From the NCBI RefSeq assembly GCF_900112935.1, contig NZ_FONM01000020.1, positions 1-53,069 on the forward strand: 53,069 bases of DNA, read 5' to 3'. Below, piece by piece: positions 1 through 53,069 of the stretch (positions within the stretch are counted from its first letter, which is position 1; the number at the start of each line of letters is the position of its first letter). The DNA is from Trichococcus pasteurii (GTDB lineage: Bacteria; Bacillota; Bacilli; Lactobacillales; Aerococcaceae). A program made the position numbers and the translations under genes. The notes beneath the pieces were generated by a model. The model saw only the letters and a program-made list of their open reading frames with translations, was not told where the DNA came from and ran no database searches.

Positions 1-165
1 CATGCCCGTTTTCTTTCGGACCTTCGGCTCAGGTAAAAGATCCTCATCTGCATACTTTTTTGCGGTGCGCCAGTTGATTTCCAATTCGTCAGCTATGTGT
101 TGAATAGATTTATCGTGATTGTTTCGTAGATTTCTGATAGTATTAATATCGGTCATTGCGAGCAT
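1..165 (-). CDS. istA: IS21-type transposase IstA, N-terminal fragment
   Basis: The frame starts near 156-165 on the minus strand and is still open at base 1, so only about 52 N-terminal residues are seen. They form a helix-turn-helix: MTDINTIRNLRNNH, then SIQHIADELEINWRTAKKY, the pattern of the IstA N-terminus (identify, re-check, fix, KKY). Two ATG codons are possible, at 165 and 156; a GAGG about 11 bases upstream favours 165. The DDE core lies outside the window, so whether the gene is intact cannot be judged. Confidence 0.72.
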   Translation of the reverse strand, partial: MLAMTDINTIRNLRNNHDKSIQHIADELEINWRTAKKYADEDLLPEPKVRKKTGM

Positions 166-315
166 TCCCTTTCTTACCTCCAGTTACAGTGTCGGAACTA
201 TAACTTTAGAGGAATTTCAGGACGCCCGCAATGGCTTTTTATTTTACCCTAAGCTGCTTGCGGAGCTATGTACTTTTGCGCTGCAATTGTATGTACGTTT
301 ATCTTGCCACAAACA
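1..315 (-). mobile_element. End of an IS21-family insertion sequence (partial)
   Basis: This is the terminal part of an element whose body runs off the left edge of the window. It holds the first codons of an IstA-like transposase and, outside them, about 150 bp of non-coding end. Read on the minus strand the outermost bases would be TGTTTGTGGCAAG, in keeping with the TG...CA ends of the IS21 family. Inside lie two copies of a TATGTAC(T/G)TTT motif at 267-277 and 290-300, 23 bp apart, like the repeated subterminal transposase sites of that family. The exact outer boundary (315, 318 or 320) cannot be fixed without the other end. Confidence 0.6.
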
Positions 316-369
316 GCACAGCATAGCGTCACTGATAACCTTAACTTTTTTCGTCTGTTCTCCATGTAT

Positions 370-561
370 CTATACTCTTTTTTTTACTATTCTAATAAAC
401 ATATACCAGTTAAACGCTATTCCCAGCATTAATAGTATTCCTCCAAAAATGTAAGTATTCTTACTTACGTTCTCAAGGTAACCTAATAAGAAAATAAAAA
501 CTAAAGAAATGAGCACTATTCCAAACATCAAATTAACAAATATATAAAGTGATTTTTTCAT
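370..561 (-). CDS. Small two-helix membrane protein (unrecognised, immunity-like)
   Basis: A 63-residue protein beginning MKKSLYIFVNLMFGIV. The start at 561 is chosen because GGAGG stands eight bases before it; an upstream in-frame start at 576 has no such site. Two hydrophobic stretches (about residues 4-24 and 36-57) predict two membrane helices with basic ends, closing with IRIVKKRV. It follows the FtsX-type permease by 49 bases in the same direction and is probably the last gene of that operon. Size, hydrophobicity and charge resemble small immunity proteins of circular bacteriocin loci, but I recognise no family, so that role is only inferred. Confidence 0.6.
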   Translation of the reverse strand: MKKSLYIFVNLMFGIVLISLVFIFLLGYLENVSKNTYIFGGILLMLGIAFNWYMFIRIVKKRV

Positions 562-610
562 ACGTCCTACCTCCAAATATTCAGTGTCACCTAAAATGGC
601 ACCTCTTGGA

Positions 611-1810
611 TTATCTTAATGTTTCGATCAGGTCTTTTTTAGCAGCTGCTGAAGCAGGCATGACAGAAAAAATCAAACCGATCCCAGTCGATACACTTAT
701 GGCTAAAAACACAGTGAAAAATTCAATTGAAATTGGAATGTCAATGATGGATCCAATGATGTAAGCCAAACCGATGCCTACAATATAGCCCACAATCCCT
801 CCAAACAAGGTCAGTGTGACGCCCTCCAAAAGAAATTGCATCCGAATGGAATTTTGGGTCGCTCCCAGCGCACGTCGAATCCCAATCTCCTTTGTCCTTT
901 CTGAGACAGAAATGTACATCATATTCATGACACCTACACCTGCAATAAATAGTGATATGCCAGCAACTGCTGAAATAAATACGGTGATTGTCCGGAGAAT
1001 TTTACTGATCCCGTCCGTTAATAAGGCGGTATCGAATACTTGATACTCACCAAAAGCTTTCATTGCGCCCTTTTCCTCGAGTTGTTCAATCACATCCATT
1101 GTCACGGAACTAGGAGACACCCCTTTTTCTAAGGTTACGGTCAAGGAAGATTTTTCAGCAGTCTCATTAAAATAGTTCAGATATGTTTTTTTGGGAATTT
1201 GAATGTTGCTTTCTGGCATAGAAAACATGCTTTCTGACTCCGAGCCTCGATAAATCCCAATTATTTTAAATAGATGGCCTTCTAATTCAATACCACGATC
1301 CAATGCATTTTCAACACTTCCATACATCTCTTTTGCGGTAACAGAATCTATCATAGCAACTTTACCCAGTGTCTCGTTTTCATACGAGGTTAGCTGGCGT
1401 CCAGCGATGGGCTCCTTACCCAGATCATTTATTAAAGAAACTTGTTTATTTTGTTTTTTGCCTTTAATATAGATACTTTTATAAATGTTCGAATAATCTG
1501 GGTCAGGGTAATTTGCGGATTGTACACCCTCAACTTGCTTTACGGTTGCAATGTCTACATCTGTGAAATAATCCAAACTGCTAGAGTTCAGACTATCGTT
1601 ACTTGGGGCATAATTTACTTGTATGGTTACTTCATCCGTTTCACCATTGGTTAAATTCTTTAACGTTTCTTTCTCAAATCCGCGACCGATTGATAAAATA
1701 GTGATGACGGAGGCAATCCCAATAACAATGCCAAATATTGTTAACAGGCTTCGTTTTCTGTTTTTTAAGATTGCTTTAGTAGCAGTTCGCCAATTAACGT
1801 ATATGTTCAT
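611..1810 (-). CDS. ABC transporter permease, MacB/FtsX type (AS-48H-like position)
   Basis: A 399-residue membrane subunit with one N-terminal helix (about 20-42, LLTIFGIVIGIASVITI), a large extracellular MacB_PCD-type domain (about 45-260) and three C-terminal helices of the FtsX fold, including the conserved SERTKEIGIRRALGA loop near 310. Such permeases act with an ATPase and a membrane fusion protein to drive export or to expel antimicrobial peptides from the membrane. It overlaps the ATPase gene by four bases (ATGA), implying translational coupling. The order E-F-G-H matches the accessory immunity transporter of circular bacteriocin loci; that function is inferred from gene order only. 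Confidence 0.85.
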   Translation of the reverse strand: MNIYVNWRTATKAILKNRKRSLLTIFGIVIGIASVITILSIGRGFEKETLKNLTNGETDEVTIQVNYAPSNDSLNSSSLDYFTDVDIATVKQVEGVQSANYPDPDYSNIYKSIYIKGKKQNKQVSLINDLGKEPIAGRQLTSYENETLGKVAMIDSVTAKEMYGSVENALDRGIELEGHLFKIIGIYRGSESESMFSMPESNIQIPKKTYLNYFNETAEKSSLTVTLEKGVSPSSVTMDVIEQLEEKGAMKAFGEYQVFDTALLTDGISKILRTITVFISAVAGISLFIAGVGVMNMMYISVSERTKEIGIRRALGATQNSIRMQFLLEGVTLTLFGGIVGYIVGIGLAYIIGSIIDIPISIEFFTVFLAISVSTGIGLIFSVMPASAAAKKDLIETLR

Positions 1811-2490
1811 TGGCGTAACGCCTTATCTTCAATAATCTCACCATCGCGAATACTTATTAATCTTGAACAATAAGGGACCATATCAGGGTTATGTGTAACG
1901 AGAATAATCGTAACCTGATCTTGGGTATTCAAATCCACAAATAACTTCATAATTTCCTCAGAAGTATGCGAATCCAATGCCCCCGTTGGCTCATCCGCAA
2001 TGAGGAATTTAGGTTGGTTGATCAACGCTCTGGCAATTGCCACTCGCTGCTGTTGACCGCCAGATAATTGTTTCAGGTGTTTATCCGCCTTATCGGCTAG
2101 GCCAACTTTTTTCAAAACAGCCATTACCTTTTCTTCTGTTTGATGAAATTTATAGCCATTATAAAGCAAGGGTAATTCAACATTTTCAAAAACAGTATTA
2201 TTTTCGATCAAGCTGAAATTTTGAAACACAAAGCCCACAGTTTGATTCCGGATTTTTGAGAGGATTTCATCGGAAGAAGTCAATAAAGCCTTTCCCTCGA
2301 ATAAGTACTGTCCTTCGAATTGTTTATCGATGAATCCTAGTAAATTAATTAAGGTTGATTTGCCCGATCCCGATGGACCCATAATGGCAATCATTTCACC
2401 TGGAGCAATCGCCAGATTAATATTTTTTAGGACATGCAGGCTTTCTTCATCGTTCTTATAGTATTTATTCACATTAACCAAACTGATCAT
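1807..2490 (-). CDS. ABC transporter ATP-binding protein, MacB/LolD type (AS-48G-like position)
   Basis: A 227-residue ATPase, a usual length for the LolD/MacB class. Walker A is GPSGSGKST near residue 39, the Q-loop lies in VFQNFSL, the signature is LSGGQQQRV near 143, and Walker B is LIADEPTGALD near 165, followed by the switch histidine in VTHN. It sits between the fusion protein, with no gap, and the permease, with a four-base overlap, so the three form one tripartite unit. It energises the FtsX-type permease. The substrate is unknown; a bacteriocin-like peptide is suggested by the neighbourhood. Confidence 0.9.
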   Translation of the reverse strand: MISLVNVNKYYKNDEESLHVLKNINLAIAPGEMIAIMGPSGSGKSTLINLLGFIDKQFEGQYLFEGKALLTSSDEILSKIRNQTVGFVFQNFSLIENNTVFENVELPLLYNGYKFHQTEEKVMAVLKKVGLADKADKHLKQLSGGQQQRVAIARALINQPKFLIADEPTGALDSHTSEEIMKLFVDLNTQDQVTIILVTHNPDMVPYCSRLISIRDGEIIEDKALRQ

Positions 2491-3735
2491 CTAATTCACC
2501 ATCACTTCTTGGCCGTCTTTTAAATCTTGGGACGGATTGGAAATAATTCGATCTTTTTCTTTTAATCCCTCTGTGACAACAAAAACACCGTCTCTATTTT
2601 CTGACAGGATTGGCTGTTTTTTGACAGTTCCTTTGGAATAGACAAAAACATACTGCTTATCCTCTTCGTTCAGGATTGCCTTTTCGGGTATACGCAGTTC
2701 ATTAACGGGTACATAAATTTGGCAACTATACCCATATTGTAAATTTTCTGATGGTTTTACTTTGAAGGAATAATTTGCCACATTAGATTGTGCCGTCGCA
2801 GTCCCCTCAGTAGCCGTAGACTCCGGCAATATACTGACTTCTGTAATCGTACCTGCAATTTTTTTATTACTGTTCAGCAATTGGATTTCCACAGCTTGAT
2901 CTGTTGCTAAGTGTCTGTAATCATACTCGGAAACTAATGCTTTTATGATCGTGTCTTTGCCTAAAATCTTAATAACGGGAACACTCGCATTTGTTTTCCC
3001 TTTCGGTTCCACAATGGCGGTTCCGTCAGTTGTCGCTGCTACATTTGTTGTAATTTTATTCTTGGCAAGTTCCATGTTTTGAGTGGAAGTGGATAAATCC
3101 AAGTTTGCGGAATCCAGTGCCTGCTGCGCTTGTGAGATGACTTCTTCCTGAGAATAAATAGCTTCTTTATACTGATCCATTTTAGCTTGTTCTTCTTGGC
3201 GAATGGTTTGACCTTCCATTGAATCGGCATCAGCATTATTGAATATACTTAATGCTTCATTCAAACTATTCCGGATATTTTGTTTTTTTGTATACGTGTT
3301 GTCCAGATTTTCTTGTGCATTATTCACCGCTAAAGCTAGTTTATCGAGCGTTTGTTGCTGTTCCGTTATTTGATCTTGTACGGTTTCGTTTTGATAAACC
3401 AAGACTACCGTGTCTGCACTGATCTCTTGATTATTGGTTACTAAAATGTCAGAAACCTCGCCCTTTGTCTGATCAAAATAGAATTCCTCTACATTTTGAG
3501 CCGCAACGGATCCATTAAAAATTAAATCATCGGCTTTTTTTATCGTTACCGCGTCATAGGAAGCCACTGCAGGTTCCTGCTGCTGTTTTTGTTTGAAAAA
3601 AAATGCCGTACTGATCGCTAAAATGGCGATCACTCCCCATACGGCACTAAAGATTATGCGCTTCTTTTTGGATAGTGGATTCATTTTAAAGCCTTTTTTA
3701 ATGTCGTGCTCTTCCTTTAGCTTGTCTCTCTTCAT
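2491..3735 (-). CDS. Membrane fusion protein of an ABC exporter (HlyD/MacA family, AS-48F-like position)
   Basis: A 414-residue membrane-anchored adaptor. A basic cytoplasmic N-terminus is followed by one helix (about 25-47, RIIFSAVWGVIAILAIS), a barrel-sandwich half, a long coiled coil (about 115-215, rich in Q, N, E and heptad leucines), the second lipoyl half and a C-terminal beta domain. The start at 3735 is supported by GAGG seven bases upstream. Its stop is adjacent to the ATPase start. In Gram-positives these proteins link permease and ATPase to extracellular substrate handling. It is intact in length and shows no frameshift. Confidence 0.85.
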   Translation of the reverse strand: MKRDKLKEEHDIKKGFKMNPLSKKKRIIFSAVWGVIAILAISTAFFFKQKQQQEPAVASYDAVTIKKADDLIFNGSVAAQNVEEFYFDQTKGEVSDILVTNNQEISADTVVLVYQNETVQDQITEQQQTLDKLALAVNNAQENLDNTYTKKQNIRNSLNEALSIFNNADADSMEGQTIRQEEQAKMDQYKEAIYSQEEVISQAQQALDSANLDLSTSTQNMELAKNKITTNVAATTDGTAIVEPKGKTNASVPVIKILGKDTIIKALVSEYDYRHLATDQAVEIQLLNSNKKIAGTITEVSILPESTATEGTATAQSNVANYSFKVKPSENLQYGYSCQIYVPVNELRIPEKAILNEEDKQYVFVYSKGTVKKQPILSENRDGVFVVTEGLKEKDRIISNPSQDLKDGQEVMVN

Positions 3736-3737
3736 TT

Positions 3738-4235
3738 CTACGCCTCTGTTTCGGCTTTAAATAGGTAGATTATGGACAAAATCGCTGGTAGGGAAACAAG
3801 CGCTTGTAGACCAATACTTACGATCGAGATCATGCTGGCAAATTCGGTAAATCCTTGAATTTCTATTTTGGGAGTGAACAGCAAGGAATAAATAATCCCA
3901 GTTACGATCCAAAATAAATGGAGGTAGTAAGGCGTTTTTGCAGTTGCGACGCCTTCTTTTAGTTTTTTATGTGCAGAGATGAGCATAATCAGGATTGTAA
4001 TCGAGATGATTACGCCAATAACGGCATAAGCTTTTGTTCCTATACTATTTGCTTGTTCATATAATTGCGTGGCTGAAGATCCGTAGACGGCTTCTGTGTA
4101 GAGCGATTTGTCAGGATTTAAGACTCCCGCTAGCCCTATAATTGATGTGAGCAGCCCCAGAGCTTTTAAAACTAATAACACCATATTCCAATTTTTAGCC
4201 TTTTTAAGATAATGCGGTTTGTCTTTTGTTTTCAT
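3738..4235 (-). CDS. Four-helix membrane protein, AS-48E/CclE-like position
   Basis: A protein of 165 residues from the ATG at 4235 (an in-frame GTG at 4247 lies too close to AAAAGG to be the start). Four hydrophobic segments are seen, around 20-40, 70-92, 105-125 and 133-158, with basic loops such as AHKKLKEG. It directly precedes the fusion protein (two-base gap). In enterocin AS-48 and carnocyclin loci a membrane protein of about this size opens the EFGH accessory operon that increases self-immunity. I assign it by position, size and topology, not by recognised motifs, so it could be another small membrane protein. Confidence 0.6.
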   Translation of the reverse strand: MKTKDKPHYLKKAKNWNMVLLVLKALGLLTSIIGLAGVLNPDKSLYTEAVYGSSATQLYEQANSIGTKAYAVIGVIISITILIMLISAHKKLKEGVATAKTPYYLHLFWIVTGIIYSLLFTPKIEIQGFTEFASMISIVSIGLQALVSLPAILSIIYLFKAETEA

Positions 4236-4356
4236 TTTTAGATACACACCTTTTCATTGATATATTTTAACTCAACTTTCGCACCTTGAGAACGAGTTCA
4301 AAAAATTGATATAACAACGTTTCTGTTTATAAATTTATGCATTATACTCTGTTACC

Positions 4357-4578
4357 TTATGAAATCAGCATCCAATTTTTATCAAATATATGTGAGTTCC
4401 CTTTTTCGTATCCTAATTGTCCAGTAATCACATTTATTAGTGTAGATTTACCAGCACCAGATGGCCCTAAAAATCCAAAAATTTCATTTTTCTTAATAGA
4501 AATGTTCAAATCATTCAAAGCTATATAATTTCCGTATTTTTTGGTAAGGTTACTAACCTCAATTATCGTATTATTCAT
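4357..4578 (-). pseudogene. ABC transporter ATPase, 3'-truncated
   Basis: The frame opens [20 protein letters not shown] and reads a normal ATPase N-terminus with Walker [10 protein letters not shown] near residue 39. After [16 protein letters not shown] it runs into WMLIS and a stop, giving 73 residues instead of about 210-230. Q-loop, signature and Walker B are absent, and none continues in another frame before the next gene. A good ribosome site (GGAGG) precedes the ATG. The remains fit the DrrA/AS-48D-like exporter ATPase of a circular bacteriocin locus, cut by a deletion near 4357. It cannot hydrolyse ATP. Confidence 0.75.
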
Positions 4579-4592
4579 TTTCCCCTCCTGAG

Positions 4593-4745
4593 TTACTGAA
4601 AATAGTGATAAATAACTATAAATAATGAAATTATTAAGATAGATATGAGAGAAGATATTTCATTTGAGAAATATTTACGAGCAAAAAATGTAATAATAAA
4701 AAAAACTAATACAAATATGAATATAATAATGTTACTTTTTTTCAA
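4593..4745 (-). CDS. Small hydrophobic protein, candidate circular-bacteriocin immunity protein
   Basis: A 50-residue frame begins with TTG at 4745, five bases after AGGAGGTG. It reads [18 protein letters not shown], then [13 protein letters not shown] and a second hydrophobic run ending VIYHYFQ. Two membrane helices with a short basic loop result. The stop is 14 bases before the truncated ATPase, so the two were co-transcribed. In carnocyclin A the immunity gene (about 53 codons, hydrophobic, basic) stands directly before the ABC ATPase gene. The arrangement is the same here, which suggests immunity. The weak point is the TTG start and the lack of a specific motif. Confidence 0.55.
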
Positions 4746-4863
4746 AATTAACACCTCCTAAATATTTAATAATATATATATTTATTAAGTATAATCCCAA
4801 TAACGAAAATAATAGAATCATTTGAACGACTAACATATTAATAAAAGGGGTTATTTTAATGGT
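4732..4863 (-). pseudogene. C-terminal scrap of a hydrophobic membrane protein
   Basis: An open stretch without its own ribosome site reads through an internal ATG (4836) as MLVVQMILLFSLLGLYL and ends GGVNFEKK, overlapping the start of the 50-residue gene by 14 bases. Upstream the frame is closed at 4864. Only one helix and a tail remain. In circular bacteriocin loci a SpoIIM/DUF95 membrane protein usually stands near this place, so this may be its last residues. The segment is too short to confirm, and it could be a chance open frame in AT-rich DNA. Confidence 0.3.
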
Positions 4864-4873
4864 TTATTGACTT

Positions 4874-4978
4874 ATGAATAGATTAAAAATTGAAAAAAAT
4901 ATCCCCGGTGTGTATATTGTCGAAAAGATGTTTAATCAATGTTTCCCCTCCCACACACATCCAGATTATAGTTGCTAA
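4874..4978 (+). pseudogene. Possible N-terminal remnant of an AraC-type regulator
   Basis: A 34-codon frame reads MNRLKIEKNIPGVYIVEK, then FPSHTHPDYSC and stop. The (R/S)HTHxxY pattern after an FP is typical of the cupin sensing domain at the start of AraC-family regulators. There is no convincing ribosome binding site and nothing recognisable follows in any frame. It is best seen as a scrap left by rearrangement next to the decayed bacteriocin locus. Confidence is low because the match rests on about ten residues. Confidence 0.25.
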
Positions 4979-4988
4979 TAATCCTACT

Positions 4989-5192
4989 TCAGGCTGAATA
5001 GTAATATATTTGCAGAAAACCAAAATCTAATAGTTTATCGTTCATATATTTTACATATTCTGATATACTGATAAAGTCAAACGCTCCCATTACATCGTGA
5101 CAAAAGAATGGAACGCTAACAGACTGTTGGAAACCTAAAATTGTACTTTTTTCTGCCACGCCAGAAATTTCTTTATGCAAAACCATGTGCAT
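4989..5192 (-). CDS. Unrecognised 67-residue open frame
   Basis: The frame begins MHMVLHKEISGVAEKS and ends FLQIYYYSA. It has a mixed, soluble-looking composition (FFCHDVMGAFDF in the middle), no membrane helix and no good ribosome site before the first ATG. It lies between the regulator scrap and the tiny divergent frame next to rgg. I do not recognise it. It may be a fragment of a larger gene lost by deletion, or not be translated. Confidence 0.25.
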   Translation of the reverse strand: MHMVLHKEISGVAEKSTILGFQQSVSVPFFCHDVMGAFDFISISEYVKYMNDKLLDFGFLQIYYYSA

Positions 5193-5206
5193 CTATTCAC
5201 AGCGAA

Positions 5207-5239
5207 TTATAGAATTAAAAAAATCATAAATCCCCACAT
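5207..5239 (-). other. Ten-codon hydrophobic open frame divergent to rgg
   Basis: On the minus strand AGGAGG stands seven bases before an ATG that opens MWGFMIFLIL and stops. The strong ribosome site is conspicuous. Rgg regulators are often controlled by short hydrophobic pheromone peptides (SHP) encoded divergently next to rgg, usually 20 or more codons. This one is shorter than known examples and could equally be the start of a gene destroyed by deletion. Confidence 0.3.
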
Positions 5240-5370
5240 AGTAATGCCTCCTAAATAATATTGTTATAAGGAGTATATTTTTACATGGGTGATTAACGGA
5301 AAAATGACACGAACAAGAAACTTTTGTTGCAAAGATGAGACGTTTTATAGTGCTGATAAAAGGAGTTCTT

Positions 5371-6240
5371 ATGGAAATTTATGAAGCAGTCGCAACTCTT
5401 AGAAAAGATAAGAATATAAAAATTGAAGAAGCGATTGGCAACAGTATGTCCAGAGCCAGCTTTAATCGTTATATTAACGGGAAAACTGATTTGTATACCT
5501 CGCATTTTTTGGAACTATTGGAAAAATTACATGTAAGCTTGGAAGAAATTGAATTTATGTGTAATGGGTATACAGATAACGTTGAAAAACAATTAATGAA
5601 AGAATTGAAGCATGCGTTTGAAGATCAGAATATTCATGAGCTTAATTTTATACTGCAGCATTGCCGGAACGAGTATGCCCTCGACAAAAATGTATTATAT
5701 AGTCATTTGGCCTCACTGACAGAGGTCCTTCTGGCAAGGCTTGAACATAAAAATATAGATCTTAAAGAGAATGAATTATATAAATACCTGGTCAAAACGG
5801 AAACATGGACGCGTTACGAACTTGTCATGTTCAATAATTCTATGTTCTATTTTGATGCCGAAGCTTTAAAACAAATATTGCCAAAAGCAATCAACAAGTT
5901 AGCTTACTATAAAGAAATAAATCCTTATGCAAACGAAGGATTCAGACTACTAATAAACGCCATCATTGCATTCATCAGTAAAAATGAAATTCATCAGGCG
6001 CTGATATATATTCGTATATTGGAAAAACATCCTTTGAATGAAGATCAAGCTTATGAAGCTCTCTTACAGAAATTTTTGATTGGGGTTAAACTCATTTTGA
6101 TTGATGACTCTAAGGGTGATGAAGTCGTTAAGGATTGTATTCAGACCATGCAATTCTTAAATATGGAAAAGATGGCAATTATGTCTACTGGGCTCATAGA
6201 ACATATATTAGAAAACAAACAAAAAAATCAGCTGCAGTGA
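5371..6240 (+). CDS. Rgg/GadR/MutR-family transcriptional regulator
   Basis: A protein of 289 residues from the ATG at 5371, chosen because AAAGGAG lies five bases upstream. An N-terminal helix-turn-helix (about 1-60, with SMSRASFNRYINGKTDL as recognition part) is followed by an all-helical Rgg C-terminal domain built from TPR-like repeats, where family members bind short peptides. Rgg proteins commonly control adjacent bacteriocin or competence genes. Here it stands just upstream of, and divergent to, the decayed bacteriocin cluster, which may have been its target. Length is typical (about 285-300) and the gene appears intact. Confidence 0.85.
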   Translation: MEIYEAVATLRKDKNIKIEEAIGNSMSRASFNRYINGKTDLYTSHFLELLEKLHVSLEEIEFMCNGYTDNVEKQLMKELKHAFEDQNIHELNFILQHCRNEYALDKNVLYSHLASLTEVLLARLEHKNIDLKENELYKYLVKTETWTRYELVMFNNSMFYFDAEALKQILPKAINKLAYYKEINPYANEGFRLLINAIIAFISKNEIHQALIYIRILEKHPLNEDQAYEALLQKFLIGVKLILIDDSKGDEVVKDCIQTMQFLNMEKMAIMSTGLIEHILENKQKNQLQ

Positions 6241-6258
6241 TCACTCTGCAGCTGATTT
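6225..6258. terminator. Bidirectional terminator between rgg and the histidine kinase
   Basis: A perfect 13-bp stem, AAATCAGCTGCAG at 6225-6237 and CTGCAGCTGATTT at 6246-6258, has an eight-base loop. T-runs flank it on both strands, so it serves both convergent genes. It overlaps the rgg stop codon. Confidence 0.9.
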
Positions 6259-7797
6259 TTATTGTTTCAGGTCAAATAGAAAGGTGGAGCCTTTTCCCGG
6301 GGTGCTTTCGACCGACAAAACGATGCCGTGGCGATCGGCTATCTGCTTGGCGACGGCCAAACCCAGACCTGTGCCTTGCTTGTTGCTTTCTTCGTTTGAT
6401 TTGAAGAACTTTTCGAAGATGTATGGTTGATCCTTTTCCGGGATTCCTGGCCCGTTGTCAGTGATAGCCAATCGGCAGCCCTCACCTGCGCCAGTCAACG
6501 TGATCCGGATTTCACTCTTTTCGGCTGAAAATTTGACGGCATTCTCCATCACGGCAAGCAGCATCTGCCGCAGCCGGGTATAGTCGCCCATCAGCATGAA
6601 CGTCAGCGGCTCCTTTGTGAAAGTCAGCGTGATTTCCTTTTCCCTGGCGATGTAGCGCACGGAACGGATGGCGTTCTCCACGACATCCACAAAATTCAAG
6701 GAACTCATCTCCATTTGATAGTCCGGGTTCTGCAGCCGCGACAGCTCCAGCAGATCGTTGATCATCCGCTCCAGATGGATGCTTTCGGTCAACATCTGTT
6801 GGTAGTATTCATCGATTTTGGCGGGATCCTCGACGACATGATCGTTCAAGGCCTCCAGCGAGCCGCGGATGACCGTGACCGGCGTGCGCAATTCATGGGA
6901 AATGCTCGTGATGAAATCCTTGCGCATCTTATCCAACTTGGCGCTTTCTTGCGCAGCCTCAGCCAACTTGTCCGCCAGGATATCGATGTTGGCGGCAAGC
7001 GAACCCATTTCATCATTTTGAATGATCCCCGTTTGGGCTTCGTAATGGTTATCCGCCAACTGCTGTGTCGTTTCTTCCATCCTCTTCAGCGGCTGGATGA
7101 ACCGTTTCGCCAACAGGACCGCTATCCCGACCGCGGCGATCAAAGCCAAAGCCAAGCTGATTCCCAAAGTCGAAAATCCCGACCGCACGGCAGCCTGCAT
7201 GTTTGCGATATAGTCGTGCAAAAGGACCGCAGCGATAACCTCCCCTTCTGCGGAGAGCACCGGCGCCCCGACCGTGATGGAGGTATCCTCCAACAACGGG
7301 CTGAAGCCTTCGCTGAAGGCGACGTCCCCTTCGAATACCTCATCGACAAGCGCAAGCGCAGCGCTTGGTAGTTCGGCATAGGTGATCGCTTTTTTGCCGG
7401 TTCCGACACTGATTGTCTCTGCGGATTGGTCGACGATCCATACCTCGCCCATCGCGATATCCTGAATGGCCGTGATATAGGTGTTGTATCCGCTCGTATT
7501 GTTGCGCCCGGTTGTCCCCGTCGCCCCAATTTGTGCGAGCAGGGCAGTTCCTGTTTGTTTACCGTTGGCACTGCCCTTTGCAATGACCGGAACCTCATCT
7601 AAAGCGGTACTCCCGTCTTCCAAATAATCCGCCACGCCGGCAGCAATCGCCTCAGCCCGTTCCTGCATATCCGCCCGGTAAATTTGTTCGGTATGACGGG
7701 TGAACAGCAGCAGGAAGGCCCCTCCGACAACCAAGGAAAACAGCAAGATGACGGAAGTGAAATAGAGGACCAGTTTGCGGGTGATCTTATACTTCAT
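6259..7797 (-). CDS. Sensor histidine kinase
   Basis: A 512-residue membrane kinase. Helix 1 is at about 10-32 and helix 2 at about 200-225, enclosing a 165-residue extracellular sensing domain. HAMP follows (about 226-280), then the dimerisation domain with the phosphorylated histidine in SISHELRTP near residue 300, and an ATPase domain with N-box MENAVKFS, DNGPGIPE and GTGLGLAV. It overlaps the response regulator gene by 11 bases, so the pair is translationally coupled and will signal together. The signal is unknown. Its GC content is clearly higher than that of the accessory DNA to the left. Confidence 0.93.
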   Translation of the reverse strand: MKYKITRKLVLYFTSVILLFSLVVGGAFLLLFTRHTEQIYRADMQERAEAIAAGVADYLEDGSTALDEVPVIAKGSANGKQTGTALLAQIGATGTTGRNNTSGYNTYITAIQDIAMGEVWIVDQSAETISVGTGKKAITYAELPSAALALVDEVFEGDVAFSEGFSPLLEDTSITVGAPVLSAEGEVIAAVLLHDYIANMQAAVRSGFSTLGISLALALIAAVGIAVLLAKRFIQPLKRMEETTQQLADNHYEAQTGIIQNDEMGSLAANIDILADKLAEAAQESAKLDKMRKDFITSISHELRTPVTVIRGSLEALNDHVVEDPAKIDEYYQQMLTESIHLERMINDLLELSRLQNPDYQMEMSSLNFVDVVENAIRSVRYIAREKEITLTFTKEPLTFMLMGDYTRLRQMLLAVMENAVKFSAEKSEIRITLTGAGEGCRLAITDNGPGIPEKDQPYIFEKFFKSNEESNKQGTGLGLAVAKQIADRHGIVLSVESTPGKGSTFLFDLKQ

Positions 7798-8488
7798 CTG
7801 GGTTCACCTCAAATTTGTAGCCGATGCCCCAAACGGTTTTGATGTCCCACGACGGATGGGGAATTTGATCGATCTTTGCCCGCAGGCGCTTGATGTGCGA
7901 GTCGACCGTCCGATTATCGCCGAAATAGTCGTAGCCCCAGACACTATCCAACAGATTGTCGCGGCTGAACACCTTGTTCTTGTTTGTCGCCAAAATCCAA
8001 AGCAGCTCGATCTCTTTTTTCGTGAGATGGACTTGGTGCCCGGCGACCTTTACGATGAATTCGTCCAATCGGATCTCCAGATTTTCATGGACGTAGAGTT
8101 TATGGTGATCCTTGTTGTCCGATGTCTGATCCAACCGCCGTAGGATTGCCCGAATGCGCGCCATCACTTCACCCGGCGAAAAAGGCTTGACGATGTAGTC
8201 GTCCGCTCCGATATCCAAGCCCATGATCCGTTCAAAATCTTCCCCTCTGGCGGTCACCATGATGATGGGAATCGAGGAAACTTTCCGGATTTCCCTGCAC
8301 ACTTCGAAGCCATCCTTTTTCGGCATCATCACATCCAGCAAAATCAAATCGAATTTGTCTTTCCCGAATTCCTGCAGCGCCTGTTCGCCATCATAGGCGA
8401 CGACCGCCTCGTAGCCATCCTTTTCTGAATACTCCTTCAGGATGGATGTTATTTGTTTGTTGTCATCCGCAATCAATAGCTTTACCAT
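7787..8488 (-). CDS. Response regulator, OmpR/PhoB family
   Basis: A 233-residue regulator with a receiver domain (1-120: acidic pair D8-D9, phosphorylation site D52 in LLDVMMP, T in VTARG and K in VKPFSPGE) and a winged-helix DNA-binding domain (about 135-228, ending TVWGIGYKF). GAGGAGGG lies before the ATG. It is first in its operon and divergent from the gene for a small secreted protein, 166 bases away. That shared region holds a CACA-AA-TGTG palindrome near 8565. The secreted protein is therefore the obvious candidate target, though this is inference. Confidence 0.94.
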   Translation of the reverse strand: MVKLLIADDNKQITSILKEYSEKDGYEAVVAYDGEQALQEFGKDKFDLILLDVMMPKKDGFEVCREIRKVSSIPIIMVTARGEDFERIMGLDIGADDYIVKPFSPGEVMARIRAILRRLDQTSDNKDHHKLYVHENLEIRLDEFIVKVAGHQVHLTKKEIELLWILATNKNKVFSRDNLLDSVWGYDYFGDNRTVDSHIKRLRAKIDQIPHPSWDIKTVWGIGYKFEVNPDEV

Positions 8489-8654
8489 CGTACTCCCTCC
8501 TCGGGGAAATCATACTGCAAAAATATGGCAAGATTATGTTTTCACCCCGATAATACCACACAAATGTGCCTTTAAAAACACGCTTCTGCCATACTTTTTG
8601 ATTATTCTTAGGTCAGTAAGAAATAACAAAAAATCATACCAGGGGGAAACAAAA

Positions 8655-9011
8655 ATGAACAAGACAAGAATCATGACCATCCTATCCGTTGCAGGCTTTT
8701 TTGTTGGAGGTGCAGCACCGGTACTGGCAGCGAGCGACACGGCAGCCCAGAACGGCACGATGACCCAAGAGCAAATCAAGTCAGGCGAATGCACAAATGA
8801 AGGAGCAAAAAAACAAGGCAATGAAGAGGCAACCATGAAACGTGCCCGCGAGAAAAGCGGCACGTGCGATGGAACGGGTACGCAAGCCAATCAGGATGGT
8901 AACCAAAACGCTACGGGCGAAGCAGACGGCGACGGCAACCAATACGGTACGGCTGAAACGGACAATGACGGCAAAAACGGTGTCCGCGATCAATCTTGCC
9001 AAACTGAATAA
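8655..9011 (+). CDS. Small secreted acidic protein, function unknown
   Basis: A protein of 118 residues starting at the ATG at 8655, eight bases after AGGGGG. A Sec signal peptide is clear: basic MNKTR, hydrophobic ILSVAGFFVGGAAPV, then a likely cut at VLA-A near 26/27. The mature part is low-complexity, rich in D, N, G, T, Q and E, with three cysteines (46, 71, 115) and two similar blocks in the last third (NATGEADGDGNQ, YGTAETDNDG). There is no cell-wall anchor or catalytic motif. It is divergent to the two-component system. Role unknown; a stress-induced or metal-binding exoprotein are possibilities. Confidence 0.75.
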   Translation: MNKTRIMTILSVAGFFVGGAAPVLAASDTAAQNGTMTQEQIKSGECTNEGAKKQGNEEATMKRAREKSGTCDGTGTQANQDGNQNATGEADGDGNQYGTAETDNDGKNGVRDQSCQTE

Positions 9012-9047
9012 CAGTCCATCACATTAGAGTGAAGACTATAAGACAAG

Positions 9048-9081
9048 AAGGGGCGGTCTCGCAATGAGATCGCCCCTTTTT
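9048..9081 (+). terminator. Terminator of the secreted-protein gene
   Basis: AAGGGGCGGTCTC and GAGATCGCCCCTT pair as a GC-rich stem (one G-T) around a short loop, followed by TTTTT at 9077-9081. It lies 36 bases after the stop. Confidence 0.9.
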
Positions 9082-9150
9082 GTGCGTATTCCACTTTTGC
9101 AGCTGAAATCCCACAGATCGAGAGAACAAGACTGCAAAAACATACCCGCC

Positions 9151-9282
9151 AGCTCCGGCCAGGCTTTCGTTCGCCGGAGGAGCCGGTAAATAGATGGGCT
9201 CTTCTCCGATGTAGCTTCAGCTGGTCGGAAGACGGCATCTGAATGTGGTGTCAACTCCGGCGAAGCCTCCTTAACCGGAGCT
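9151..9282 (-). repeat. Three hairpin repeat units, intergenic (first cluster)
   Basis: Three imperfect inverted repeats of about 30 bp stand at 9151-9182, 9203-9232 and 9252-9282, with a period close to 50 bp. On the minus strand each reads CTCCG(G/A)...AAG...GGCTTC(G/A)(C/T)CGGAG or a close variant. The third is CTCCGGTTAAGGAGGCTTCG followed by CCGGAGTT. The same unit recurs three times in the opposite orientation at 25324-25456. The stretch from 9082 to 9321 has no gene. Confidence 0.7.
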
Positions 9283-9321
9283 GGGTAGCCCCACAACTTC
9301 TCCATGCAAAAACTCCTCAAC

Positions 9322-10086
9322 CTATCCAATGCTTCGCCCATAACTCATGACCGCAAGCAGCGCCATGTACGCGAGGAAAACAAAATCGTTGCCGGAAAAA
9401 CCTATCTTATAATAGTAGGTCCGGCTCTCATTGCCGGAAAACCTTTTCGCTTCCATCGCCACGGCGATGCGATGCGCACGCCGGATGCTCCCTGACAAGA
9501 GCGGGATGGTGTAGACCTTCATCCTGAAGAGAATACCCTGCAAGCCTTTCACCTTTTCGCTTCCGCGCACCTTGCGAGCATTGCGGATCGTTTCGAATTC
9601 TTCCGTCATGATAGGAATCAACCGCAGCGCAGCCATGAAGCTGTAGGCATATTTCGGATCCAGGCGCAGCTGCTGCATCAACGAATAGAACAAATTGACC
9701 GGACGGGTCGTCAATGCGAAGGTCAAGCCCAAAACGGCGAAGACCATGGCGCGCAGTCCTATCAGCATGCCCCGCAAAAAACTCTCCTCAGTGATGCGGA
9801 TCAGCCCCCATTCGAACCAAAGCGTTTCGCCTTTCCCGAACATGATCATGGCGCTGGCTGTCGACACGAAAATGGCACAGAAAGGAATCAACAGCAACAA
9901 GATCCGCTTCAACGGCTGTCCCGTGAACAGCAGGAACAGGACCAAAAGCCCACTGCCGATGAAGGCCATAATCTCAAGGTTGCGGACAAACAGTACAGCG
10001 ATGCAGAGCAGCAGCGCCATGCCTAATTTCAAGCTAGGATTGACACGGTGAAGCCAGGTTTCTTTCGCTTGTTCCCATTCCTTCAT
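9322..10086 (-). CDS. ykoC: ECF transporter transmembrane component (EcfT/YkoC)
   Basis: A 254-residue EcfT protein with about five or six helices. It carries the coupling-helix signatures of the family around MAALRLIP (about 150) and RNARKVRG, followed by SIRRAHRIAVAMEAKRF near 210. EcfT joins the substrate-binding S component to the two ATPase domains. Its ATG overlaps the end of ykoD by four bases. By its place after tenA, ykoE and ykoD it belongs to a hydroxymethylpyrimidine/thiamine-precursor importer. Confidence 0.88.
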   Translation of the reverse strand: MKEWEQAKETWLHRVNPSLKLGMALLLCIAVLFVRNLEIMAFIGSGLLVLFLLFTGQPLKRILLLLIPFCAIFVSTASAMIMFGKGETLWFEWGLIRITEESFLRGMLIGLRAMVFAVLGLTFALTTRPVNLFYSLMQQLRLDPKYAYSFMAALRLIPIMTEEFETIRNARKVRGSEKVKGLQGILFRMKVYTIPLLSGSIRRAHRIAVAMEAKRFSGNESRTYYYKIGFSGNDFVFLAYMALLAVMSYGRSIG

Positions 10087-11570
10087 CCGTATATCCCCCC
10101 TTCCAATCGCAATTCAGCGGAGAATGCAGTCTGCATGTCCGTAGCCGATCCGGTTGTGTCCCGGATTTTGCCATCTGCAACCGTCCAAAACGTTGTGCCA
10201 TAGTTCCGTGAGAGCACTTCATCATGCGTCACCATCAGGATGACGGCGCCCTTTTTCCGGTAGCTCTCCAAAAATTCCAGCAGCGCAAAAGTGTTTTGGG
10301 AATCAAGCCCGAAAGTCGGTTCATCCAGAAGGATCAGCTGTTGGCCTTGGATGATCGTCGCCGCTACGCTCAGACGCCGTTTTTGTCCCATCGAAAGTTG
10401 GAAAGGATTTTTCTCCCGCTGCCCGCTCAACTGGAAAAGCTCCAGATATTCCTCCACAAGCTTCTCGATTTCCGAATTTCCCTTGCCGTCCAACCGGAGC
10501 GAATAAGCCATCTCTTCGTAGACTGTATTCGCCACAAACTGGTACTCCGGATTCTGGAAAACAAAAGCCACCCGTTCGGCCAACTTCTTCAATTTTCTGA
10601 TTGGCTTCCCCTCCAGCTCGTAGTGCCCGCTCGTTTTGATGAACTGCATGACGGCATGGAGGAAGGTGCTTTTCCCAGCTCCATTTTGGCCGCGGATGAT
10701 GACCCATTCACCCGGATAGGCAGCCAGCCCGGCACCTTGAATTTTTATTTCCCCATTGCGCAAGCCTTTGAAATCGCGCAATTCCAGCAGCGGACTTTGC
10801 AATCTAAAGGCCTTTTGCTCTCGTTCCAACGGCGTTTCTGCCAGATGTTGGTCCCATACCCCCGGGAACCAGATGCCTTGCTCCTTCATCTCATCCTTGT
10901 AGGCCGAGAAGATTGTTGCGTTCGGTCCATCGGCGATGATGCGGCCGGATGCATCGAACAATACAAGCCGTTCGGCGAATGCCAGCACATGATCAATTTT
11001 GTGTTCCACAATGATGACCGTTTTGTCCTTGCAGACTTGCTTCAGGACCTCCCAGATCGTTTCCGTCCCTTCCGGATCGAGCATGGCGGAGGGCTCATCC
11101 AAAAAGAGCACCTCCGGATCCAAGGCCAACACCGAGGCGATCGCCAGCCGCTGCTTCATCCCGCCAGAAAGGCTTGCGATGGGGATATGGCTGTCCGCCA
11201 ATTCCAAGCCTACTTGCCGGAGCGCAAAGTCTATTTTGGCAGCCATCTCTTCGCGTGGAACCGAGAGATTTTCGAGCACGAAAGCGAGCTCCTCATCAAC
11301 GTAGGGCATGCAGAATTGGCTGTCCGGGTCCTGGAAAACATAGCCCCAGGAAGCCGGCGTCACAAGCTTATCGGCCTTCATCGGCACTTCGATCGATTGC
11401 GGAATCAGCCCGCTCAAAACCTGCAGCAGCGTGGATTTGCCGCAGCCGGATGGCCCCAAAAGCAGCACTTTTTCGCCTTCAGCGACCGAAAAGGAAAGGT
11501 CCCTGAACAACAACTCGGCATCGCCGGGAAATTTCAGTTTCAGTTTCTCCACATACGCTTGCCGCTCCAT
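10083..11570 (-). CDS. ykoD: ECF transporter ATPase with two ATP-binding domains (YkoD)
   Basis: A 495-residue fusion of two ABC domains, a pair that in most ECF systems is encoded by two genes. The first has GPSGCGKST and LSGGMKQRL, the second GQNGAGKST and LSMGQKRRL, each with a Walker B ending in DEP. The start is taken at the second ATG (11570), nine bases after AAGGAGG; the first ATG touches the ribosome site. This site overlaps the end of ykoE. It powers uptake of the thiamine pyrimidine moiety together with YkoE and YkoC. Confidence 0.92.
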   Translation of the reverse strand: MERQAYVEKLKLKFPGDAELLFRDLSFSVAEGEKVLLLGPSGCGKSTLLQVLSGLIPQSIEVPMKADKLVTPASWGYVFQDPDSQFCMPYVDEELAFVLENLSVPREEMAAKIDFALRQVGLELADSHIPIASLSGGMKQRLAIASVLALDPEVLFLDEPSAMLDPEGTETIWEVLKQVCKDKTVIIVEHKIDHVLAFAERLVLFDASGRIIADGPNATIFSAYKDEMKEQGIWFPGVWDQHLAETPLEREQKAFRLQSPLLELRDFKGLRNGEIKIQGAGLAAYPGEWVIIRGQNGAGKSTFLHAVMQFIKTSGHYELEGKPIRKLKKLAERVAFVFQNPEYQFVANTVYEEMAYSLRLDGKGNSEIEKLVEEYLELFQLSGQREKNPFQLSMGQKRRLSVAATIIQGQQLILLDEPTFGLDSQNTFALLEFLESYRKKGAVILMVTHDEVLSRNYGTTFWTVADGKIRDTTGSATDMQTAFSAELRLEGGIYG

Positions 11571-11584
11571 TTCCGCCATCCTCC

Positions 11585-12163
11585 TTAATCCATATCTGTG
11601 AAATCTTCAGTCGAAAGCGGACGGACAAGGTTCGTCACGCCGGTATCCTCCAGGACTTCCGCCAAATAATAGGCCAGCACGCCGGCAAAGAAAATCGATC
11701 CGGCAAAACGGGCCAGCAAGTAAAGCGCCAAGTTCCAAGGAGCCAACTCAGCGATCTGCCCGTTCAAAGCATCCACCAAAAGCGAACCCACACAAGATGC
11801 CGAAGCTGCCAAAGCGGCAACCTTCAGGTCAAAACGTTTGTAGCGGAAAGCCATGAACACCAATTCCGCAAACAATCCCTGCACCACGCCGGAAAGCAAG
11901 ACGGTCAGACCCCATGGCGAACCCAAAAGGAATTCGCCTGAAGCCGCAGCGATTTCCGCCAACAGCGCCACACCCGGTTTGCGGATGATGAAATAGGCGA
12001 CGGTACCGGCGATGAACCACATGCCGTAAAGCAGTTGATCAAGATGGAGACCCAACGGCTGCACCGCGTAATAGACTGTTCCCCACAGGATGTAGACAAT
12101 CCCGAAAGCGATGGCGATGACGATCGTCACCAAAATATCTGTAAGCTTCAATTCTTTTTTCAT
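11585..12163 (-). CDS. ykoE: ECF transporter S component for thiamine precursors (YkoE)
   Basis: A 192-residue membrane protein from MKKELKLTD, with GAGGAG nine bases upstream. About five helices are seen, including VTIVIAIAFGIVYILWG at the start. The region GTVAYFIIRKPGVALLAEI with PWGLTVLLSGVVQGL is characteristic of YkoE. It binds the vitamin precursor (hydroxymethylpyrimidine is the inferred substrate of this group) and docks to YkoC-YkoD. It lies between tenA and ykoD in an operon under a TPP riboswitch, which strongly supports the substrate class. Confidence 0.9.
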   Translation of the reverse strand: MKKELKLTDILVTIVIAIAFGIVYILWGTVYYAVQPLGLHLDQLLYGMWFIAGTVAYFIIRKPGVALLAEIAAASGEFLLGSPWGLTVLLSGVVQGLFAELVFMAFRYKRFDLKVAALAASASCVGSLLVDALNGQIAELAPWNLALYLLARFAGSIFFAGVLAYYLAEVLEDTGVTNLVRPLSTEDFTDMD

Positions 12164-12198
12164 TTTTTCTGTCTCCTCTTTGTGTTTGATTTTGTCTT

Positions 12199-12873
12199 TT
12201 ATTTTTCCAACGGTACCGGCCACGTTTCCATGCGATAGGCCATTTCCCAAAACGCGTACTCGTACTGGCTGCTGATGATGAAATGCTCTTTCATCCTTTC
12301 TCGGTCGGCTTCGCTCACGGCTGCGGCAATCTTGTCCAGATGCGCAATCTGCTCATCCACCCGGTCCTGAAAATCCTTCCCGCCATAGGTAGCGATCCAT
12401 TCCTGATAGATCGGTTCTTCAGGTGCTGCGTCAATGAAGGCATCCCCGATCTCGGCGTAGAGCCAGTAGCAAGGCAGAACAGCGGCGACGACATCGCCTA
12501 GGTGACCTGCGTGGCCGGCGCGATAGAGATGGGAAGTGTAGGCATAGGTTGTGGGCGCGGGCTTGAAAAGCTCTTTTTCCTCCGCGGTGATGCCCAGCCT
12601 TTTCGAAAACTGTTCATGCAGACCGATTTCGGCGCTGTACGTATGCTTCGCGAAGTCGGCGAACTGGTTGGTAGTCGCGATATCCGGTGCTTTGGCTGCA
12701 CCAAGGGCCAAAATTTTGGCGAAGCGCGTCAGGTAATAGGAATCCTGCTGGATATAGAAACGGAAATTCTCCAAAGGCAAAGTGCCGTCCCCGATCCCTT
12801 TAACGAACGGATGCTCCATGCTGGCTGCCCAGATTGGTTCAACCGCTTGGCGGATTTGTGCTGAAAATGTCAT
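12199..12873 (-). CDS. tenA: Aminopyrimidine aminohydrolase / thiaminase II (TenA)
   Basis: A 224-residue TenA-fold enzyme starting at 12873, where GGAGGG stands six bases before the ATG. The catalytic set known from Bacillus TenA is present at the same numbers: D44 (QQDSYYL), C135 (VLPCYWLYAEIG) and E205 (QYEYAFW). It hydrolyses aminopyrimidine breakdown products of thiamine to hydroxymethylpyrimidine, which is then phosphorylated and reused. It is the first gene of the riboswitch-controlled operon with the ykoEDC transporter: uptake and processing of salvage substrate together. Confidence 0.93.
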   Translation of the reverse strand: MTFSAQIRQAVEPIWAASMEHPFVKGIGDGTLPLENFRFYIQQDSYYLTRFAKILALGAAKAPDIATTNQFADFAKHTYSAEIGLHEQFSKRLGITAEEKELFKPAPTTYAYTSHLYRAGHAGHLGDVVAAVLPCYWLYAEIGDAFIDAAPEEPIYQEWIATYGGKDFQDRVDEQIAHLDKIAAAVSEADRERMKEHFIISSQYEYAFWEMAYRMETWPVPLEK

Positions 12874-12950
12874 TGCTTTCCCTCCATATGCTGTGAGCGA
12901 TCCGCCAGGGTCCCGACTCATCCGGACGGCCGCTCTTGATTTTTGCAAAC

Positions 12951-12987
12951 AAAAAAACCACTCTCTTCCCAACGGAAAAAAGTGGTT
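12951..12987 (-). terminator. Riboswitch-controlled intrinsic terminator before tenA
   Basis: On the minus strand AACCACTTTTTTCC pairs with GGAAGAGAGTGGTT (14 bp, with G-T pairs) around a four-base loop, followed by seven T. It lies between the TPP aptamer and the tenA start, so it is the expression platform: TPP binding would favour termination. Confidence 0.85.
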
Positions 12988-13031
12988 GTATGTTCCTTAT
13001 GCAATAGGGACTTACTTAGCCAAAAAAGGCT

Positions 13032-13140
13032 GCCACTTCCCTACGCTGGTACAAACCAGATCAGGTTCTAAGGGTCTCGAAGTCCTACTTCGATCTCAGC
13101 TTTTTGGCGGACAGTCATCCGCCGGTAAAGCACCCCTAGT
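13032..13140 (-). promoter_or_regulatory. TPP riboswitch (THI element)
   Basis: Read on the minus strand, the aptamer core is unmistakable: GGGGTGCT, then GCTGAGA, ACCCTTAGAACCTGATCTGG and GTACCAGCGTAGGGAAGTGGC. A variable stem (CGAAGTAGGACTTCG) lies between. It binds thiamine pyrophosphate and here controls tenA-ykoE-ykoD-ykoC through the terminator at 12951-12987. Apart from these two elements, the interval 12874-13243 holds no gene. Confidence 0.97.
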
Positions 13141-13243
13141 GGTTAAAAAGAATATTCAGTTCATTTGCTGTTGTTCCTATCGTATCATAATTTTTCCGGA
13201 AGTCAACTCGCCCTGTTGCACCAAACGTCACCGTTTCTTGTGT

Positions 13244-13906
13244 TTATTCACCATATGCAGTCAACAACGCTTGTCCATCCGCTTCAAAAACCTGCAATGC
13301 CTGCAGCGCCAAATCTTTGTTCAGCATGTTATTCAGGACATCCGGAGGGATTGTGGCAGTATGGGCGCCCGCCTCCAAAGAATCGATGACTTGTTGGGAG
13401 TTTTTGAAGCTCGCTGCCATGATTTTGGTCCTGTAGCCTCTGGCATCGATGAAGGTCCGCATCGAACGGATCGCCTTGTAGGGATCGATCGCATTGTTCA
13501 GCATCCTGTTCACATACGGTGCCAGATAATCGCATCCGGCTGCGGCGGCCAGGATCCCCTGGTCCGCAGAGTAGATCAGCGTGCCCAGGATCGCTCTTTC
13601 CGGATCATCCTTTTTCACTTTTTTGATTGTTTCCAAGCCTGCTTTTGTCACGGGAATCTTTATCGAAAGTCGGTGATTTGCATCAAATGTCTTTATTGCT
13701 TCATAATCGGCAAACATTTCTTCAGAAGTCGTACCCAGCAATTGTACAAAAAGTTCCGTCGGCTCCAAAGCCAATAAATCTTGTAATTGTTTGAAGCGAC
13801 TGCCGGAACCAGTCGACAAAATTGTCGGGTTGGTGGTGACTCCTTTCAGAAATCCGCTTTTCAAAAAACTTCCGATTGCTTTGATGTCGTTCGAATCTAT
13901 GTACAT
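13244..13906 (-). CDS. Fructose-6-phosphate aldolase-like protein (small transaldolase family)
   Basis: A 220-residue TalC/FSA-type class I aldolase. KGVTTNPTIL near residue 21 and the Schiff-base lysine K83 in SIKIPVTKAG are the family hallmarks, followed by GTLIYSADQG and the SFKNSQQVIDSLEAGAHTAT region. It stands last in the sorbitol operon, six bases after srlB. It could cleave the fructose-6-phosphate made by SrlD into dihydroxyacetone and glyceraldehyde-3-phosphate, or act as transaldolase. The sequence alone does not separate the two activities. Confidence 0.88.
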   Translation of the reverse strand: MYIDSNDIKAIGSFLKSGFLKGVTTNPTILSTGSGSRFKQLQDLLALEPTELFVQLLGTTSEEMFADYEAIKTFDANHRLSIKIPVTKAGLETIKKVKKDDPERAILGTLIYSADQGILAAAAGCDYLAPYVNRMLNNAIDPYKAIRSMRTFIDARGYRTKIMAASFKNSQQVIDSLEAGAHTATIPPDVLNNMLNKDLALQALQVFEADGQALLTAYGE

Positions 13907-13912
13907 ACGCCA

Positions 13913-14281
13913 CTACCCCACAGTTTCAGTGATTTTGATGATGGTTCCTTCCGCGATTTCGTTCACTGTTTTGTTTTCAACATACAGCGAGCCTGCCAAT
14001 TCAGCGACGGTTTCCCCGCTGAAGTTGATGGTGATGTGCCCCAGATCCCTGAGGTTTTTGTTGACCACATTACCCACAGCTGTGACGCGATAACTTTCAT
14101 CGCCGATAACCAACGCGTGTCCTAGTTGAATATCCTGCTCCAGTGCATTTTGTTCGATCAGGAAGCAATAAGGCCGCAATGCTTCCGGAGCATCGTCTCC
14201 GAACAATACCATCATATCCTCAGCTAAAAACTCCTTAGCATTAGGTCCGATTTCTGTGACTACCGTTGAATAAATTGACAT
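13913..14281 (-). CDS. srlB: PTS glucitol/sorbitol-specific IIA component
   Basis: A 122-residue cytoplasmic IIA-Gut protein, of usual length, with the family's beta-rich pattern (YSTVVTEIGPNAKEF at the start, GHALVIGDESYRVTAVGNVV in the middle, LGHITINFSG later). It receives phosphate from HPr and passes it to the IIB domain of SrlE. GGTGAAG precedes the ATG. It is followed closely by the aldolase-like gene and preceded by a 73-base gap with a hairpin. Confidence 0.92.
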   Translation of the reverse strand: MSIYSTVVTEIGPNAKEFLAEDMMVLFGDDAPEALRPYCFLIEQNALEQDIQLGHALVIGDESYRVTAVGNVVNKNLRDLGHITINFSGETVAELAGSLYVENKTVNEIAEGTIIKITETVG

Positions 14282-14316
14282 TTTTCTTCACCTTTTCCGA
14301 TTATTAGTTTTTAACC

Positions 14317-14344
14317 AAAGGCTGAACGAATCCGTTCAGCCTTT
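14317..14344 (-). terminator. Intercistronic hairpin between srlE and srlB
   Basis: A perfect 12-bp stem, AAAGGCTGAACG and CGTTCAGCCTTT, has a four-base loop. On the transcribed (minus) strand it is followed only by TTTGGTTAAAAAC, a weak T-run. It may attenuate or stabilise the operon mRNA rather than end it. Confidence 0.6.
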
Positions 14345-14354
14345 CTTATTTTTC

Positions 14355-15362
14355 TTAGTATAGTCCGAAGCTTGCTAACCAAGCGACGAATACGCGGGGC
14401 ACACCGTTCAGGAATCGAGAATAAAGAACAGATGGCACGCCGACTTCTACTGTTTTAGCTTCTGCTTCTTGCAAGCCTAACCCGACTGGAATGAAATCGC
14501 AAGCATTTTGTGTGTTGATGGCGAATAAAGCTGGTAAAGCTAAGCTTGGTTCGATATTGCCTTTACCGATTTCAACACCGATCAATGTTCCGATTACTTG
14601 CGCGATTACTGCACCAGGTCCCAATAGCGGAGAAAGGATCGGCAAGGAGCAGATGAAACCGATGACCATCAATCCCCAAACATTGCCGGCCAATGGAATC
14701 ATCATTTTCGCGAACATATTACCGATTCCGCTGCCTTGGATGATACCGATCAGCATCGCTACAAAGGCCATGAACGGAATGATTGTCTGCAAGACTGTCT
14801 GCACCGCTTCACGGGCTGATTGCAGCATGATGGCGATCCCTTTACCTGCAGCCAAACCGATTTTTGCCACTACGCTGCCTTTTTCTGCATTTTGTTGCGT
14901 CAGTTTTTTGTCTGTAGTGTAAGCGACTTTCTCTTCTGCCACTGGTTCTGCAGCTGCTGCGCTTGTTCCCGCTACATTTGCTGTCTCGCCGGTGACTTGG
15001 ATCTGATTCAAACCAACATTTGAAACGTAAATTTCTTCGTTGATGTATTTAGCCAAAGGACCTGATTTGCCGGTGGCAACGACGTTGATTGTCGGGATGC
15101 CTTTTTGAGGATAGATGCCGCATCTCAATGTTCCGCCGCAGTCGATGATAGCCAAAGCTGTTTCATCATCCGGAATGGATGTTTTGAATCCATTTACGGC
15201 TTCCATCCCTGTAAGTTCAGCGATTCTGTCTACGATGGCAGGTTTTTCTCCGCCGCCTACGATGTAGATGAATTTATGTTTTTGCTCTGTTGGTGTGATG
15301 ATCAGTGGTCCGCCCCAGCCGCCGGAACCTTTTTCCACTTTGATGCTGTTATATTTTGTCAT
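14355..15362 (-). CDS. srlE: PTS glucitol/sorbitol-specific IIBC component
   Basis: A protein of 335 residues from the ATG at 15362 (AGGGG eight bases upstream). The N-terminal IIB part contains [17 protein letters not shown] and the cysteine loop [17 protein letters not shown] near residue 85. A linker rich in A, E and T (about 125-150) leads to a membrane part with about four helices, including [19 protein letters not shown]-like sequence. It accepts phosphate from SrlB and, with SrlA, imports sorbitol as sorbitol-6-phosphate. It lies between srlA and srlB. Confidence 0.93.
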
Positions 15363-15425
15363 AATGAATACCCCTCTCGTTCTCATGCATTCTATTTGTT
15401 TTATGCAACATCTTCTTGGTCGTTA

Positions 15426-15974
15426 TTATTGAACTTTCGCGGTTTTGCTCAATTGAATGCCTGATTTTTTGCAGACGTAAGCAGTCGTGAAGTCGGTTAC
15501 GTATGCGCCTACAGCATTCATCACAAGCCCGACAAGCAGATAACGGATAGCCAGTGGCGTGGTGCTCAATCCAAGCGTTTCAACACCTGAAGCGATCCCC
15601 AGGAATACGAACAATTCACCTGCATTGATATGTGGGAAAAGGCCGTTACTTGTATGGTTGTATTGCGCAAGTGCCGCATAGAAACTTGGCTTGTAGAACT
15701 CCGGCAGGAATCTGCCTAATGTGAATGAAGCGGGATTCCCCAACATGAACGCTGCCAAGAAAGGCAAGATACAGTTTCTGACCAAGGAATATTTAGAGAA
15801 GCGTTGTGCGAGGCCATTGATTTTTTCCTCACCGATCAGCTTGATCACTACGTTCATGAATACCATCAGCATCAAGACGATTGGGACGATGCCGGTCATC
15901 CAGCTCATAAATGTGTTTGCACCTAATTGAAATAATCCGATAAAGCTTTCTGCACCTTTAACTAGAAAGTCCAT
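15426..15974 (-). CDS. srlA: PTS glucitol/sorbitol-specific IIC component (IIC2)
   Basis: A protein of 182 residues from the ATG at 15974, with AAGGAGTG just upstream. It has about four or five membrane helices and family stretches such as GLFQLGANTFMSWMTGIVP, NPASFTLGRFLPEFYKP and VNAVGAYVTDFTTAYVCKK-like sequence at the end. With the IIC half of SrlE it forms the sorbitol channel. It follows gutM by 40 bases and precedes srlE by 63. Confidence 0.93.
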   Translation of the reverse strand: MDFLVKGAESFIGLFQLGANTFMSWMTGIVPIVLMLMVFMNVVIKLIGEEKINGLAQRFSKYSLVRNCILPFLAAFMLGNPASFTLGRFLPEFYKPSFYAALAQYNHTSNGLFPHINAGELFVFLGIASGVETLGLSTTPLAIRYLLVGLVMNAVGAYVTDFTTAYVCKKSGIQLSKTAKVQ

Positions 15975-16014
15975 ATGTAACACTCCTTATTATATGTATT
16001 ATTTCTTACACGTT

Positions 16015-16467
16015 TTATCCGAACTTAATGTTTGTAATTTTTTTGGTCAGTTCTTTGAATGGCGATTCTTTCTCCGGAATGGTTTCTCCGTTTATGAACA
16101 TCCGGTAATTAGTGACCGCATTCATGATGGTTTTGCGGGTGATCTTGATTTCAGCCAGCACATCCGGGTCATCTGCCTTGATGGCTTCGATCAGTCTGCC
16201 GTTCAGATTGTTGTATGGTTTGAACCTGGCCAAGATCGTGGTTCCCTGCAGCTTTTTGCCTCTGACGATGACGCCTTTTTCATCCAATTGGAACATGATG
16301 ATCGTTCCGGAAGTCAGCTTCCCTGCTCGTTTGCCTATCGCAACTCTGCCGTCCGCCTTCAATTCGTTGTATTCATTGCCGAAATGTCTGATCTGAAAAA
16401 AGCCCAGTGCGCTTTGGATCAAAAAAGCGCCGACAACCAGAATACCCAATGCAAGCATATTGTTCAT
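16015..16467 (-). CDS. gutM: Glucitol operon activator GutM
   Basis: A 150-residue GutM-family protein with one N-terminal helix (LALGILVVGAFLIQSAL) and a soluble remainder containing GRVAIGKRAGKLTSGTIIMF. It is a companion regulator found in sorbitol operons of enteric bacteria and lactobacilli and is needed for full expression together with GutR; its mechanism is poorly known. The ATG follows the gutR stop with no gap (TAGATG), so the two are coupled. Confidence 0.9.
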   Translation of the reverse strand: MNNMLALGILVVGAFLIQSALGFFQIRHFGNEYNELKADGRVAIGKRAGKLTSGTIIMFQLDEKGVIVRGKKLQGTTILARFKPYNNLNGRLIEAIKADDPDVLAEIKITRKTIMNAVTNYRMFINGETIPEKESPFKELTKKITNIKFG

Positions 16468-18348
16468 CTATTTCGTACCCCTTTTCTCCAGCATCTCAAT
16501 CAGTCCTTGCACATCATCCACTTTCTTCAGATCATCGATCAGAGAGGTATCGTTGATGACCTTAAAGACAAAATCATACACTTGCATCAAGATTCTTTCT
16601 TGCTGCTCAGAAATTTGCTCGGGTGTCACTAAAAATAACATCAAGGAAAAAGCATCGTTGCGGTTGGCCATCGTGATGTTCCCCAGGACAAACACCAACT
16701 TGTTGATGTTGGGGTCGGTCAAATGCGGGAAAGCTACCTTGTTTTCATAAATCATCGTGTGTCTTTCTTCTTTTTCCACGAATCGGTCCAGAATATCCTC
16801 GGACAGGCGGTATCTTCTGGAAAGGTAGGACATGATCTCTTCCACGTAATCAAAGTAACCCATCTGGCCTTTCAGATTCACGAGGTGATAACTGATGTTT
16901 TCGTTTGTCAGGTATTTGATGTTGTATTGATCTTTTTCCACCGCATAGATCTTTTGGGCCAAATCGTCCGGGCTGACCAACCTGTCGATTTTGATGACAG
17001 GGACTTCGGTGTCCACGGAAATCTCTTCGGTTGTGAAAAGCAGCCGGAACCGTTTCAATTTTTCTTTCGGCAGGCTGTCGGTATTGATGTGAACGATATT
17101 CATCTCATTCCCGACGATCTCTTTGATCTGTCTGCTGATCAGCTCAAAACTCCCTCTTCCAAGGTTCGTGATGATGCCGACATCCTTTGTGCTTTTGCCT
17201 TTGGAATCGTTCGCTTGCCTTTCGTCCAGCATCAGTGCGTAGTAGACAGCCAGATAGCTGATGTCGTCCGCGCTTGCACGCAATTGGTACAGGCGATTCA
17301 GTTCCGACAGCGAAATCTTCGCCAGCTCGAAGGCTAAAGGATACTTGAGTTTGATCTGTTCCAGATACAGATCCGTGTTCGGGATCCGGAAGACCAGCCT
17401 GTTTATCAAGAAAAGCAGGTGATATTTGACTTTATCAAAGAAGGCTTCTTCATCGATTTCGATCATGACTTGGTCCCTTACCGTTTTCAGCATGCTGGAA
17501 ACGACTTGTCTGAGGACCTCTTCATTCTCGTTATTTTCTGATCCTTTTACGTAAGCTGAATTCCTCGTGTTGATCGGAAAGGCGAGAAAAGCAATTTCAT
17601 GGTCATTCAACGCAACAGCAAATTTCTTTTGCAGCAGTTGGATATAGGCGATGACATTTACCGAATCCGCCTCGAAGTTTTTGTACATCGGAATCTCGGA
17701 AGCTATCGTATGCCCGTGCGCCACCCTGTGAACGCTTACAGCTAAAGCCTTATATAGCAGTTCTTTTGCCTGCTCATCCAGCTTGTAGGCTTGGCCGAGT
17801 CCGTCAAGCGCAGCCTGGATTTCTTGGTCCGGCAGAAAGGTCATCTGCAACAACTCGAAGACTTCGTATATAAGCACCAAGCGGGTGCCGAATTCGCTGC
17901 ACTGGAAGGTGATGCCTTTGTTCGGGATTCCGACGACTTTTGCATTGTATTTTTCCAAAAGCTGCTTCAGCTTCTTCAGATCGTTGTTCACCGTACTCCT
18001 GCTTACACTCATTTCTTCGGAGAGGTCTCCGATATTCAGGTACTCCTCTGTGCATATCAAGCGGTACAACAGATACGCGATCCTGCATTCTACCTTATTG
18101 AAGTCCTGATGGATATTGTAATGAAGTGTGTTGAATATGTTCGTCCCCTCCTTTCTGACGATGGCTACTTGCGATTCATCCTTTTGTTGGATTTTTAAGA
18201 ATCCTTCGTAGACATCGTTCAATTCCGAAATGATCGTTTTGATCTGGTATTTGTTTTTTCCCGACGCTTCCTCGAGACTTTGAACATCCATTTCTTTATT
18301 TGAAAGTAAACTTCTCAGCAAAACTTCTCTATCGCTTGCCGTTGACAT
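16468..18348 (-). CDS. gutR: Sorbitol operon transcriptional activator GutR (PRD-containing, BglG/MtlR type)
   Basis: A 626-residue multidomain activator. Two N-terminal helix-turn-helix domains (SEEMSVSRSTVNNDLKKLK in the second) are followed by two PRD domains, with phosphorylatable histidines likely in VHRVAHGH and its repeat. A IIB-Gat-like domain follows (around 400-480, GIITNLGRGSFELI, without the usual cysteine), then a IIA-Fru-like domain with its histidine in VAFPHLTDP near 545. PTS phosphorylation of these sites tunes activity to sorbitol flux and carbon state. It lies second in the operon after srlD and is probably autoregulated. Confidence 0.9.
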   Translation of the reverse strand: MSTASDREVLLRSLLSNKEMDVQSLEEASGKNKYQIKTIISELNDVYEGFLKIQQKDESQVAIVRKEGTNIFNTLHYNIHQDFNKVECRIAYLLYRLICTEEYLNIGDLSEEMSVSRSTVNNDLKKLKQLLEKYNAKVVGIPNKGITFQCSEFGTRLVLIYEVFELLQMTFLPDQEIQAALDGLGQAYKLDEQAKELLYKALAVSVHRVAHGHTIASEIPMYKNFEADSVNVIAYIQLLQKKFAVALNDHEIAFLAFPINTRNSAYVKGSENNENEEVLRQVVSSMLKTVRDQVMIEIDEEAFFDKVKYHLLFLINRLVFRIPNTDLYLEQIKLKYPLAFELAKISLSELNRLYQLRASADDISYLAVYYALMLDERQANDSKGKSTKDVGIITNLGRGSFELISRQIKEIVGNEMNIVHINTDSLPKEKLKRFRLLFTTEEISVDTEVPVIKIDRLVSPDDLAQKIYAVEKDQYNIKYLTNENISYHLVNLKGQMGYFDYVEEIMSYLSRRYRLSEDILDRFVEKEERHTMIYENKVAFPHLTDPNINKLVFVLGNITMANRNDAFSLMLFLVTPEQISEQQERILMQVYDFVFKVINDTSLIDDLKKVDDVQGLIEMLEKRGTK

Positions 18349-18363
18349 GTTAATGCCCCCATA

Positions 18364-19167
18364 CTATCCTCTAGATTTCCCGCCTGTAATGTTGATTGTT
18401 GTACCAGTGATATAAGCGGATTTGTTGGAAGATAAAAATGCCACCAAGTAGCCGATTTCATCCAATTTTCCGACGCGTCCCAGTGGAATGCTCTTTTCAT
18501 ACCCTGTGTCCAATTGCTCAACCGGTATGTTTCTTGTGTAAGCCAATGCTTCATTGTAGGCAGGAGTTGTCAATCCTGTTTTTTCATTGATCCCCGGTGC
18601 GATACCGACGACTTTGATGCCAAATTTACCAAGTTCTTTTGCCCATGAACGCGTGTAAGAATTCGTAGCGCCTTTAGTTGCTGAATAGATGCTTTGGCCG
18701 ACCGAACCTTCCATGCCGGATTCGGAAGAGATATTGATGATCGTGCCTTCCACTTTGTTCTTCAGCATGTTTCTGACGACGGCTTGGGTAGTGAATACCA
18801 TTCCTTTTTGATTGACTGCTGTCATTTTGTTGAATGAGTCTTCATCGATTTCGTATTTTCTTTCATCACTGTAGACATCCACCAATAAACGCGGCAGGTT
18901 CATACCTGCATTATTGACCAAAACGTCGATTTTGCCAAATTTCTCAACAGCTTTTTCGACCATTGCCTCGATGCTCTCGATGGAAGTCACATCTGTCTTC
19001 ACATTCAGTTTACCATAAACGCTTGTTCCCGTTTCAACACTCAAATCCGCCACAACGACGTTTGCACCTTGTGATTTCAAGTGATCCGCGATGTGCAAGC
19101 CGATGCCTGAATTTCCTCCTGTAACGATAACCGTTTTTCCGTCTAATTCCAACCAGTTGTTTGCCAT
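18364..19167 (-). CDS. srlD: Sorbitol-6-phosphate 2-dehydrogenase
   Basis: A 267-residue short-chain dehydrogenase from the ATG at 19167 (MANNWLEL); an in-frame TTG at 19188 overlaps the ribosome site. It has the NAD-binding motif TGGNSGIG, NNAG, and the catalytic Ser with Tyr-x-x-x-Lys in YSATKGA. It oxidises sorbitol-6-phosphate to fructose-6-phosphate. First gene of the operon. The EKSIPLGRVGKLDEIGYLV tail and length fit the sorbitol enzymes of lactobacilli. The symbol gutF is also used. Confidence 0.9.
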   Translation of the reverse strand: MANNWLELDGKTVIVTGGNSGIGLHIADHLKSQGANVVVADLSVETGTSVYGKLNVKTDVTSIESIEAMVEKAVEKFGKIDVLVNNAGMNLPRLLVDVYSDERKYEIDEDSFNKMTAVNQKGMVFTTQAVVRNMLKNKVEGTIINISSESGMEGSVGQSIYSATKGATNSYTRSWAKELGKFGIKVVGIAPGINEKTGLTTPAYNEALAYTRNIPVEQLDTGYEKSIPLGRVGKLDEIGYLVAFLSSNKSAYITGTTINITGGKSRG

Positions 19168-19202
19168 AATGTTTGTATCCCCTTTCAATCTCTATAGTCC
19201 AG

Positions 19203-19283
19203 AGTATAGACCAAATAAAAAATAAATTAATACAGTCCTTGGCCCGTAAAAGGGGGCTTGTTTTTGAACTAATTCAATTAGTT
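19203..19283 (-). promoter_or_regulatory. Promoter and candidate activator sites of the sorbitol operon
   Basis: A -10 box TATACT (19203-19208, minus strand) has no good -35, as expected for an activated promoter. Some 60 bp upstream is a perfect 17-base palindrome AACTAATT-C-AATTAGTT at 19267-19283. Related half-sites, TTGAACTAAT at 19456-19465 and a GAATTAGTGCAA near 19417, lie further up. These are candidate GutR sites. The rest of 19189-19482 shows nothing else. Confidence 0.5.
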
Positions 19284-19482
19284 GGAATTTGGAGGGATGG
19301 GATAAAAATCATATTTGTGTGTCCGAAACCGGAAAAAGCGCGCCACAAATGGGAAAAATTGGTTTTTTACGCCTGCGGTTTCAGGAGCAGCAACACTTTT
19401 TCCAATGAAAAAAGTGAATTAGTGCAACCATTCCTTCACTGCAGTGCTATTATCTTTGAACTAATCGGGCCTATTCAAACGC

Positions 19483-19528
19483 AAAAAAACATCCTTTCAC
19501 TTATTAAATAATAAGCGAAAGGATGTTA
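19483..19528 (-). terminator. Terminator of glmS
   Basis: AACATCCTTTCGCTTATTA pairs with TAATAAGTGAAAGGATGTT (19 bp, one G-T) and runs into seven T on the minus strand. It begins 22 bases past the glmS stop. Confidence 0.93.
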
Positions 19529-19549
19529 TAAGTATGTATTTAATGAATT

Positions 19550-21358
19550 TTACTCAACCGTAACCGATTTAGCCAAGTTTCTTGGTTTGTCGACGTCATA
19601 GCCACGGTGAAGCGTTGCGTAGTAAGCCATCAACTGTGTCGGAACGACTGTCATCAGTGGCGCCAATGCTGGGTGAACAGCCGGCAAGATGATTTGGTCA
19701 TTTTCATTAGCCAAACCTGCCATTGCGAATACACAAGTATTTGCGCCGCGTGAACGCACTTCTTCGACGTTTCCGCGCGTATGGCTGGCAACATCAGCTT
19801 GGGTAATGATAGCCAAGACCGGAGTTCCTTCTTCGATCAAGGCGATCGTGCCATGCTTCAACTCTCCGGCAGCAAAACCTTCTGTTTGGATATAAGAAAT
19901 TTCTTTCAGTTTCAATGCAGCTTCCATCGATACGAAGTAATCCAGACCGCGTCCGATGTAGAAAGCATTGCGGGTGTTCGGCAAGTAGATGTCAGCCAAG
20001 GCAGCGATGCGCTCTTTGTCATCGATGACCGCTTCCATCGCATTTGCGACGATCCCTAATTCATGGACCATGTCGATTCCCATATCATGACCCGTTCTCG
20101 CGCCTAACGCATCCGACAAGACAGCCAAGACAGCGATTTGTGCCGTGTAAGCTTTCGTTGAAGCGACTGCGATCTCTGGACCTGCATGCAACAGCAATGT
20201 GTAGTCCGCTTCACGCGACAAGGTTGAACCAGCCACGTTTGTGATCGTCAAAGCTGGGTATCCCCATTCTTTTACTTTCACCAATACTTGGCGGCTATCC
20301 GCAGTCTCCCCACTTTGGGTAAGGAAGATAAAGAACGGATTACCTTTCAATAGCGGCGGGTTGTAGGAGAATTCGCTGGCGACATGCACTTCTGTCGGAA
20401 TCTGTGCAATTTTTTCCAGATAATGTTTGCCTACCCAACCGGAATGGTAGCTCGTTCCGCAAGCCACGATGTGGATGCGGTCAGACTCCAACATAGCAGT
20501 GACCAATTCTTCTGGAACAGTCAAGCGACCTTCTGCGTTTTGGTATTTTTGGATGATGTTACGCATAACAGCAGGCTGTTCATCGATTTCTTTCAACATG
20601 TAGTAAGGGTATGTCCCTTTTTCCAAGTCGCTGGCATCGATTTGAGCCGTATACGGATTACGTGTTACCGCTTTTCCGTCTAATTTTTCGATTGTGACGC
20701 CATCAGCGGTCAATGTGATCATTTCACCGTCGTGGATTTCGACATATTGGTTTGTGATCTGAACAGTAGCCATTGCATCACTGGCAACGACGTTGAAGTC
20801 ATCACCCAAGCCGATCAACAACGGGCTTTTGTTTTTAGCTGCATAAAGGACATTCGGAGCTTGTGCATCGACTAAAGCGAAAGCGTAAGAACCTCTCACG
20901 ATCGACAAAGCACGACGCAAAGCTTCTTTACCGTCCAGGTTTTCTTCGGCAGCGATTTTTTCGATCAGCTGCACAACGATTTCCGTATCTGTTTGGCTGA
21001 CAAAATTAACGCCCTGCAGGTACTCGTCTTTGATTTCTTTGAAGTTTTCGATGACCCCATTATGGACCAAAGTAAAACGTCCATCCGCAGATTGGTGCGG
21101 ATGCGCATTCTCTGCGCTCGGCACGCCATGCGTTGCCCATCTTGTGTGTCCGATTCCTGTATGCGCATCTACCTGTCTGTCGACGATTGCGCGCAAATCC
21201 GCGATGCGGCCTTTTTCCTTGAATACATGACCTTGGTTTTCAGCGTCTACGACAAAAATACCGGCTGAATCATAACCACGGTATTCCAATTTCTCTAATC
21301 CATGCAACAATACCTCTTGTACATTGCCTTGTCCTACATATCCAACTATTCCACACAT
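19550..21358 (-). CDS. glmS: Glutamine-fructose-6-phosphate aminotransferase
   Basis: A 602-residue enzyme starting [10 protein letters not shown] at 21358; the free N-terminal cysteine after methionine removal is the glutaminase nucleophile, which fixes this start. The glutaminase domain (1-235, with HTRWATHG and HNGVIENF) is followed by two SIS isomerase domains (about 280-600, with [17 protein letters not shown] and the end [12 protein letters not shown]). It makes glucosamine-6-phosphate, the first step to UDP-GlcNAc and cell wall. It is monocistronic and controlled by the ribozyme in its leader. Confidence 0.97.
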
Positions 21359-21407
21359 AAGCGTAAAAATCCCCTTTATTATCTCGATTTTTTTCTGGGT
21401 GTGGGGA

Positions 21408-21575
21408 TTGATCTCTGTAAGACCGTTTCGGGCTCTGAAGCCACATAAGGGTCTTTTTTGCTTCAATCCTGTAGACTACACTTGCCTTGGGTCATCCGCC
21501 GAATCCTTCGATAAACCCAATCCTCGTCACTTCAGGGCCTGTTTTCCTGTGCTCCCTGAAGTCTGGCGCTATCCA
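21408..21575 (-). ncRNA. glmS ribozyme (glucosamine-6-phosphate riboswitch)
   Basis: The minus strand shows the conserved core: ATAGCGCCAGACTT, AAGTGACGAGGATTGGGTTT, ATCGAAGGATTCGGCGGATG and a closing ACCCAAGG, then a 3' domain with an AGACC/GGTCT helix. Self-cleavage is expected between A21570 and G21569. When glucosamine-6-phosphate is plentiful the RNA cuts itself and the glmS mRNA is degraded. The element ends about 50 bases before glmS. The exact 3' limit is approximate. Confidence 0.95.
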
Positions 21576-21624
21576 TTTGCTTCTTCCTCTATCCTCCTAG
21601 CTTTATATTTTCCAGAATACATGC

Positions 21625-21654
21625 ATTTTATCCTACAAGCAGTGACCTTGTCAA
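21625..21654 (-). promoter_or_regulatory. Promoter of glmS
   Basis: On the minus strand a perfect -35 TTGACA (21649-21654) and a -10 TAAAAT (21625-21630) are 18 bases apart. Transcription would begin near 21617, about 48 bases before the ribozyme cleavage site. Confidence 0.8.
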
Positions 21655-21719
21655 AATGTTTCTTGTTCTGTTTCACTTGTAATGTTGATTTGAAGCATTA
21701 TTTAAGAAAAACTTATACT

Positions 21720-21776
21720 CGTTGTGCCGTTTGATTTCATCAAGATGTCTCAAATGTCTCCTTGACCGGCACAACG
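21720..21776. repeat. Perfect 10-bp inverted repeat with structured loop, mtlD-glmS interval
   Basis: CGTTGTGCCG at 21720-21729 and CGGCACAACG at 21767-21776 enclose 37 bases that contain a second small inverted repeat (TTGATTTCATCAA) and a direct repeat ATGTCTC. No T-run follows on either strand, so it is not a typical terminator. Function unknown. Confidence 0.55.
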
Positions 21777-21811
21777 CGTATAGTTGAAAGTTGCTGATTG
21801 AAAGGCAGTGA

Positions 21812-22960
21812 TCAAGCCACCTTATAAGCGTACTTCTCGACGTTCTGTTTGATGCTGCCCAAGATTTTTTGATTGTCTATCCCGGTTATTTCCGGAATGA
21901 TTTTGTCCAAGCCTTTTTGCAGGATCATTTCTTTCAGTTCTTGGCATTGTTCATCTTCCGGGTCGAAATAATTGAAGACCATGCCGATCGTCTCCAGCAA
22001 GTGGAAAGGCATCTCATCGATTTGGGTCAATTCAACCATCGGACGGATGAAGCGCTCATGGTTGCCCAATTTTCTTAAAGGTGTGCGCGCCACACGGGAA
22101 ATCGCGTCGGAAATGTATTTGTTTTGGAAACGGCCGATGATTTTCTCGATATATTTCTCGTGTTCCGCCGCATCGAATCCCCATTTAGCGATCAACAATT
22201 TGCCTGTCTCATGCAATACGGAGCGCAGTTGGATGACGACCAGATTATCCTGCATCGCTTCATCGATTGTTTCATAGCCTTGCAGAGCGCCTGTATAGGC
22301 TACCGTAGCATGCCCTGTATTGACGCTGAACAATTTGCGTTCGATATAAGGCTCCAGGTCGTTCACATAGGCAACGCCTTCCAGTCGGATCGGGCTTTTG
22401 CAGGCTGTCCCTTGTACAACCCACTCGCTGAATGGCTCCACTTGCACAAAGAGCGGATCAGCATGTTGTTGCATCGGAACGATCCGGTCCACCGCTGCAT
22501 CAGGGAAGCCGACATACGCATCAAGGTAAGCCGTGTCCGTGAAATATTTCTTGACTTCACCCGCCAGGAATGTCGATCCGCCGATCATGTTTTCACAGGC
22601 GATGATGTCGATGGGCTGTTGGATGTTCCGGACTGCACGTGCCTTGATCCCTTCTGCAATCAATTGCGCGATTCTGGGCAGAATATTCGGTCCGATGGCA
22701 GTCGTGAGGAGATCCGCTTCAACGATCGCTTCCACAACTTTTTCTGCTTCTTTGGCATTATTGAGACCAGTGACGTTCTCGATCTGGATCTGTTTGCGTG
22801 ACTCGTCCGCCAGCTCGATCGTATAGCCGCCACGTGTTTTTAAAGCTTCGATGATTGTATCGTTCACATCCACAAAAGTGATTGCATACCCGTTGTGATT
22901 CAAAATTTCCCCGATAAAGCCGCGGCCGATATTTCCGGCACCAAAATGTACTGCTTTCAT
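21812..22960 (-). CDS. mtlD: Mannitol-1-phosphate 5-dehydrogenase
   Basis: A 382-residue enzyme from the second of two close ATG codons (22960); the first abuts AGGAG. The NAD site is HFGAGNIGRGFIG at the N-terminus. ACENMIGG near 130, the catalytic lysine region and VNTGHATVAYTG near 215 are typical of MtlD. It oxidises mannitol-1-phosphate to fructose-6-phosphate. It is the last gene of mtlA-mtlF-mtlD, 12 bases after mtlF. Confidence 0.95.
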   Translation of the reverse strand: MKAVHFGAGNIGRGFIGEILNHNGYAITFVDVNDTIIEALKTRGGYTIELADESRKQIQIENVTGLNNAKEAEKVVEAIVEADLLTTAIGPNILPRIAQLIAEGIKARAVRNIQQPIDIIACENMIGGSTFLAGEVKKYFTDTAYLDAYVGFPDAAVDRIVPMQQHADPLFVQVEPFSEWVVQGTACKSPIRLEGVAYVNDLEPYIERKLFSVNTGHATVAYTGALQGYETIDEAMQDNLVVIQLRSVLHETGKLLIAKWGFDAAEHEKYIEKIIGRFQNKYISDAISRVARTPLRKLGNHERFIRPMVELTQIDEMPFHLLETIGMVFNYFDPEDEQCQELKEMILQKGLDKIIPEITGIDNQKILGSIKQNVEKYAYKVA

Positions 22961-22972
22961 TTTCATCTCTCC

Positions 22973-23410
22973 TTATGCAATGGCTAAGCTGCCAGTGATC
23001 TCATCTTTTGTCAAAGCGTCCGCCAAAGTAACGACGTTATCCACGTCGCTGCAATACAGCGCGATTTTTTGGATCAATTCCAAGTGGTCATCGCCGACTC
23101 CTGCGATGCCGAACAAAACGGTTGCCACTTTTTCTTCCTGCTCGTCGCCGAAATCGACCCCGTCAGGCACTTGCACCACACAAATGCCTGATTTTTTCAC
23201 GTGCTCTTTGGCTGCATCGGTACCATGGGGAATCGCGATGAAATTCCCCATATACACTGACAACATCCGATCGCGTTGCACCATAGCCTCCACATAATCC
23301 GAATCCACACAGCCTGCGTCCACTAATTTTTGGCCGCAGAAACGAATAGCTTCTTCTTTTGAAGCGAACGCTTTATTCAAAACGATCATTTCTTTATCTA
23401 AATTATTCAT
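22973..23410 (-). CDS. mtlF: PTS mannitol-specific IIA component (copy 1)
   Basis: A 145-residue cytoplasmic IIA of the mannitol/fructose class. The phosphorylated histidine is H62 in [11 protein letters not shown], followed by [14 protein letters not shown]. It passes phosphate from HPr to the IIB domain of MtlA. It lies between mtlA copy 1 and mtlD with short gaps. A second IIA gene is at 25568-26002. Confidence 0.94.
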
Positions 23411-23426
23411 CTTATTCTTCCTCTCT

Positions 23427-25175
23427 TTACGCTATTTGCTTCAAGTTGGCGACGACGCTCTCGTATTTCGATGTCGTGATCAAACTGTCTACTGACAGAT
23501 GAACCGCTGCAGGAACTTTTTGCTGGGCCGCTTGCGTCAGACTGTTTTTGCTGATCACCAATGTTTGCGGAGATGCCTTCAGCTCGTCAATGTGCATTTT
23601 TCTTAAAGGTATATCCAGCGCTTCCCTCTCCAAAATCCGTTCCACTACTTTTTGTCCCATCGTGGCGGAGCCTTTGCGGTCATCATGGACCAAGACGATT
23701 TCATTGATATTCGCCAAGTCAACGTCAAGGCGTGATGCTGCAGGTGCAACGACTGTTTCTTTCAGATCGGTTCCGGACAGCGTAGCTACGATTTCATCGT
23801 ATTTTGGCGAGTTCAGGAAATTCTCGATCGCTACAAAAGTTGCATTCGGTGCTTTCTGTTGGGCCCGATTCTTCAGTTCTTCCTGGGTTACGATCAACGT
23901 GTTGGCTGCATCCGTCAGATTATTGATGGCGCGGTTGGTGACGTCTTGCGGTAACCCGGCTGCATTGATTTTTTTGCGCAGGATAGAAGCGCCCATTGCG
24001 CTGGATCCCATCCCTGCGTCGCAAGCAAAAATGATGTGTTGGATGCCTGACATGTTTGTAAGACTTGTTTGTCCTGCTGAGCCTTTTGCGCTTAATTTTG
24101 CTGCTTGGGTCGCTTTTACGCTTTCTTCGAAATTATCGACTGCTTCTTTGGAGTCTGCCTTCAAAATGACCGTTGCTACTGCAAAAGATGCTGCTGCACC
24201 GGCGACAACCCCCAAAATGACGGGCAGGTAAGAACCCATCGGCGTCATAGCCAAAATCGCAATGATCGAACCTGGTGAAGCCGGAGCCCGCAAACCAGCG
24301 CCTAAAAGTTGGAACACAAAGCTTCCGGAAACACCACCCGAGATGACTGCGAGAAATAATAACGGTTTCATCATGACGTAAGGGAAATAGATTTCGTGGA
24401 TGCCACCCAAGAAGTGGATGATCATCGCGCCCGGCGCTGTCGATTTCGCTGAGCCTTTGCCGAACAGAGTGAAAGCCAACAACACGCCCAAACCAGGACC
24501 AGGATTTGCTTCAAGCAGGAAGAGGATCGAACGACCTGTCTCGCTGACTTGTTCTGTTCCTAACGGAGTCAAAATTCCGTGGTTGATTGCATTGTTCAGG
24601 AAAAGAATTTTTGCTGGTTCGATGAAGATATTTGTTAAGGGAATCAATTGTGCGTTCAGGATCGTTTCAACCCCGGCTGCCATTGCTTGTGTTAAACGGT
24701 CAACCACTGGTCCGATCGCCTGGAACCCTACAAGTGCCAAAGCGAATCCGATCAAGCCTGCCGAGAAATTATTGACCAGCATTTCAAAACCGGTCTTGAT
24801 TTTGCTCTGGAAAATGGCATCAAATTTCTTGATCGTGAAACCGCCCAACGGTCCCATGATCATGGCACCCATGATCATCGGAATTTCTGTCCCTACGATC
24901 ACACCCATTGTGGCGATGGCGCCGACAACCGCACCGCGCTCGCCTGCGATCACTTTTCCTCCTGTATAGCCGACCAACAAGGGAATTAGATACGTAAGCA
25001 TCGGGCCGACCATCGAAGCGAAGGATTCATTCGGCAAGTAGCCATCCGGGATGAATAGTGCCGTTAAAACTCCCCAGGCGATGAGTGCCCCTATATTCGG
25101 CATCACCATGCTTGAGAGCGTACTGCCTAACTTTTGAACCTTTGTCTTCAACGAGGCTTGTTGTGTCTGTTCCAT
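23427..25175 (-). CDS. mtlA: PTS mannitol-specific IIBC component (copy 1), with extra IIB-like domain
   Basis: A 582-residue permease. Membrane IIC domain: about 1-345, with [16 protein letters not shown] and the substrate loop [11 protein letters not shown]-like region, then [15 protein letters not shown]. Active IIB domain: about 380-470, with the phospho-cysteine in [16 protein letters not shown] further 100 residues form a second IIB-like fold ([15 protein letters not shown]) in which histidine replaces the cysteine, so it cannot carry phosphate there. It takes up mannitol as mannitol-1-phosphate. It is first in its transcript, behind a candidate MtlR site. Confidence 0.92.
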
Positions 25176-25218
25176 CTTTTTGTTTCTCCCTTCAAACTGT
25201 TTCTTTTGATGTCTTTAT

Positions 25219-25275
25219 TGTATGCGCTTCCCTTCCTGGTTTATAGTCGTGCTTTGGCACGTTTATTTGTGCCAG
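25219..25275 (-). promoter_or_regulatory. Control region of mtlA copy 1: MtlR-like operator and cre-like site
   Basis: At 25254-25275 TTGGCAC and GTGCCA form an inverted repeat around GTTTATTT, like the TTGNCACA...TGTGNCAA sites of MtlR regulators. Nearer the gene, AGGGAAGCGCATACA (25219-25233, minus strand) matches the CcpA cre consensus at all but one position and overlaps a -10-like TACAAT. The -35 is poor, as expected for an activated promoter. Confidence 0.6.
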
Positions 25276-25323
25276 GTCTTGATTCGCGTATCCGGATCTC
25301 CGTTGCCGAGATCTGTTTCACTC

Positions 25324-25456
25324 TTCTCCGGGGAACGGAGGCTTCGCCGGAGTTCGGCCCACATTCTGCTTGTGTTCTCCGATAAGCATGGCTTCATCGG
25401 AGTTAAGCAAGGATTATAAACGGCGTCCTCCGGGAAGTAGATCCTTCATCGGAGCT
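25324..25456 (+). repeat. Three hairpin repeat units, intergenic (second cluster)
   Basis: Units at 25324-25353, 25374-25403 and 25426-25456 repeat with a period of about 50 bp. The first is TCTCCGGGGAACGGAGGCTT then CGCCGGAGTT; the others are CTCCGATAAGCATGGCTTCA then TCGGAGTT, and CTCCGGGAAGTAGATCCTTC then ATCGGAG. They are the same family as 9151-9282 but on the other strand. The region has no gene. Confidence 0.72.
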
Positions 25457-25496
25457 GCGCCCTCATTCCTTCCTTCTTCTCAGGTTAGCGGGCGCG

Positions 25497-25545
25497 CAAA
25501 AAAAGCAAGCAGCCTTCCACCGAGTGGGATGCTGCTTGCTTTTTG
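25497..25545. terminator. Terminator after mtlF copy 2
   Basis: AAAAAGCAAGCAGC and GCTGCTTGCTTTTT form a 14-bp stem with a 17-base loop and T-runs on both strands. It ends the mtlA-mtlR-mtlF unit and separates it from the second mannitol unit. Confidence 0.9.
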
Positions 25546-25567
25546 CATTTATTTTGAGTTGTGTCTT

Positions 25568-26002
25568 CTAGCTGTTTTGGAGAATGTCTTTGACCGCCCG
25601 CAGATCTTTGGCATCGCTCAACGCCATCACGTTTTCGATATCCGAGCAGAAAAAAGCGACGTCCTGCAAAGCTTCCAATTGTTTTTCCTTCAATGCCACC
25701 ACAAATAGGATAGTCGCGATTTGCGGTTCCTTGCCGCTGCCGAAGTTGACGCCGTCAGGCACCTGAATCAAGCAGATGCCTTCTTCTTCAATATAGGGCT
25801 GTCCCTCGCTGTCTCCGTGAGGCAAGGCGACAAAATTACCGACATAGACACTCACTTTACGGTGGCGCGCCAGCATCGATTGGATGTAAGGCGGGGACAC
25901 CAACCCTTGCGCCACCAGAAATTCCCCGGCGGCAACAATCGCGGCTTCGGCGTTGCTGTACGTTTGATCCAACAGAATATGCTCATCTTTGATCGTAATC
26001 AT
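25568..26002 (-). CDS. mtlF: PTS mannitol-specific IIA component (copy 2)
   Basis: A 144-residue IIA paralogue of the protein at 22973-23410, with the phospho-histidine again at H62 (GNFVALPHGDS) and ICLIQVPDGVNFG. GAGGAG precedes the ATG. It lies 25 bases after mtlR and before a strong terminator. With the mtlA gene upstream it forms a complete second mannitol (or related hexitol) PTS. Confidence 0.93.
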   Translation of the reverse strand: MITIKDEHILLDQTYSNAEAAIVAAGEFLVAQGLVSPPYIQSMLARHRKVSVYVGNFVALPHGDSEGQPYIEEEGICLIQVPDGVNFGSGKEPQIATILFVVALKEKQLEALQDVAFFCSDIENVMALSDAKDLRAVKDILQNS

Positions 26003-26027
26003 ATGGGCTCCTCACTTCCTTACTTCT

Positions 26028-28061
26028 CTACTTCTTTACTTCCTCAATCAAGAGGGCGGACAGCAATTGGTAGATGATCGCTTCATTGCCGGAATTGAAA
26101 ATCTCCATCCCCAAATCGTTCATGATGATCGCTCCACTGATTTTCCCCAGCATCTTAGCGACATTCTCTTCGATCGGATCTGGAGCCAGCATGACCAACA
26201 TCCGCGTCAAGGTCATCGGTTCCTTATCCATACCGACTATTTCCAGCGGCGTCTGCAGATCAAAGACACAAAAGCAAGGCTGAAGAACCGCTGCATGCGA
26301 AGCATGGAACAAAGCAAAATGGGTATTGGGAATCCCGATCGGCGCTTGCTGGTAGCGATTCATCAATTTATCCCGGACTTTTGCCGGGTCGGCTACGATT
26401 TCAGTTGAAATATGGTTTACTGCTAAAGCGACTGTTTCGGAAATGTTGGCGCTGTTTTCCAACGGCTTGACGAAAAAGTGCTTCAGCAACTGGTTGATTT
26501 CATCGATAAAGGTCATGACCTCCTGATAATCGTCATTTTCAGGCAAGCGCGGCTTCGCTGCGGGTTGAACACGCCGCTTCGTATGATCGATTGCGCGGAA
26601 TGCTTCTTTGAGTTGCTTGATTTCATCCTCCAAAAGCAACGGGGAAATCAATAAGTATTTCCCGCTGTACCCCGGCAACAATGAAGTGGAGATGGTCAAA
26701 TCAAACTTCTCTTCCAGATTCAGTTTCCCGAGGTCGGCTATCCGGAAAAAGACGATTTCATTGATGAAAGGAAAATGTTTCCGCAAACGCATTTCCAGCA
26801 TCCGCGTAGAGGCCATGCCGCTCGGGGAAATGCCGGCAATATCCACCGCGATGACTTTCGGGCTGCGTTCCAGGGAATTGGCAAAATGCAGCACCATATA
26901 GGCGATCTCCTCTTCGGAGAATTCCTGCTGCGGGAACACCTTCGGCAAGGCCTTGCGGATCGCACCCGCAACTTCCGAATATTGCCCCATGATCCGCTCC
27001 AGGATGGGATTATTGAGGCTCCCTTGATTCAGGATGGCGCGGCTCAACGCCGCGGAAAGATGCGTCAAGAGCATTTTATAGAGATTGCTGTCTTCAAAGA
27101 AATTGACTTCAGCATCCTGGCTGACGTTTTCGATCAATTGCTTCACTTGGTACGCCAAACGCGGATCGAAGCTTTCGTTAAAAAAATCGTTATCCAAGTC
27201 ACTGAAGAAATCACCCAACAGATTAGCGAAGAAGACGACTTCGCTGACCGCATACAATTGCTTCGTATGCGCTGCGATTTTGGCAAAAATTTGCTTCGAC
27301 AAATCCAAAAGTTCCTTATTGATTTGTCCCGCATAGGACTCTTCCACCAATTGGCGGCCTCTCGGAACGCGATCCATGGAAATTGTCAACATCAAAATCA
27401 AAAACTCCAGTTTCCGATCACTCAAGTCGGAAAAGCGCGGCTCGACGATTTCCCGCACCAATTTTTGAGCAAAAAGCAGCTGCTCCTGATTGACGAATTG
27501 CATAAAGAAACTTTCTTTATCTTCCAATTCGGAAAAGTGAAAGAAGTGGTACTCATTGATTTCGATTCCAAGAATATTGGCCAACAGGAGCCGGCGATAC
27601 TTTTCGCTGCCTACAAGTTCATAGCCGCGATTTCTCGCGATCGTTAATGGCAGCCGCGCCAAACGCAGCTCCAACTGTTTGATGTCGGCAAAAAAGGTGG
27701 TGTTGCTGATCAAGTATTCATCCAGAAACGTCTGCATGCTGATCGGCTCGTCACTGTTCAATAACTGCAGCAAAATGGCATGCTGGCGTTCCGTGGCGGA
27801 TAATTCGGAAGGCTCATCCTCAGACACTATGGAAAGGATTTTTGCTTTTGCGGCATCCTCAGCAAGCAAGCGGAAACGGCCCCGGCTCTCTTTCTCCAAC
27901 TTTGCGCCGATGGATTCCAAAGAAAGCTCAAGATTTGCCAATTCGCGGTAGACCGTACGCTTGCTGACTTTCAGCAGGCTCATCAAGCGTTCCACGGTAA
28001 CTGGTGAGGCGGAATGCAGCAATTCTTTTAAAATGATGGTCTCTCTAGGAGTTAGAAACAT
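26028..28061 (-). CDS. mtlR: Mannitol operon transcriptional activator MtlR
   Basis: A 677-residue activator: an N-terminal helix-turn-helix (SLLKVSKRTVYRELANLEL at about 27-45), further DNA-binding region, two PRD domains (about 190-400), a IIB-Gat-like domain (around 410-495) and a C-terminal IIA-like domain with histidine in IGIPNTHFALF near 600. HPr and EIIA/IIB phosphorylation of these sites sets its activity. GGGGAG stands nine bases before the ATG. It overlaps the upstream mtlA by 17 bases, so the two are coupled. It probably controls both mannitol units. Confidence 0.93.
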   Translation of the reverse strand: MFLTPRETIILKELLHSASPVTVERLMSLLKVSKRTVYRELANLELSLESIGAKLEKESRGRFRLLAEDAAKAKILSIVSEDEPSELSATERQHAILLQLLNSDEPISMQTFLDEYLISNTTFFADIKQLELRLARLPLTIARNRGYELVGSEKYRRLLLANILGIEINEYHFFHFSELEDKESFFMQFVNQEQLLFAQKLVREIVEPRFSDLSDRKLEFLILMLTISMDRVPRGRQLVEESYAGQINKELLDLSKQIFAKIAAHTKQLYAVSEVVFFANLLGDFFSDLDNDFFNESFDPRLAYQVKQLIENVSQDAEVNFFEDSNLYKMLLTHLSAALSRAILNQGSLNNPILERIMGQYSEVAGAIRKALPKVFPQQEFSEEEIAYMVLHFANSLERSPKVIAVDIAGISPSGMASTRMLEMRLRKHFPFINEIVFFRIADLGKLNLEEKFDLTISTSLLPGYSGKYLLISPLLLEDEIKQLKEAFRAIDHTKRRVQPAAKPRLPENDDYQEVMTFIDEINQLLKHFFVKPLENSANISETVALAVNHISTEIVADPAKVRDKLMNRYQQAPIGIPNTHFALFHASHAAVLQPCFCVFDLQTPLEIVGMDKEPMTLTRMLVMLAPDPIEENVAKMLGKISGAIIMNDLGMEIFNSGNEAIIYQLLSALLIEEVKK

Positions 28062-29736
28062 CTGACAAGTCTCCCCTTAATAGTTTCTCGTATTTATTCG
28101 TTGCGATAAGATGTTCAACAATCAGCAGCGGAGCCTTCGGCAGATTGTTCTCAGCAGCAAAGTCTTCAGTGACGACATACAGATTACTTTGGTCCGCAAT
28201 CAGCTGTTCCAATGGTTGCTTTTCGATGTCGACCCTGATATTTTGCTTTTCAGCTAGATTCCGGAACGCTTGCACGGCCATCGTCTGGGAACCCCGCACA
28301 CCATCCGCATACAAAAAGACGACTTTTTGATACGGCAGTGTTTCTCCGAGCGCTTCCGGGATCCCTTTTATTTCTTGTTCATCGGTCAGCAGTGCCACAA
28401 CTTTCATATACTCTTCCTGGTCCAAAAAATTTCCGATTGTGACAAGTTGTGCGTGCGGGGCTTGGATTTCAGCCAAGTGCTTCAACTCATTTTGGGTGAT
28501 AAGCAAAAGATGGGGATCATCGTTCACGTGGTAAATGGACGTGTAGTCCACCGGAATCGAAATCCCGCTCGTTTCCAATTGCTGCCGCATCAGGCTGGCT
28601 CCCATGGCGCTTGAACCCATCCCTGCATCACATGCGAATAAAATTTTCCGAATTTCCGTCACTTTCGTCACCTTTTCTGAAATTTCTTTTTTTGTCTGGT
28701 CTTTCCTGATCACGAGGGCAGCGATCAAAAAACTCACCAGTGTGCTTCCTGCAATGCCGCTCGCAACCCCCAGCAGCATCTCTTGCGGCGTATTCGCCAA
28801 AATCGTCAAAATTGATCCAGGGGAGGCTGGTGCTATCAAACCCACTTGAAACAGCTCAAAGATCAGCGTGCCGCTCATCCCGCTAAAAATGACTGCCGCA
28901 AACAACCTGGGATTCAACAAGACAAATGGGAAGTAAATCTCATGGATCCCGCCGATCAAATGGATCATAAAGGCCCCACTGGCGCTGGCCTTCAGTTCTT
29001 TCCGGCTGAACAGAATGAAAGCCAACAGAACACCCAATCCCGGACCTGGGTTGGTTTCGATCAGAAACAGAAGCGACGTTCCTGCTGTCTCCGTCTGTTC
29101 GATGCCCAAAGGCGTCAGAATGCCGTGGTTGAGCGTATTGTTCAAGAACAAAACCTTCAGCGGCTCTATAAAAATGTTCGTCAACAAGAGCAGATTCCGC
29201 TGGATCAACCAGCCAACAAGCAGACTGATTTGCTGCGTGACGCCCGCAATGAAAGGCCCGATAAAAACAAGACTCAAATAGCCGAACAACATACCGATGA
29301 TTCCCGCCGAAAAATTACGGACCAACATCTCGTAACCCGCTTTGACTTTAGGCAAAAGATATTTATCGAACAGAAAAACGTTCCAGCCGATCAACGGTCC
29401 GATTACCATGGCACCCAGAATTTGCGGGTCTTCTGATTCCACGAGCATCCCGATCACCGCAATGGCCGCCACAACCCCGGCACGATTCTCAATCAATCGT
29501 CCCCCGGTATAGGCGATCAGCACAGGGAGGAGAAATTGAATCATGAGGTGATCCATTTCAAGAAAAGAATTTTGGAGCGGACCCTGAAGATATTGAATAA
29601 GCGTCGTAATGATTCCCCACGTGATGAAGACACTCACGTTCGGCATGATCATTCCGCTGAGGTAATGACCAACCCGCCTTATTTTCGGTAATTCAAAAAG
29701 GTCTTCCTGTACATAGGATCGTTTTGGTTTTATCAT
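28045..29736 (-). CDS. mtlA: PTS mannitol-specific IIBC component (copy 2), with extra IIB-like domain
   Basis: A 563-residue permease from the ATG at 29736 (GGGGAGGTG upstream). IIC domain about 25-345 with GGRLIENRAGVVAAIAV and [15 protein letters not shown]. Active IIB: cysteine in [15 protein letters not shown] near 385. As in copy 1, a second IIB-like domain follows (VVFLYADGVRGSQTM), here with tyrosine at the cysteine position. It is first in mtlA-mtlR-mtlF. Divergence from copy 1 suggests a different affinity or substrate, but mannitol remains the best call. Confidence 0.9.
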   Translation of the reverse strand: MIKPKRSYVQEDLFELPKIRRVGHYLSGMIMPNVSVFITWGIITTLIQYLQGPLQNSFLEMDHLMIQFLLPVLIAYTGGRLIENRAGVVAAIAVIGMLVESEDPQILGAMVIGPLIGWNVFLFDKYLLPKVKAGYEMLVRNFSAGIIGMLFGYLSLVFIGPFIAGVTQQISLLVGWLIQRNLLLLTNIFIEPLKVLFLNNTLNHGILTPLGIEQTETAGTSLLFLIETNPGPGLGVLLAFILFSRKELKASASGAFMIHLIGGIHEIYFPFVLLNPRLFAAVIFSGMSGTLIFELFQVGLIAPASPGSILTILANTPQEMLLGVASGIAGSTLVSFLIAALVIRKDQTKKEISEKVTKVTEIRKILFACDAGMGSSAMGASLMRQQLETSGISIPVDYTSIYHVNDDPHLLLITQNELKHLAEIQAPHAQLVTIGNFLDQEEYMKVVALLTDEQEIKGIPEALGETLPYQKVVFLYADGVRGSQTMAVQAFRNLAEKQNIRVDIEKQPLEQLIADQSNLYVVTEDFAAENNLPKAPLLIVEHLIATNKYEKLLRGDLSDVSNS

Positions 29737-29780
29737 GATTGCACCTCCCCTATCACTAACCTGCCGATTTCGCACCACAT

Positions 29781-29799
29781 TGGTTTCGCTTACATTATA
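29781..29799 (-). promoter_or_regulatory. Promoter of the mtlA-mtlR-mtlF unit with a cre site
   Basis: A consensus -10 TATAAT (29794-29799, minus strand) has no recognisable -35. Overlapping it, ATGTAAGCGAAACCA (29781-29795) fits every fixed position of the cre consensus WTGNAANCGNWNNCW, so CcpA would block this promoter in preferred sugars. Confidence 0.75.
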
Positions 29800-29895
29800 A
29801 CCATAAACTTACGATTGTGTATATTTGCAATTATTGTTCTGAATGACGGCTCCAAACAACTCATGGGGTCTATGATCCATCACCAACCGCTAAAC

Positions 29896-29934
29896 AAAAA
29901 ATGCCGTGGAACACCACCGCTACAGTGTTCCACG
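29896..29934 (-). terminator. Terminator of the cdaA-cdaR-glmM operon
   Basis: CGTGGAACAC (29905-29914) and GTGTTCCACG (29925-29934) form a perfect 10-bp stem. On the minus strand it runs into GCATTTTTTG. It lies 29 bases past glmM. Confidence 0.9.
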
Positions 29935-29962
29935 ACCTAAAATGTTTTACAGGCTCTCTAGC

Positions 29963-31315
29963 TTAGATGCCGATTTCCGCTTTTACGACATCGACGATGC
30001 GCATAACGTACTCATGACATTTTTCATCCGTTTCAGCTTCAGCCATAACGCGCAACAACGGCTCTGTTCCGCTCGGACGAACCAAAATGCGTCCTTTGCC
30101 TGCCATTTCGGCCTCAACTTCTTCGATGACAGCTTTCACAGCCGGAATCTCCATTACACCGTCTTTTTCGGAGACGCGTACGTTCACCAATTCTTGCGGG
30201 TAAAGCGTCACTTCGTCAGCCAATTCGGAAAGTTTTTTGCCGGTCTGTTTCATGACATTCAACAATTGGATACCTGTCAAAAGGCCATCCCCAGTCGTGT
30301 TCATTTCCAGGAAGACAACGTGTCCGGATTGCTCGCCGCCCAAATTGTAACCATTTTTGCGCATTTCTTCCACGACATAACGGTCACCTACTTGCGTCTT
30401 CAAGGCAGTCATGCCTTCAGCTTCCACAGCCAAATGGAAGCCCAGGTTGCTCATGACAGTCGAGACGATTGTGTTTTTGTTCAATTTATTTCGCTCTTTC
30501 AAATATTTGCCGCAGATGAACATGATCCGGTCGCCGTCAATGATGCGTCCATTCTCATCCACAGCGATACAGCGGTCGGCGTCTCCATCGAAGGCCAAGC
30601 CGACATCCGCTTTTTTCTCAACGACAAATTTACCAAGGACATCCGGATGGGTCGAACCGACGCCTTTGTTGATGTTGATGCCGTCAGGATTTGCACCCAT
30701 TGTATAGAAGTCTGTTTCCAAGTCCGCGAATAAACGATTGACGACAGGTGATGCTGCCCCGTTTGCCGCATCCAGGCAGACTGTGATGCCGGAAAGGTCA
30801 TCCGGGATGGTCGTCTGCAGGTATTGAGCGTATTTCAGGACGCCTTCCGGATATTCATCCACCGTACCCAATCCGTCTGCGGAAGGTCTCGGCAAATCAT
30901 CCCCTTCTTGGTCCAAATAAGCTTCGATTTCGTATTCCTGTTCATCCGACAATTTGAAACCGTCAGCTCCGAAGAATTTGATGCCGTTGTCGCCTGCAGG
31001 ATTGTGCGATGCAGAGATCATGACACCAGCGACAGCACCTTGAATACGTGTCAGATAAGCGACGCCTGGTGTTGGGATGACTCCCAATTGCAATACTTCG
31101 ATACCGACTGACAACAAACCGGAAACCAATGCGTATTCCAACAATTGACCTGAAATTCTAGTATCACGCGCAACCAACACAAGCGGATGCGCGATATCTT
31201 TAGCGTGCTGTCTTAGGACATATCCTCCAAAACGGCCTAATTTGAAAGCTAATTCCGGCGTCAATTCGCTGTTCGCAACGCCTCTGACACCGTCTGTTCC
31301 AAAATATTTACCCAT
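29963..31315 (-). CDS. glmM: Phosphoglucosamine mutase
   Basis: A 450-residue enzyme of standard length. N-terminus [11 protein letters not shown]; the phosphoserine loop is [17 protein letters not shown] near residue 100; metal loop [11 protein letters not shown] near 240; sugar site GGEQSGHVV near 325; phosphate site [12 protein letters not shown] near 410. It converts glucosamine-6-phosphate to glucosamine-1-phosphate for UDP-GlcNAc. It is last in cdaA-cdaR-glmM, the conserved Firmicutes arrangement in which GlmM can bind and inhibit CdaA. Confidence 0.97.
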
Positions 31316-31379
31316 TACCTGTAATCTCCTTTAGATTTTTCATTTATTTTCTTTGCATGGATTTGTTTGATTTTTAATT

Positions 31380-32486
31380 TTATGAGCTGCTCTCCGATTG
31401 ACCCTCTTCACTGTTTGGATTATCCGAAGCTGAAGATGCGATAGCTCCGCTTTCGTCGGCGGAGGAGGAATCTCCTTCATCATTGCTGGCCTCCGAATCG
31501 GCTGCGGCCTCGGAAGCATCCGACACGCGGATATTTACCTTGATTGTGGTCGGCGTCGCCGTTAAGGTGTCATTCGGGACCGGAATCGTGAGCGTTTGGG
31601 TGGTGTTGCTCTCTACACCCGTAACACTCACCGGCAGAATCACTTCATCGATATCGGCAAGCACAGACCTATCGCCTGTCAAGGTCACACTGGATTCCCC
31701 ATCCACTTCAATCGTATAGATTTTGCCTTCAAGCGGCACACCGATTTGTTGGATGACCAAAGGCACTTCTTTCCCGTAAAGAGAAATCGGAATCCTGACG
31801 GAAATTTCTTGCGGATCGACGGAAACATTCAACTTATTCCCACTTGCGTCCACTACTTGTACTACAGTATTCATATTCACAGTATTTGTCAAGCCATTTT
31901 CAGCTGCGACCGTCACGTAAACACTATCCACACGGCTTATGGTCGAGGCCGGTCCGGTCAACGTCACGGTATCCGTACTCAGTTCCGGAATGCCTGCTAG
32001 ATATTGCGGATCGACCAAAGATTCATCGAATCGGACTTCCACCGGGCTCTCGATTGCAACCCGCTCTTCAATGACGACATTCACTCGCGATGGCGTAATC
32101 GAATAATCGATTTCATTCGATAGATTCTCGGCCGTCAATTGGATCGTATGGGTTCCTGGCCCCAATTCGTCCAGATCCTCCGTGACGATGCGGTAATCCG
32201 CAGCGGAAATCGTCTGCACGAGTACGCTCTCCGGACCGGTCAGGGTCAACACCACTGTTTCCGGCAATCCTGAAATGAAATACTCATCCGTATCGATATT
32301 CACCTGGATCGGGACATTCGAAATGGTTTCCCGCTTGCTGGTGCTGATGGAACTGTTGCTGGTGCTCGTGGACCAACCATAGTTTTCTGAGTAGACATAG
32401 GCGAACAACAACAAGGAAATCAAGAAGGAGAGGCCTCTGACGACCCACTTGTTTTCCAAAAACTTATCGTCTTGCTGCTTTCTCAT
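31380..32486 (-). CDS. cdaR: CdaA regulatory protein (YbbR domains)
   Basis: A 368-residue protein with one N-terminal membrane helix (WVVRGLSFLISLLLFAYVY) and an extracytoplasmic part of four YbbR-type repeats, seen in the recurring VTLTGP-like strands (VVLTLTGPESV, VTLTGPAST, SVTLTGDRS). A serine, acidic low-complexity tail of about 45 residues follows. It regulates the c-di-AMP cyclase CdaA at the membrane. It overlaps cdaA by four bases (ATGA). Confidence 0.93.
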   Translation of the reverse strand: MRKQQDDKFLENKWVVRGLSFLISLLLFAYVYSENYGWSTSTSNSSISTSKRETISNVPIQVNIDTDEYFISGLPETVVLTLTGPESVLVQTISAADYRIVTEDLDELGPGTHTIQLTAENLSNEIDYSITPSRVNVVIEERVAIESPVEVRFDESLVDPQYLAGIPELSTDTVTLTGPASTISRVDSVYVTVAAENGLTNTVNMNTVVQVVDASGNKLNVSVDPQEISVRIPISLYGKEVPLVIQQIGVPLEGKIYTIEVDGESSVTLTGDRSVLADIDEVILPVSVTGVESNTTQTLTIPVPNDTLTATPTTIKVNIRVSDASEAAADSEASNDEGDSSSADESGAIASSASDNPNSEEGQSESSS

Positions 32487-33325
32487 TCAGAACCACCCCA
32501 CTTCGTATTGTCAAAGAAATCCTGAATGAAATTGGTAGTCTTTTCTTCCTCTTCCTCCACGACCAATTGATCCGTCAGGTAGGCAACAAAATCCTCACGG
32601 TTCATTTCGCGCAAAAGGCTCGTCTTATGGGCAATGCTGACGCCCCCGGTTTCTTCCGAGACGATGATGGTGATGGCATCGCTGACTTCACAAAGACCGA
32701 TTGCGGCACGGTGCCTTGTTCCCAGCTCTTTCGGGATGAAGGAACTTTCTGATAACGGCAGATAACTGGCTGCGGTCGCGATTTTGTAATCCTGGATGAT
32801 GACCGCTCCATCATGCAATGGCGTGTTCGGGATGAAAATATTGATCAGCAGCTGGTTGGTTACCTCTCCGCCGATCCTTATCCCCGTGGCAGCGTACTCG
32901 TCCAGCAAACCTTGCTGCTCGATGGATATCAATGCTCCGATCTTTCGCTTTGCCATATACTGGACAGCCTTATCCAACTCCGTCACCAAGCGTTCGCTCA
33001 TATTGACCGACCGTTTGGCTTTCTTTCTGAATCCTGTTTTTCCCAGATGCTCCAAACCTCTTCTGATTTCCGGCTGAAATACGATAATGACCGCCACAAC
33101 ACCCCATTGGATGACGCGGTTCATGATCCAATCTATGGTCTGCAACTGAAGGGTGACAGCAGCCAGTTTGATCAGCACGATGATCCCGATACCTTTCAGC
33201 AATTGAATGGAACGCGTACCTTTTAAAATCATGATTAATTTGTAGACCAGATACCATACCAACAGGATATCCACTATATCAAAGGCATTGCTCCAGGTGA
33301 TCACTTCTCCCCAATCGATTGACAC
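32483..33325 (-). CDS. cdaA: Diadenylate cyclase CdaA
   Basis: A 280-residue protein with a GTG start (33325), seven bases after GGAGG. Three N-terminal helices (about 15-95) anchor a DAC domain with the catalytic DGA (PLHDGAVIIQDYK) and RHR (GTRHRAAIGLCE) motifs. It condenses two ATP to c-di-AMP, which controls potassium and osmolyte transport and cell-wall balance. First gene of the operon with cdaR and glmM. Confidence 0.96.
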   Translation of the reverse strand: MSIDWGEVITWSNAFDIVDILLVWYLVYKLIMILKGTRSIQLLKGIGIIVLIKLAAVTLQLQTIDWIMNRVIQWGVVAVIIVFQPEIRRGLEHLGKTGFRKKAKRSVNMSERLVTELDKAVQYMAKRKIGALISIEQQGLLDEYAATGIRIGGEVTNQLLINIFIPNTPLHDGAVIIQDYKIATAASYLPLSESSFIPKELGTRHRAAIGLCEVSDAITIIVSEETGGVSIAHKTSLLREMNREDFVAYLTDQLVVEEEEEKTTNFIQDFFDNTKWGGSE

Positions 33326-33358
33326 ATGCGCACCTCCACGTTCAAAGTTATATCGTCA

Positions 33359-33364
33359 ATTATA
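33359..33364 (-). promoter_or_regulatory. -10 box of the cdaA operon promoter
   Basis: TGATATAAT on the minus strand is an extended -10 (TGn before TATAAT), 34 bases upstream of the cdaA start; no good -35 is seen. Confidence 0.5.
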
Positions 33365-33484
33365 TCACAAATAATCCGACCGAATGGCATTGATTCCTTG
33401 AGAAAGCGCTTCAGTAGCGTTACAATGGAAGCAGATGGGCAATCGATCCCAGCTGAAGCATATCGTTTGCAAATCCGGCTCACT

Positions 33485-33514
33485 TTGCTACACTTAGTTT
33501 ATAGTTATTACAAT
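33485..33514 (+). promoter_or_regulatory. Promoter of the cupin gene
   Basis: TTGCTA (33485-33490) and TACAAT (33509-33514) are 18 bases apart, 32 bases before the cupin start. The interval 33326-33546 holds only these promoter signals. Confidence 0.5.
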
Positions 33515-33546
33515 AAGATAATTAATTTAAATTAGGAGGAATTCAA

Positions 33547-33969
33547 ATGAGTATCGATTTTAAGGATCACGGCAAAAAACCTTATGTAGTGAACATCGAG
33601 GATGCAACCCTGCAGAACGAGAATTACCGCACCACGATCTGGACCGGCGAAAAATTACAGGTGACGGTGATGACAATCCAACCGAACGATGACATCGGAT
33701 TGGAAGTCCACCATGGCATCGACCAATTCATCCGCATCGAAGAAGGCGACGGAGTGTGCGTGATGGGCGACTCAGAGGACGATCTGTACTTCAAACAGAA
33801 AGTTTCCGACGATGACGCTGTCTTTGTCCCTGCCGACAAATGGCACAACATCACCAACACAGGCGACAAACCACTCAAACTGTATACGATCTATGCAGGC
33901 CCTGACCATGTGCCCGGAACCGTCCACCTGACCCATGAAGATGCAAAAAACGACCCGAACGAACACTAA
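33547..33969 (+). CDS. Cupin-domain protein
   Basis: A 140-residue single-domain cupin. Metal-binding motif 1 is seen in GLEVHHGIDQFIRIEEG (two histidines and a glutamate) and motif 2 in PADKWHNITNTG. AGGAGG stands seven bases before the ATG. It is transcribed alone, divergent from cdaA, with its own terminator. Single cupins of this type occur widely in Lactobacillales; the reaction is unknown, and sugar isomerase, dioxygenase or sensing roles are all possible. Confidence 0.88.
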   Translation: MSIDFKDHGKKPYVVNIEDATLQNENYRTTIWTGEKLQVTVMTIQPNDDIGLEVHHGIDQFIRIEEGDGVCVMGDSEDDLYFKQKVSDDDAVFVPADKWHNITNTGDKPLKLYTIYAGPDHVPGTVHLTHEDAKNDPNEH

Positions 33970-33973
33970 ATAC

Positions 33974-34012
33974 AAAACGAGCCCAGAGAAATTAATCCCG
34001 GGCTCGTTTTTT
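33974..34012. terminator. Terminator between the cupin and zinc-ribbon genes
   Basis: AAACGAGCCC and GGGCTCGTTT form the stem, followed by TTTTTT on the plus strand. AAAA before the stem gives a weaker T-run on the minus strand for the convergent small gene. Confidence 0.88.
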
Positions 34013-34025
34013 CTGTTCATTAAGA

Positions 34026-34226
34026 TCAATCAACCAGTTTCGCTAATTCTTCTTCAGGCAAGTAGAAAGACACTTTGCCGCATTGTGGGCAAACAGCCGC
34101 TTCCAAAGCTGCTTTTGTATGTCCGTTCAATGTTTTTTCCTTCGCCAATTCAACAAGATAAACCCCTTGCGAATACAAACCTAAGCCTTCAATCAAATCA
34201 ACGTTGCAATCTGTGCATTTAGCCAT
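34026..34226 (-). CDS. Small zinc-ribbon protein
   Basis: A 66-residue protein with two CxxC pairs, C4/C7 and C46/C49 (MAKCTDCN and VCPQCGK), arranged as a zinc ribbon. No other domain. An AGGGG precedes the ATG. It is transcribed toward the cupin and stands alone after the amino-acid operon. Function unknown; such ribbons often bind nucleic acid or protein partners. Confidence 0.8.
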   Translation of the reverse strand: MAKCTDCNVDLIEGLGLYSQGVYLVELAKEKTLNGHTKAALEAAVCPQCGKVSFYLPEEELAKLVD

Positions 34227-34387
34227 TGTATTTCCCCTGCTTTCTCTTCGATAATTGTCTATTTTTTTGAAACATACGCCTCATCCATCATATCACGTTT
34301 TTCCGATGAAACATTTTTCCAAATTATGAACTTTTATCTCAAAAACGAGAAAAACATTCGGATCGACACAGAAGTCGCAAGAACGAT

Positions 34388-35212
34388 CTATTCCGTTGCT
34401 ACTGTAACGTCAACACCATAGTACTTTTCAGATAACGCTTTGATTGTTCCGTCCGCAAGCAGATTCTGTAATTCTGCATCAAACTCTTTACGCAATTTTT
34501 CGCCTGCTTCATCCTTGGCAAATGGAAAAGCCACTTGGCCGATCGCAATATTTTCTGGTAAAACACGCAATTCCAGATTATCTTTTTTGATTGTTGCAGC
34601 CAACACTGCCTTATCTTGGGCATACCCTGCGACTTGACCTTTCAGTGTATCTTCTTGCGGGCCTTCACGTGTATCGTATTGACGGATTTCAATGCCTAAC
34701 CCAGTTTCGGCAATATAGGCTTCCAATTCCGTCAGTTTGTTGCTTCCGGCCACCCCGCCGATCGTTTCGCCTTCCAGATCTTCGGTACTTTCGAAGGCAC
34801 TATCTTCCCTTACGGCAATTCCTGAAGCCGTGTAGGCATAAGGCGTCGTGAAGTCGACCGCTTCCGCACGCTCAGGGGTAATCGCAAAGTTGTTGGCGAT
34901 TGTGTCCAATTTTCCGGCATTCAATGAAGCCAGCAAACCATCAAACGCACCCGTAGTCCATTCCAATTCATAACCTAAGTTGCCAGCGATCGCTTCCAAA
35001 ACTTCCACATCGTACCCGACTAATTTATCGTCTTCCATATAGGAATTAGGGAACGATTGTCCGGTTGCGCCTACTTGTAAGGTTACTTTTTCCTCTGTCA
35101 CGCTCGCTTCACTTGTTTGATCAGCAGTCTCCGTATCAGCGCAGGCAGTCAGTCCACCCAATACTGCAGTTAATGCGGCAGCTTTGAAAATCAGTTTTGA
35201 CCATTTCTTCAT
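34388..35212 (-). CDS. Amino-acid ABC transporter substrate-binding lipoprotein
   Basis: A 274-residue family 3 solute-binding protein. Lipobox LTAC with the lipidated C24, then a flexible E/T/S-rich linker and the two-lobed domain (DKLVGYDVEVLEAIAGNLG near 65 and AVDFTTPYAYTASGIAV near 120). The domain resembles cystine or polar amino-acid binders. It is the last gene of the operon, although such genes usually come first. It captures the amino acid for the permease and ATPase encoded upstream. Confidence 0.92.
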   Translation of the reverse strand: MKKWSKLIFKAAALTAVLGGLTACADTETADQTSEASVTEEKVTLQVGATGQSFPNSYMEDDKLVGYDVEVLEAIAGNLGYELEWTTGAFDGLLASLNAGKLDTIANNFAITPERAEAVDFTTPYAYTASGIAVREDSAFESTEDLEGETIGGVAGSNKLTELEAYIAETGLGIEIRQYDTREGPQEDTLKGQVAGYAQDKAVLAATIKKDNLELRVLPENIAIGQVAFPFAKDEAGEKLRKEFDAELQNLLADGTIKALSEKYYGVDVTVATE

Positions 35213-35232
35213 AAATAAACACTCCTTTATTT

Positions 35233-36297
35233 TTAGTTAATCAATTGTTTTACTATTTCAATCACTTGACGGTTTTGATTGGCTGTTCCGATTGTCAGCC
35301 TAAAATGACTAGGGTAGCCAAAATACTTACCCGGCTTAAAAATAACTTGTTCGGCCAATTGATCGATCAGCGAACTTGGATGCTTTTCAAGCGATACGAA
35401 CAAAAAATTGGCTTGGCTCGGGATTACTTTGAGGCCTAATTCCATGAATGCTTGCGTTAAGTGACTTTTCTCCGCCTTCATGAAACGAAGCGTTTCTTGT
35501 TGGCTTTCGTCATCCGCCAGACTCGCGACGGCTGCAGCCACTCCCAGCCGATTATGATTAGGCGGAATCCGGTAAGGCAAGATCATTTGGATCAATGCCG
35601 GTTGCGCTGCTGCGTACCCGATCCTCACCGATGCCAAGCGATAAAACTTTGAAAAAGTCCTCAAAAGAATGACGTTATCAAAGTCCGCCACCAATTTTCG
35701 GGAATTTTCGATCGTATCCCCGTCCGCGAATTCCATATAGGCCTCATCGATCACAATGACTACCGACGAAGGTACCTCCCCACAAAATTGATGCAATTCC
35801 TCCGGACGAAGCTTTGTCCCGGTCGGATTGAATGGATCCGTCAGCCAGATCATTTTTGTTTCCGGAATGATGGCTGCCTTTATCGCGGCTAATGGAACCT
35901 GGTAATGTGGGTCAAGCGGAACCGTCTCGACCTGTGCTCCTGAAAAGTGGCTGAATTTCTTGTGCCAGACAAATGTACCTTGCGGAACGATGACTTGGCT
36001 CGTTTGGTCAAGAAACACCTGTGCCAACAATGACAGGATTTCAAATGAACCGTTGCCGATCAGGAAATGATCCGGTGCCAACTGCCAACGTTCCCCCAAT
36101 GCCTGCCGCAATGCAAAAGCACTGTTCTCGGGGTAGCGCGACAATTGCGAAAACTCCTGGATGATCGCTTCCTGAACAAAAGCGGATGGCAAAAGCGGAC
36201 TTTCGTTTCTGTCGAGCGGCAATCTTTCTGAAGCGATTTTTTCCGGGTATGCTTGTGGCTGATGCAAGCCCTGCAAGGCTTTTCTAATTTCCACCAT
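35233..36297 (-). CDS. Pyridoxal-phosphate aminotransferase, HisC-like
   Basis: A protein of 354 residues from the ATG at 36297 (GGAGG nine bases upstream); a longer frame has no ribosome site. It is a fold type I enzyme: substrate loop LDRNESPLLPS, DPFNPTGT, DEAYMEFADG and the PLP lysine in RTFSKFYRLASVRIGYA. It belongs to the HisC class, but no histidine genes are nearby and it overlaps the dehydrogenase gene by 14 bases. It more likely transaminates the imported amino acid to its 2-oxo acid; aromatic amino acids or methionine are guesses. Confidence 0.85.
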   Translation of the reverse strand: MVEIRKALQGLHQPQAYPEKIASERLPLDRNESPLLPSAFVQEAIIQEFSQLSRYPENSAFALRQALGERWQLAPDHFLIGNGSFEILSLLAQVFLDQTSQVIVPQGTFVWHKKFSHFSGAQVETVPLDPHYQVPLAAIKAAIIPETKMIWLTDPFNPTGTKLRPEELHQFCGEVPSSVVIVIDEAYMEFADGDTIENSRKLVADFDNVILLRTFSKFYRLASVRIGYAAAQPALIQMILPYRIPPNHNRLGVAAAVASLADDESQQETLRFMKAEKSHLTQAFMELGLKVIPSQANFLFVSLEKHPSSLIDQLAEQVIFKPGKYFGYPSHFRLTIGTANQNRQVIEIVKQLIN

Positions 36298-37369
36298 CCG
36301 AAAACACCTCCGTGACCAATATCTGCTTGGCTTCCTTGATTGCTGCAACGACACGTTCTTCCGACAGATCAGTGATGAAGAACGCCACTTCCTCCGTAAA
36401 ATGCGCAACAAAATGATGCGCCAATATTTGGATGGTTTCCTCATCCGCCAACCCCAATGTATCGATGTCAAAATGGAACTTCAAGTTCCTTAAAAAGCGC
36501 AAGTACCACTCATAATCTGAACCTTCAAGCAGCAACTGAACCAATGTCGTAAAGGCGATGATTTCGCCATGCAGGATATCCGGATGGTGCACAAGCTTTG
36601 TCAATTCATTATGCAACGGATGCGTCACACCTCTATACATCCGCCCCTTGCTTTTCGCACCGGCCACACCGACGACATTGATGATGGCGTCAACTGCCTG
36701 AGCCAACTCCGCCTCACTCAACTCACCCTCAGCATACCTTTCGCTAATTTTCAGCAAATAATCGGTTGCCAGCTGCGCATTTTGATGAATGAACGCCAAA
36801 ACGAAATTGTCCGAATCAATCGTGTAGGGTCGCGTATCGACACTTCTGCTGACTGAATCGATCATTCCGGCAATCAGATAACGTCTCGGTGCCGCACCGA
36901 TGATCGCAGTATCAATCAACAATACATCCGCCGTGGAAGCATTTTGGTTGCCGCCGGCATAGGCCCCATTTTCTTCGTACAGGATCGAATTCTTCCGAAA
37001 AGCGGCATTCGTGGCAGCAATTGTCGGGATCGCCATCAAAAAAGAAGATGTTTCATTCGCGACTGCTTTCGCCACATCACACACGCGGCCACCACCGACC
37101 CCAATGACCGCATCTAGTTGTTGTTCCCTGACGACTGAACTGAAGGCATCGATTAATTTCTGTGTCGGATAAGTAGCCACTACCACCCGTTCAAAAATCC
37201 GTTCCTCTCTTGAGAGTGCCGGCTGAATGATTTCTTTGGTTGCCTGCCAACTATTTTCGCCTGTCACCAGCAGCACGCGCTTCACATCATTTGGAAGGTG
37301 GTCAGCAAGATGCTCCAATGCATGCGCATATTCAACAATTTTTTTGGGAAAACCACTGATAATTTTCAT
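36284..37369 (-). CDS. Iron-type (GldA-like) dehydrogenase
   Basis: A 361-residue member of the glycerol dehydrogenase-like group: NAD motif GVGGGRVCDVAKAVA near 95, and metal ligands in MIDSVSRS and THPLHNEL with HHPDILHGE near 250-270. Related proteins (YbdH/HcxA of E. coli) reduce 2-oxo acids to hydroxy acids, and there too the gene is near an aminotransferase gene. Here it is translationally coupled to one. A chain amino acid, oxo acid, hydroxy acid is a reasonable inference; simple glycerol oxidation is less likely. Confidence 0.82.
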   Translation of the reverse strand: MKIISGFPKKIVEYAHALEHLADHLPNDVKRVLLVTGENSWQATKEIIQPALSREERIFERVVVATYPTQKLIDAFSSVVREQQLDAVIGVGGGRVCDVAKAVANETSSFLMAIPTIAATNAAFRKNSILYEENGAYAGGNQNASTADVLLIDTAIIGAAPRRYLIAGMIDSVSRSVDTRPYTIDSDNFVLAFIHQNAQLATDYLLKISERYAEGELSEAELAQAVDAIINVVGVAGAKSKGRMYRGVTHPLHNELTKLVHHPDILHGEIIAFTTLVQLLLEGSDYEWYLRFLRNLKFHFDIDTLGLADEETIQILAHHFVAHFTEEVAFFITDLSEERVVAAIKEAKQILVTEVFSDGGN

Positions 37370-37390
37370 CCTCTGCCTCCTTCTGACAGC

Positions 37391-38149
37391 TTATATGACA
37401 TATTCAAGCGTTGCATCTTCTCTGGTGGACAACAAGAATTTCCGGGTCCTTTCTTCTTTAGGCTGGGAAAAAACAGCTTCGGGTGCCCCAGATTCAACGA
37501 TTACGCCGTTATTCATGAAAACAATTTTATCGGCCACTTTCTTAGCGAATTTCATCTCATGCGTGACAATAACCAAGGTAATGTTCCGCTTTGAAAGTTG
37601 CTCGATCGTTTTTAAGACTTCGCCGACCAATTCCGGATCGAGCGCACTCGTCGGTTCATCCATGAAGATCACTTTCGGGTTCACGGCCAACGCTCTCGCA
37701 ATGCTCACCCTTTGCTGCTGCCCGCCGCTCAGTGTCGCCGGGTATTGTTTTTTTTGATCCGACAGCCCGACCTGTTCAAGCAAATCCTCGGCAATCTGTA
37801 AAGCTTCTGCTTTAGTTTTTCGCTTGCTGCTCGTCAAGGCCAGCGTCACGTTTTCCAGAACGGTTTTATTTTTGAATAAATTGAAATGCTGAAAAACCAT
37901 AGCGGACTGTTGTCTGAGTTCATAACGGTTTTGGTGCGTCAACAACTTCGTGTCGACCGTCACATCGCCGACCTTGATGACGCCTTCGTCCGGCTCCTCC
38001 AATAAATTCAGACTCCGCAACAAAGTTGATTTGCCCGATCCGCTGGGACCGATGATGGCGACGACTTCCCCTTCCTTGACCTGAAAGGAGATATCATTCA
38101 GCACTTTGTTTGCGCCGAACGATTTGGATAAATTTCGAACTTCAATCAT
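37391..38149 (-). CDS. Amino-acid ABC transporter ATP-binding protein
   Basis: A 252-residue ATPase of the GlnQ/TcyC class from the ATG at 38149, nine bases after AAAGGAG. Walker A GPSGSGKST near 34, signature LSGGQQQRV near 140, Walker B VIFMDEPTSALD near 162, and VTHEMKFAKKVADKIVFM typical of polar amino-acid importers. It follows the permease directly and energises import. Confidence 0.94.
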   Translation of the reverse strand: MIEVRNLSKSFGANKVLNDISFQVKEGEVVAIIGPSGSGKSTLLRSLNLLEEPDEGVIKVGDVTVDTKLLTHQNRYELRQQSAMVFQHFNLFKNKTVLENVTLALTSSKRKTKAEALQIAEDLLEQVGLSDQKKQYPATLSGGQQQRVSIARALAVNPKVIFMDEPTSALDPELVGEVLKTIEQLSKRNITLVIVTHEMKFAKKVADKIVFMNNGVIVESGAPEAVFSQPKEERTRKFLLSTREDATLEYVI

Positions 38150-38166
38150 ATCGCTCTGCTCCTTTC

Positions 38167-38835
38167 TCATCGCTTATAAGCTTTTGCCAGATGGTTTTCG
38201 AGAATTGCTTCAAGGCGTCCGAGTATGATGATCATGAACCAATAAATAAGGCCCACTGCCAGATACGTTTCAAAATACTTCATATTGGCGCTTGCAATCA
38301 GTTTTCCTTGAGCAAACAGTTCGGTTATGCCCAATGTAAAAGCAAGTGAACTTTCCTTGATCAGAGAAACAAACGTGTTGGTCGTGCCAGGCAATGCGTT
38401 GACGATCGCTTGCGGAAAGACTATCTCTTGATAGATTTTCCATTTTTTCATACCGACTGCCAGCCCTGCCTCGATTTGACCCTTGTCCACTGAATCCAGC
38501 CCTGCACGGAATGTTTCCGTCAGGTAAGAAGATTCTTTAAAACTGAATGTCAGAATGACGGCATACATGGCGTCCAACGAATTGAAAGCCGGAAAAATCT
38601 GCGGCAAACCAAAATAGACAATAAACAGTTGCACAACTGTCGGAAATCCACGAAAAACCGAAACATACAGTCCAGCAAGCGAAGAGAGGATTTTATTGTC
38701 CTGTCTGCGCAGAAGCGCCATGATGACACCCAGAATGATGGCAAAGAACATCGCAGTGAATGAAATCAGTAATGTCTTTGGCACAAAGGGAATGATGCCT
38801 TTGATTGCTTCCAACAAATAACCTAAGTCAATCAT
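38167..38835 (-). CDS. Amino-acid ABC transporter permease
   Basis: A 222-residue HisM/GlnP-type permease with about five helices. The conserved EAA loop is FRAGLDSVDKGQIEAGLAVG near 110, followed by PQAIVNALPGTTN. GGAGG stands before the ATG. It opens the operon permease, ATPase, dehydrogenase, aminotransferase, binding protein. Confidence 0.94.
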   Translation of the reverse strand: MIDLGYLLEAIKGIIPFVPKTLLISFTAMFFAIILGVIMALLRRQDNKILSSLAGLYVSVFRGFPTVVQLFIVYFGLPQIFPAFNSLDAMYAVILTFSFKESSYLTETFRAGLDSVDKGQIEAGLAVGMKKWKIYQEIVFPQAIVNALPGTTNTFVSLIKESSLAFTLGITELFAQGKLIASANMKYFETYLAVGLIYWFMIIILGRLEAILENHLAKAYKR

Positions 38836-38873
38836 TTTTTTCCTCCTTCCGCTCTATTTAACACTCTCTATAT

Positions 38874-38914
38874 TGGAATACATTCCTTTTGTAAGTGTGT
38901 CTCAACAACTTACA
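38874..38914 (-). promoter_or_regulatory. Palindromes in the promoter of the amino-acid operon
   Basis: GGAATACATTCC (38874-38885) is a palindrome lying between TTACAA and TATAGA, possible -35 and -10 boxes 16 bases apart on the minus strand. Next to it TGTAAG (38890-38895) and CTTACA (38909-38914) form an inverted repeat. Either could be a repressor site. No T-box or S-box fold is seen. Confidence 0.45.
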
Positions 38915-38993
38915 GTAGCTTACCATCATAGGAGTCTTTCGTATAATTCCGATTTCCGAACAACTGTGATAGGCAAAAGCGATCCATCGGCAC

Positions 38994-39055
38994 AAAGAAA
39001 AAACGGCAATAAGAAAGAGGCTAGGCAACCCGCCCAACCTCTTCCTTATTGCCGC
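38994..39055 (-). terminator. Terminator of the phosphoesterase gene
   Basis: CGGCAATAAG (39045-39054, minus strand) pairs with CTTATTGCCG (39004-39013), with an inner GAGG/CCTC pairing, and runs into TTTTTTCTTT. The gene's stop codon lies inside the stem. Confidence 0.88.
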
Positions 39056-40407
39056 TGTGGAATCACAATGTGCCGATCATCCAGATTTTTATCCTGCAGC
39101 AATTGGTTCGTGTATTTCTTAAGAAAATTATCACTGTTTTGTTGAATGATTTGATAGCCGGCATGGCTGGTCCATTCTCCCAAAGAACTCTCATCCTCGA
39201 CGTAATCCTCCCCGGAAAAAAAGCGGACATTCATCCTTCCGACATAATCCATCACAGCCTCTTCATAGATCTCTTCGTGCCACTGTTCTTCAAACATCAT
39301 CTGCAAAGCCAGATTCTCGCCATCGCGCTTGAAAAAGGCATGGGAAGTCTGCGTGTAGGCAAGCAATTCAGGTGCTTCGACCCCAGTAGCTTCCGCCCAG
39401 CCTTCAACATCCAATGATTTGCGCTGGTAGGATAATTCTTCATTGGATAACGTTATTTCCCCGATTGCGTTTGGAAATATGGAAAGCGCTCCGGTTACGA
39501 CTTCATAGAAAGGAGCCTCCAGATCGGTTGCCTCGGAAATATCTTGTGCATGGATATGCCCAGCAAAGCTCGTTTGGATGCCTTTTTCTGCAAAATAGTC
39601 GGTTGCCTCATCCGCATTTTCCAAGACAAACCCTCCGCCTAATCTGCCGGTATGGTTCAGCAGCGGATGATGCCCGACCAGTTGGATCGTCTGCAGGTTC
39701 TCTTGCTGCAGCGCAAAATACTCATCCAACCAGGCGTACGTTTCTTCCTTGATTCTGCCTTCCGTTTTCGGGGCTTTTGTGCTCTTCGTTTCGCTGTATA
39801 TATTGGTGTCGATCATCAAAAAAGGAAATCCCGCTTTCGGCTCCATCACATAGCTCAAGGACTCCGGGTCTTTGCTGATGGCGAGATCATAGCCATAGTC
39901 CGCAAAAATTTGTTGGAAGTCCTCTGGTGTTGCTTGCTCGACGACAGCCATTTCTTCCCCTTCAAATTTCCTGGCCCAGCCGCTGTGGATATCGTGGTTT
40001 CCCGGTATCACGCTGACCTGCGTCCCATTTTTTTCGATTCTTTCAAAAAAAGCAGCCAACTCCACCATACTTTGGTATTCACCGTTGAAGGTCAGATCGC
40101 CGCTGACGATCAGCAGATCCGGCTGTTCTTTCGCCGCTTCCCACACAAGCGCCTCCATCATTTCCGGGACGTGCTCCAGGTCTTTACCAGCAGAAGTTGC
40201 TTGCATTCGGGCAAACGCTTCGCCGTCATCGAACAGATCCGGGGAGAGGTAGTGGATATCCGTCACTATCCAGATATTTAAATTTTCGTCTTTCCCAACT
40301 AAAGGCGCGATCGGCTGCACCGCGCGTTCCTCGTCTTTTTGATTGTTCAAACCAAACAGAAAAAGACCCACCAGCAATACAGTCAATGCCCTGAATATTC
40401 TTTTCAT
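39046..40407 (-). CDS. Exported calcineurin-like phosphoesterase
   Basis: A 453-residue protein from the ATG at 40407. An N-terminal hydrophobic segment (IFRALTVLLVGLFLFGL) acts as signal peptide or anchor. The metallophosphoesterase motifs follow in order: VTDIHYLS (about 50), SGDLTFNGE (about 103), PGNHDIHSG (about 138), GHHPLLNH (about 250) and AGHIHAQD (about 285). It should hydrolyse phosphoesters outside the membrane using two metal ions; the substrate is unknown. It is monocistronic. Confidence 0.88.
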   Translation of the reverse strand: MKRIFRALTVLLVGLFLFGLNNQKDEERAVQPIAPLVGKDENLNIWIVTDIHYLSPDLFDDGEAFARMQATSAGKDLEHVPEMMEALVWEAAKEQPDLLIVSGDLTFNGEYQSMVELAAFFERIEKNGTQVSVIPGNHDIHSGWARKFEGEEMAVVEQATPEDFQQIFADYGYDLAISKDPESLSYVMEPKAGFPFLMIDTNIYSETKSTKAPKTEGRIKEETYAWLDEYFALQQENLQTIQLVGHHPLLNHTGRLGGGFVLENADEATDYFAEKGIQTSFAGHIHAQDISEATDLEAPFYEVVTGALSIFPNAIGEITLSNEELSYQRKSLDVEGWAEATGVEAPELLAYTQTSHAFFKRDGENLALQMMFEEQWHEEIYEEAVMDYVGRMNVRFFSGEDYVEDESSLGEWTSHAGYQIIQQNSDNFLKKYTNQLLQDKNLDDRHIVIPQRQ

Positions 40408-40484
40408 CAATTTCTGGCTCCTTGTGGATCATTTGGACTCATTATAGTTGTTCTGTTTGCTGCTTGTCGAATTATTTGCTATCA

Positions 40485-40535
40485 AAAAAGAAGCGCCCCG
40501 GGAATCATCGGTATGATTCCGGAACGCTTCTTCGT
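40485..40535 (-). terminator. Terminator of the tRNA transcript
   Basis: A stem GAAGCGTTCCGGAATCAT / ATGATTCCCGGGGCGCTTC (minus strand) with a four-base loop is followed by TTTTTT. It lies just after tRNA-Gln. Confidence 0.9.
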
Positions 40536-40543
40536 TTTTATAA

Positions 40544-40615
40544 CTGGGCTAGCTGGATTCGAACCAACGAATGACAGAGTCAAAGTCTGTTGCCTTACCG
40601 CTTGGCGATAGCCCA
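40544..40615 (-). tRNA. tRNA-Gln (anticodon TTG)
   Basis: A 72-base cloverleaf: acceptor TGGGCTA/TAGCCCA, D-arm GCCAAGCGGTAAGGC, anticodon arm CAGACTTTGACTCTG with TTG, T-arm GGTTCGAATCC. CCA is not encoded. It follows tRNA-Tyr after four bases in the same transcript. Confidence 0.96.
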
Positions 40616-40619
40616 ATGG

Positions 40620-40700
40620 TGGAGGGAGGCAGATTCGAACTGCCGAACCCGAAAGAGCGGATTTACAGTCCGCCGCGTTTAGCCACTTCGCTATCCCTCC
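40620..40700 (-). tRNA. tRNA-Tyr (anticodon GTA)
   Basis: An 81-base type II tRNA: acceptor GGAGGGA/TCCCTCC, anticodon arm CGGACTGTAAATCCG with GTA, a long variable arm (CTCTTTCGGGTTCGG region) and T-loop GTTCGAATC. First of the two tRNAs. Confidence 0.96.
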
Positions 40701-40730
40701 ATGAGCTTTCCTTAAAAAGCTGACCAACAT

Positions 40731-40759
40731 ATAATATAACAGCGGCAATTGATTTTCAA
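40731..40759 (-). promoter_or_regulatory. Promoter of the tRNA-Tyr/tRNA-Gln operon
   Basis: TTGAAA (40754-40759) and TATTAT (40731-40736) on the minus strand are 17 bases apart, about 30 bases upstream of tRNA-Tyr. Confidence 0.8.
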
Positions 40760-40827
40760 GAGGTTATTTTCAATTTTTAATATATTTTAATGTAGTCGCA
40801 ACTCTTTAAAAGCATAAGCCCTTAAGC

Positions 40828-42411
40828 TTACAGGTTCCCTGACCGGAAAATGGAAATCAGCAACCAGATGCTGAACAGGCCTGCGATCACAAAGCCCGCT
40901 TGCCCCAGGAATTGCCCTCCCGGTGTACCGGACATGATGGAAGATGACAGCAGCAATCCGGCAACAATCAAGGAGATGACGACGCGGTTGGACATCTTTT
41001 TGACGTCCTTCCACTTATCGTCCAGCTGATCGACATCGATGCGCAACATGGTCCTGCCGCTTGCCGTTTGCTTCAGCAGAGCCAGCAGACTGCTTGGGAT
41101 CTCACTGCTGTCCTTGATGAAGGCATACCCCCTCAAAGCCAACTTTTCCGCAGAAAATTTCTGCATCAGCGTCGTGAGCGTGAAACTCTCCTTCAGATAG
41201 TCCTTTGCAATCGAAATCAGGTTCAGTTCAGGGGAAATTTCCAGAAAAACGCCTTCCAGTATCGACAAAGATTTCGCGAGGATCGTCAGATCGCTCGGAA
41301 TGGCAATGTTATGCCGTTTGAACATTCTGATGAAATCGGTGATGAACGTCCCAAGGTTCACGTTCAGCATATTGTTCGAAAGGTACATATCGAACAGCAT
41401 CTCGACGTCGGCGTACAGATTGCGTTTATCAACCCGTCCTTTCGGCGTCCCCAATTCCAGACAGACTTTCACCATCCGATCCAGATCTTTCGATGCCAAT
41501 CCCTGGAGGATGTCGTTCAGCGATTTTTTCGTGGTCTCCGACAGATCTCCCATGATGCCGAAATCGATGAAATAAATTTTGCCTTCTTTGATGATCAGGT
41601 TGCCGGGATGGGGATCCCCATGGAAAAAGCCGTCGTGGAATACTTGTTTCAGATAAGCCAACATCAGTTTGCGGCTGATATCATCCGAATCATAGCCAAG
41701 CAAGTCCAACTGTTCCCGGTTGGTGATCTTGGTGCCTTCGATGTACTCTTCCACCAATACCCTGCGCGTCGTAAGCCCAGAATAGATCTTCGGGACGCCG
41801 ATGCAGGCGATGTTGGCATTGAGGTCCCGGAAACGTTGCAAGAGCTGTGCTTCGTTGCGGAAATCCAGTTCGATCAAGGTGTTCGCCTTCACCTGCTTCA
41901 ACGCTTCTTTGGGATCGACTACCTCAACCAGTTCCTTCGGGATTTTTCTGCTGAGGCGGATCAGGATATCCAAATCCCGGATCAACAGATCATCGATGAT
42001 CGGGCGTTGCACTTTCACGACCACTTCCTCCCCTGTCCGGAGAACCGCCCGATGAACCTGCGCAATCGACGCGCTGGCGAGCGGTTTTTCATCGATGGAA
42101 AGGAAGGCTTCGCCTAATGACAGTTTGGTTTCTTCCATAAAGATGCGTTCGACTTCCGCAAACGGGAATTCCGGCGCCTTGTCCTGCAGATGGGCAAGTT
42201 CTTCCACGAATGCCTGCGGGAGAATATCGATGCGGGTGGAAAGGATCTGGCCGATCTTGATGAAGCTCGGCCCGAGTTTCTCGAAAGCAAGACGAAGGTT
42301 CTCCGGATCTTGATCTTTTCGGCTCGGCTTCACCTGATTGTGATAAAGGAATTGAAGCCCGTAAGAGGACAGGATCCGGACTATTTCATGCAACCTTTCG
42401 TCTCTTGCCAT
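40828..42411 (-). CDS. UbiB/ABC1-family atypical kinase
   Basis: A 527-residue ADCK-like protein. The N-terminal KxGQ motif (FIKIGQILSTR, about 51) is followed by an A-rich loop ASASIAQVH, the lysine VVVKVQRP, the catalytic HGDPHPGNLI (about 280) and the metal DFG (FIDFGIMG). Two membrane helices end the protein (about 470-525). In quinone-using bacteria UbiB supports quinone synthesis; the role in fermentative Lactobacillales is unclear and may concern lipids. It follows the phasin-like gene by 30 bases, a common pairing. Confidence 0.92.
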   Translation of the reverse strand: MARDERLHEIVRILSSYGLQFLYHNQVKPSRKDQDPENLRLAFEKLGPSFIKIGQILSTRIDILPQAFVEELAHLQDKAPEFPFAEVERIFMEETKLSLGEAFLSIDEKPLASASIAQVHRAVLRTGEEVVVKVQRPIIDDLLIRDLDILIRLSRKIPKELVEVVDPKEALKQVKANTLIELDFRNEAQLLQRFRDLNANIACIGVPKIYSGLTTRRVLVEEYIEGTKITNREQLDLLGYDSDDISRKLMLAYLKQVFHDGFFHGDPHPGNLIIKEGKIYFIDFGIMGDLSETTKKSLNDILQGLASKDLDRMVKVCLELGTPKGRVDKRNLYADVEMLFDMYLSNNMLNVNLGTFITDFIRMFKRHNIAIPSDLTILAKSLSILEGVFLEISPELNLISIAKDYLKESFTLTTLMQKFSAEKLALRGYAFIKDSSEIPSSLLALLKQTASGRTMLRIDVDQLDDKWKDVKKMSNRVVISLIVAGLLLSSSIMSGTPGGQFLGQAGFVIAGLFSIWLLISIFRSGNL

Positions 42412-42441
42412 CCTGACCCCTCCTTCATCTTTTGCGATTTC

Positions 42442-42723
42442 TTATTTGTTCAACAATTGGTCCAGTTTGGCGTTGATCGCATCCATTTTGGCTTCCAGCG
42501 CTTCCACATCCTCTTTTTTGGCGAACGGCAGATTCTCAAGCTCCGCTTTCGTCGCCGGCACGATGCCTGAGGCTTTGCGGGTCAACTCCGTCTGCAGCTC
42601 TTTTCCTTCCTGGACCGTAACGCGCCCTTTTTCGACCATCTCATTGATCAGCTTTTCAGCCTTCTCGATCGAAGTGGAAGTCATGCCGACACCTGCTAAG
42701 AAAATCTTCTTTAATTCATCCAT
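42442..42723 (-). CDS. Phasin-like small helical protein
   Basis: A 93-residue all-helical protein, MDELKKIFLAGVGMTSTS then EKAEKLINEMVEKGRVTVQEG, with a C-terminal coiled coil (DVEALEAKMDAINAKLDQLL). It resembles the short phasin/PhaF-type proteins often encoded beside UbiB-like kinases. No polyhydroxyalkanoate genes are present, so granule binding is not implied. Probably co-transcribed with the kinase and a partner of it. Confidence 0.8.
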   Translation of the reverse strand: MDELKKIFLAGVGMTSTSIEKAEKLINEMVEKGRVTVQEGKELQTELTRKASGIVPATKAELENLPFAKKEDVEALEAKMDAINAKLDQLLNK

Positions 42724-42768
42724 TTTAATCTCTCCTTTGATTGTTGAAATGGGAAAATCCGGAAAATC

Positions 42769-43050
42769 TTAGTGCTCATGGAAATGTTCATGCTCTGGGT
42801 GACTGTGTTCGTCTTCTTTGTTGCGGCGGATGCTGAATTGTTCAGGCACCGGATCGTATCCGCCTTTGACGAAAGGATGGCATCTGAGAATGCGTGCGAT
42901 TCCCATTAGGCTGCCCTTGATTGCGCCATGTTTTTGGATGGCTTGGACCGCATAGTTCGAGCAAGTCGGATAGTACCGGCAACTCGGTGGGAACAGCGGG
43001 GATATCACTTTCTGGTAACCACGTATCAAACCTATAAAAATTTTCTTCAT
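42769..43050 (-). CDS. yidD: Membrane protein insertion efficiency factor YidD
   Basis: A 93-residue YidD. An amphipathic N-terminus ([19 protein letters not shown]) precedes the conserved cysteines in [12 protein letters not shown] and the [17 protein letters not shown] block. It assists YidC-dependent insertion of membrane proteins. The C-terminus carries an acidic, histidine-rich tail ([12 protein letters not shown]), which could bind metal. Confidence 0.95.
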
Positions 43051-43230
43051 GGCGGCTTCCTTTCTGGCTCTATACTGCTATTTTACCCTTTTTTCACCTA
43101 AAATAAAATAATACCGTATCCTGAAATTGAAAGGACCTCCGCTGCCGCTATTTTTTTCCGGAACTATTTGGTAGAATACCTATATATCGGCGCTTGCCGA
43201 AATGCATATATAAAAAGAGGTTGAGCCGAA

Positions 43231-43818
43231 ATGCAAACACAAAAAAATAAAACGTACCGCATCGCCATTTTGGGCATTCTGTCTGCGTTCATCATCATCC
43301 AGACATTCGTTCCCTTCCTTGGAAATATTCCGATTCCGCCATTGAATCCGACGATCATCCACATTACGGTCATCGTGGCCGCTTTCGTCCTGAGCACGAA
43401 GGACGGCATGCTTGTCGGACTCGTCTGGGGCTTGGCGCGCATGGTCAAGGCCTACACACTGCCGGCTTCCCCATTGGATCTGCTGCTCTGGACCAATCCG
43501 GTCATCGCAGTCGTTCCGCGCGTCATGGTCGGGCTTGTGGCAGGACTTGTTTTCCATGCTTTCCTGAAACGCAAACAGGAAAAAGTCGGGATGGTCACCG
43601 CTGCCGTTTTGGGATCCTTGACCAACACAGTGCTTGTATTGGGATTCATCGCCCTTTTCTATGGCAATGAATACGCCACAGCCCTGAATGTCGATCCGTC
43701 CAACCTGTTGAAGGTGTTGGCCGGCATCGTCGCAACAAACGGAATCGGCGAAGCCGTCGCAGCCGGATTGATCGCCCCATTCATCGCCACGGCCTTGATG
43801 AAGGTCAGAAGAAAATAA
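43231..43818 (+). CDS. ECF transporter S component (substrate unassigned)
   Basis: A 195-residue membrane protein with about six helices and an N-terminus (TYRIAILGILSAFIIIQTF) of the ECF S-component type, with IHITVIVAAFVLSTKDG and WGLARMVKAYTL in the middle. It would bind a vitamin and share the housekeeping EcfA-EcfA'-EcfT module. The gene is monocistronic, so context gives no substrate; pantothenate and similar compounds are possible but unproven. No riboswitch is seen upstream. Confidence 0.82.
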   Translation: MQTQKNKTYRIAILGILSAFIIIQTFVPFLGNIPIPPLNPTIIHITVIVAAFVLSTKDGMLVGLVWGLARMVKAYTLPASPLDLLLWTNPVIAVVPRVMVGLVAGLVFHAFLKRKQEKVGMVTAAVLGSLTNTVLVLGFIALFYGNEYATALNVDPSNLLKVLAGIVATNGIGEAVAAGLIAPFIATALMKVRRK

Positions 43819-43820
43819 GC

Positions 43821-43856
43821 AAAAAAACGATGAGCCTCCGTGGCTCATCGTTTTTA
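43821..43856. terminator. Bidirectional terminator after the S-component gene
   Basis: ACGATGAGCC and GGCTCATCGT form a perfect 10-bp stem with a short loop. TTTTTATTTT follows on the plus strand and a run of seven A precedes it, so it can also end the convergent gene. Confidence 0.9.
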
Positions 43857-43865
43857 TTTTGGATT

Positions 43866-44528
43866 TTATTGCAATACCGGTTGGATGGCTAGCCACCCTT
43901 TGATGAATGTCGGCATATTCAGGAACACCCATGTCACAATCGATGCCCCGCTGATGCCGTAGAAGTACAGGGTGATCGGCTTGAACAGGAGGAAGATGAC
44001 CAGGAACCGCTTCATGGACATTTTCGTCAGACCGGCGACCATGCAGAGGAAATCATCCGGGAATCCCGGAAGAGCAAAGGCTGAAGCCATCAGCCATTCG
44101 AAACGTTTGCCTTTCGTCAGCCAGCCATAATATTTTCTGTAGGTTTCTTCCGAAACAAATGCTCTTACGAATGTCTTCCCGTATTTACGGGCCAAGATGA
44201 AATTGATGATCGAACCGATCAGCACACCGATGAAACTGTATGTGAATCCCCAAAGCGGACCGAAAACAAGCGGCGCCACTACGACCGTTACTCCGCCCGG
44301 AATGATGGGATAGACGACTTGGATGATTTGGATCAGCAAGAAAATGACGGGCGCATAAATGCCCATTCCGGCCAACAATGCTTTAAAACTGCCTTCAGCT
44401 TCAAAGAAGCCTGTCCGATAGATCCAAATGCCTAAGATAAGTGTCGCAACTGTTCCCGCTACCGTCAAAATCTGGACGAGCTTACGGTTGAATGCAATCC
44501 CTTGATGGGTGGTGTTTTCCAATTCCAC
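43866..44528 (-). CDS. TVP38/TMEM64 (VTT-domain) membrane protein
   Basis: A 220-residue protein, with a probable GTG start at 44528 because GAGGTG lies five bases before it. About six helices; the VTT region includes VYPIIPGGVTVVVAPLVFG and FGPLWGFTYSFIGVLIGS, then ALPGFPDDFLCMVAGL. This DedA-like superfamily is linked to lipid scrambling or transport. Monocistronic; function not established. Confidence 0.88.
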   Translation of the reverse strand: MELENTTHQGIAFNRKLVQILTVAGTVATLILGIWIYRTGFFEAEGSFKALLAGMGIYAPVIFLLIQIIQVVYPIIPGGVTVVVAPLVFGPLWGFTYSFIGVLIGSIINFILARKYGKTFVRAFVSEETYRKYYGWLTKGKRFEWLMASAFALPGFPDDFLCMVAGLTKMSMKRFLVIFLLFKPITLYFYGISGASIVTWVFLNMPTFIKGWLAIQPVLQ

Positions 44529-44875
44529 TTCTTCACCTCTTATCACTTTTTGGTGTTGCCCTATTTTCGATTATACCCGACAAACATAAATTTTCTGTGA
44601 ATTTAGCTTATCGATTCCGTGAACCGTCAGTTGGCAGCGCTTCCTTTTTCTGCGTTTTCAGTATAACGCAAACAGCGTGTATCGGCCTCTGACTAAAGTC
44701 GGATTTTCTTCCCCGATTATAAACACTTCCTTGCGGTTTGTCCATAAAAAAGTAAGTTAAGTTTTTCTTATGGGGAAAAGTAAGGCCGCCTTGCCCTCTG
44801 GGCGGCTCCGGCTGGAAAAATCCCGCTGGCTGTGATACTTTCAGTATATAGAATCTTCAATAAGACAGGTGATTT
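44529..44875. other. Intergenic region between divergent TVP38-like and MFS genes
   Basis: The 347 bases hold no gene. A -10 TATAAT for the minus-strand gene lies near 44570. A GC-rich hairpin (GCCGCC ... GGGCGGC) stands near 44788-44810. TATATAGAAT near 44844 may serve the MFS gene. Nothing else is recognised. Confidence 0.5.
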
Positions 44876-46096
44876 ATGGCAACAACATTCTCAAAGAACA
44901 TCCGATCGACTTTGGCCAGTTCTTTCATAAACAGTTTGATCTATTCCTGCACGATCCCTTTTCTGGTCATCTATCTGGCCGGCATCTTCAATGCACGGAT
45001 GACCGGCCTGCTCGTCATGACAAATGTGGTCGTCTGCTTCTTGGCTGGCATCGTTGGGGGTTATCTTGCCGATAATTTCCAAAGAAAGAAAATCCTTCAT
45101 CTTTTCCAGAGCCTTTACGGAGGATCCCTTTTGCTGATTGCCCTCAGATTTTTTGGGCTGTTTTCGGCAGATGGGTGGTTGATTCTCGGTTACCTTGTCT
45201 GCGGTATTTCCTTCAATCTTTATTCGCCTGCATATGACGCCGTGCTGATGGACTGCACAACCGTCGAAAACCGGAAGCAGGCATACCAATGGCAATATTG
45301 GACCTTCAACTTGTCCATGGCGTTGGGTTTTTCGATCGGCGGATTCCTGTTTCAGCACTTCCTGTTCCAACTGTTCTTGGTGGCCGGGATAGCACAACTA
45401 GCGATGGCTTTGCTGTTTCAAAGCCAGTTGGACTACACCAATGCCACAGCTGAGAAACGGCATAAGAACAGGCTGAAGGACTTGTTTTTGAACTACCGCA
45501 TCGCCGCGAAAGATACCCGTTGGCTCTTCTTGATTCTTGGCATGGCGCTGTTCAACACAGCCGAATTTTCGCTGAAGACCTACACCGCCGTCCGGCTTTC
45601 AAAAGAGTTCGAAACGCTGACACTGTTCACGGTTCCGATCGACGGCGTCAGGATGCTCAGCCTGCTGCAGGTCCTCAATACACTCCTCGTCGTCGGATTC
45701 ACTTTCCTCGTCTCGCGCTTTACCGAAAAGCGATCCGAAAAGGCGACCATCCTTTACGGCCTTTTGATCTATGTCGTCAGTTACGGATTGATTGCCGTCA
45801 TGAACAACATTTACATCCTGATTCCATTGATGGTTCTGGCGACCATCGGCGAGTTGGCTTCCTCCCCGAACATCAATGCCCGCAAAGTCGATCTCGTGCC
45901 TGAAGATAAGCAAGCTTCTTATCTGGCTTTCAGTTCGCTCTCTTACCAAGGCGCTGACTTGTTGGCGGCTTTTGCATTGACGCTCAGCGGGTACATCTCC
46001 GCCGGATTCATTGCCGGTTATATCATCATTTTGGGCTTGGTCGGAACTTCGCTCACCGTCAGCAGCCTGTATGGGCGCAACAATAAAGGCATATGA
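44876..46096 (+). CDS. MFS transporter
   Basis: A 406-residue protein with about 12 helices. The A-motif between helices 2 and 3 is GGYLADNFQRKK near residue 62. It resembles the drug-efflux type of MFS carriers such as MdtG/MdtH-like proteins. AGGTG precedes the ATG by a short gap. It is followed by a symporter gene 67 bases on, possibly co-transcribed. Substrate not deducible. Confidence 0.87.
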   Translation: MATTFSKNIRSTLASSFINSLIYSCTIPFLVIYLAGIFNARMTGLLVMTNVVVCFLAGIVGGYLADNFQRKKILHLFQSLYGGSLLLIALRFFGLFSADGWLILGYLVCGISFNLYSPAYDAVLMDCTTVENRKQAYQWQYWTFNLSMALGFSIGGFLFQHFLFQLFLVAGIAQLAMALLFQSQLDYTNATAEKRHKNRLKDLFLNYRIAAKDTRWLFLILGMALFNTAEFSLKTYTAVRLSKEFETLTLFTVPIDGVRMLSLLQVLNTLLVVGFTFLVSRFTEKRSEKATILYGLLIYVVSYGLIAVMNNIYILIPLMVLATIGELASSPNINARKVDLVPEDKQASYLAFSSLSYQGADLLAAFALTLSGYISAGFIAGYIIILGLVGTSLTVSSLYGRNNKGI

Positions 46097-46163
46097 ATTA
46101 GCTACCCTTCCGCTGAAGTAACTTATTGTTCCTGCCGGCACTCCGACAAAGGAGGAAATCACG

Positions 46164-47579
46164 ATGGAAATCGTAAAATGGCTGAATGACACGATCATCT
46201 GGGGAATCCCTATGCTGGTCCTGATGCTGGGAACAGGGCTGTACCTGACGTTCAAAACCAGAGCCGTTATCTTCACCCGCTTCGGCACAGTGATGGCCAA
46301 CACACTGAAGACGGTTTTCCGTAAGCCGAAGGAAATCGCGGCCGGCACGATTACCCCCTTTCAGGCTGTCTGCACGGCTCTGGCCGGAACGGTCGGGACC
46401 GGCAATATCGTTGGCGTGGCCGTGGCCATCAGCGTCGGCGGGCCAGGTGCCATCTTTTGGATGTGGACCTCCGCTATCCTCGGCATGGTCACAAAATATG
46501 CGGAAACCACTCTAGCGCTCGCCTACCGCGAGAAAAATGCAAAGGGTGAATATGTAGGTGGCCCCATGTATTACATCAGCAAAGGCCTGGGTTGGCCGAA
46601 ACTGGCCTATCTTTTCTGCCTGTTGACTGCCTTTTCCTCAATCGGCGGCGGCAACATCGTCCAGGCGAATACCGTAGCCGGCAGTTTGAAGGACGCAATT
46701 TCCATACCCGCCTTAGCAAGCGGTCTGCTGCTGGCTTTCTTTGTGGCCTTGGTCGTGGTGGGCGGCATCAAGCGGATCGCAAGCGTAGCGGAGAAATTGA
46801 TTCCCTTCATGTCGCTGATCTATACAGGCGCGGCCATCTTTATCCTGATTGTGCAGCGGAATCAGATTCCCTCCGCTCTCGCTACGATTTTCACGGATGC
46901 CTTCACAGGCACGGCCGCTGTCGGAGGCTTTACGGGAGCTTCGCTGATGTATGCAGCCCGGATTGGTGTCGCACGCGGCGTGTTCACGAATGAGGCGGGT
47001 CTCGGCAGCGCTCCGATTGCCCACTCCACCGCCAATACCGATCATCCGGCACGTCAAGGCTGTTGGGGGGCTTTTGAAGTCTTCTTCGATACAATCATCA
47101 TGTGCACCATTACCGCTTTGGTGATCATCATCAGTGGAACCTGGAAGGATGCCTCTATCGATGGCACGGAAATGTCCAACCGGGCATTCAGCGCCGTCAT
47201 CCCGGGTGGGGAATACATCATTTCGATCGGCATCGTCCTGTTCGCCTTCGCGACCATCATCGCTTGGTATTATTATTCCGAAAAAGCGATCGAATACATC
47301 GCCGGCCAAAAAGCCATCCTTGTCTATCGGATTTTTTTCGTCGCCTCCATCGTCTACGGCGCAGTCGCGACCCTGGATGTCGTCTGGGAGATTTCCGACC
47401 TGTTCAACGGGCTGATGGCCATCCCGAACCTGATCGCTTTGATTGGCCTGGTCGGACCCATCGTCGCATTGACGAATGATTTCTTCGCTGATCCGGAAAC
47501 GATCCGGCCGAAGGACCAATCCTATGCATCTCTCCTTCAAATCAAACCCGATAACCTATCCGACAAGAACGAGAAATGA
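46164..47579 (+). CDS. Alanine/glycine:sodium symporter (AgcS family)
   Basis: A 471-residue carrier with about eleven helices. Family motifs: AGTVGTGNIVGVAVAISVGG near 77-96, FWMWTSAILGMVTKYAE, GGPMYYISKGLG near 133 and RGVFTNEAGLGSAPIAHS near 275. GGAGG stands eight bases before the ATG. It imports alanine or glycine with sodium. Confidence 0.94.
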   Translation: MEIVKWLNDTIIWGIPMLVLMLGTGLYLTFKTRAVIFTRFGTVMANTLKTVFRKPKEIAAGTITPFQAVCTALAGTVGTGNIVGVAVAISVGGPGAIFWMWTSAILGMVTKYAETTLALAYREKNAKGEYVGGPMYYISKGLGWPKLAYLFCLLTAFSSIGGGNIVQANTVAGSLKDAISIPALASGLLLAFFVALVVVGGIKRIASVAEKLIPFMSLIYTGAAIFILIVQRNQIPSALATIFTDAFTGTAAVGGFTGASLMYAARIGVARGVFTNEAGLGSAPIAHSTANTDHPARQGCWGAFEVFFDTIIMCTITALVIIISGTWKDASIDGTEMSNRAFSAVIPGGEYIISIGIVLFAFATIIAWYYYSEKAIEYIAGQKAILVYRIFFVASIVYGAVATLDVVWEISDLFNGLMAIPNLIALIGLVGPIVALTNDFFADPETIRPKDQSYASLLQIKPDNLSDKNEK

Positions 47580-47617
47580 ATTCCTGAGACCACCCTTCAG
47601 TGATGCCGTACAGCATA

Positions 47618-47660
47618 AAGAAGAGGAACTCGAGTACGCTCGAATTCCTCCTCTTTATTT
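47618..47660. terminator. Bidirectional terminator between the symporter and DUF2254 genes
   Basis: AAAGAAGAGGAACTCGAG and CTCGAATTCCTCCTCTTT pair imperfectly (about 17 bp) with a four-base loop; T-runs are found on both sides. Confidence 0.82.
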
Positions 47661-48992
47661 TTGTTCATCGCAAGTGATCCCCAGAATATGCTGTTGCCGC
47701 TCCTCAATGTTTTGCAGGTCCAATCTTTCCGTGAAATTCGGACTCGTCAGATTTGACAGATAATTGCTGTAATCCTTTATATAGCTCAGTTTCTTCGGAT
47801 GAGCGGCATAAGCGATCGTCAGCAACGAATCAAACAGGGCCACAACTCCTGAAATATCTGTCTTCATGTAGTGGATCAGCTGCCAGTAGCTTTCGTATAA
47901 GTCTTTGGAGAAATTATTGAAATCATAGAACACGCAGCCGCTGTAGCGCAACGCTTCCTCATCGACCCCCTCCTGTTCCTTTCCCATCAAAATGAATCTT
48001 CCCGGCAAACGCGCAAATTTGGCATCCAACAAGGCCTTGTAATGCAGGATGTGAATCGCCGTATTCGGATCATTGATTCCTGGTGAAACTGCCCGCAGCG
48101 CAATCTCAATCAATTTTTTACGGGCAAAATTCGGATCGAACATCGTGGATGGCTCCGTTTCGTAGGTCAAACTGAGATTCAGCACTTCCTGAAGCCGCGG
48201 CTCATCCTCCAATTTCCGGTTCGTGTAAAAAATGGCCAACGGTTCATTGACAGAAAGGAAATCGCCTATCCTGAAGCGCAGTACCGTAATCCCGTCAAAT
48301 TCTGTACTCAGCTCAACCAAACGGTCGAAATTGATGTATTCAACATAACCGTTCCTATCAGCACGGACTGTGTACTGATGCAGAGTCTCTATTTGAGGCA
48401 GATGGTCAAACGCTGGCTTTTCCCGGAAGTAACGGATCGTCTCTTCACATATCGCATCTGCATCTTTGTAGATTTTATCCACCAATTTTTCCAATTGAAC
48501 AGATGTCGCGACATTGTAAACGAACTTTATGAAGTAGACGACACAGGCTAGTGCATAAACGAGGGCGACCGTCGCGGAAATGACCAGGTATTCATTTTCC
48601 GAACTCCGCATAAAAAATAAGGAGGAAAGACAATAAATGAAGCCACCAAGAAAAATGCCCAGCGTCTGCATAGAGGTCTTGTGCAGAAGAAAATTTTCCA
48701 CCGTCCGCGGACTGAAGTTGGATGAGTAGAAGGAAATGACGGACAGCATCGTAGCAAACGTAAAGGTAGCCACCGAGAAGAGGGACCCCGCCAACAGGCT
48801 CAGTATTGACTTGGCCAAGTTGACGCTCGTCAGCAAAAATGGCGGGAAAAAATCAAGCGCCGTGATCAAGCGCGTGTCGAGCAGAATGACCCCGATAGCC
48901 AGCACGAACGCAAAGAGGACACTGCCTCCCAAAGTCATCCACATCCGTTTTTCTTCAAAAGTCAGTCGAAATGCCTGCAGCATCTCACTCAC
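47655..48992 (-). CDS. DUF2254 membrane protein
   Basis: A 445-residue protein with four N-terminal helices (about 20-155) and a large soluble C-terminal domain. VATFTFATMLSVISFYSSNFSPR near 75 and the later block AVSPGINDPNTAIHIL are typical of DUF2254. Function unknown; it may be an ion-conducting membrane protein. Monocistronic. Confidence 0.88.
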   Translation of the reverse strand: MSEMLQAFRLTFEEKRMWMTLGGSVLFAFVLAIGVILLDTRLITALDFFPPFLLTSVNLAKSILSLLAGSLFSVATFTFATMLSVISFYSSNFSPRTVENFLLHKTSMQTLGIFLGGFIYCLSSLFFMRSSENEYLVISATVALVYALACVVYFIKFVYNVATSVQLEKLVDKIYKDADAICEETIRYFREKPAFDHLPQIETLHQYTVRADRNGYVEYINFDRLVELSTEFDGITVLRFRIGDFLSVNEPLAIFYTNRKLEDEPRLQEVLNLSLTYETEPSTMFDPNFARKKLIEIALRAVSPGINDPNTAIHILHYKALLDAKFARLPGRFILMGKEQEGVDEEALRYSGCVFYDFNNFSKDLYESYWQLIHYMKTDISGVVALFDSLLTIAYAAHPKKLSYIKDYSNYLSNLTSPNFTERLDLQNIEERQQHILGITCDEQK

Positions 48993-49109
48993 CCCTCTCA
49001 GGGAAAACCCGATTTGTTGTTCTCTTCTCCATCATACCATATGCCCCTTGCGTTGAAAAAGTCGAGGCTATGGAAAGAAGGATCCACGCCCGAAAAAGCG
49101 CAAAAACAT

Positions 49110-49137
49110 TTCAAGCGCTTCCATCGAGTGATATGAT
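49110..49137 (+). promoter_or_regulatory. Promoter with cre-like site for the lone IIB gene
   Basis: A -10 TATGAT (49132-49137) lies 17 bases after TTTCAA. Between them, ATGGAAGCGCTTGAA (minus strand, 49110-49124) misses the cre consensus at one position. CcpA repression is likely. Confidence 0.6.
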
Positions 49138-49168
49138 GTAACTATCAAAAAAACGGAGGAGAACCCAT

Positions 49169-49576
49169 ATGATCCATATCCTGTTATGCTGCGGCGGCGG
49201 ATTTTCATCCAGTGCGTTGGCGGCCAAAGTAAAAAAAGACATCCAAGAATACCATTTGGAAGATAAATTTGAAATCGAATTCTCCCCATTCATGATTGCC
49301 AAAGAAAAAATGGACCGGTTTGATATCGTCGTTTGCTGTCCGCACCTGACCTATGACGTCAAAAAGATGGTCAAAAACGCCAATCCCGACAAACCAATCT
49401 ATATTTTGTCGCCGCGCATGTATGGCCTGATCGATATCCGCGAATTGTCGACCGATGTCCTGGATGTACTCGAAATGTACAGACAGACCCCAATCAACCC
49501 TGTTCATTTTCCGGGTGAAGAAAACGTCATGCGCGTGACCCGATCCGTGGCCTACCGCCGCAGCAGCGTCTCCTGA
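49169..49576 (+). CDS. PTS IIB component, lactose/cellobiose type (solitary)
   Basis: A 135-residue protein beginning MIHILLCCGGGFSSSALA; the phospho-cysteine is in the CCGGG loop, where most homologues have CxxGMS. The remainder has the IIB-cellobiose fold with VVCCPHLTYDV. The last 30 residues (about 105-135) exceed the usual 100-110. GGAGGAG precedes the ATG. No IIA or IIC gene is near, so it serves a permease elsewhere or is regulatory. Confidence 0.83.
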   Translation: MIHILLCCGGGFSSSALAAKVKKDIQEYHLEDKFEIEFSPFMIAKEKMDRFDIVVCCPHLTYDVKKMVKNANPDKPIYILSPRMYGLIDIRELSTDVLDVLEMYRQTPINPVHFPGEENVMRVTRSVAYRRSSVS

Positions 49577-49785
49577 AAAAATCTAAAAACAACAATTTGG
49601 TGAGTTGGGTCATCAGCGATTATGATACCAACACACTAAGCCATGACTTAGCGAAGGGATCGATCGAGTCCACAACCGAAAAGGCGCTTCTCACAACAGA
49701 CTTTGATGGCAATATTATTGTGGATATTGAAAACACGGGAAAAAATCGAGTACTGGCATTTGATTGCAGTCCCCTTCTTTCCGAG
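49577..49785 (+). other. Possible gene remnant or non-coding stretch
   Basis: An open frame from 49597 reads VSWVISDYDTNTLSHDLAKG and TTDFDGNIIVDIENTGK, protein-like, but has no ribosome site and runs into the terminator stem of the opposite gene. I do not recognise it. It may be a decayed gene. Confidence 0.3.
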
Positions 49786-49845
49786 GAAAAAACTGAACAG
49801 CTCCCGCCTATGCATCCGCGCGGAGGTGGGGGCTGTTCAATTTTG
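49786..49845 (-). terminator. Terminator of the hypothetical gene at 49895
   Basis: TGAACAGCTCCCGCC (49794-49808) pairs with GGTGGGGGCTGTTCA (49825-49839), with G-T pairs, around a 16-base loop. On the minus strand it continues AGTTTTTTCC. Confidence 0.82.
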
Positions 49846-49894
49846 ATCATCAAAATGCACTTCACTGTAGTGTCTTGCGTTCTCTTTGTATGTT

Positions 49895-50548
49895 CTAACA
49901 CAGCCCGCCATGCCGCCGATGAAAATCTGCGACTCCCAGTTGGCAAGCTGATTTGTCCCCTATCATCCGAAACATTTCGAAATAAACATCACTTTCAAAC
50001 GTATCCGTATCAATCGGCTCAATCCCGATCCTGTTCCCGGCCCAACTGCCCTTTTGTTCGGCTTGTTCTTCCGCTTGCGCCAGAACAAAATAAGGCATCA
50101 TGTTTTTCGTACGCTTGAACAAACGGCGATCGATGGTCATGAACAGGTGCGAATCATAATTGATCAGCACATATTGGTTGAGGAACTCCCCCCACTGTTT
50201 CTTCCAGCGAACAGCTTCGGATGGATCAATCGAAACAACATCTATTCCCGCTTCTTTCCGGTTCCGGCGCAACAATTTTTTCTTGTCTCCTTCGTAGAAC
50301 GCGTAGTTCTCTTCCTTCAGCAAGTACTCTCTCACTTCTTTGGAATCGACAACCAAAGTGATCCTGTCGCCTTTCCATTCGTCCATCAACAATTGGAACA
50401 CCACATACTGAAAAGGATTGCCCAACTGCGGATGCGTCCCGGCCATTCCTGTAATCGTGCTGTCCCCTGCCCAAGTCAGTCGGGCCGGTTCCATGATTTT
50501 CTTCTTATCCATATTAACCAATAAGTGCTGCTGATCGTTTTTTTCCAA
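49895..50548 (-). CDS. Hypothetical protein
   Basis: A protein of 217 residues if translation begins at the TTG at 50548, eight bases after GGGGAGG; an in-frame GTG at 50578 lacks a ribosome site. It is soluble and charged, with no signal peptide or membrane helix. DPSEAVRWKKQWGEFLNQYV and DRRLFKRTKNMMPYFVLAQA suggest a folded cytoplasmic protein. I do not recognise a family. It is monocistronic with its own terminator. The C-terminus (DFHRRHGGLC) looks irregular and might reflect a late frameshift. Confidence 0.65.
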   Translation of the reverse strand: MEKNDQQHLLVNMDKKKIMEPARLTWAGDSTITGMAGTHPQLGNPFQYVVFQLLMDEWKGDRITLVVDSKEVREYLLKEENYAFYEGDKKKLLRRNRKEAGIDVVSIDPSEAVRWKKQWGEFLNQYVLINYDSHLFMTIDRRLFKRTKNMMPYFVLAQAEEQAEQKGSWAGNRIGIEPIDTDTFESDVYFEMFRMIGDKSACQLGVADFHRRHGGLC

Positions 50549-50679
50549 ATTTGCTGCCTCCCCTATGTCTTCTTTCACTCAATAGATACGCATTTGGGAG
50601 GCAATTCCTTTTCAGAAATATGGAAAAAAAAAACAGATATATCGTAAGCCCGCATTCAAAAGACGCATATAAATGATCC

Positions 50680-50720
50680 GCACCTCCTGGTATGATAATC
50701 GTATCAATTTAAGGAGGTGC
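50680..50720 (+). promoter_or_regulatory. Inverted repeat covering the ribosome binding site of the first IS66 gene
   Basis: GCACCTCC (50680-50687) is exactly complementary to GGAGGTGC (50713-50720), the Shine-Dalgarno site of the tnpA-like gene. Between them TGATA-ATCG-TATCA forms an inner stem. RNA that enters from outside would fold and hide the site, while a transcript started inside (-10-like TATGAT at 50691) would lack the left arm. Confidence 0.65.
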
Positions 50721-50727
50721 TTTTCAT

Positions 50728-50922
50728 ATGCCACAACAAAAACCCATTATTGTCCTCGTTCAATTACACCCCGAACAAGAATTTCATCCTGTCACCCATT
50801 CTGCGTTACCACCTTTACAACCAATTTGTACGATTAAAACGCCCACCGTTGAAATATCGTTCTTCGATGGCATAGATCCGCACGTCGTGCAGGTAATTAT
50901 GAGGGGGATTGAGCCTCGATGA
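50728..50922 (+). CDS. tnpA: IS66 accessory protein, small TnpA-like
   Basis: A 64-residue frame, MPQQKPIIVLVQLHPEQEF to VVQVIMRGIEPR. It is shorter than the usual IS66 TnpA (about 100-130 residues) and lacks an evident helix-turn-helix, yet it occupies the tnpA position and overlaps tnpB by the ATGA at 50919-50922. GGAGG is ten bases upstream. Its second half, VEISFFDGIDPHVVQVIM, resembles the end of TnpA proteins. Confidence 0.7.
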   Translation: MPQQKPIIVLVQLHPEQEFHPVTHSALPPLQPICTIKTPTVEISFFDGIDPHVVQVIMRGIEPR

Positions 50923-51272
50923 AATATGATTATACCAGCGTAAAAAATATCTACATCGTTTGCGGCAAGACCGATATGAGGAAAGGCATCGATGGATTAG
51001 CTACACTTGTTCAAGACGTTTACGAACTTGATCCTTATGAAGACACCATTTTCTTATTCTCTGGGAGATCCAAAGACCGCTATAAATGCTTGTATTTTGA
51101 TGGAGACGGATTCGCCTTGCTTTACAAACGGTTGGATGCGGGGAAACTGCAATGGCCCAAAGACGAAAATGAAGTGCGGTTGCTTTCACAGAAAGAACTT
51201 CGTTGGTTATTGGAAGGTCTATCCATTCAGCAACCAAAGGCGATTCCGCCTTCTTTAAAAGGATCCTTCTAA
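50919..51272 (+). CDS. tnpB: IS66 Orf2 protein TnpB
   Basis: A 117-residue IS66_Orf2 protein of normal length. It contains the signature VCGKTDMRKGIDGLATLVQ at about 15-33, then FLFSGRSKDRYKCLYFDGDGF and LQWPKDENEVRLLSQKEL. It is required for IS66 transposition, although its biochemical role is unclear. Confidence 0.96.
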   Translation: MKYDYTSVKNIYIVCGKTDMRKGIDGLATLVQDVYELDPYEDTIFLFSGRSKDRYKCLYFDGDGFALLYKRLDAGKLQWPKDENEVRLLSQKELRWLLEGLSIQQPKAIPPSLKGSF

Positions 51273-51372
51273 ATCCTTCTAAGATCACACTTATAGTCAA
51301 TTTACTCTTTATTTTCACTTCTGAAATTGCGTATAATAGAAAGAACGAAACAGAACGAAAGTGGTGAGTGTT

Positions 51373-52974
51373 GTGACAAATGGTTCTTTTAAGAATGAAG
51401 ATCAATCCGAGAAATTAATCCGATTGCTGGAAGATCAGTTAGCCCATGCGAATGAACAAAATAAAGCATTATCGCAAAAGCTGGATCAAGCCTTGGATCA
51501 GATCGAATTTTTAAACCAACAGCTACAGCAGTTAACCAAGCTCTTATATGGATCCAAAACGGAAAAATCCAAGTACATTACGCCCGACGGGCAAGGATCT
51601 TTATTTGAAGATGAGCATCCCTCGTCTTTTTCAGATTCTGAGCATACAGAAGAACAAAGCCAACAGGAGATTTCTTATACTGTTGTACGAAAACTCCACA
51701 ACAAGAAAAGAAACGACTCCCTTCGTGGGGATGTCGAGACGGAGACGATTCACCACCATCCGGACAACACCATTTGCGACTGTTGCCAACATCAGATGAC
51801 TGAAATCGGCAGTACGCTTGCCCGTGAAGAAGCTGCCTTTATTCCTGCAAAGATGATGAGGGTGCAGCATATTGAACATGCCTACGAGTGCAAGAACTGC
51901 AAAGGAGATACCTTACAGTCAGCAAAAATCAAACGCGGAAAAGCGCCAAAATCAGCAATCCAGCGCAGCCTCGCAGGTCCTACTGTCCTCGCCAAAGTTA
52001 TCTATGATAAATTTGTGCAATACCTTCCCCTTTACCGCCAGGTAAAGGAATGGGACCGCTATGGACTGCAAACCAATGACAAAAATCTTTCCAATTGGGT
52101 CATCCGGGCATCTACTGACTGGCTGTTGCCCGTTTATGAACAAATGAAGGCAGGCCTAATGGCCAAATCCATTTTACATGTCGACGAAACGTATGCCCAA
52201 ATCATTAAGCGTTCCGACGGAAAAAAGGGACAAACGCATGCCTATAACTGGGTCTATCGCAGTGTACCTATCCAAGGACCAACAATCGTCTTGTTCGACA
52301 GCGCCTTGTCACGCTCGCGTGCGGTTCTTGAACGTTTCACGCAAGGATACAAGGGGACGATCATTTGTGATGGCTACTCTGCCTACGGCAAGCTTCAAGA
52401 TGTGACTTTTGCGAATTGTTGGGCACACGTGCGCCGCTACTGGTTAAAAGTAGACAGTAAAAAAGGACGGATTGGCGTGAATTACTGCGATAAATTATAT
52501 CGACTGGAAAAGTCTTTCAAGAAGCTATCTCCAAGTAAACGCCGTAAAAAACGCCAAAAACACTCGAAGCCGATCATAGACGAATTTTTCAAATGGATTG
52601 AAACCTCGTGGTTTACTGGCAAAAGTGCCTTAGTGACTGCAGCTGAATATACATTGAAACGAGCGGATGGATTAAAGGCATTCTTATACGATGGGCGCAT
52701 TGAAATCGACAACAACGCTGCCGAGAACGCCATAAGACCCAATGTTTTAGGGAGAAAAAATTGGCTTTTTTCTTTCAGTGAAGCTGGAGCGAAGGCGAAC
52801 GCCATTTGTTTGAGCCTGGCAGAGACCGCCAAAAGTAATGGGATTGATTTCTATGAATATCTCAAAAAGCTGCTCATGGATTTACCGAACCTGGACATCC
52901 ATCAAAGTAACGACGTGCTGGAGCAGTACATGCCTTGGTCGAAAAATATCCAAGAGACATGTGGCAGCAAATAA
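51373..52974 (+). CDS. tnpC: IS66 transposase TnpC
   Basis: A protein of 533 residues if it starts at the GTG at 51373, just after GGTGAG; an in-frame GTG at 51361 is possible. Order: N-terminal coiled coil (leucine zipper, about 15-65), zinc-binding motif (CDCCQHQM and CKNC), then the DDE core with D in HVDETYAQI, D in CDGYSAYG and E in NNAAENAIRP, and a C-terminal tail of the IS66_C type. A TATAAT at 51332-51337 may give it an internal promoter. Confidence 0.96.
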   Translation: MTNGSFKNEDQSEKLIRLLEDQLAHANEQNKALSQKLDQALDQIEFLNQQLQQLTKLLYGSKTEKSKYITPDGQGSLFEDEHPSSFSDSEHTEEQSQQEISYTVVRKLHNKKRNDSLRGDVETETIHHHPDNTICDCCQHQMTEIGSTLAREEAAFIPAKMMRVQHIEHAYECKNCKGDTLQSAKIKRGKAPKSAIQRSLAGPTVLAKVIYDKFVQYLPLYRQVKEWDRYGLQTNDKNLSNWVIRASTDWLLPVYEQMKAGLMAKSILHVDETYAQIIKRSDGKKGQTHAYNWVYRSVPIQGPTIVLFDSALSRSRAVLERFTQGYKGTIICDGYSAYGKLQDVTFANCWAHVRRYWLKVDSKKGRIGVNYCDKLYRLEKSFKKLSPSKRRKKRQKHSKPIIDEFFKWIETSWFTGKSALVTAAEYTLKRADGLKAFLYDGRIEIDNNAAENAIRPNVLGRKNWLFSFSEAGAKANAICLSLAETAKSNGIDFYEYLKKLLMDLPNLDIHQSNDVLEQYMPWSKNIQETCGSK

Positions 52975-53028
52975 AGAAATAGCCGGATACTCGCGAAAAA
53001 ATCGCATGGTATACGGCTATTCGTGATG

Positions 53029-53058
53029 CGCACCACAAGGTGCGCTGTTTTTTTATAT
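53029..53058 (+). terminator. Terminator inside the right end of the IS66 element
   Basis: GCGCACC-ACAA-GGTGCGC forms a 7-bp GC-rich stem followed by TGTTTTTTT. Just upstream AATAGCCGGATAC and GTATACGGCTATT (52980-53025) form another inverted repeat. Confidence 0.82.
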
Positions 53059-53069
53059 TTCGGGCTTAC

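Follow-up and report, generated by a model that had tools for sequence, protein, structure and literature searches.

Does a cell that carries a bacteriocin-immunity transporter but no bacteriocin gene descend from a producer, or does it carry resistance alone? The question arises at a contig end of Trichococcus pasteurii (NZ_FONM01000020.1; the window, that is, the whole stretch of 53,069 nucleotides analysed), where a first-pass annotation had listed four adjacent genes in the order four-helix membrane protein, fusion protein, ATPase and FtsX-type permease, with a 50-residue hydrophobic protein and an ABC ATPase fragment upstream. All of these genes are present, on the minus strand (Table 1); the regulator gene, the micro-ORF, the remnant of a further small gene and the IS21 end in that table had escaped the annotation. 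Our preferred reading, in which we place middling confidence, is that a chromosomal antimicrobial-peptide island is present here as a resistance-only allele, with an immunity pump kept without production and under exchangeable peptide signalling.

An intact exporter on a chromosomal island

The H protein matches the MacB_PCD (E 1.8e-23) and FtsX (E 2.3e-21) domain models, and F matches PDB entry 5xu0 (E 1.5e-05) and scores 66 bits against TIGR01730, under the 94.9 cut-off of that model. PADLOC returned ATPase- and permease-type matches for G and H, a weak match for F, and nothing for E, the Rgg/RopB-type regulator or the 68-aa membrane protein. An AlphaFold model of E built from 17 sequences (pLDDT 86) predicts one short helix and four long ones, with a kink in the last of the four, which agrees with the earlier description of a four-helix protein; a structure search of the PDB with this model gave no matches at E 0.001.

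Values of dN/dS between 0.02 and 0.23 indicate purifying selection on all four genes (E 0.13–0.23, F 0.14–0.19, G 0.02–0.06, H 0.09–0.13). E is present in 7 of 11 same-genus genomes compared, the window genome counted, and the other six E loci have F, G and H as well. This recurrence and the selection on all four genes argue that the EFGH order and its open frames are not due to chance, and they uphold the claim that the transporter is intact and selected. The membrane protein encoded next after H accompanies the exporter in all examined island carriers but G274, in which the contig ends before that gene.

Table 1 Features of the EFGH island and its surroundings in the window
Feature	Positions	Strand	Details
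IS21-family element end (start of istA)	1–316	minus	Contig end; interrupts small ORF
63–68 aa membrane protein, next after H	370–576	minus	dN/dS 0.12–0.27 in 7 comparisons
H, MacB/FtsX-type permease, As-48H-like	611–1810	minus	399 aa; PF12704, PF02687
G, ABC ATPase, As-48G-like	1807–2490	minus	227 aa; PF00005
F, membrane-fusion protein, As-48F-like	2491–3735	minus	414 aa
E, four-helix membrane protein (predicted), As-48E/Mr10E-like	3738–4247	minus	169 aa from GTG; ATG at 4235 gives 165 aa
N-terminal stub of ABC ATPase, probably ABC-2 exporter type	4357–4578	minus	73 aa; ABC_tran E 4.8e-11
50-aa hydrophobic protein, candidate small immunity/accessory protein	4593–4745	minus	TTG at 4745; AGGAGG upstream
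Remnant: upstream region and first ~29 bp of 66-aa membrane-protein gene	4911–4989	minus	96 % over 79 bp to L044:1490–1568, also L045
Micro-ORF MWGFMIFLIL, candidate leaderless communication peptide	5239–5207	minus, divergent from regulator	10 aa; AGGAGG site
Rgg/RopB-type regulator	5335–6240	plus	PF21259 E 3.1e-27
Terminator-like hairpin, island edge	6223–6260	both strands readable	2 found, shuffled mean 3.8; not above chance
Histidine kinase, conserved chromosomal flank	6259–7797	minus	6185–7500 match

The EFGH island is chromosomal and lies between a GNAT gene and the histidine-kinase gene. It is missing in three relatives, whose empty sites have the kinase gene ending 35–48 bp from the GNAT gene. 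Of 13 same-genus genomes, 10 match nearly all of the 1,316-bp flank on the kinase side, and G377 matches 136 bp of it. On the other side, the IS21 end shares 96.8 % DNA identity over 316 bp with the IS21 element carried on Carnobacterium inhibens pWNCR47. Another contig of the window genome bears the opposite end (C40:3–351, 93 %), and TGTGC flanks both sides. We considered and rejected a bacteriocin gene hidden past the contig end: on C40 the GNAT flank comes directly after the IS21 end, leaving no place for such a gene if contigs C17 and C40 adjoin via IS21.

Relatives of the exporter within and beyond bacteriocin clusters

All four proteins are homologous to those of the pPD1 cluster, encoded in the same order (identity 40 % for E, with an e-value of 5e-33, 39 % for F, 75 % for G and 59 % for H), and E is 30–31 % identical to enterocin L50-type E. 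Assignment to the As-48EFGH/Mr10EFGH transporter type is therefore sound. The four-gene order and intact frames are shared with As-48EFGH (Transporter-2 of enterocin AS-48) and with the Mr10EFGH/L50 transporter, G being 75 or 74 % identical; unlike these enterococcal-plasmid systems, the Trichococcus EFGH set occupies a chromosomal island, here without an adjoining bacteriocin gene. Mutants that retain as-48D1EFGH alone are described as remaining resistant to enterocin MR10 (PMC8306556). Orphan transporters without a linked bacteriocin gene are also on record (PMC10598978), a source whose tally for Trichococcus is of G and H relatives and zero complete transporters.

Outside Trichococcus, the closest exporters are found in Enterococcus, Vagococcus and Clostridioides (H 59–61 %, E up to 45–46 %, G up to 81 %), with AS-48 slightly more distant (H 59, E 40, G 75 %). 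A circular-bacteriocin match is missing from most genomes with these nearest exporters. The first-pass annotation had named best matches to unrelated exporters as evidence against itself, and such evidence is found in part: homology to the AS-48 set stands for all four proteins, and that set comes slightly behind the exporters of other genera just named. In the E tree, the AS-48 and L50 proteins pair together (support 99/96) and Trichococcus E forms a separate clade. The suggested AS-48-like specificity is thus unsupported, as Trichococcus E groups with neither, and the E sequence gave no indication of the substrate.

The closeness of these exporters adds weight to the possibility that EFGH is a general envelope-defence exporter resembling YknWXYZ, with no particular tie to a bacteriocin and with incidental neighbours. 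YknWXYZ, the SDP efflux pump that guards Bacillus against SDP, is also described as a small membrane protein, a membrane-fusion protein, an ATPase and a MacB-type permease (PMC4887032), a likeness drawn from description; Yip1 was not among the best 25 of the 32 Pfam families listed for the 17 E proteins. Furthermore, of 24 genomes with E-type EFGH, 21 lack any match to PF09221 or PF12173 at E 0.01 anywhere in the genome, and among the remaining three only T. alkaliphilus has its match within the stretch around EFGH, although this count spans PF09221 and PF12173 only, with leaderless and unknown bacteriocins outside it. Unlike a housekeeping gene, however, the island is missing in three relatives and bears toxin-like cassettes in others, and we regard a purely general role as rather unlikely.

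Bacteriocin genes at the EFGH locus

The annotation's claim that the genome has no bacteriocin gene holds for circular bacteriocins: the precursor models PF09221 and PF12173 have no match in the whole window genome at E 1, and SpoIIM/DUF95 none at E 0.01. As positive controls, PF09221 recovers pPD1, and the PF12173 and SpoIIM models recover T. alkaliphilus, with G377 exceeding the SpoIIM cut-off. The own-genome bacteriocin search covered these two Pfam precursor models, leaderless and other classes lying outside that scope. Together with purifying selection on EFGH, this result supports a resistance-only reading at the level of sequence. Sub-cut-off matches to the two precursor models in G285 and G385 (E 0.17–0.58) were set aside as chance.

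One of eight known EFGH carriers, T. alkaliphilus (L045), has a circular-bacteriocin gene at the same genomic place; the lack of any such relative, which the first-pass annotation had named as evidence against itself, is therefore not observed. Its cassette encodes a gassericin-A-like precursor (PF12173, E 1.9e-17), a SpoIIM protein (E 7.9e-06; 26.3 bits against a cut-off of 26.9, and 27.1 bits with frame neighbours) and a 53-aa protein, a gassericin A-type cluster without counterpart in the window genome; a circular bacteriocin of T. alkaliphilus B5 had previously been listed (PMC7132975). The start of E occurs twice, once on each side of the bacteriocin gene, and the cassette looks inserted because one such copy lies at its far side. 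Searches with the AS-48 ATPase and the stub as queries, GaaT being outside the query set, found no adjoining ATPase.

Another class of island gene could be the missing partner. EFGH might be the immunity or export pump for an unrecognized class of island bacteriocin, secreted proteins of 150–200 aa, whose gene would have been lost from the window genome. Such proteins occur on the island in four of the eight EFGH carriers (L042, L045, L046 and L047) and in G361 (L069), and a 79-aa small membrane protein has a 74 % relative elsewhere in the window genome. Against this, no family model exceeds its curated cut-off, the L069 protein being weakly TolQ/ExbB-like; G361 has the secreted protein without EFGH; and the stretches of L043, L044 and L107, some of which end at contig ends, showed no such protein. 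We judge this explanation quite improbable. Some of the secreted island proteins adjoin small membrane proteins.

Remnants upstream of EFGH

The 50-aa gene and the truncated ATPase bear on whether producer genes were deleted from the window locus. Between the window genome and G285, the 50-aa gene differs by two synonymous and no replacement changes (138 bp). Among the relatives compared the stub recurs in G285 only, at 99 %, and its presence in this second genome makes an assembly error an unlikely cause of the truncation. The G285 contig end at the 50-aa gene carries sequence that we take to be Illumina adapter, and the apparent gap there was accordingly discounted as an assembly break. The stub is identical to an S. 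salivarius ABC-2 ATPase at 36 of 63 positions (57 %; local alignment), compared with 26/66 for GaaT (39 %) and 13/50 for the AS-48 ATPase (26 %), all local alignments of a short 73-aa sequence. A remnant of CclI–CclT, a comparison that presumes the carnocyclin gene order, or of GaaI–GaaT is therefore not the preferred origin of the pair. An order-wide search with the 50-aa protein joined to the stub gave no discrimination, with matches at E 1e-9 in 391 of 395 genomes; in three stretches around its best matches outside the genus, the match adjoins ABC-2 permease genes. Positions 4280–4900 had no match among phage records.

The first-pass annotation proposed that a complete circular-bacteriocin cluster lost its producer genes, so that EFGH stayed behind with I and part of T. 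The precursor, SpoIIM and 53-aa genes of T. alkaliphilus at the same place would fit this history, as would the gassericin A cluster, in which a small protein is also followed by the ATPase (an unannotated short frame in the SpoIIM–ATPase gap, L187). Yet the stub is better matched by ABC-2 exporters, the two start-of-E copies around the T. alkaliphilus cassette suggest insertion, and neither SpoIIM nor a precursor remains in the window genome. EFGH moreover sits on an island absent from three relatives, and a single known carrier in eight has a circular-bacteriocin gene. We consider such a deletion clearly unlikely; under the resistance-only reading, the 50-aa gene and the stub would instead be leftovers of an exchanged cassette and would not prove that a circular-bacteriocin producer had been deleted.

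A candidate peptide signal beside the exporter

The regulator at the island edge has RopB (5dl2, E 1.5e-24) as its best specifically named match in the PDB; 9lth (E 1.6e-33) is named merely transcriptional regulator. Its dN/dS is 0.05–0.07 in three comparisons, and a single-sequence model (pLDDT 51) was left unused. Five genomes have the divergent micro-ORF, which reads MWGF(M/L)IFLIL and differs among them by a single replacement, all further changes being synonymous: G000, G285 and G377 have MWGFMIFLIL, and G274 and G361 the M5L form. The conserved peptide, the synonymous change and the position beside a RopB-like regulator make it a candidate leaderless-peptide signal. RopB–SIP and other leaderless peptide systems, as described in PMC10518010, also combine a RopB-like regulator, a divergent hydrophobic ORF of 8–10 aa and a strong ribosome-binding site with neighbouring ABC transporter genes, and the S. 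salivarius peptide MWLILLFL shares the MW start. The main text of that source names Carnobacteriaceae, with Trichococcus absent from it. Unlike in those systems, the putative target in Trichococcus is a bacteriocin-immunity pump.

ComQXPA-like genes occupy the RopB/micro-ORF position in four other EFGH carriers, where EFGH is present and no intact RopB/peptide pair is in view (in L107 the view covers one side of the island); signal and pump are thus linked by position only. In G274 the regulator and micro-ORF lie on separate contigs, and the sequence upstream of the micro-ORF differs. About 960 bp separate the micro-ORF from E in the window, with remnants and promoter-like sites in between; the region has 30 promoter-like sites, compared with an expectation of 23.4.

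If the resistance-only reading is right, the four EFGH proteins together would clear the cytoplasmic membrane of membrane-active peptides, such as circular, leaderless or related bacteriocins from neighbouring cells, and the cell would thereby resist without producing. The regulator would bind the 10-aa peptide after its export and re-import, and the two may together turn on a divergent transcript running from the micro-ORF through the 50-aa gene to EFGH, which would tie resistance to cell density or kin. More tentatively, and possible at best to our minds, the pump may not serve its bearers' self-protection at all and may be a signal-gated resistance trait, its control swapped between RopB with a leaderless peptide (four carriers) and ComQXPA-like genes (four carriers). 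Sister species would then arm one pump on different signals, and ComQXPA-type signalling would operate in Lactobacillales.

Resistance without bacteriocin production matters to models of microbial competition, as PMC10598978 puts it. Since the candidate signal is short, of defined sequence and open to synthesis, quorum-sensing control of resistance alone is directly testable. The pump is stable across the genus, and its surroundings, both producer-like cassettes and signalling modules, vary; an EFGH set in a genome should accordingly not be taken to mark an AS-48-like producer.

Among the remnants between the micro-ORF and E is the start of a 66-aa membrane-protein gene, which is intact in G274 and G377 (ORFs from L044:1540, plus strand, and L045:14024, minus strand).

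A complete EFGH-type exporter in Trichococcus

The window is the entire contig C17 (53,069 bases; genome size 3.2 Mb) and encodes a complete set of four-helix membrane protein (E), membrane-fusion protein (F), ABC ATPase (G) and MacB/FtsX-type permease (H). By gene content and sequence, the Trichococcus EFGH belongs to the AS-48/L50-type immunity transporter family.

Coordinates of the window locus and of ComQXPA-like genes at related loci
Feature	Position	Strand
50-aa hydrophobic protein	4745-4593	minus
ATPase stub, 73 aa	4578-4357	minus
E	4247-3738	minus
F	3735-2491	minus
G	2490-1807	minus
H	1810-611	minus
Membrane protein, 63-68 aa	576-370	minus
IS21-family element, end	316-1	minus
Rgg-type regulator	start 5335	plus
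ComQXPA-like genes beside EFGH, four Trichococcus	L042:3630-7275, L046:7847-11491, L047:9312-12936, L107:391-4036	

Identities to the Enterococcus faecalis pPD1 cluster, annotated as an uberolysin/carnocyclin-family circular bacteriocin followed by E-F-G-H-type genes, are 40% (E), 39% (F), 75% (G) and 59% (H), and those to the pEF1 enterocin L50-type cluster are 30-31%, 39%, 74% and 59%, respectively. We take the pPD1 circular bacteriocin to be bacteriocin 21, identical to AS-48. H also resembles MacB permeases, a wider family, and PDB 5xu1 (E 7e-46), the S. pneumoniae pump. T. collinsii DSM 14526, T. alkaliphilus B5 and T. paludicola B7-2 carry an H permease 93% identical to that of the window, against at most 61% in the next genera, which places the window in Trichococcus. 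Outside Trichococcus, the closest exporters on genome contigs come from Enterococcus, Vagococcus and Clostridioides (H 59-61%, G up to 81%, and E 45-46% for Clostridioides locus L083); these are slightly closer than AS-48, which counts against an AS-48 tie. E relatives also occur in 17 plasmid records, 16 from Enterococcus and 1 from Lactococcus. Trichococcus E proteins form their own clade apart from AS-48 and L50 E, and their sequence therefore gives no substrate for the transporter.

Enterocin AS-48, other circular enterocins and those of the L50 type have an EFGH-type transporter in common, and orphan copies are present in Enterococcus (PMC10598978); the Trichococcus count in that paper includes G and H relatives and no E, F or complete transporter. 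Enterocin MR10 resistance persisted in mutants retaining only as-48D1EFGH (PMC8306556), and the Trichococcus EFGH is predicted to work like an immunity transporter of the AS-48/L50 type. New here are the complete Trichococcus transporter, its occurrence as an orphan on a defined island, and the exchangeable signalling modules. On a small Lactococcus raffinolactis plasmid, pLraf_19_7_1 (L182), an F-G-H exporter lies in a stretch lacking an annotated bacteriocin gene and is possibly another orphan.

Search for a bacteriocin producer

The first-pass annotation had read the locus as the immunity and export part of a circular-bacteriocin cluster whose producer genes were deleted. A profile search of the window's own genome returned no PF09221, PF12173 or SpoIIM matches, with PF09221 detecting pPD1 and both PF12173 and SpoIIM detecting T. 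alkaliphilus as controls; by these precursor and SpoIIM profiles the window locus is not a circular-bacteriocin locus. Because C17 ends inside an IS21 element, its far side was traced on contig C40, which starts with the istB end of a same-kind element (93% to pWNCR47) directly followed by the GNAT flank. TGTGC flanks both IS21 ends, and, if this element joins C17 to C40, we infer that no bacteriocin gene is hidden beyond the C17 end. Weak matches to circular-bacteriocin profiles in Trichococcus genomes G285 and G385 (E 0.17-0.58) fell below the cut-off and were set aside.

An E relative was seen in 26 of 80 exporter loci. Whole-genome profile search of 24 of these 26 (all except L072 and L141), with pPD1 and pEF1 as controls, found PF09221 in two genomes and PF12173 in one at E 0.01 using circular-bacteriocin models only, and at least one of the 24, the Enterococcus durans locus L080, has an L50-type E. 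The T. alkaliphilus match is the sole one inside the stretch examined around EFGH in the 24 genomes. In Vagococcus allomyrinae (L178), a stretch distantly resembling ComQ (26% over 184 aa) lies about 1 kb or less from two PF09221 matches.

The T. alkaliphilus cassette is flanked by two copies of the E start and holds a precursor resembling gassericin (PF12173 E 1.9e-17), a SpoIIM-like protein (slightly under the cut-off in one profile search and over it in another), a 53-aa protein and a pair of short frames; queries with the AS-48 ATPase and the window stub found no ATPase beside it. Insertion of this cassette beside a resident EFGH fits better than deletion in all others, and homologous exchange with an incoming cluster bringing its own EFGH is equally possible. 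A circular bacteriocin of strain B5 is already listed (PMC7132975). Past SpoIIM, L045:9733-10280 reads as two short frames of 95 and 49 aa, so that the T. alkaliphilus cluster may be inactive.

Upstream of the exporter, the 50-aa gene (98.6%) and ATPase stub (99.1%) recur only in G285 among the relatives compared. GaaT (26/66 identical) and the AS-48 ATPase (13/50) match the stub less well than do ABC-2 ATPases of S. salivarius (36/63), S. parasuis (37/68) and an S. anginosus plasmid (35/66). G274 differs at this place, with another small protein and another ATPase stub, which is shorter. Window positions 4911-4989 correspond to the beginning (~29 bp) of a gene for a 66-aa membrane protein, together with the sequence upstream of it; G274 and T. 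alkaliphilus (G377) have this gene intact.

An island with exchangeable candidate signalling modules

The exporter occupies an island between a GNAT gene and a histidine-kinase gene. Empty sites in G234, G357 and G396 have gaps of 48, 35 and 41 bp between these genes, and form one group in the GNAT/AraC flank tree (99.8/98). E is present in 7 of 11 same-genus genomes drawn. EFGH accompanies a RopB-type regulator in G274, G285, G377 and the window genome (G000), and ComQXPA-like genes in G060, G313, G385 and T. paludicola (L107, perhaps identical with G395); G361 has no EFGH, only a truncated regulator (premature stop or frameshift), a 10-codon ORF and a 68-aa gene, and G373 showed no match to the island flank. 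Loci interrupted by contig ends include L043, L044 and L107. In the EFGH tree, the RopB-type G274 and G377 join the Com-type T. paludicola (99.4/96) and G285 joins G060 (97.9/89); the two signalling types are not separated, and this topology therefore requires at least two upstream-module exchanges. In L042 and L046 an IS21 end of 27 bp adjoins the regulator remnant, which suggests that an IS took part.

The 10-codon ORF, preceded by AGGAGG, lies between the regulator and the 50-aa gene and encodes MWGFMIFLIL in G000, G285 and G377 and MWGFLIFLIL in G274 and G361, all remaining codon differences among the five genomes being synonymous; in G274 it sits on a separate contig from the regulator. 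RopB (5dl2, E 1.5e-24) is the best specifically named PDB match of the regulator; 9lth (E 1.6e-33) is labelled only transcriptional regulator. RopB-clan peptides are described as leaderless, hydrophobic and mostly 8-10 aa, such as S. salivarius MWLILLFL, their systems often adjoin antimicrobial clusters or ABC transporters, and an L. reuteri system induces its ABC transporter (PMC10518010). Regulator and micro-ORF form a candidate RopB-clan peptide signalling system. The ComQXPA-like set consists of a polyprenyl synthase (PF00348 E 3.7e-09), a short ORF with NW(V/I)RKID close to its end, a 652-654-aa kinase and a LuxR-type response regulator; in T. collinsii (L046) comQ is broken into two frames. 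The taxa named in a 2014 ComQXPA census are Bacillus with its relatives and the Clostridiales, and no word beginning 'Lactobacill' or 'Trichococcus' occurs in the main text (PMC4008528); later literature was searched to a limited extent.

Nei-Gojobori dN/dS values between the window and seven relatives are 0.09-0.13 (H), 0.02-0.06 (G), 0.14-0.19 (F) and 0.13-0.23 (E), and against three relatives each 0.05-0.07 for the regulator and 0.10-0.12 for the kinase flank. Constraint on the pump is about that on the flanking chromosomal gene.

Secreted-protein cassettes on the island

T. alkaliphilus (L045:2781-3800) and L047 (3535-4411, minus strand) encode a secreted Ala/Gly-rich protein of ~196 aa with a 79-aa membrane protein, flanked by two copies of a 74-bp repeat; neither protein matched a family model over the cut-off, and in L047 the secreted protein is spread over two frames. 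A 74% relative of the 79-aa protein stands among several small membrane-protein frames on contig C32 of the window genome (67073-67340; L217:3105-3353), where the secreted partner was not found. Further secreted or secreted-looking island proteins of 150-200 aa occur at L042:1569-2410, L069:7504-7962 and L047:14095-14592, one of them followed by an 80-aa membrane protein, and are candidates for new bacteriocin/immunity pairs.
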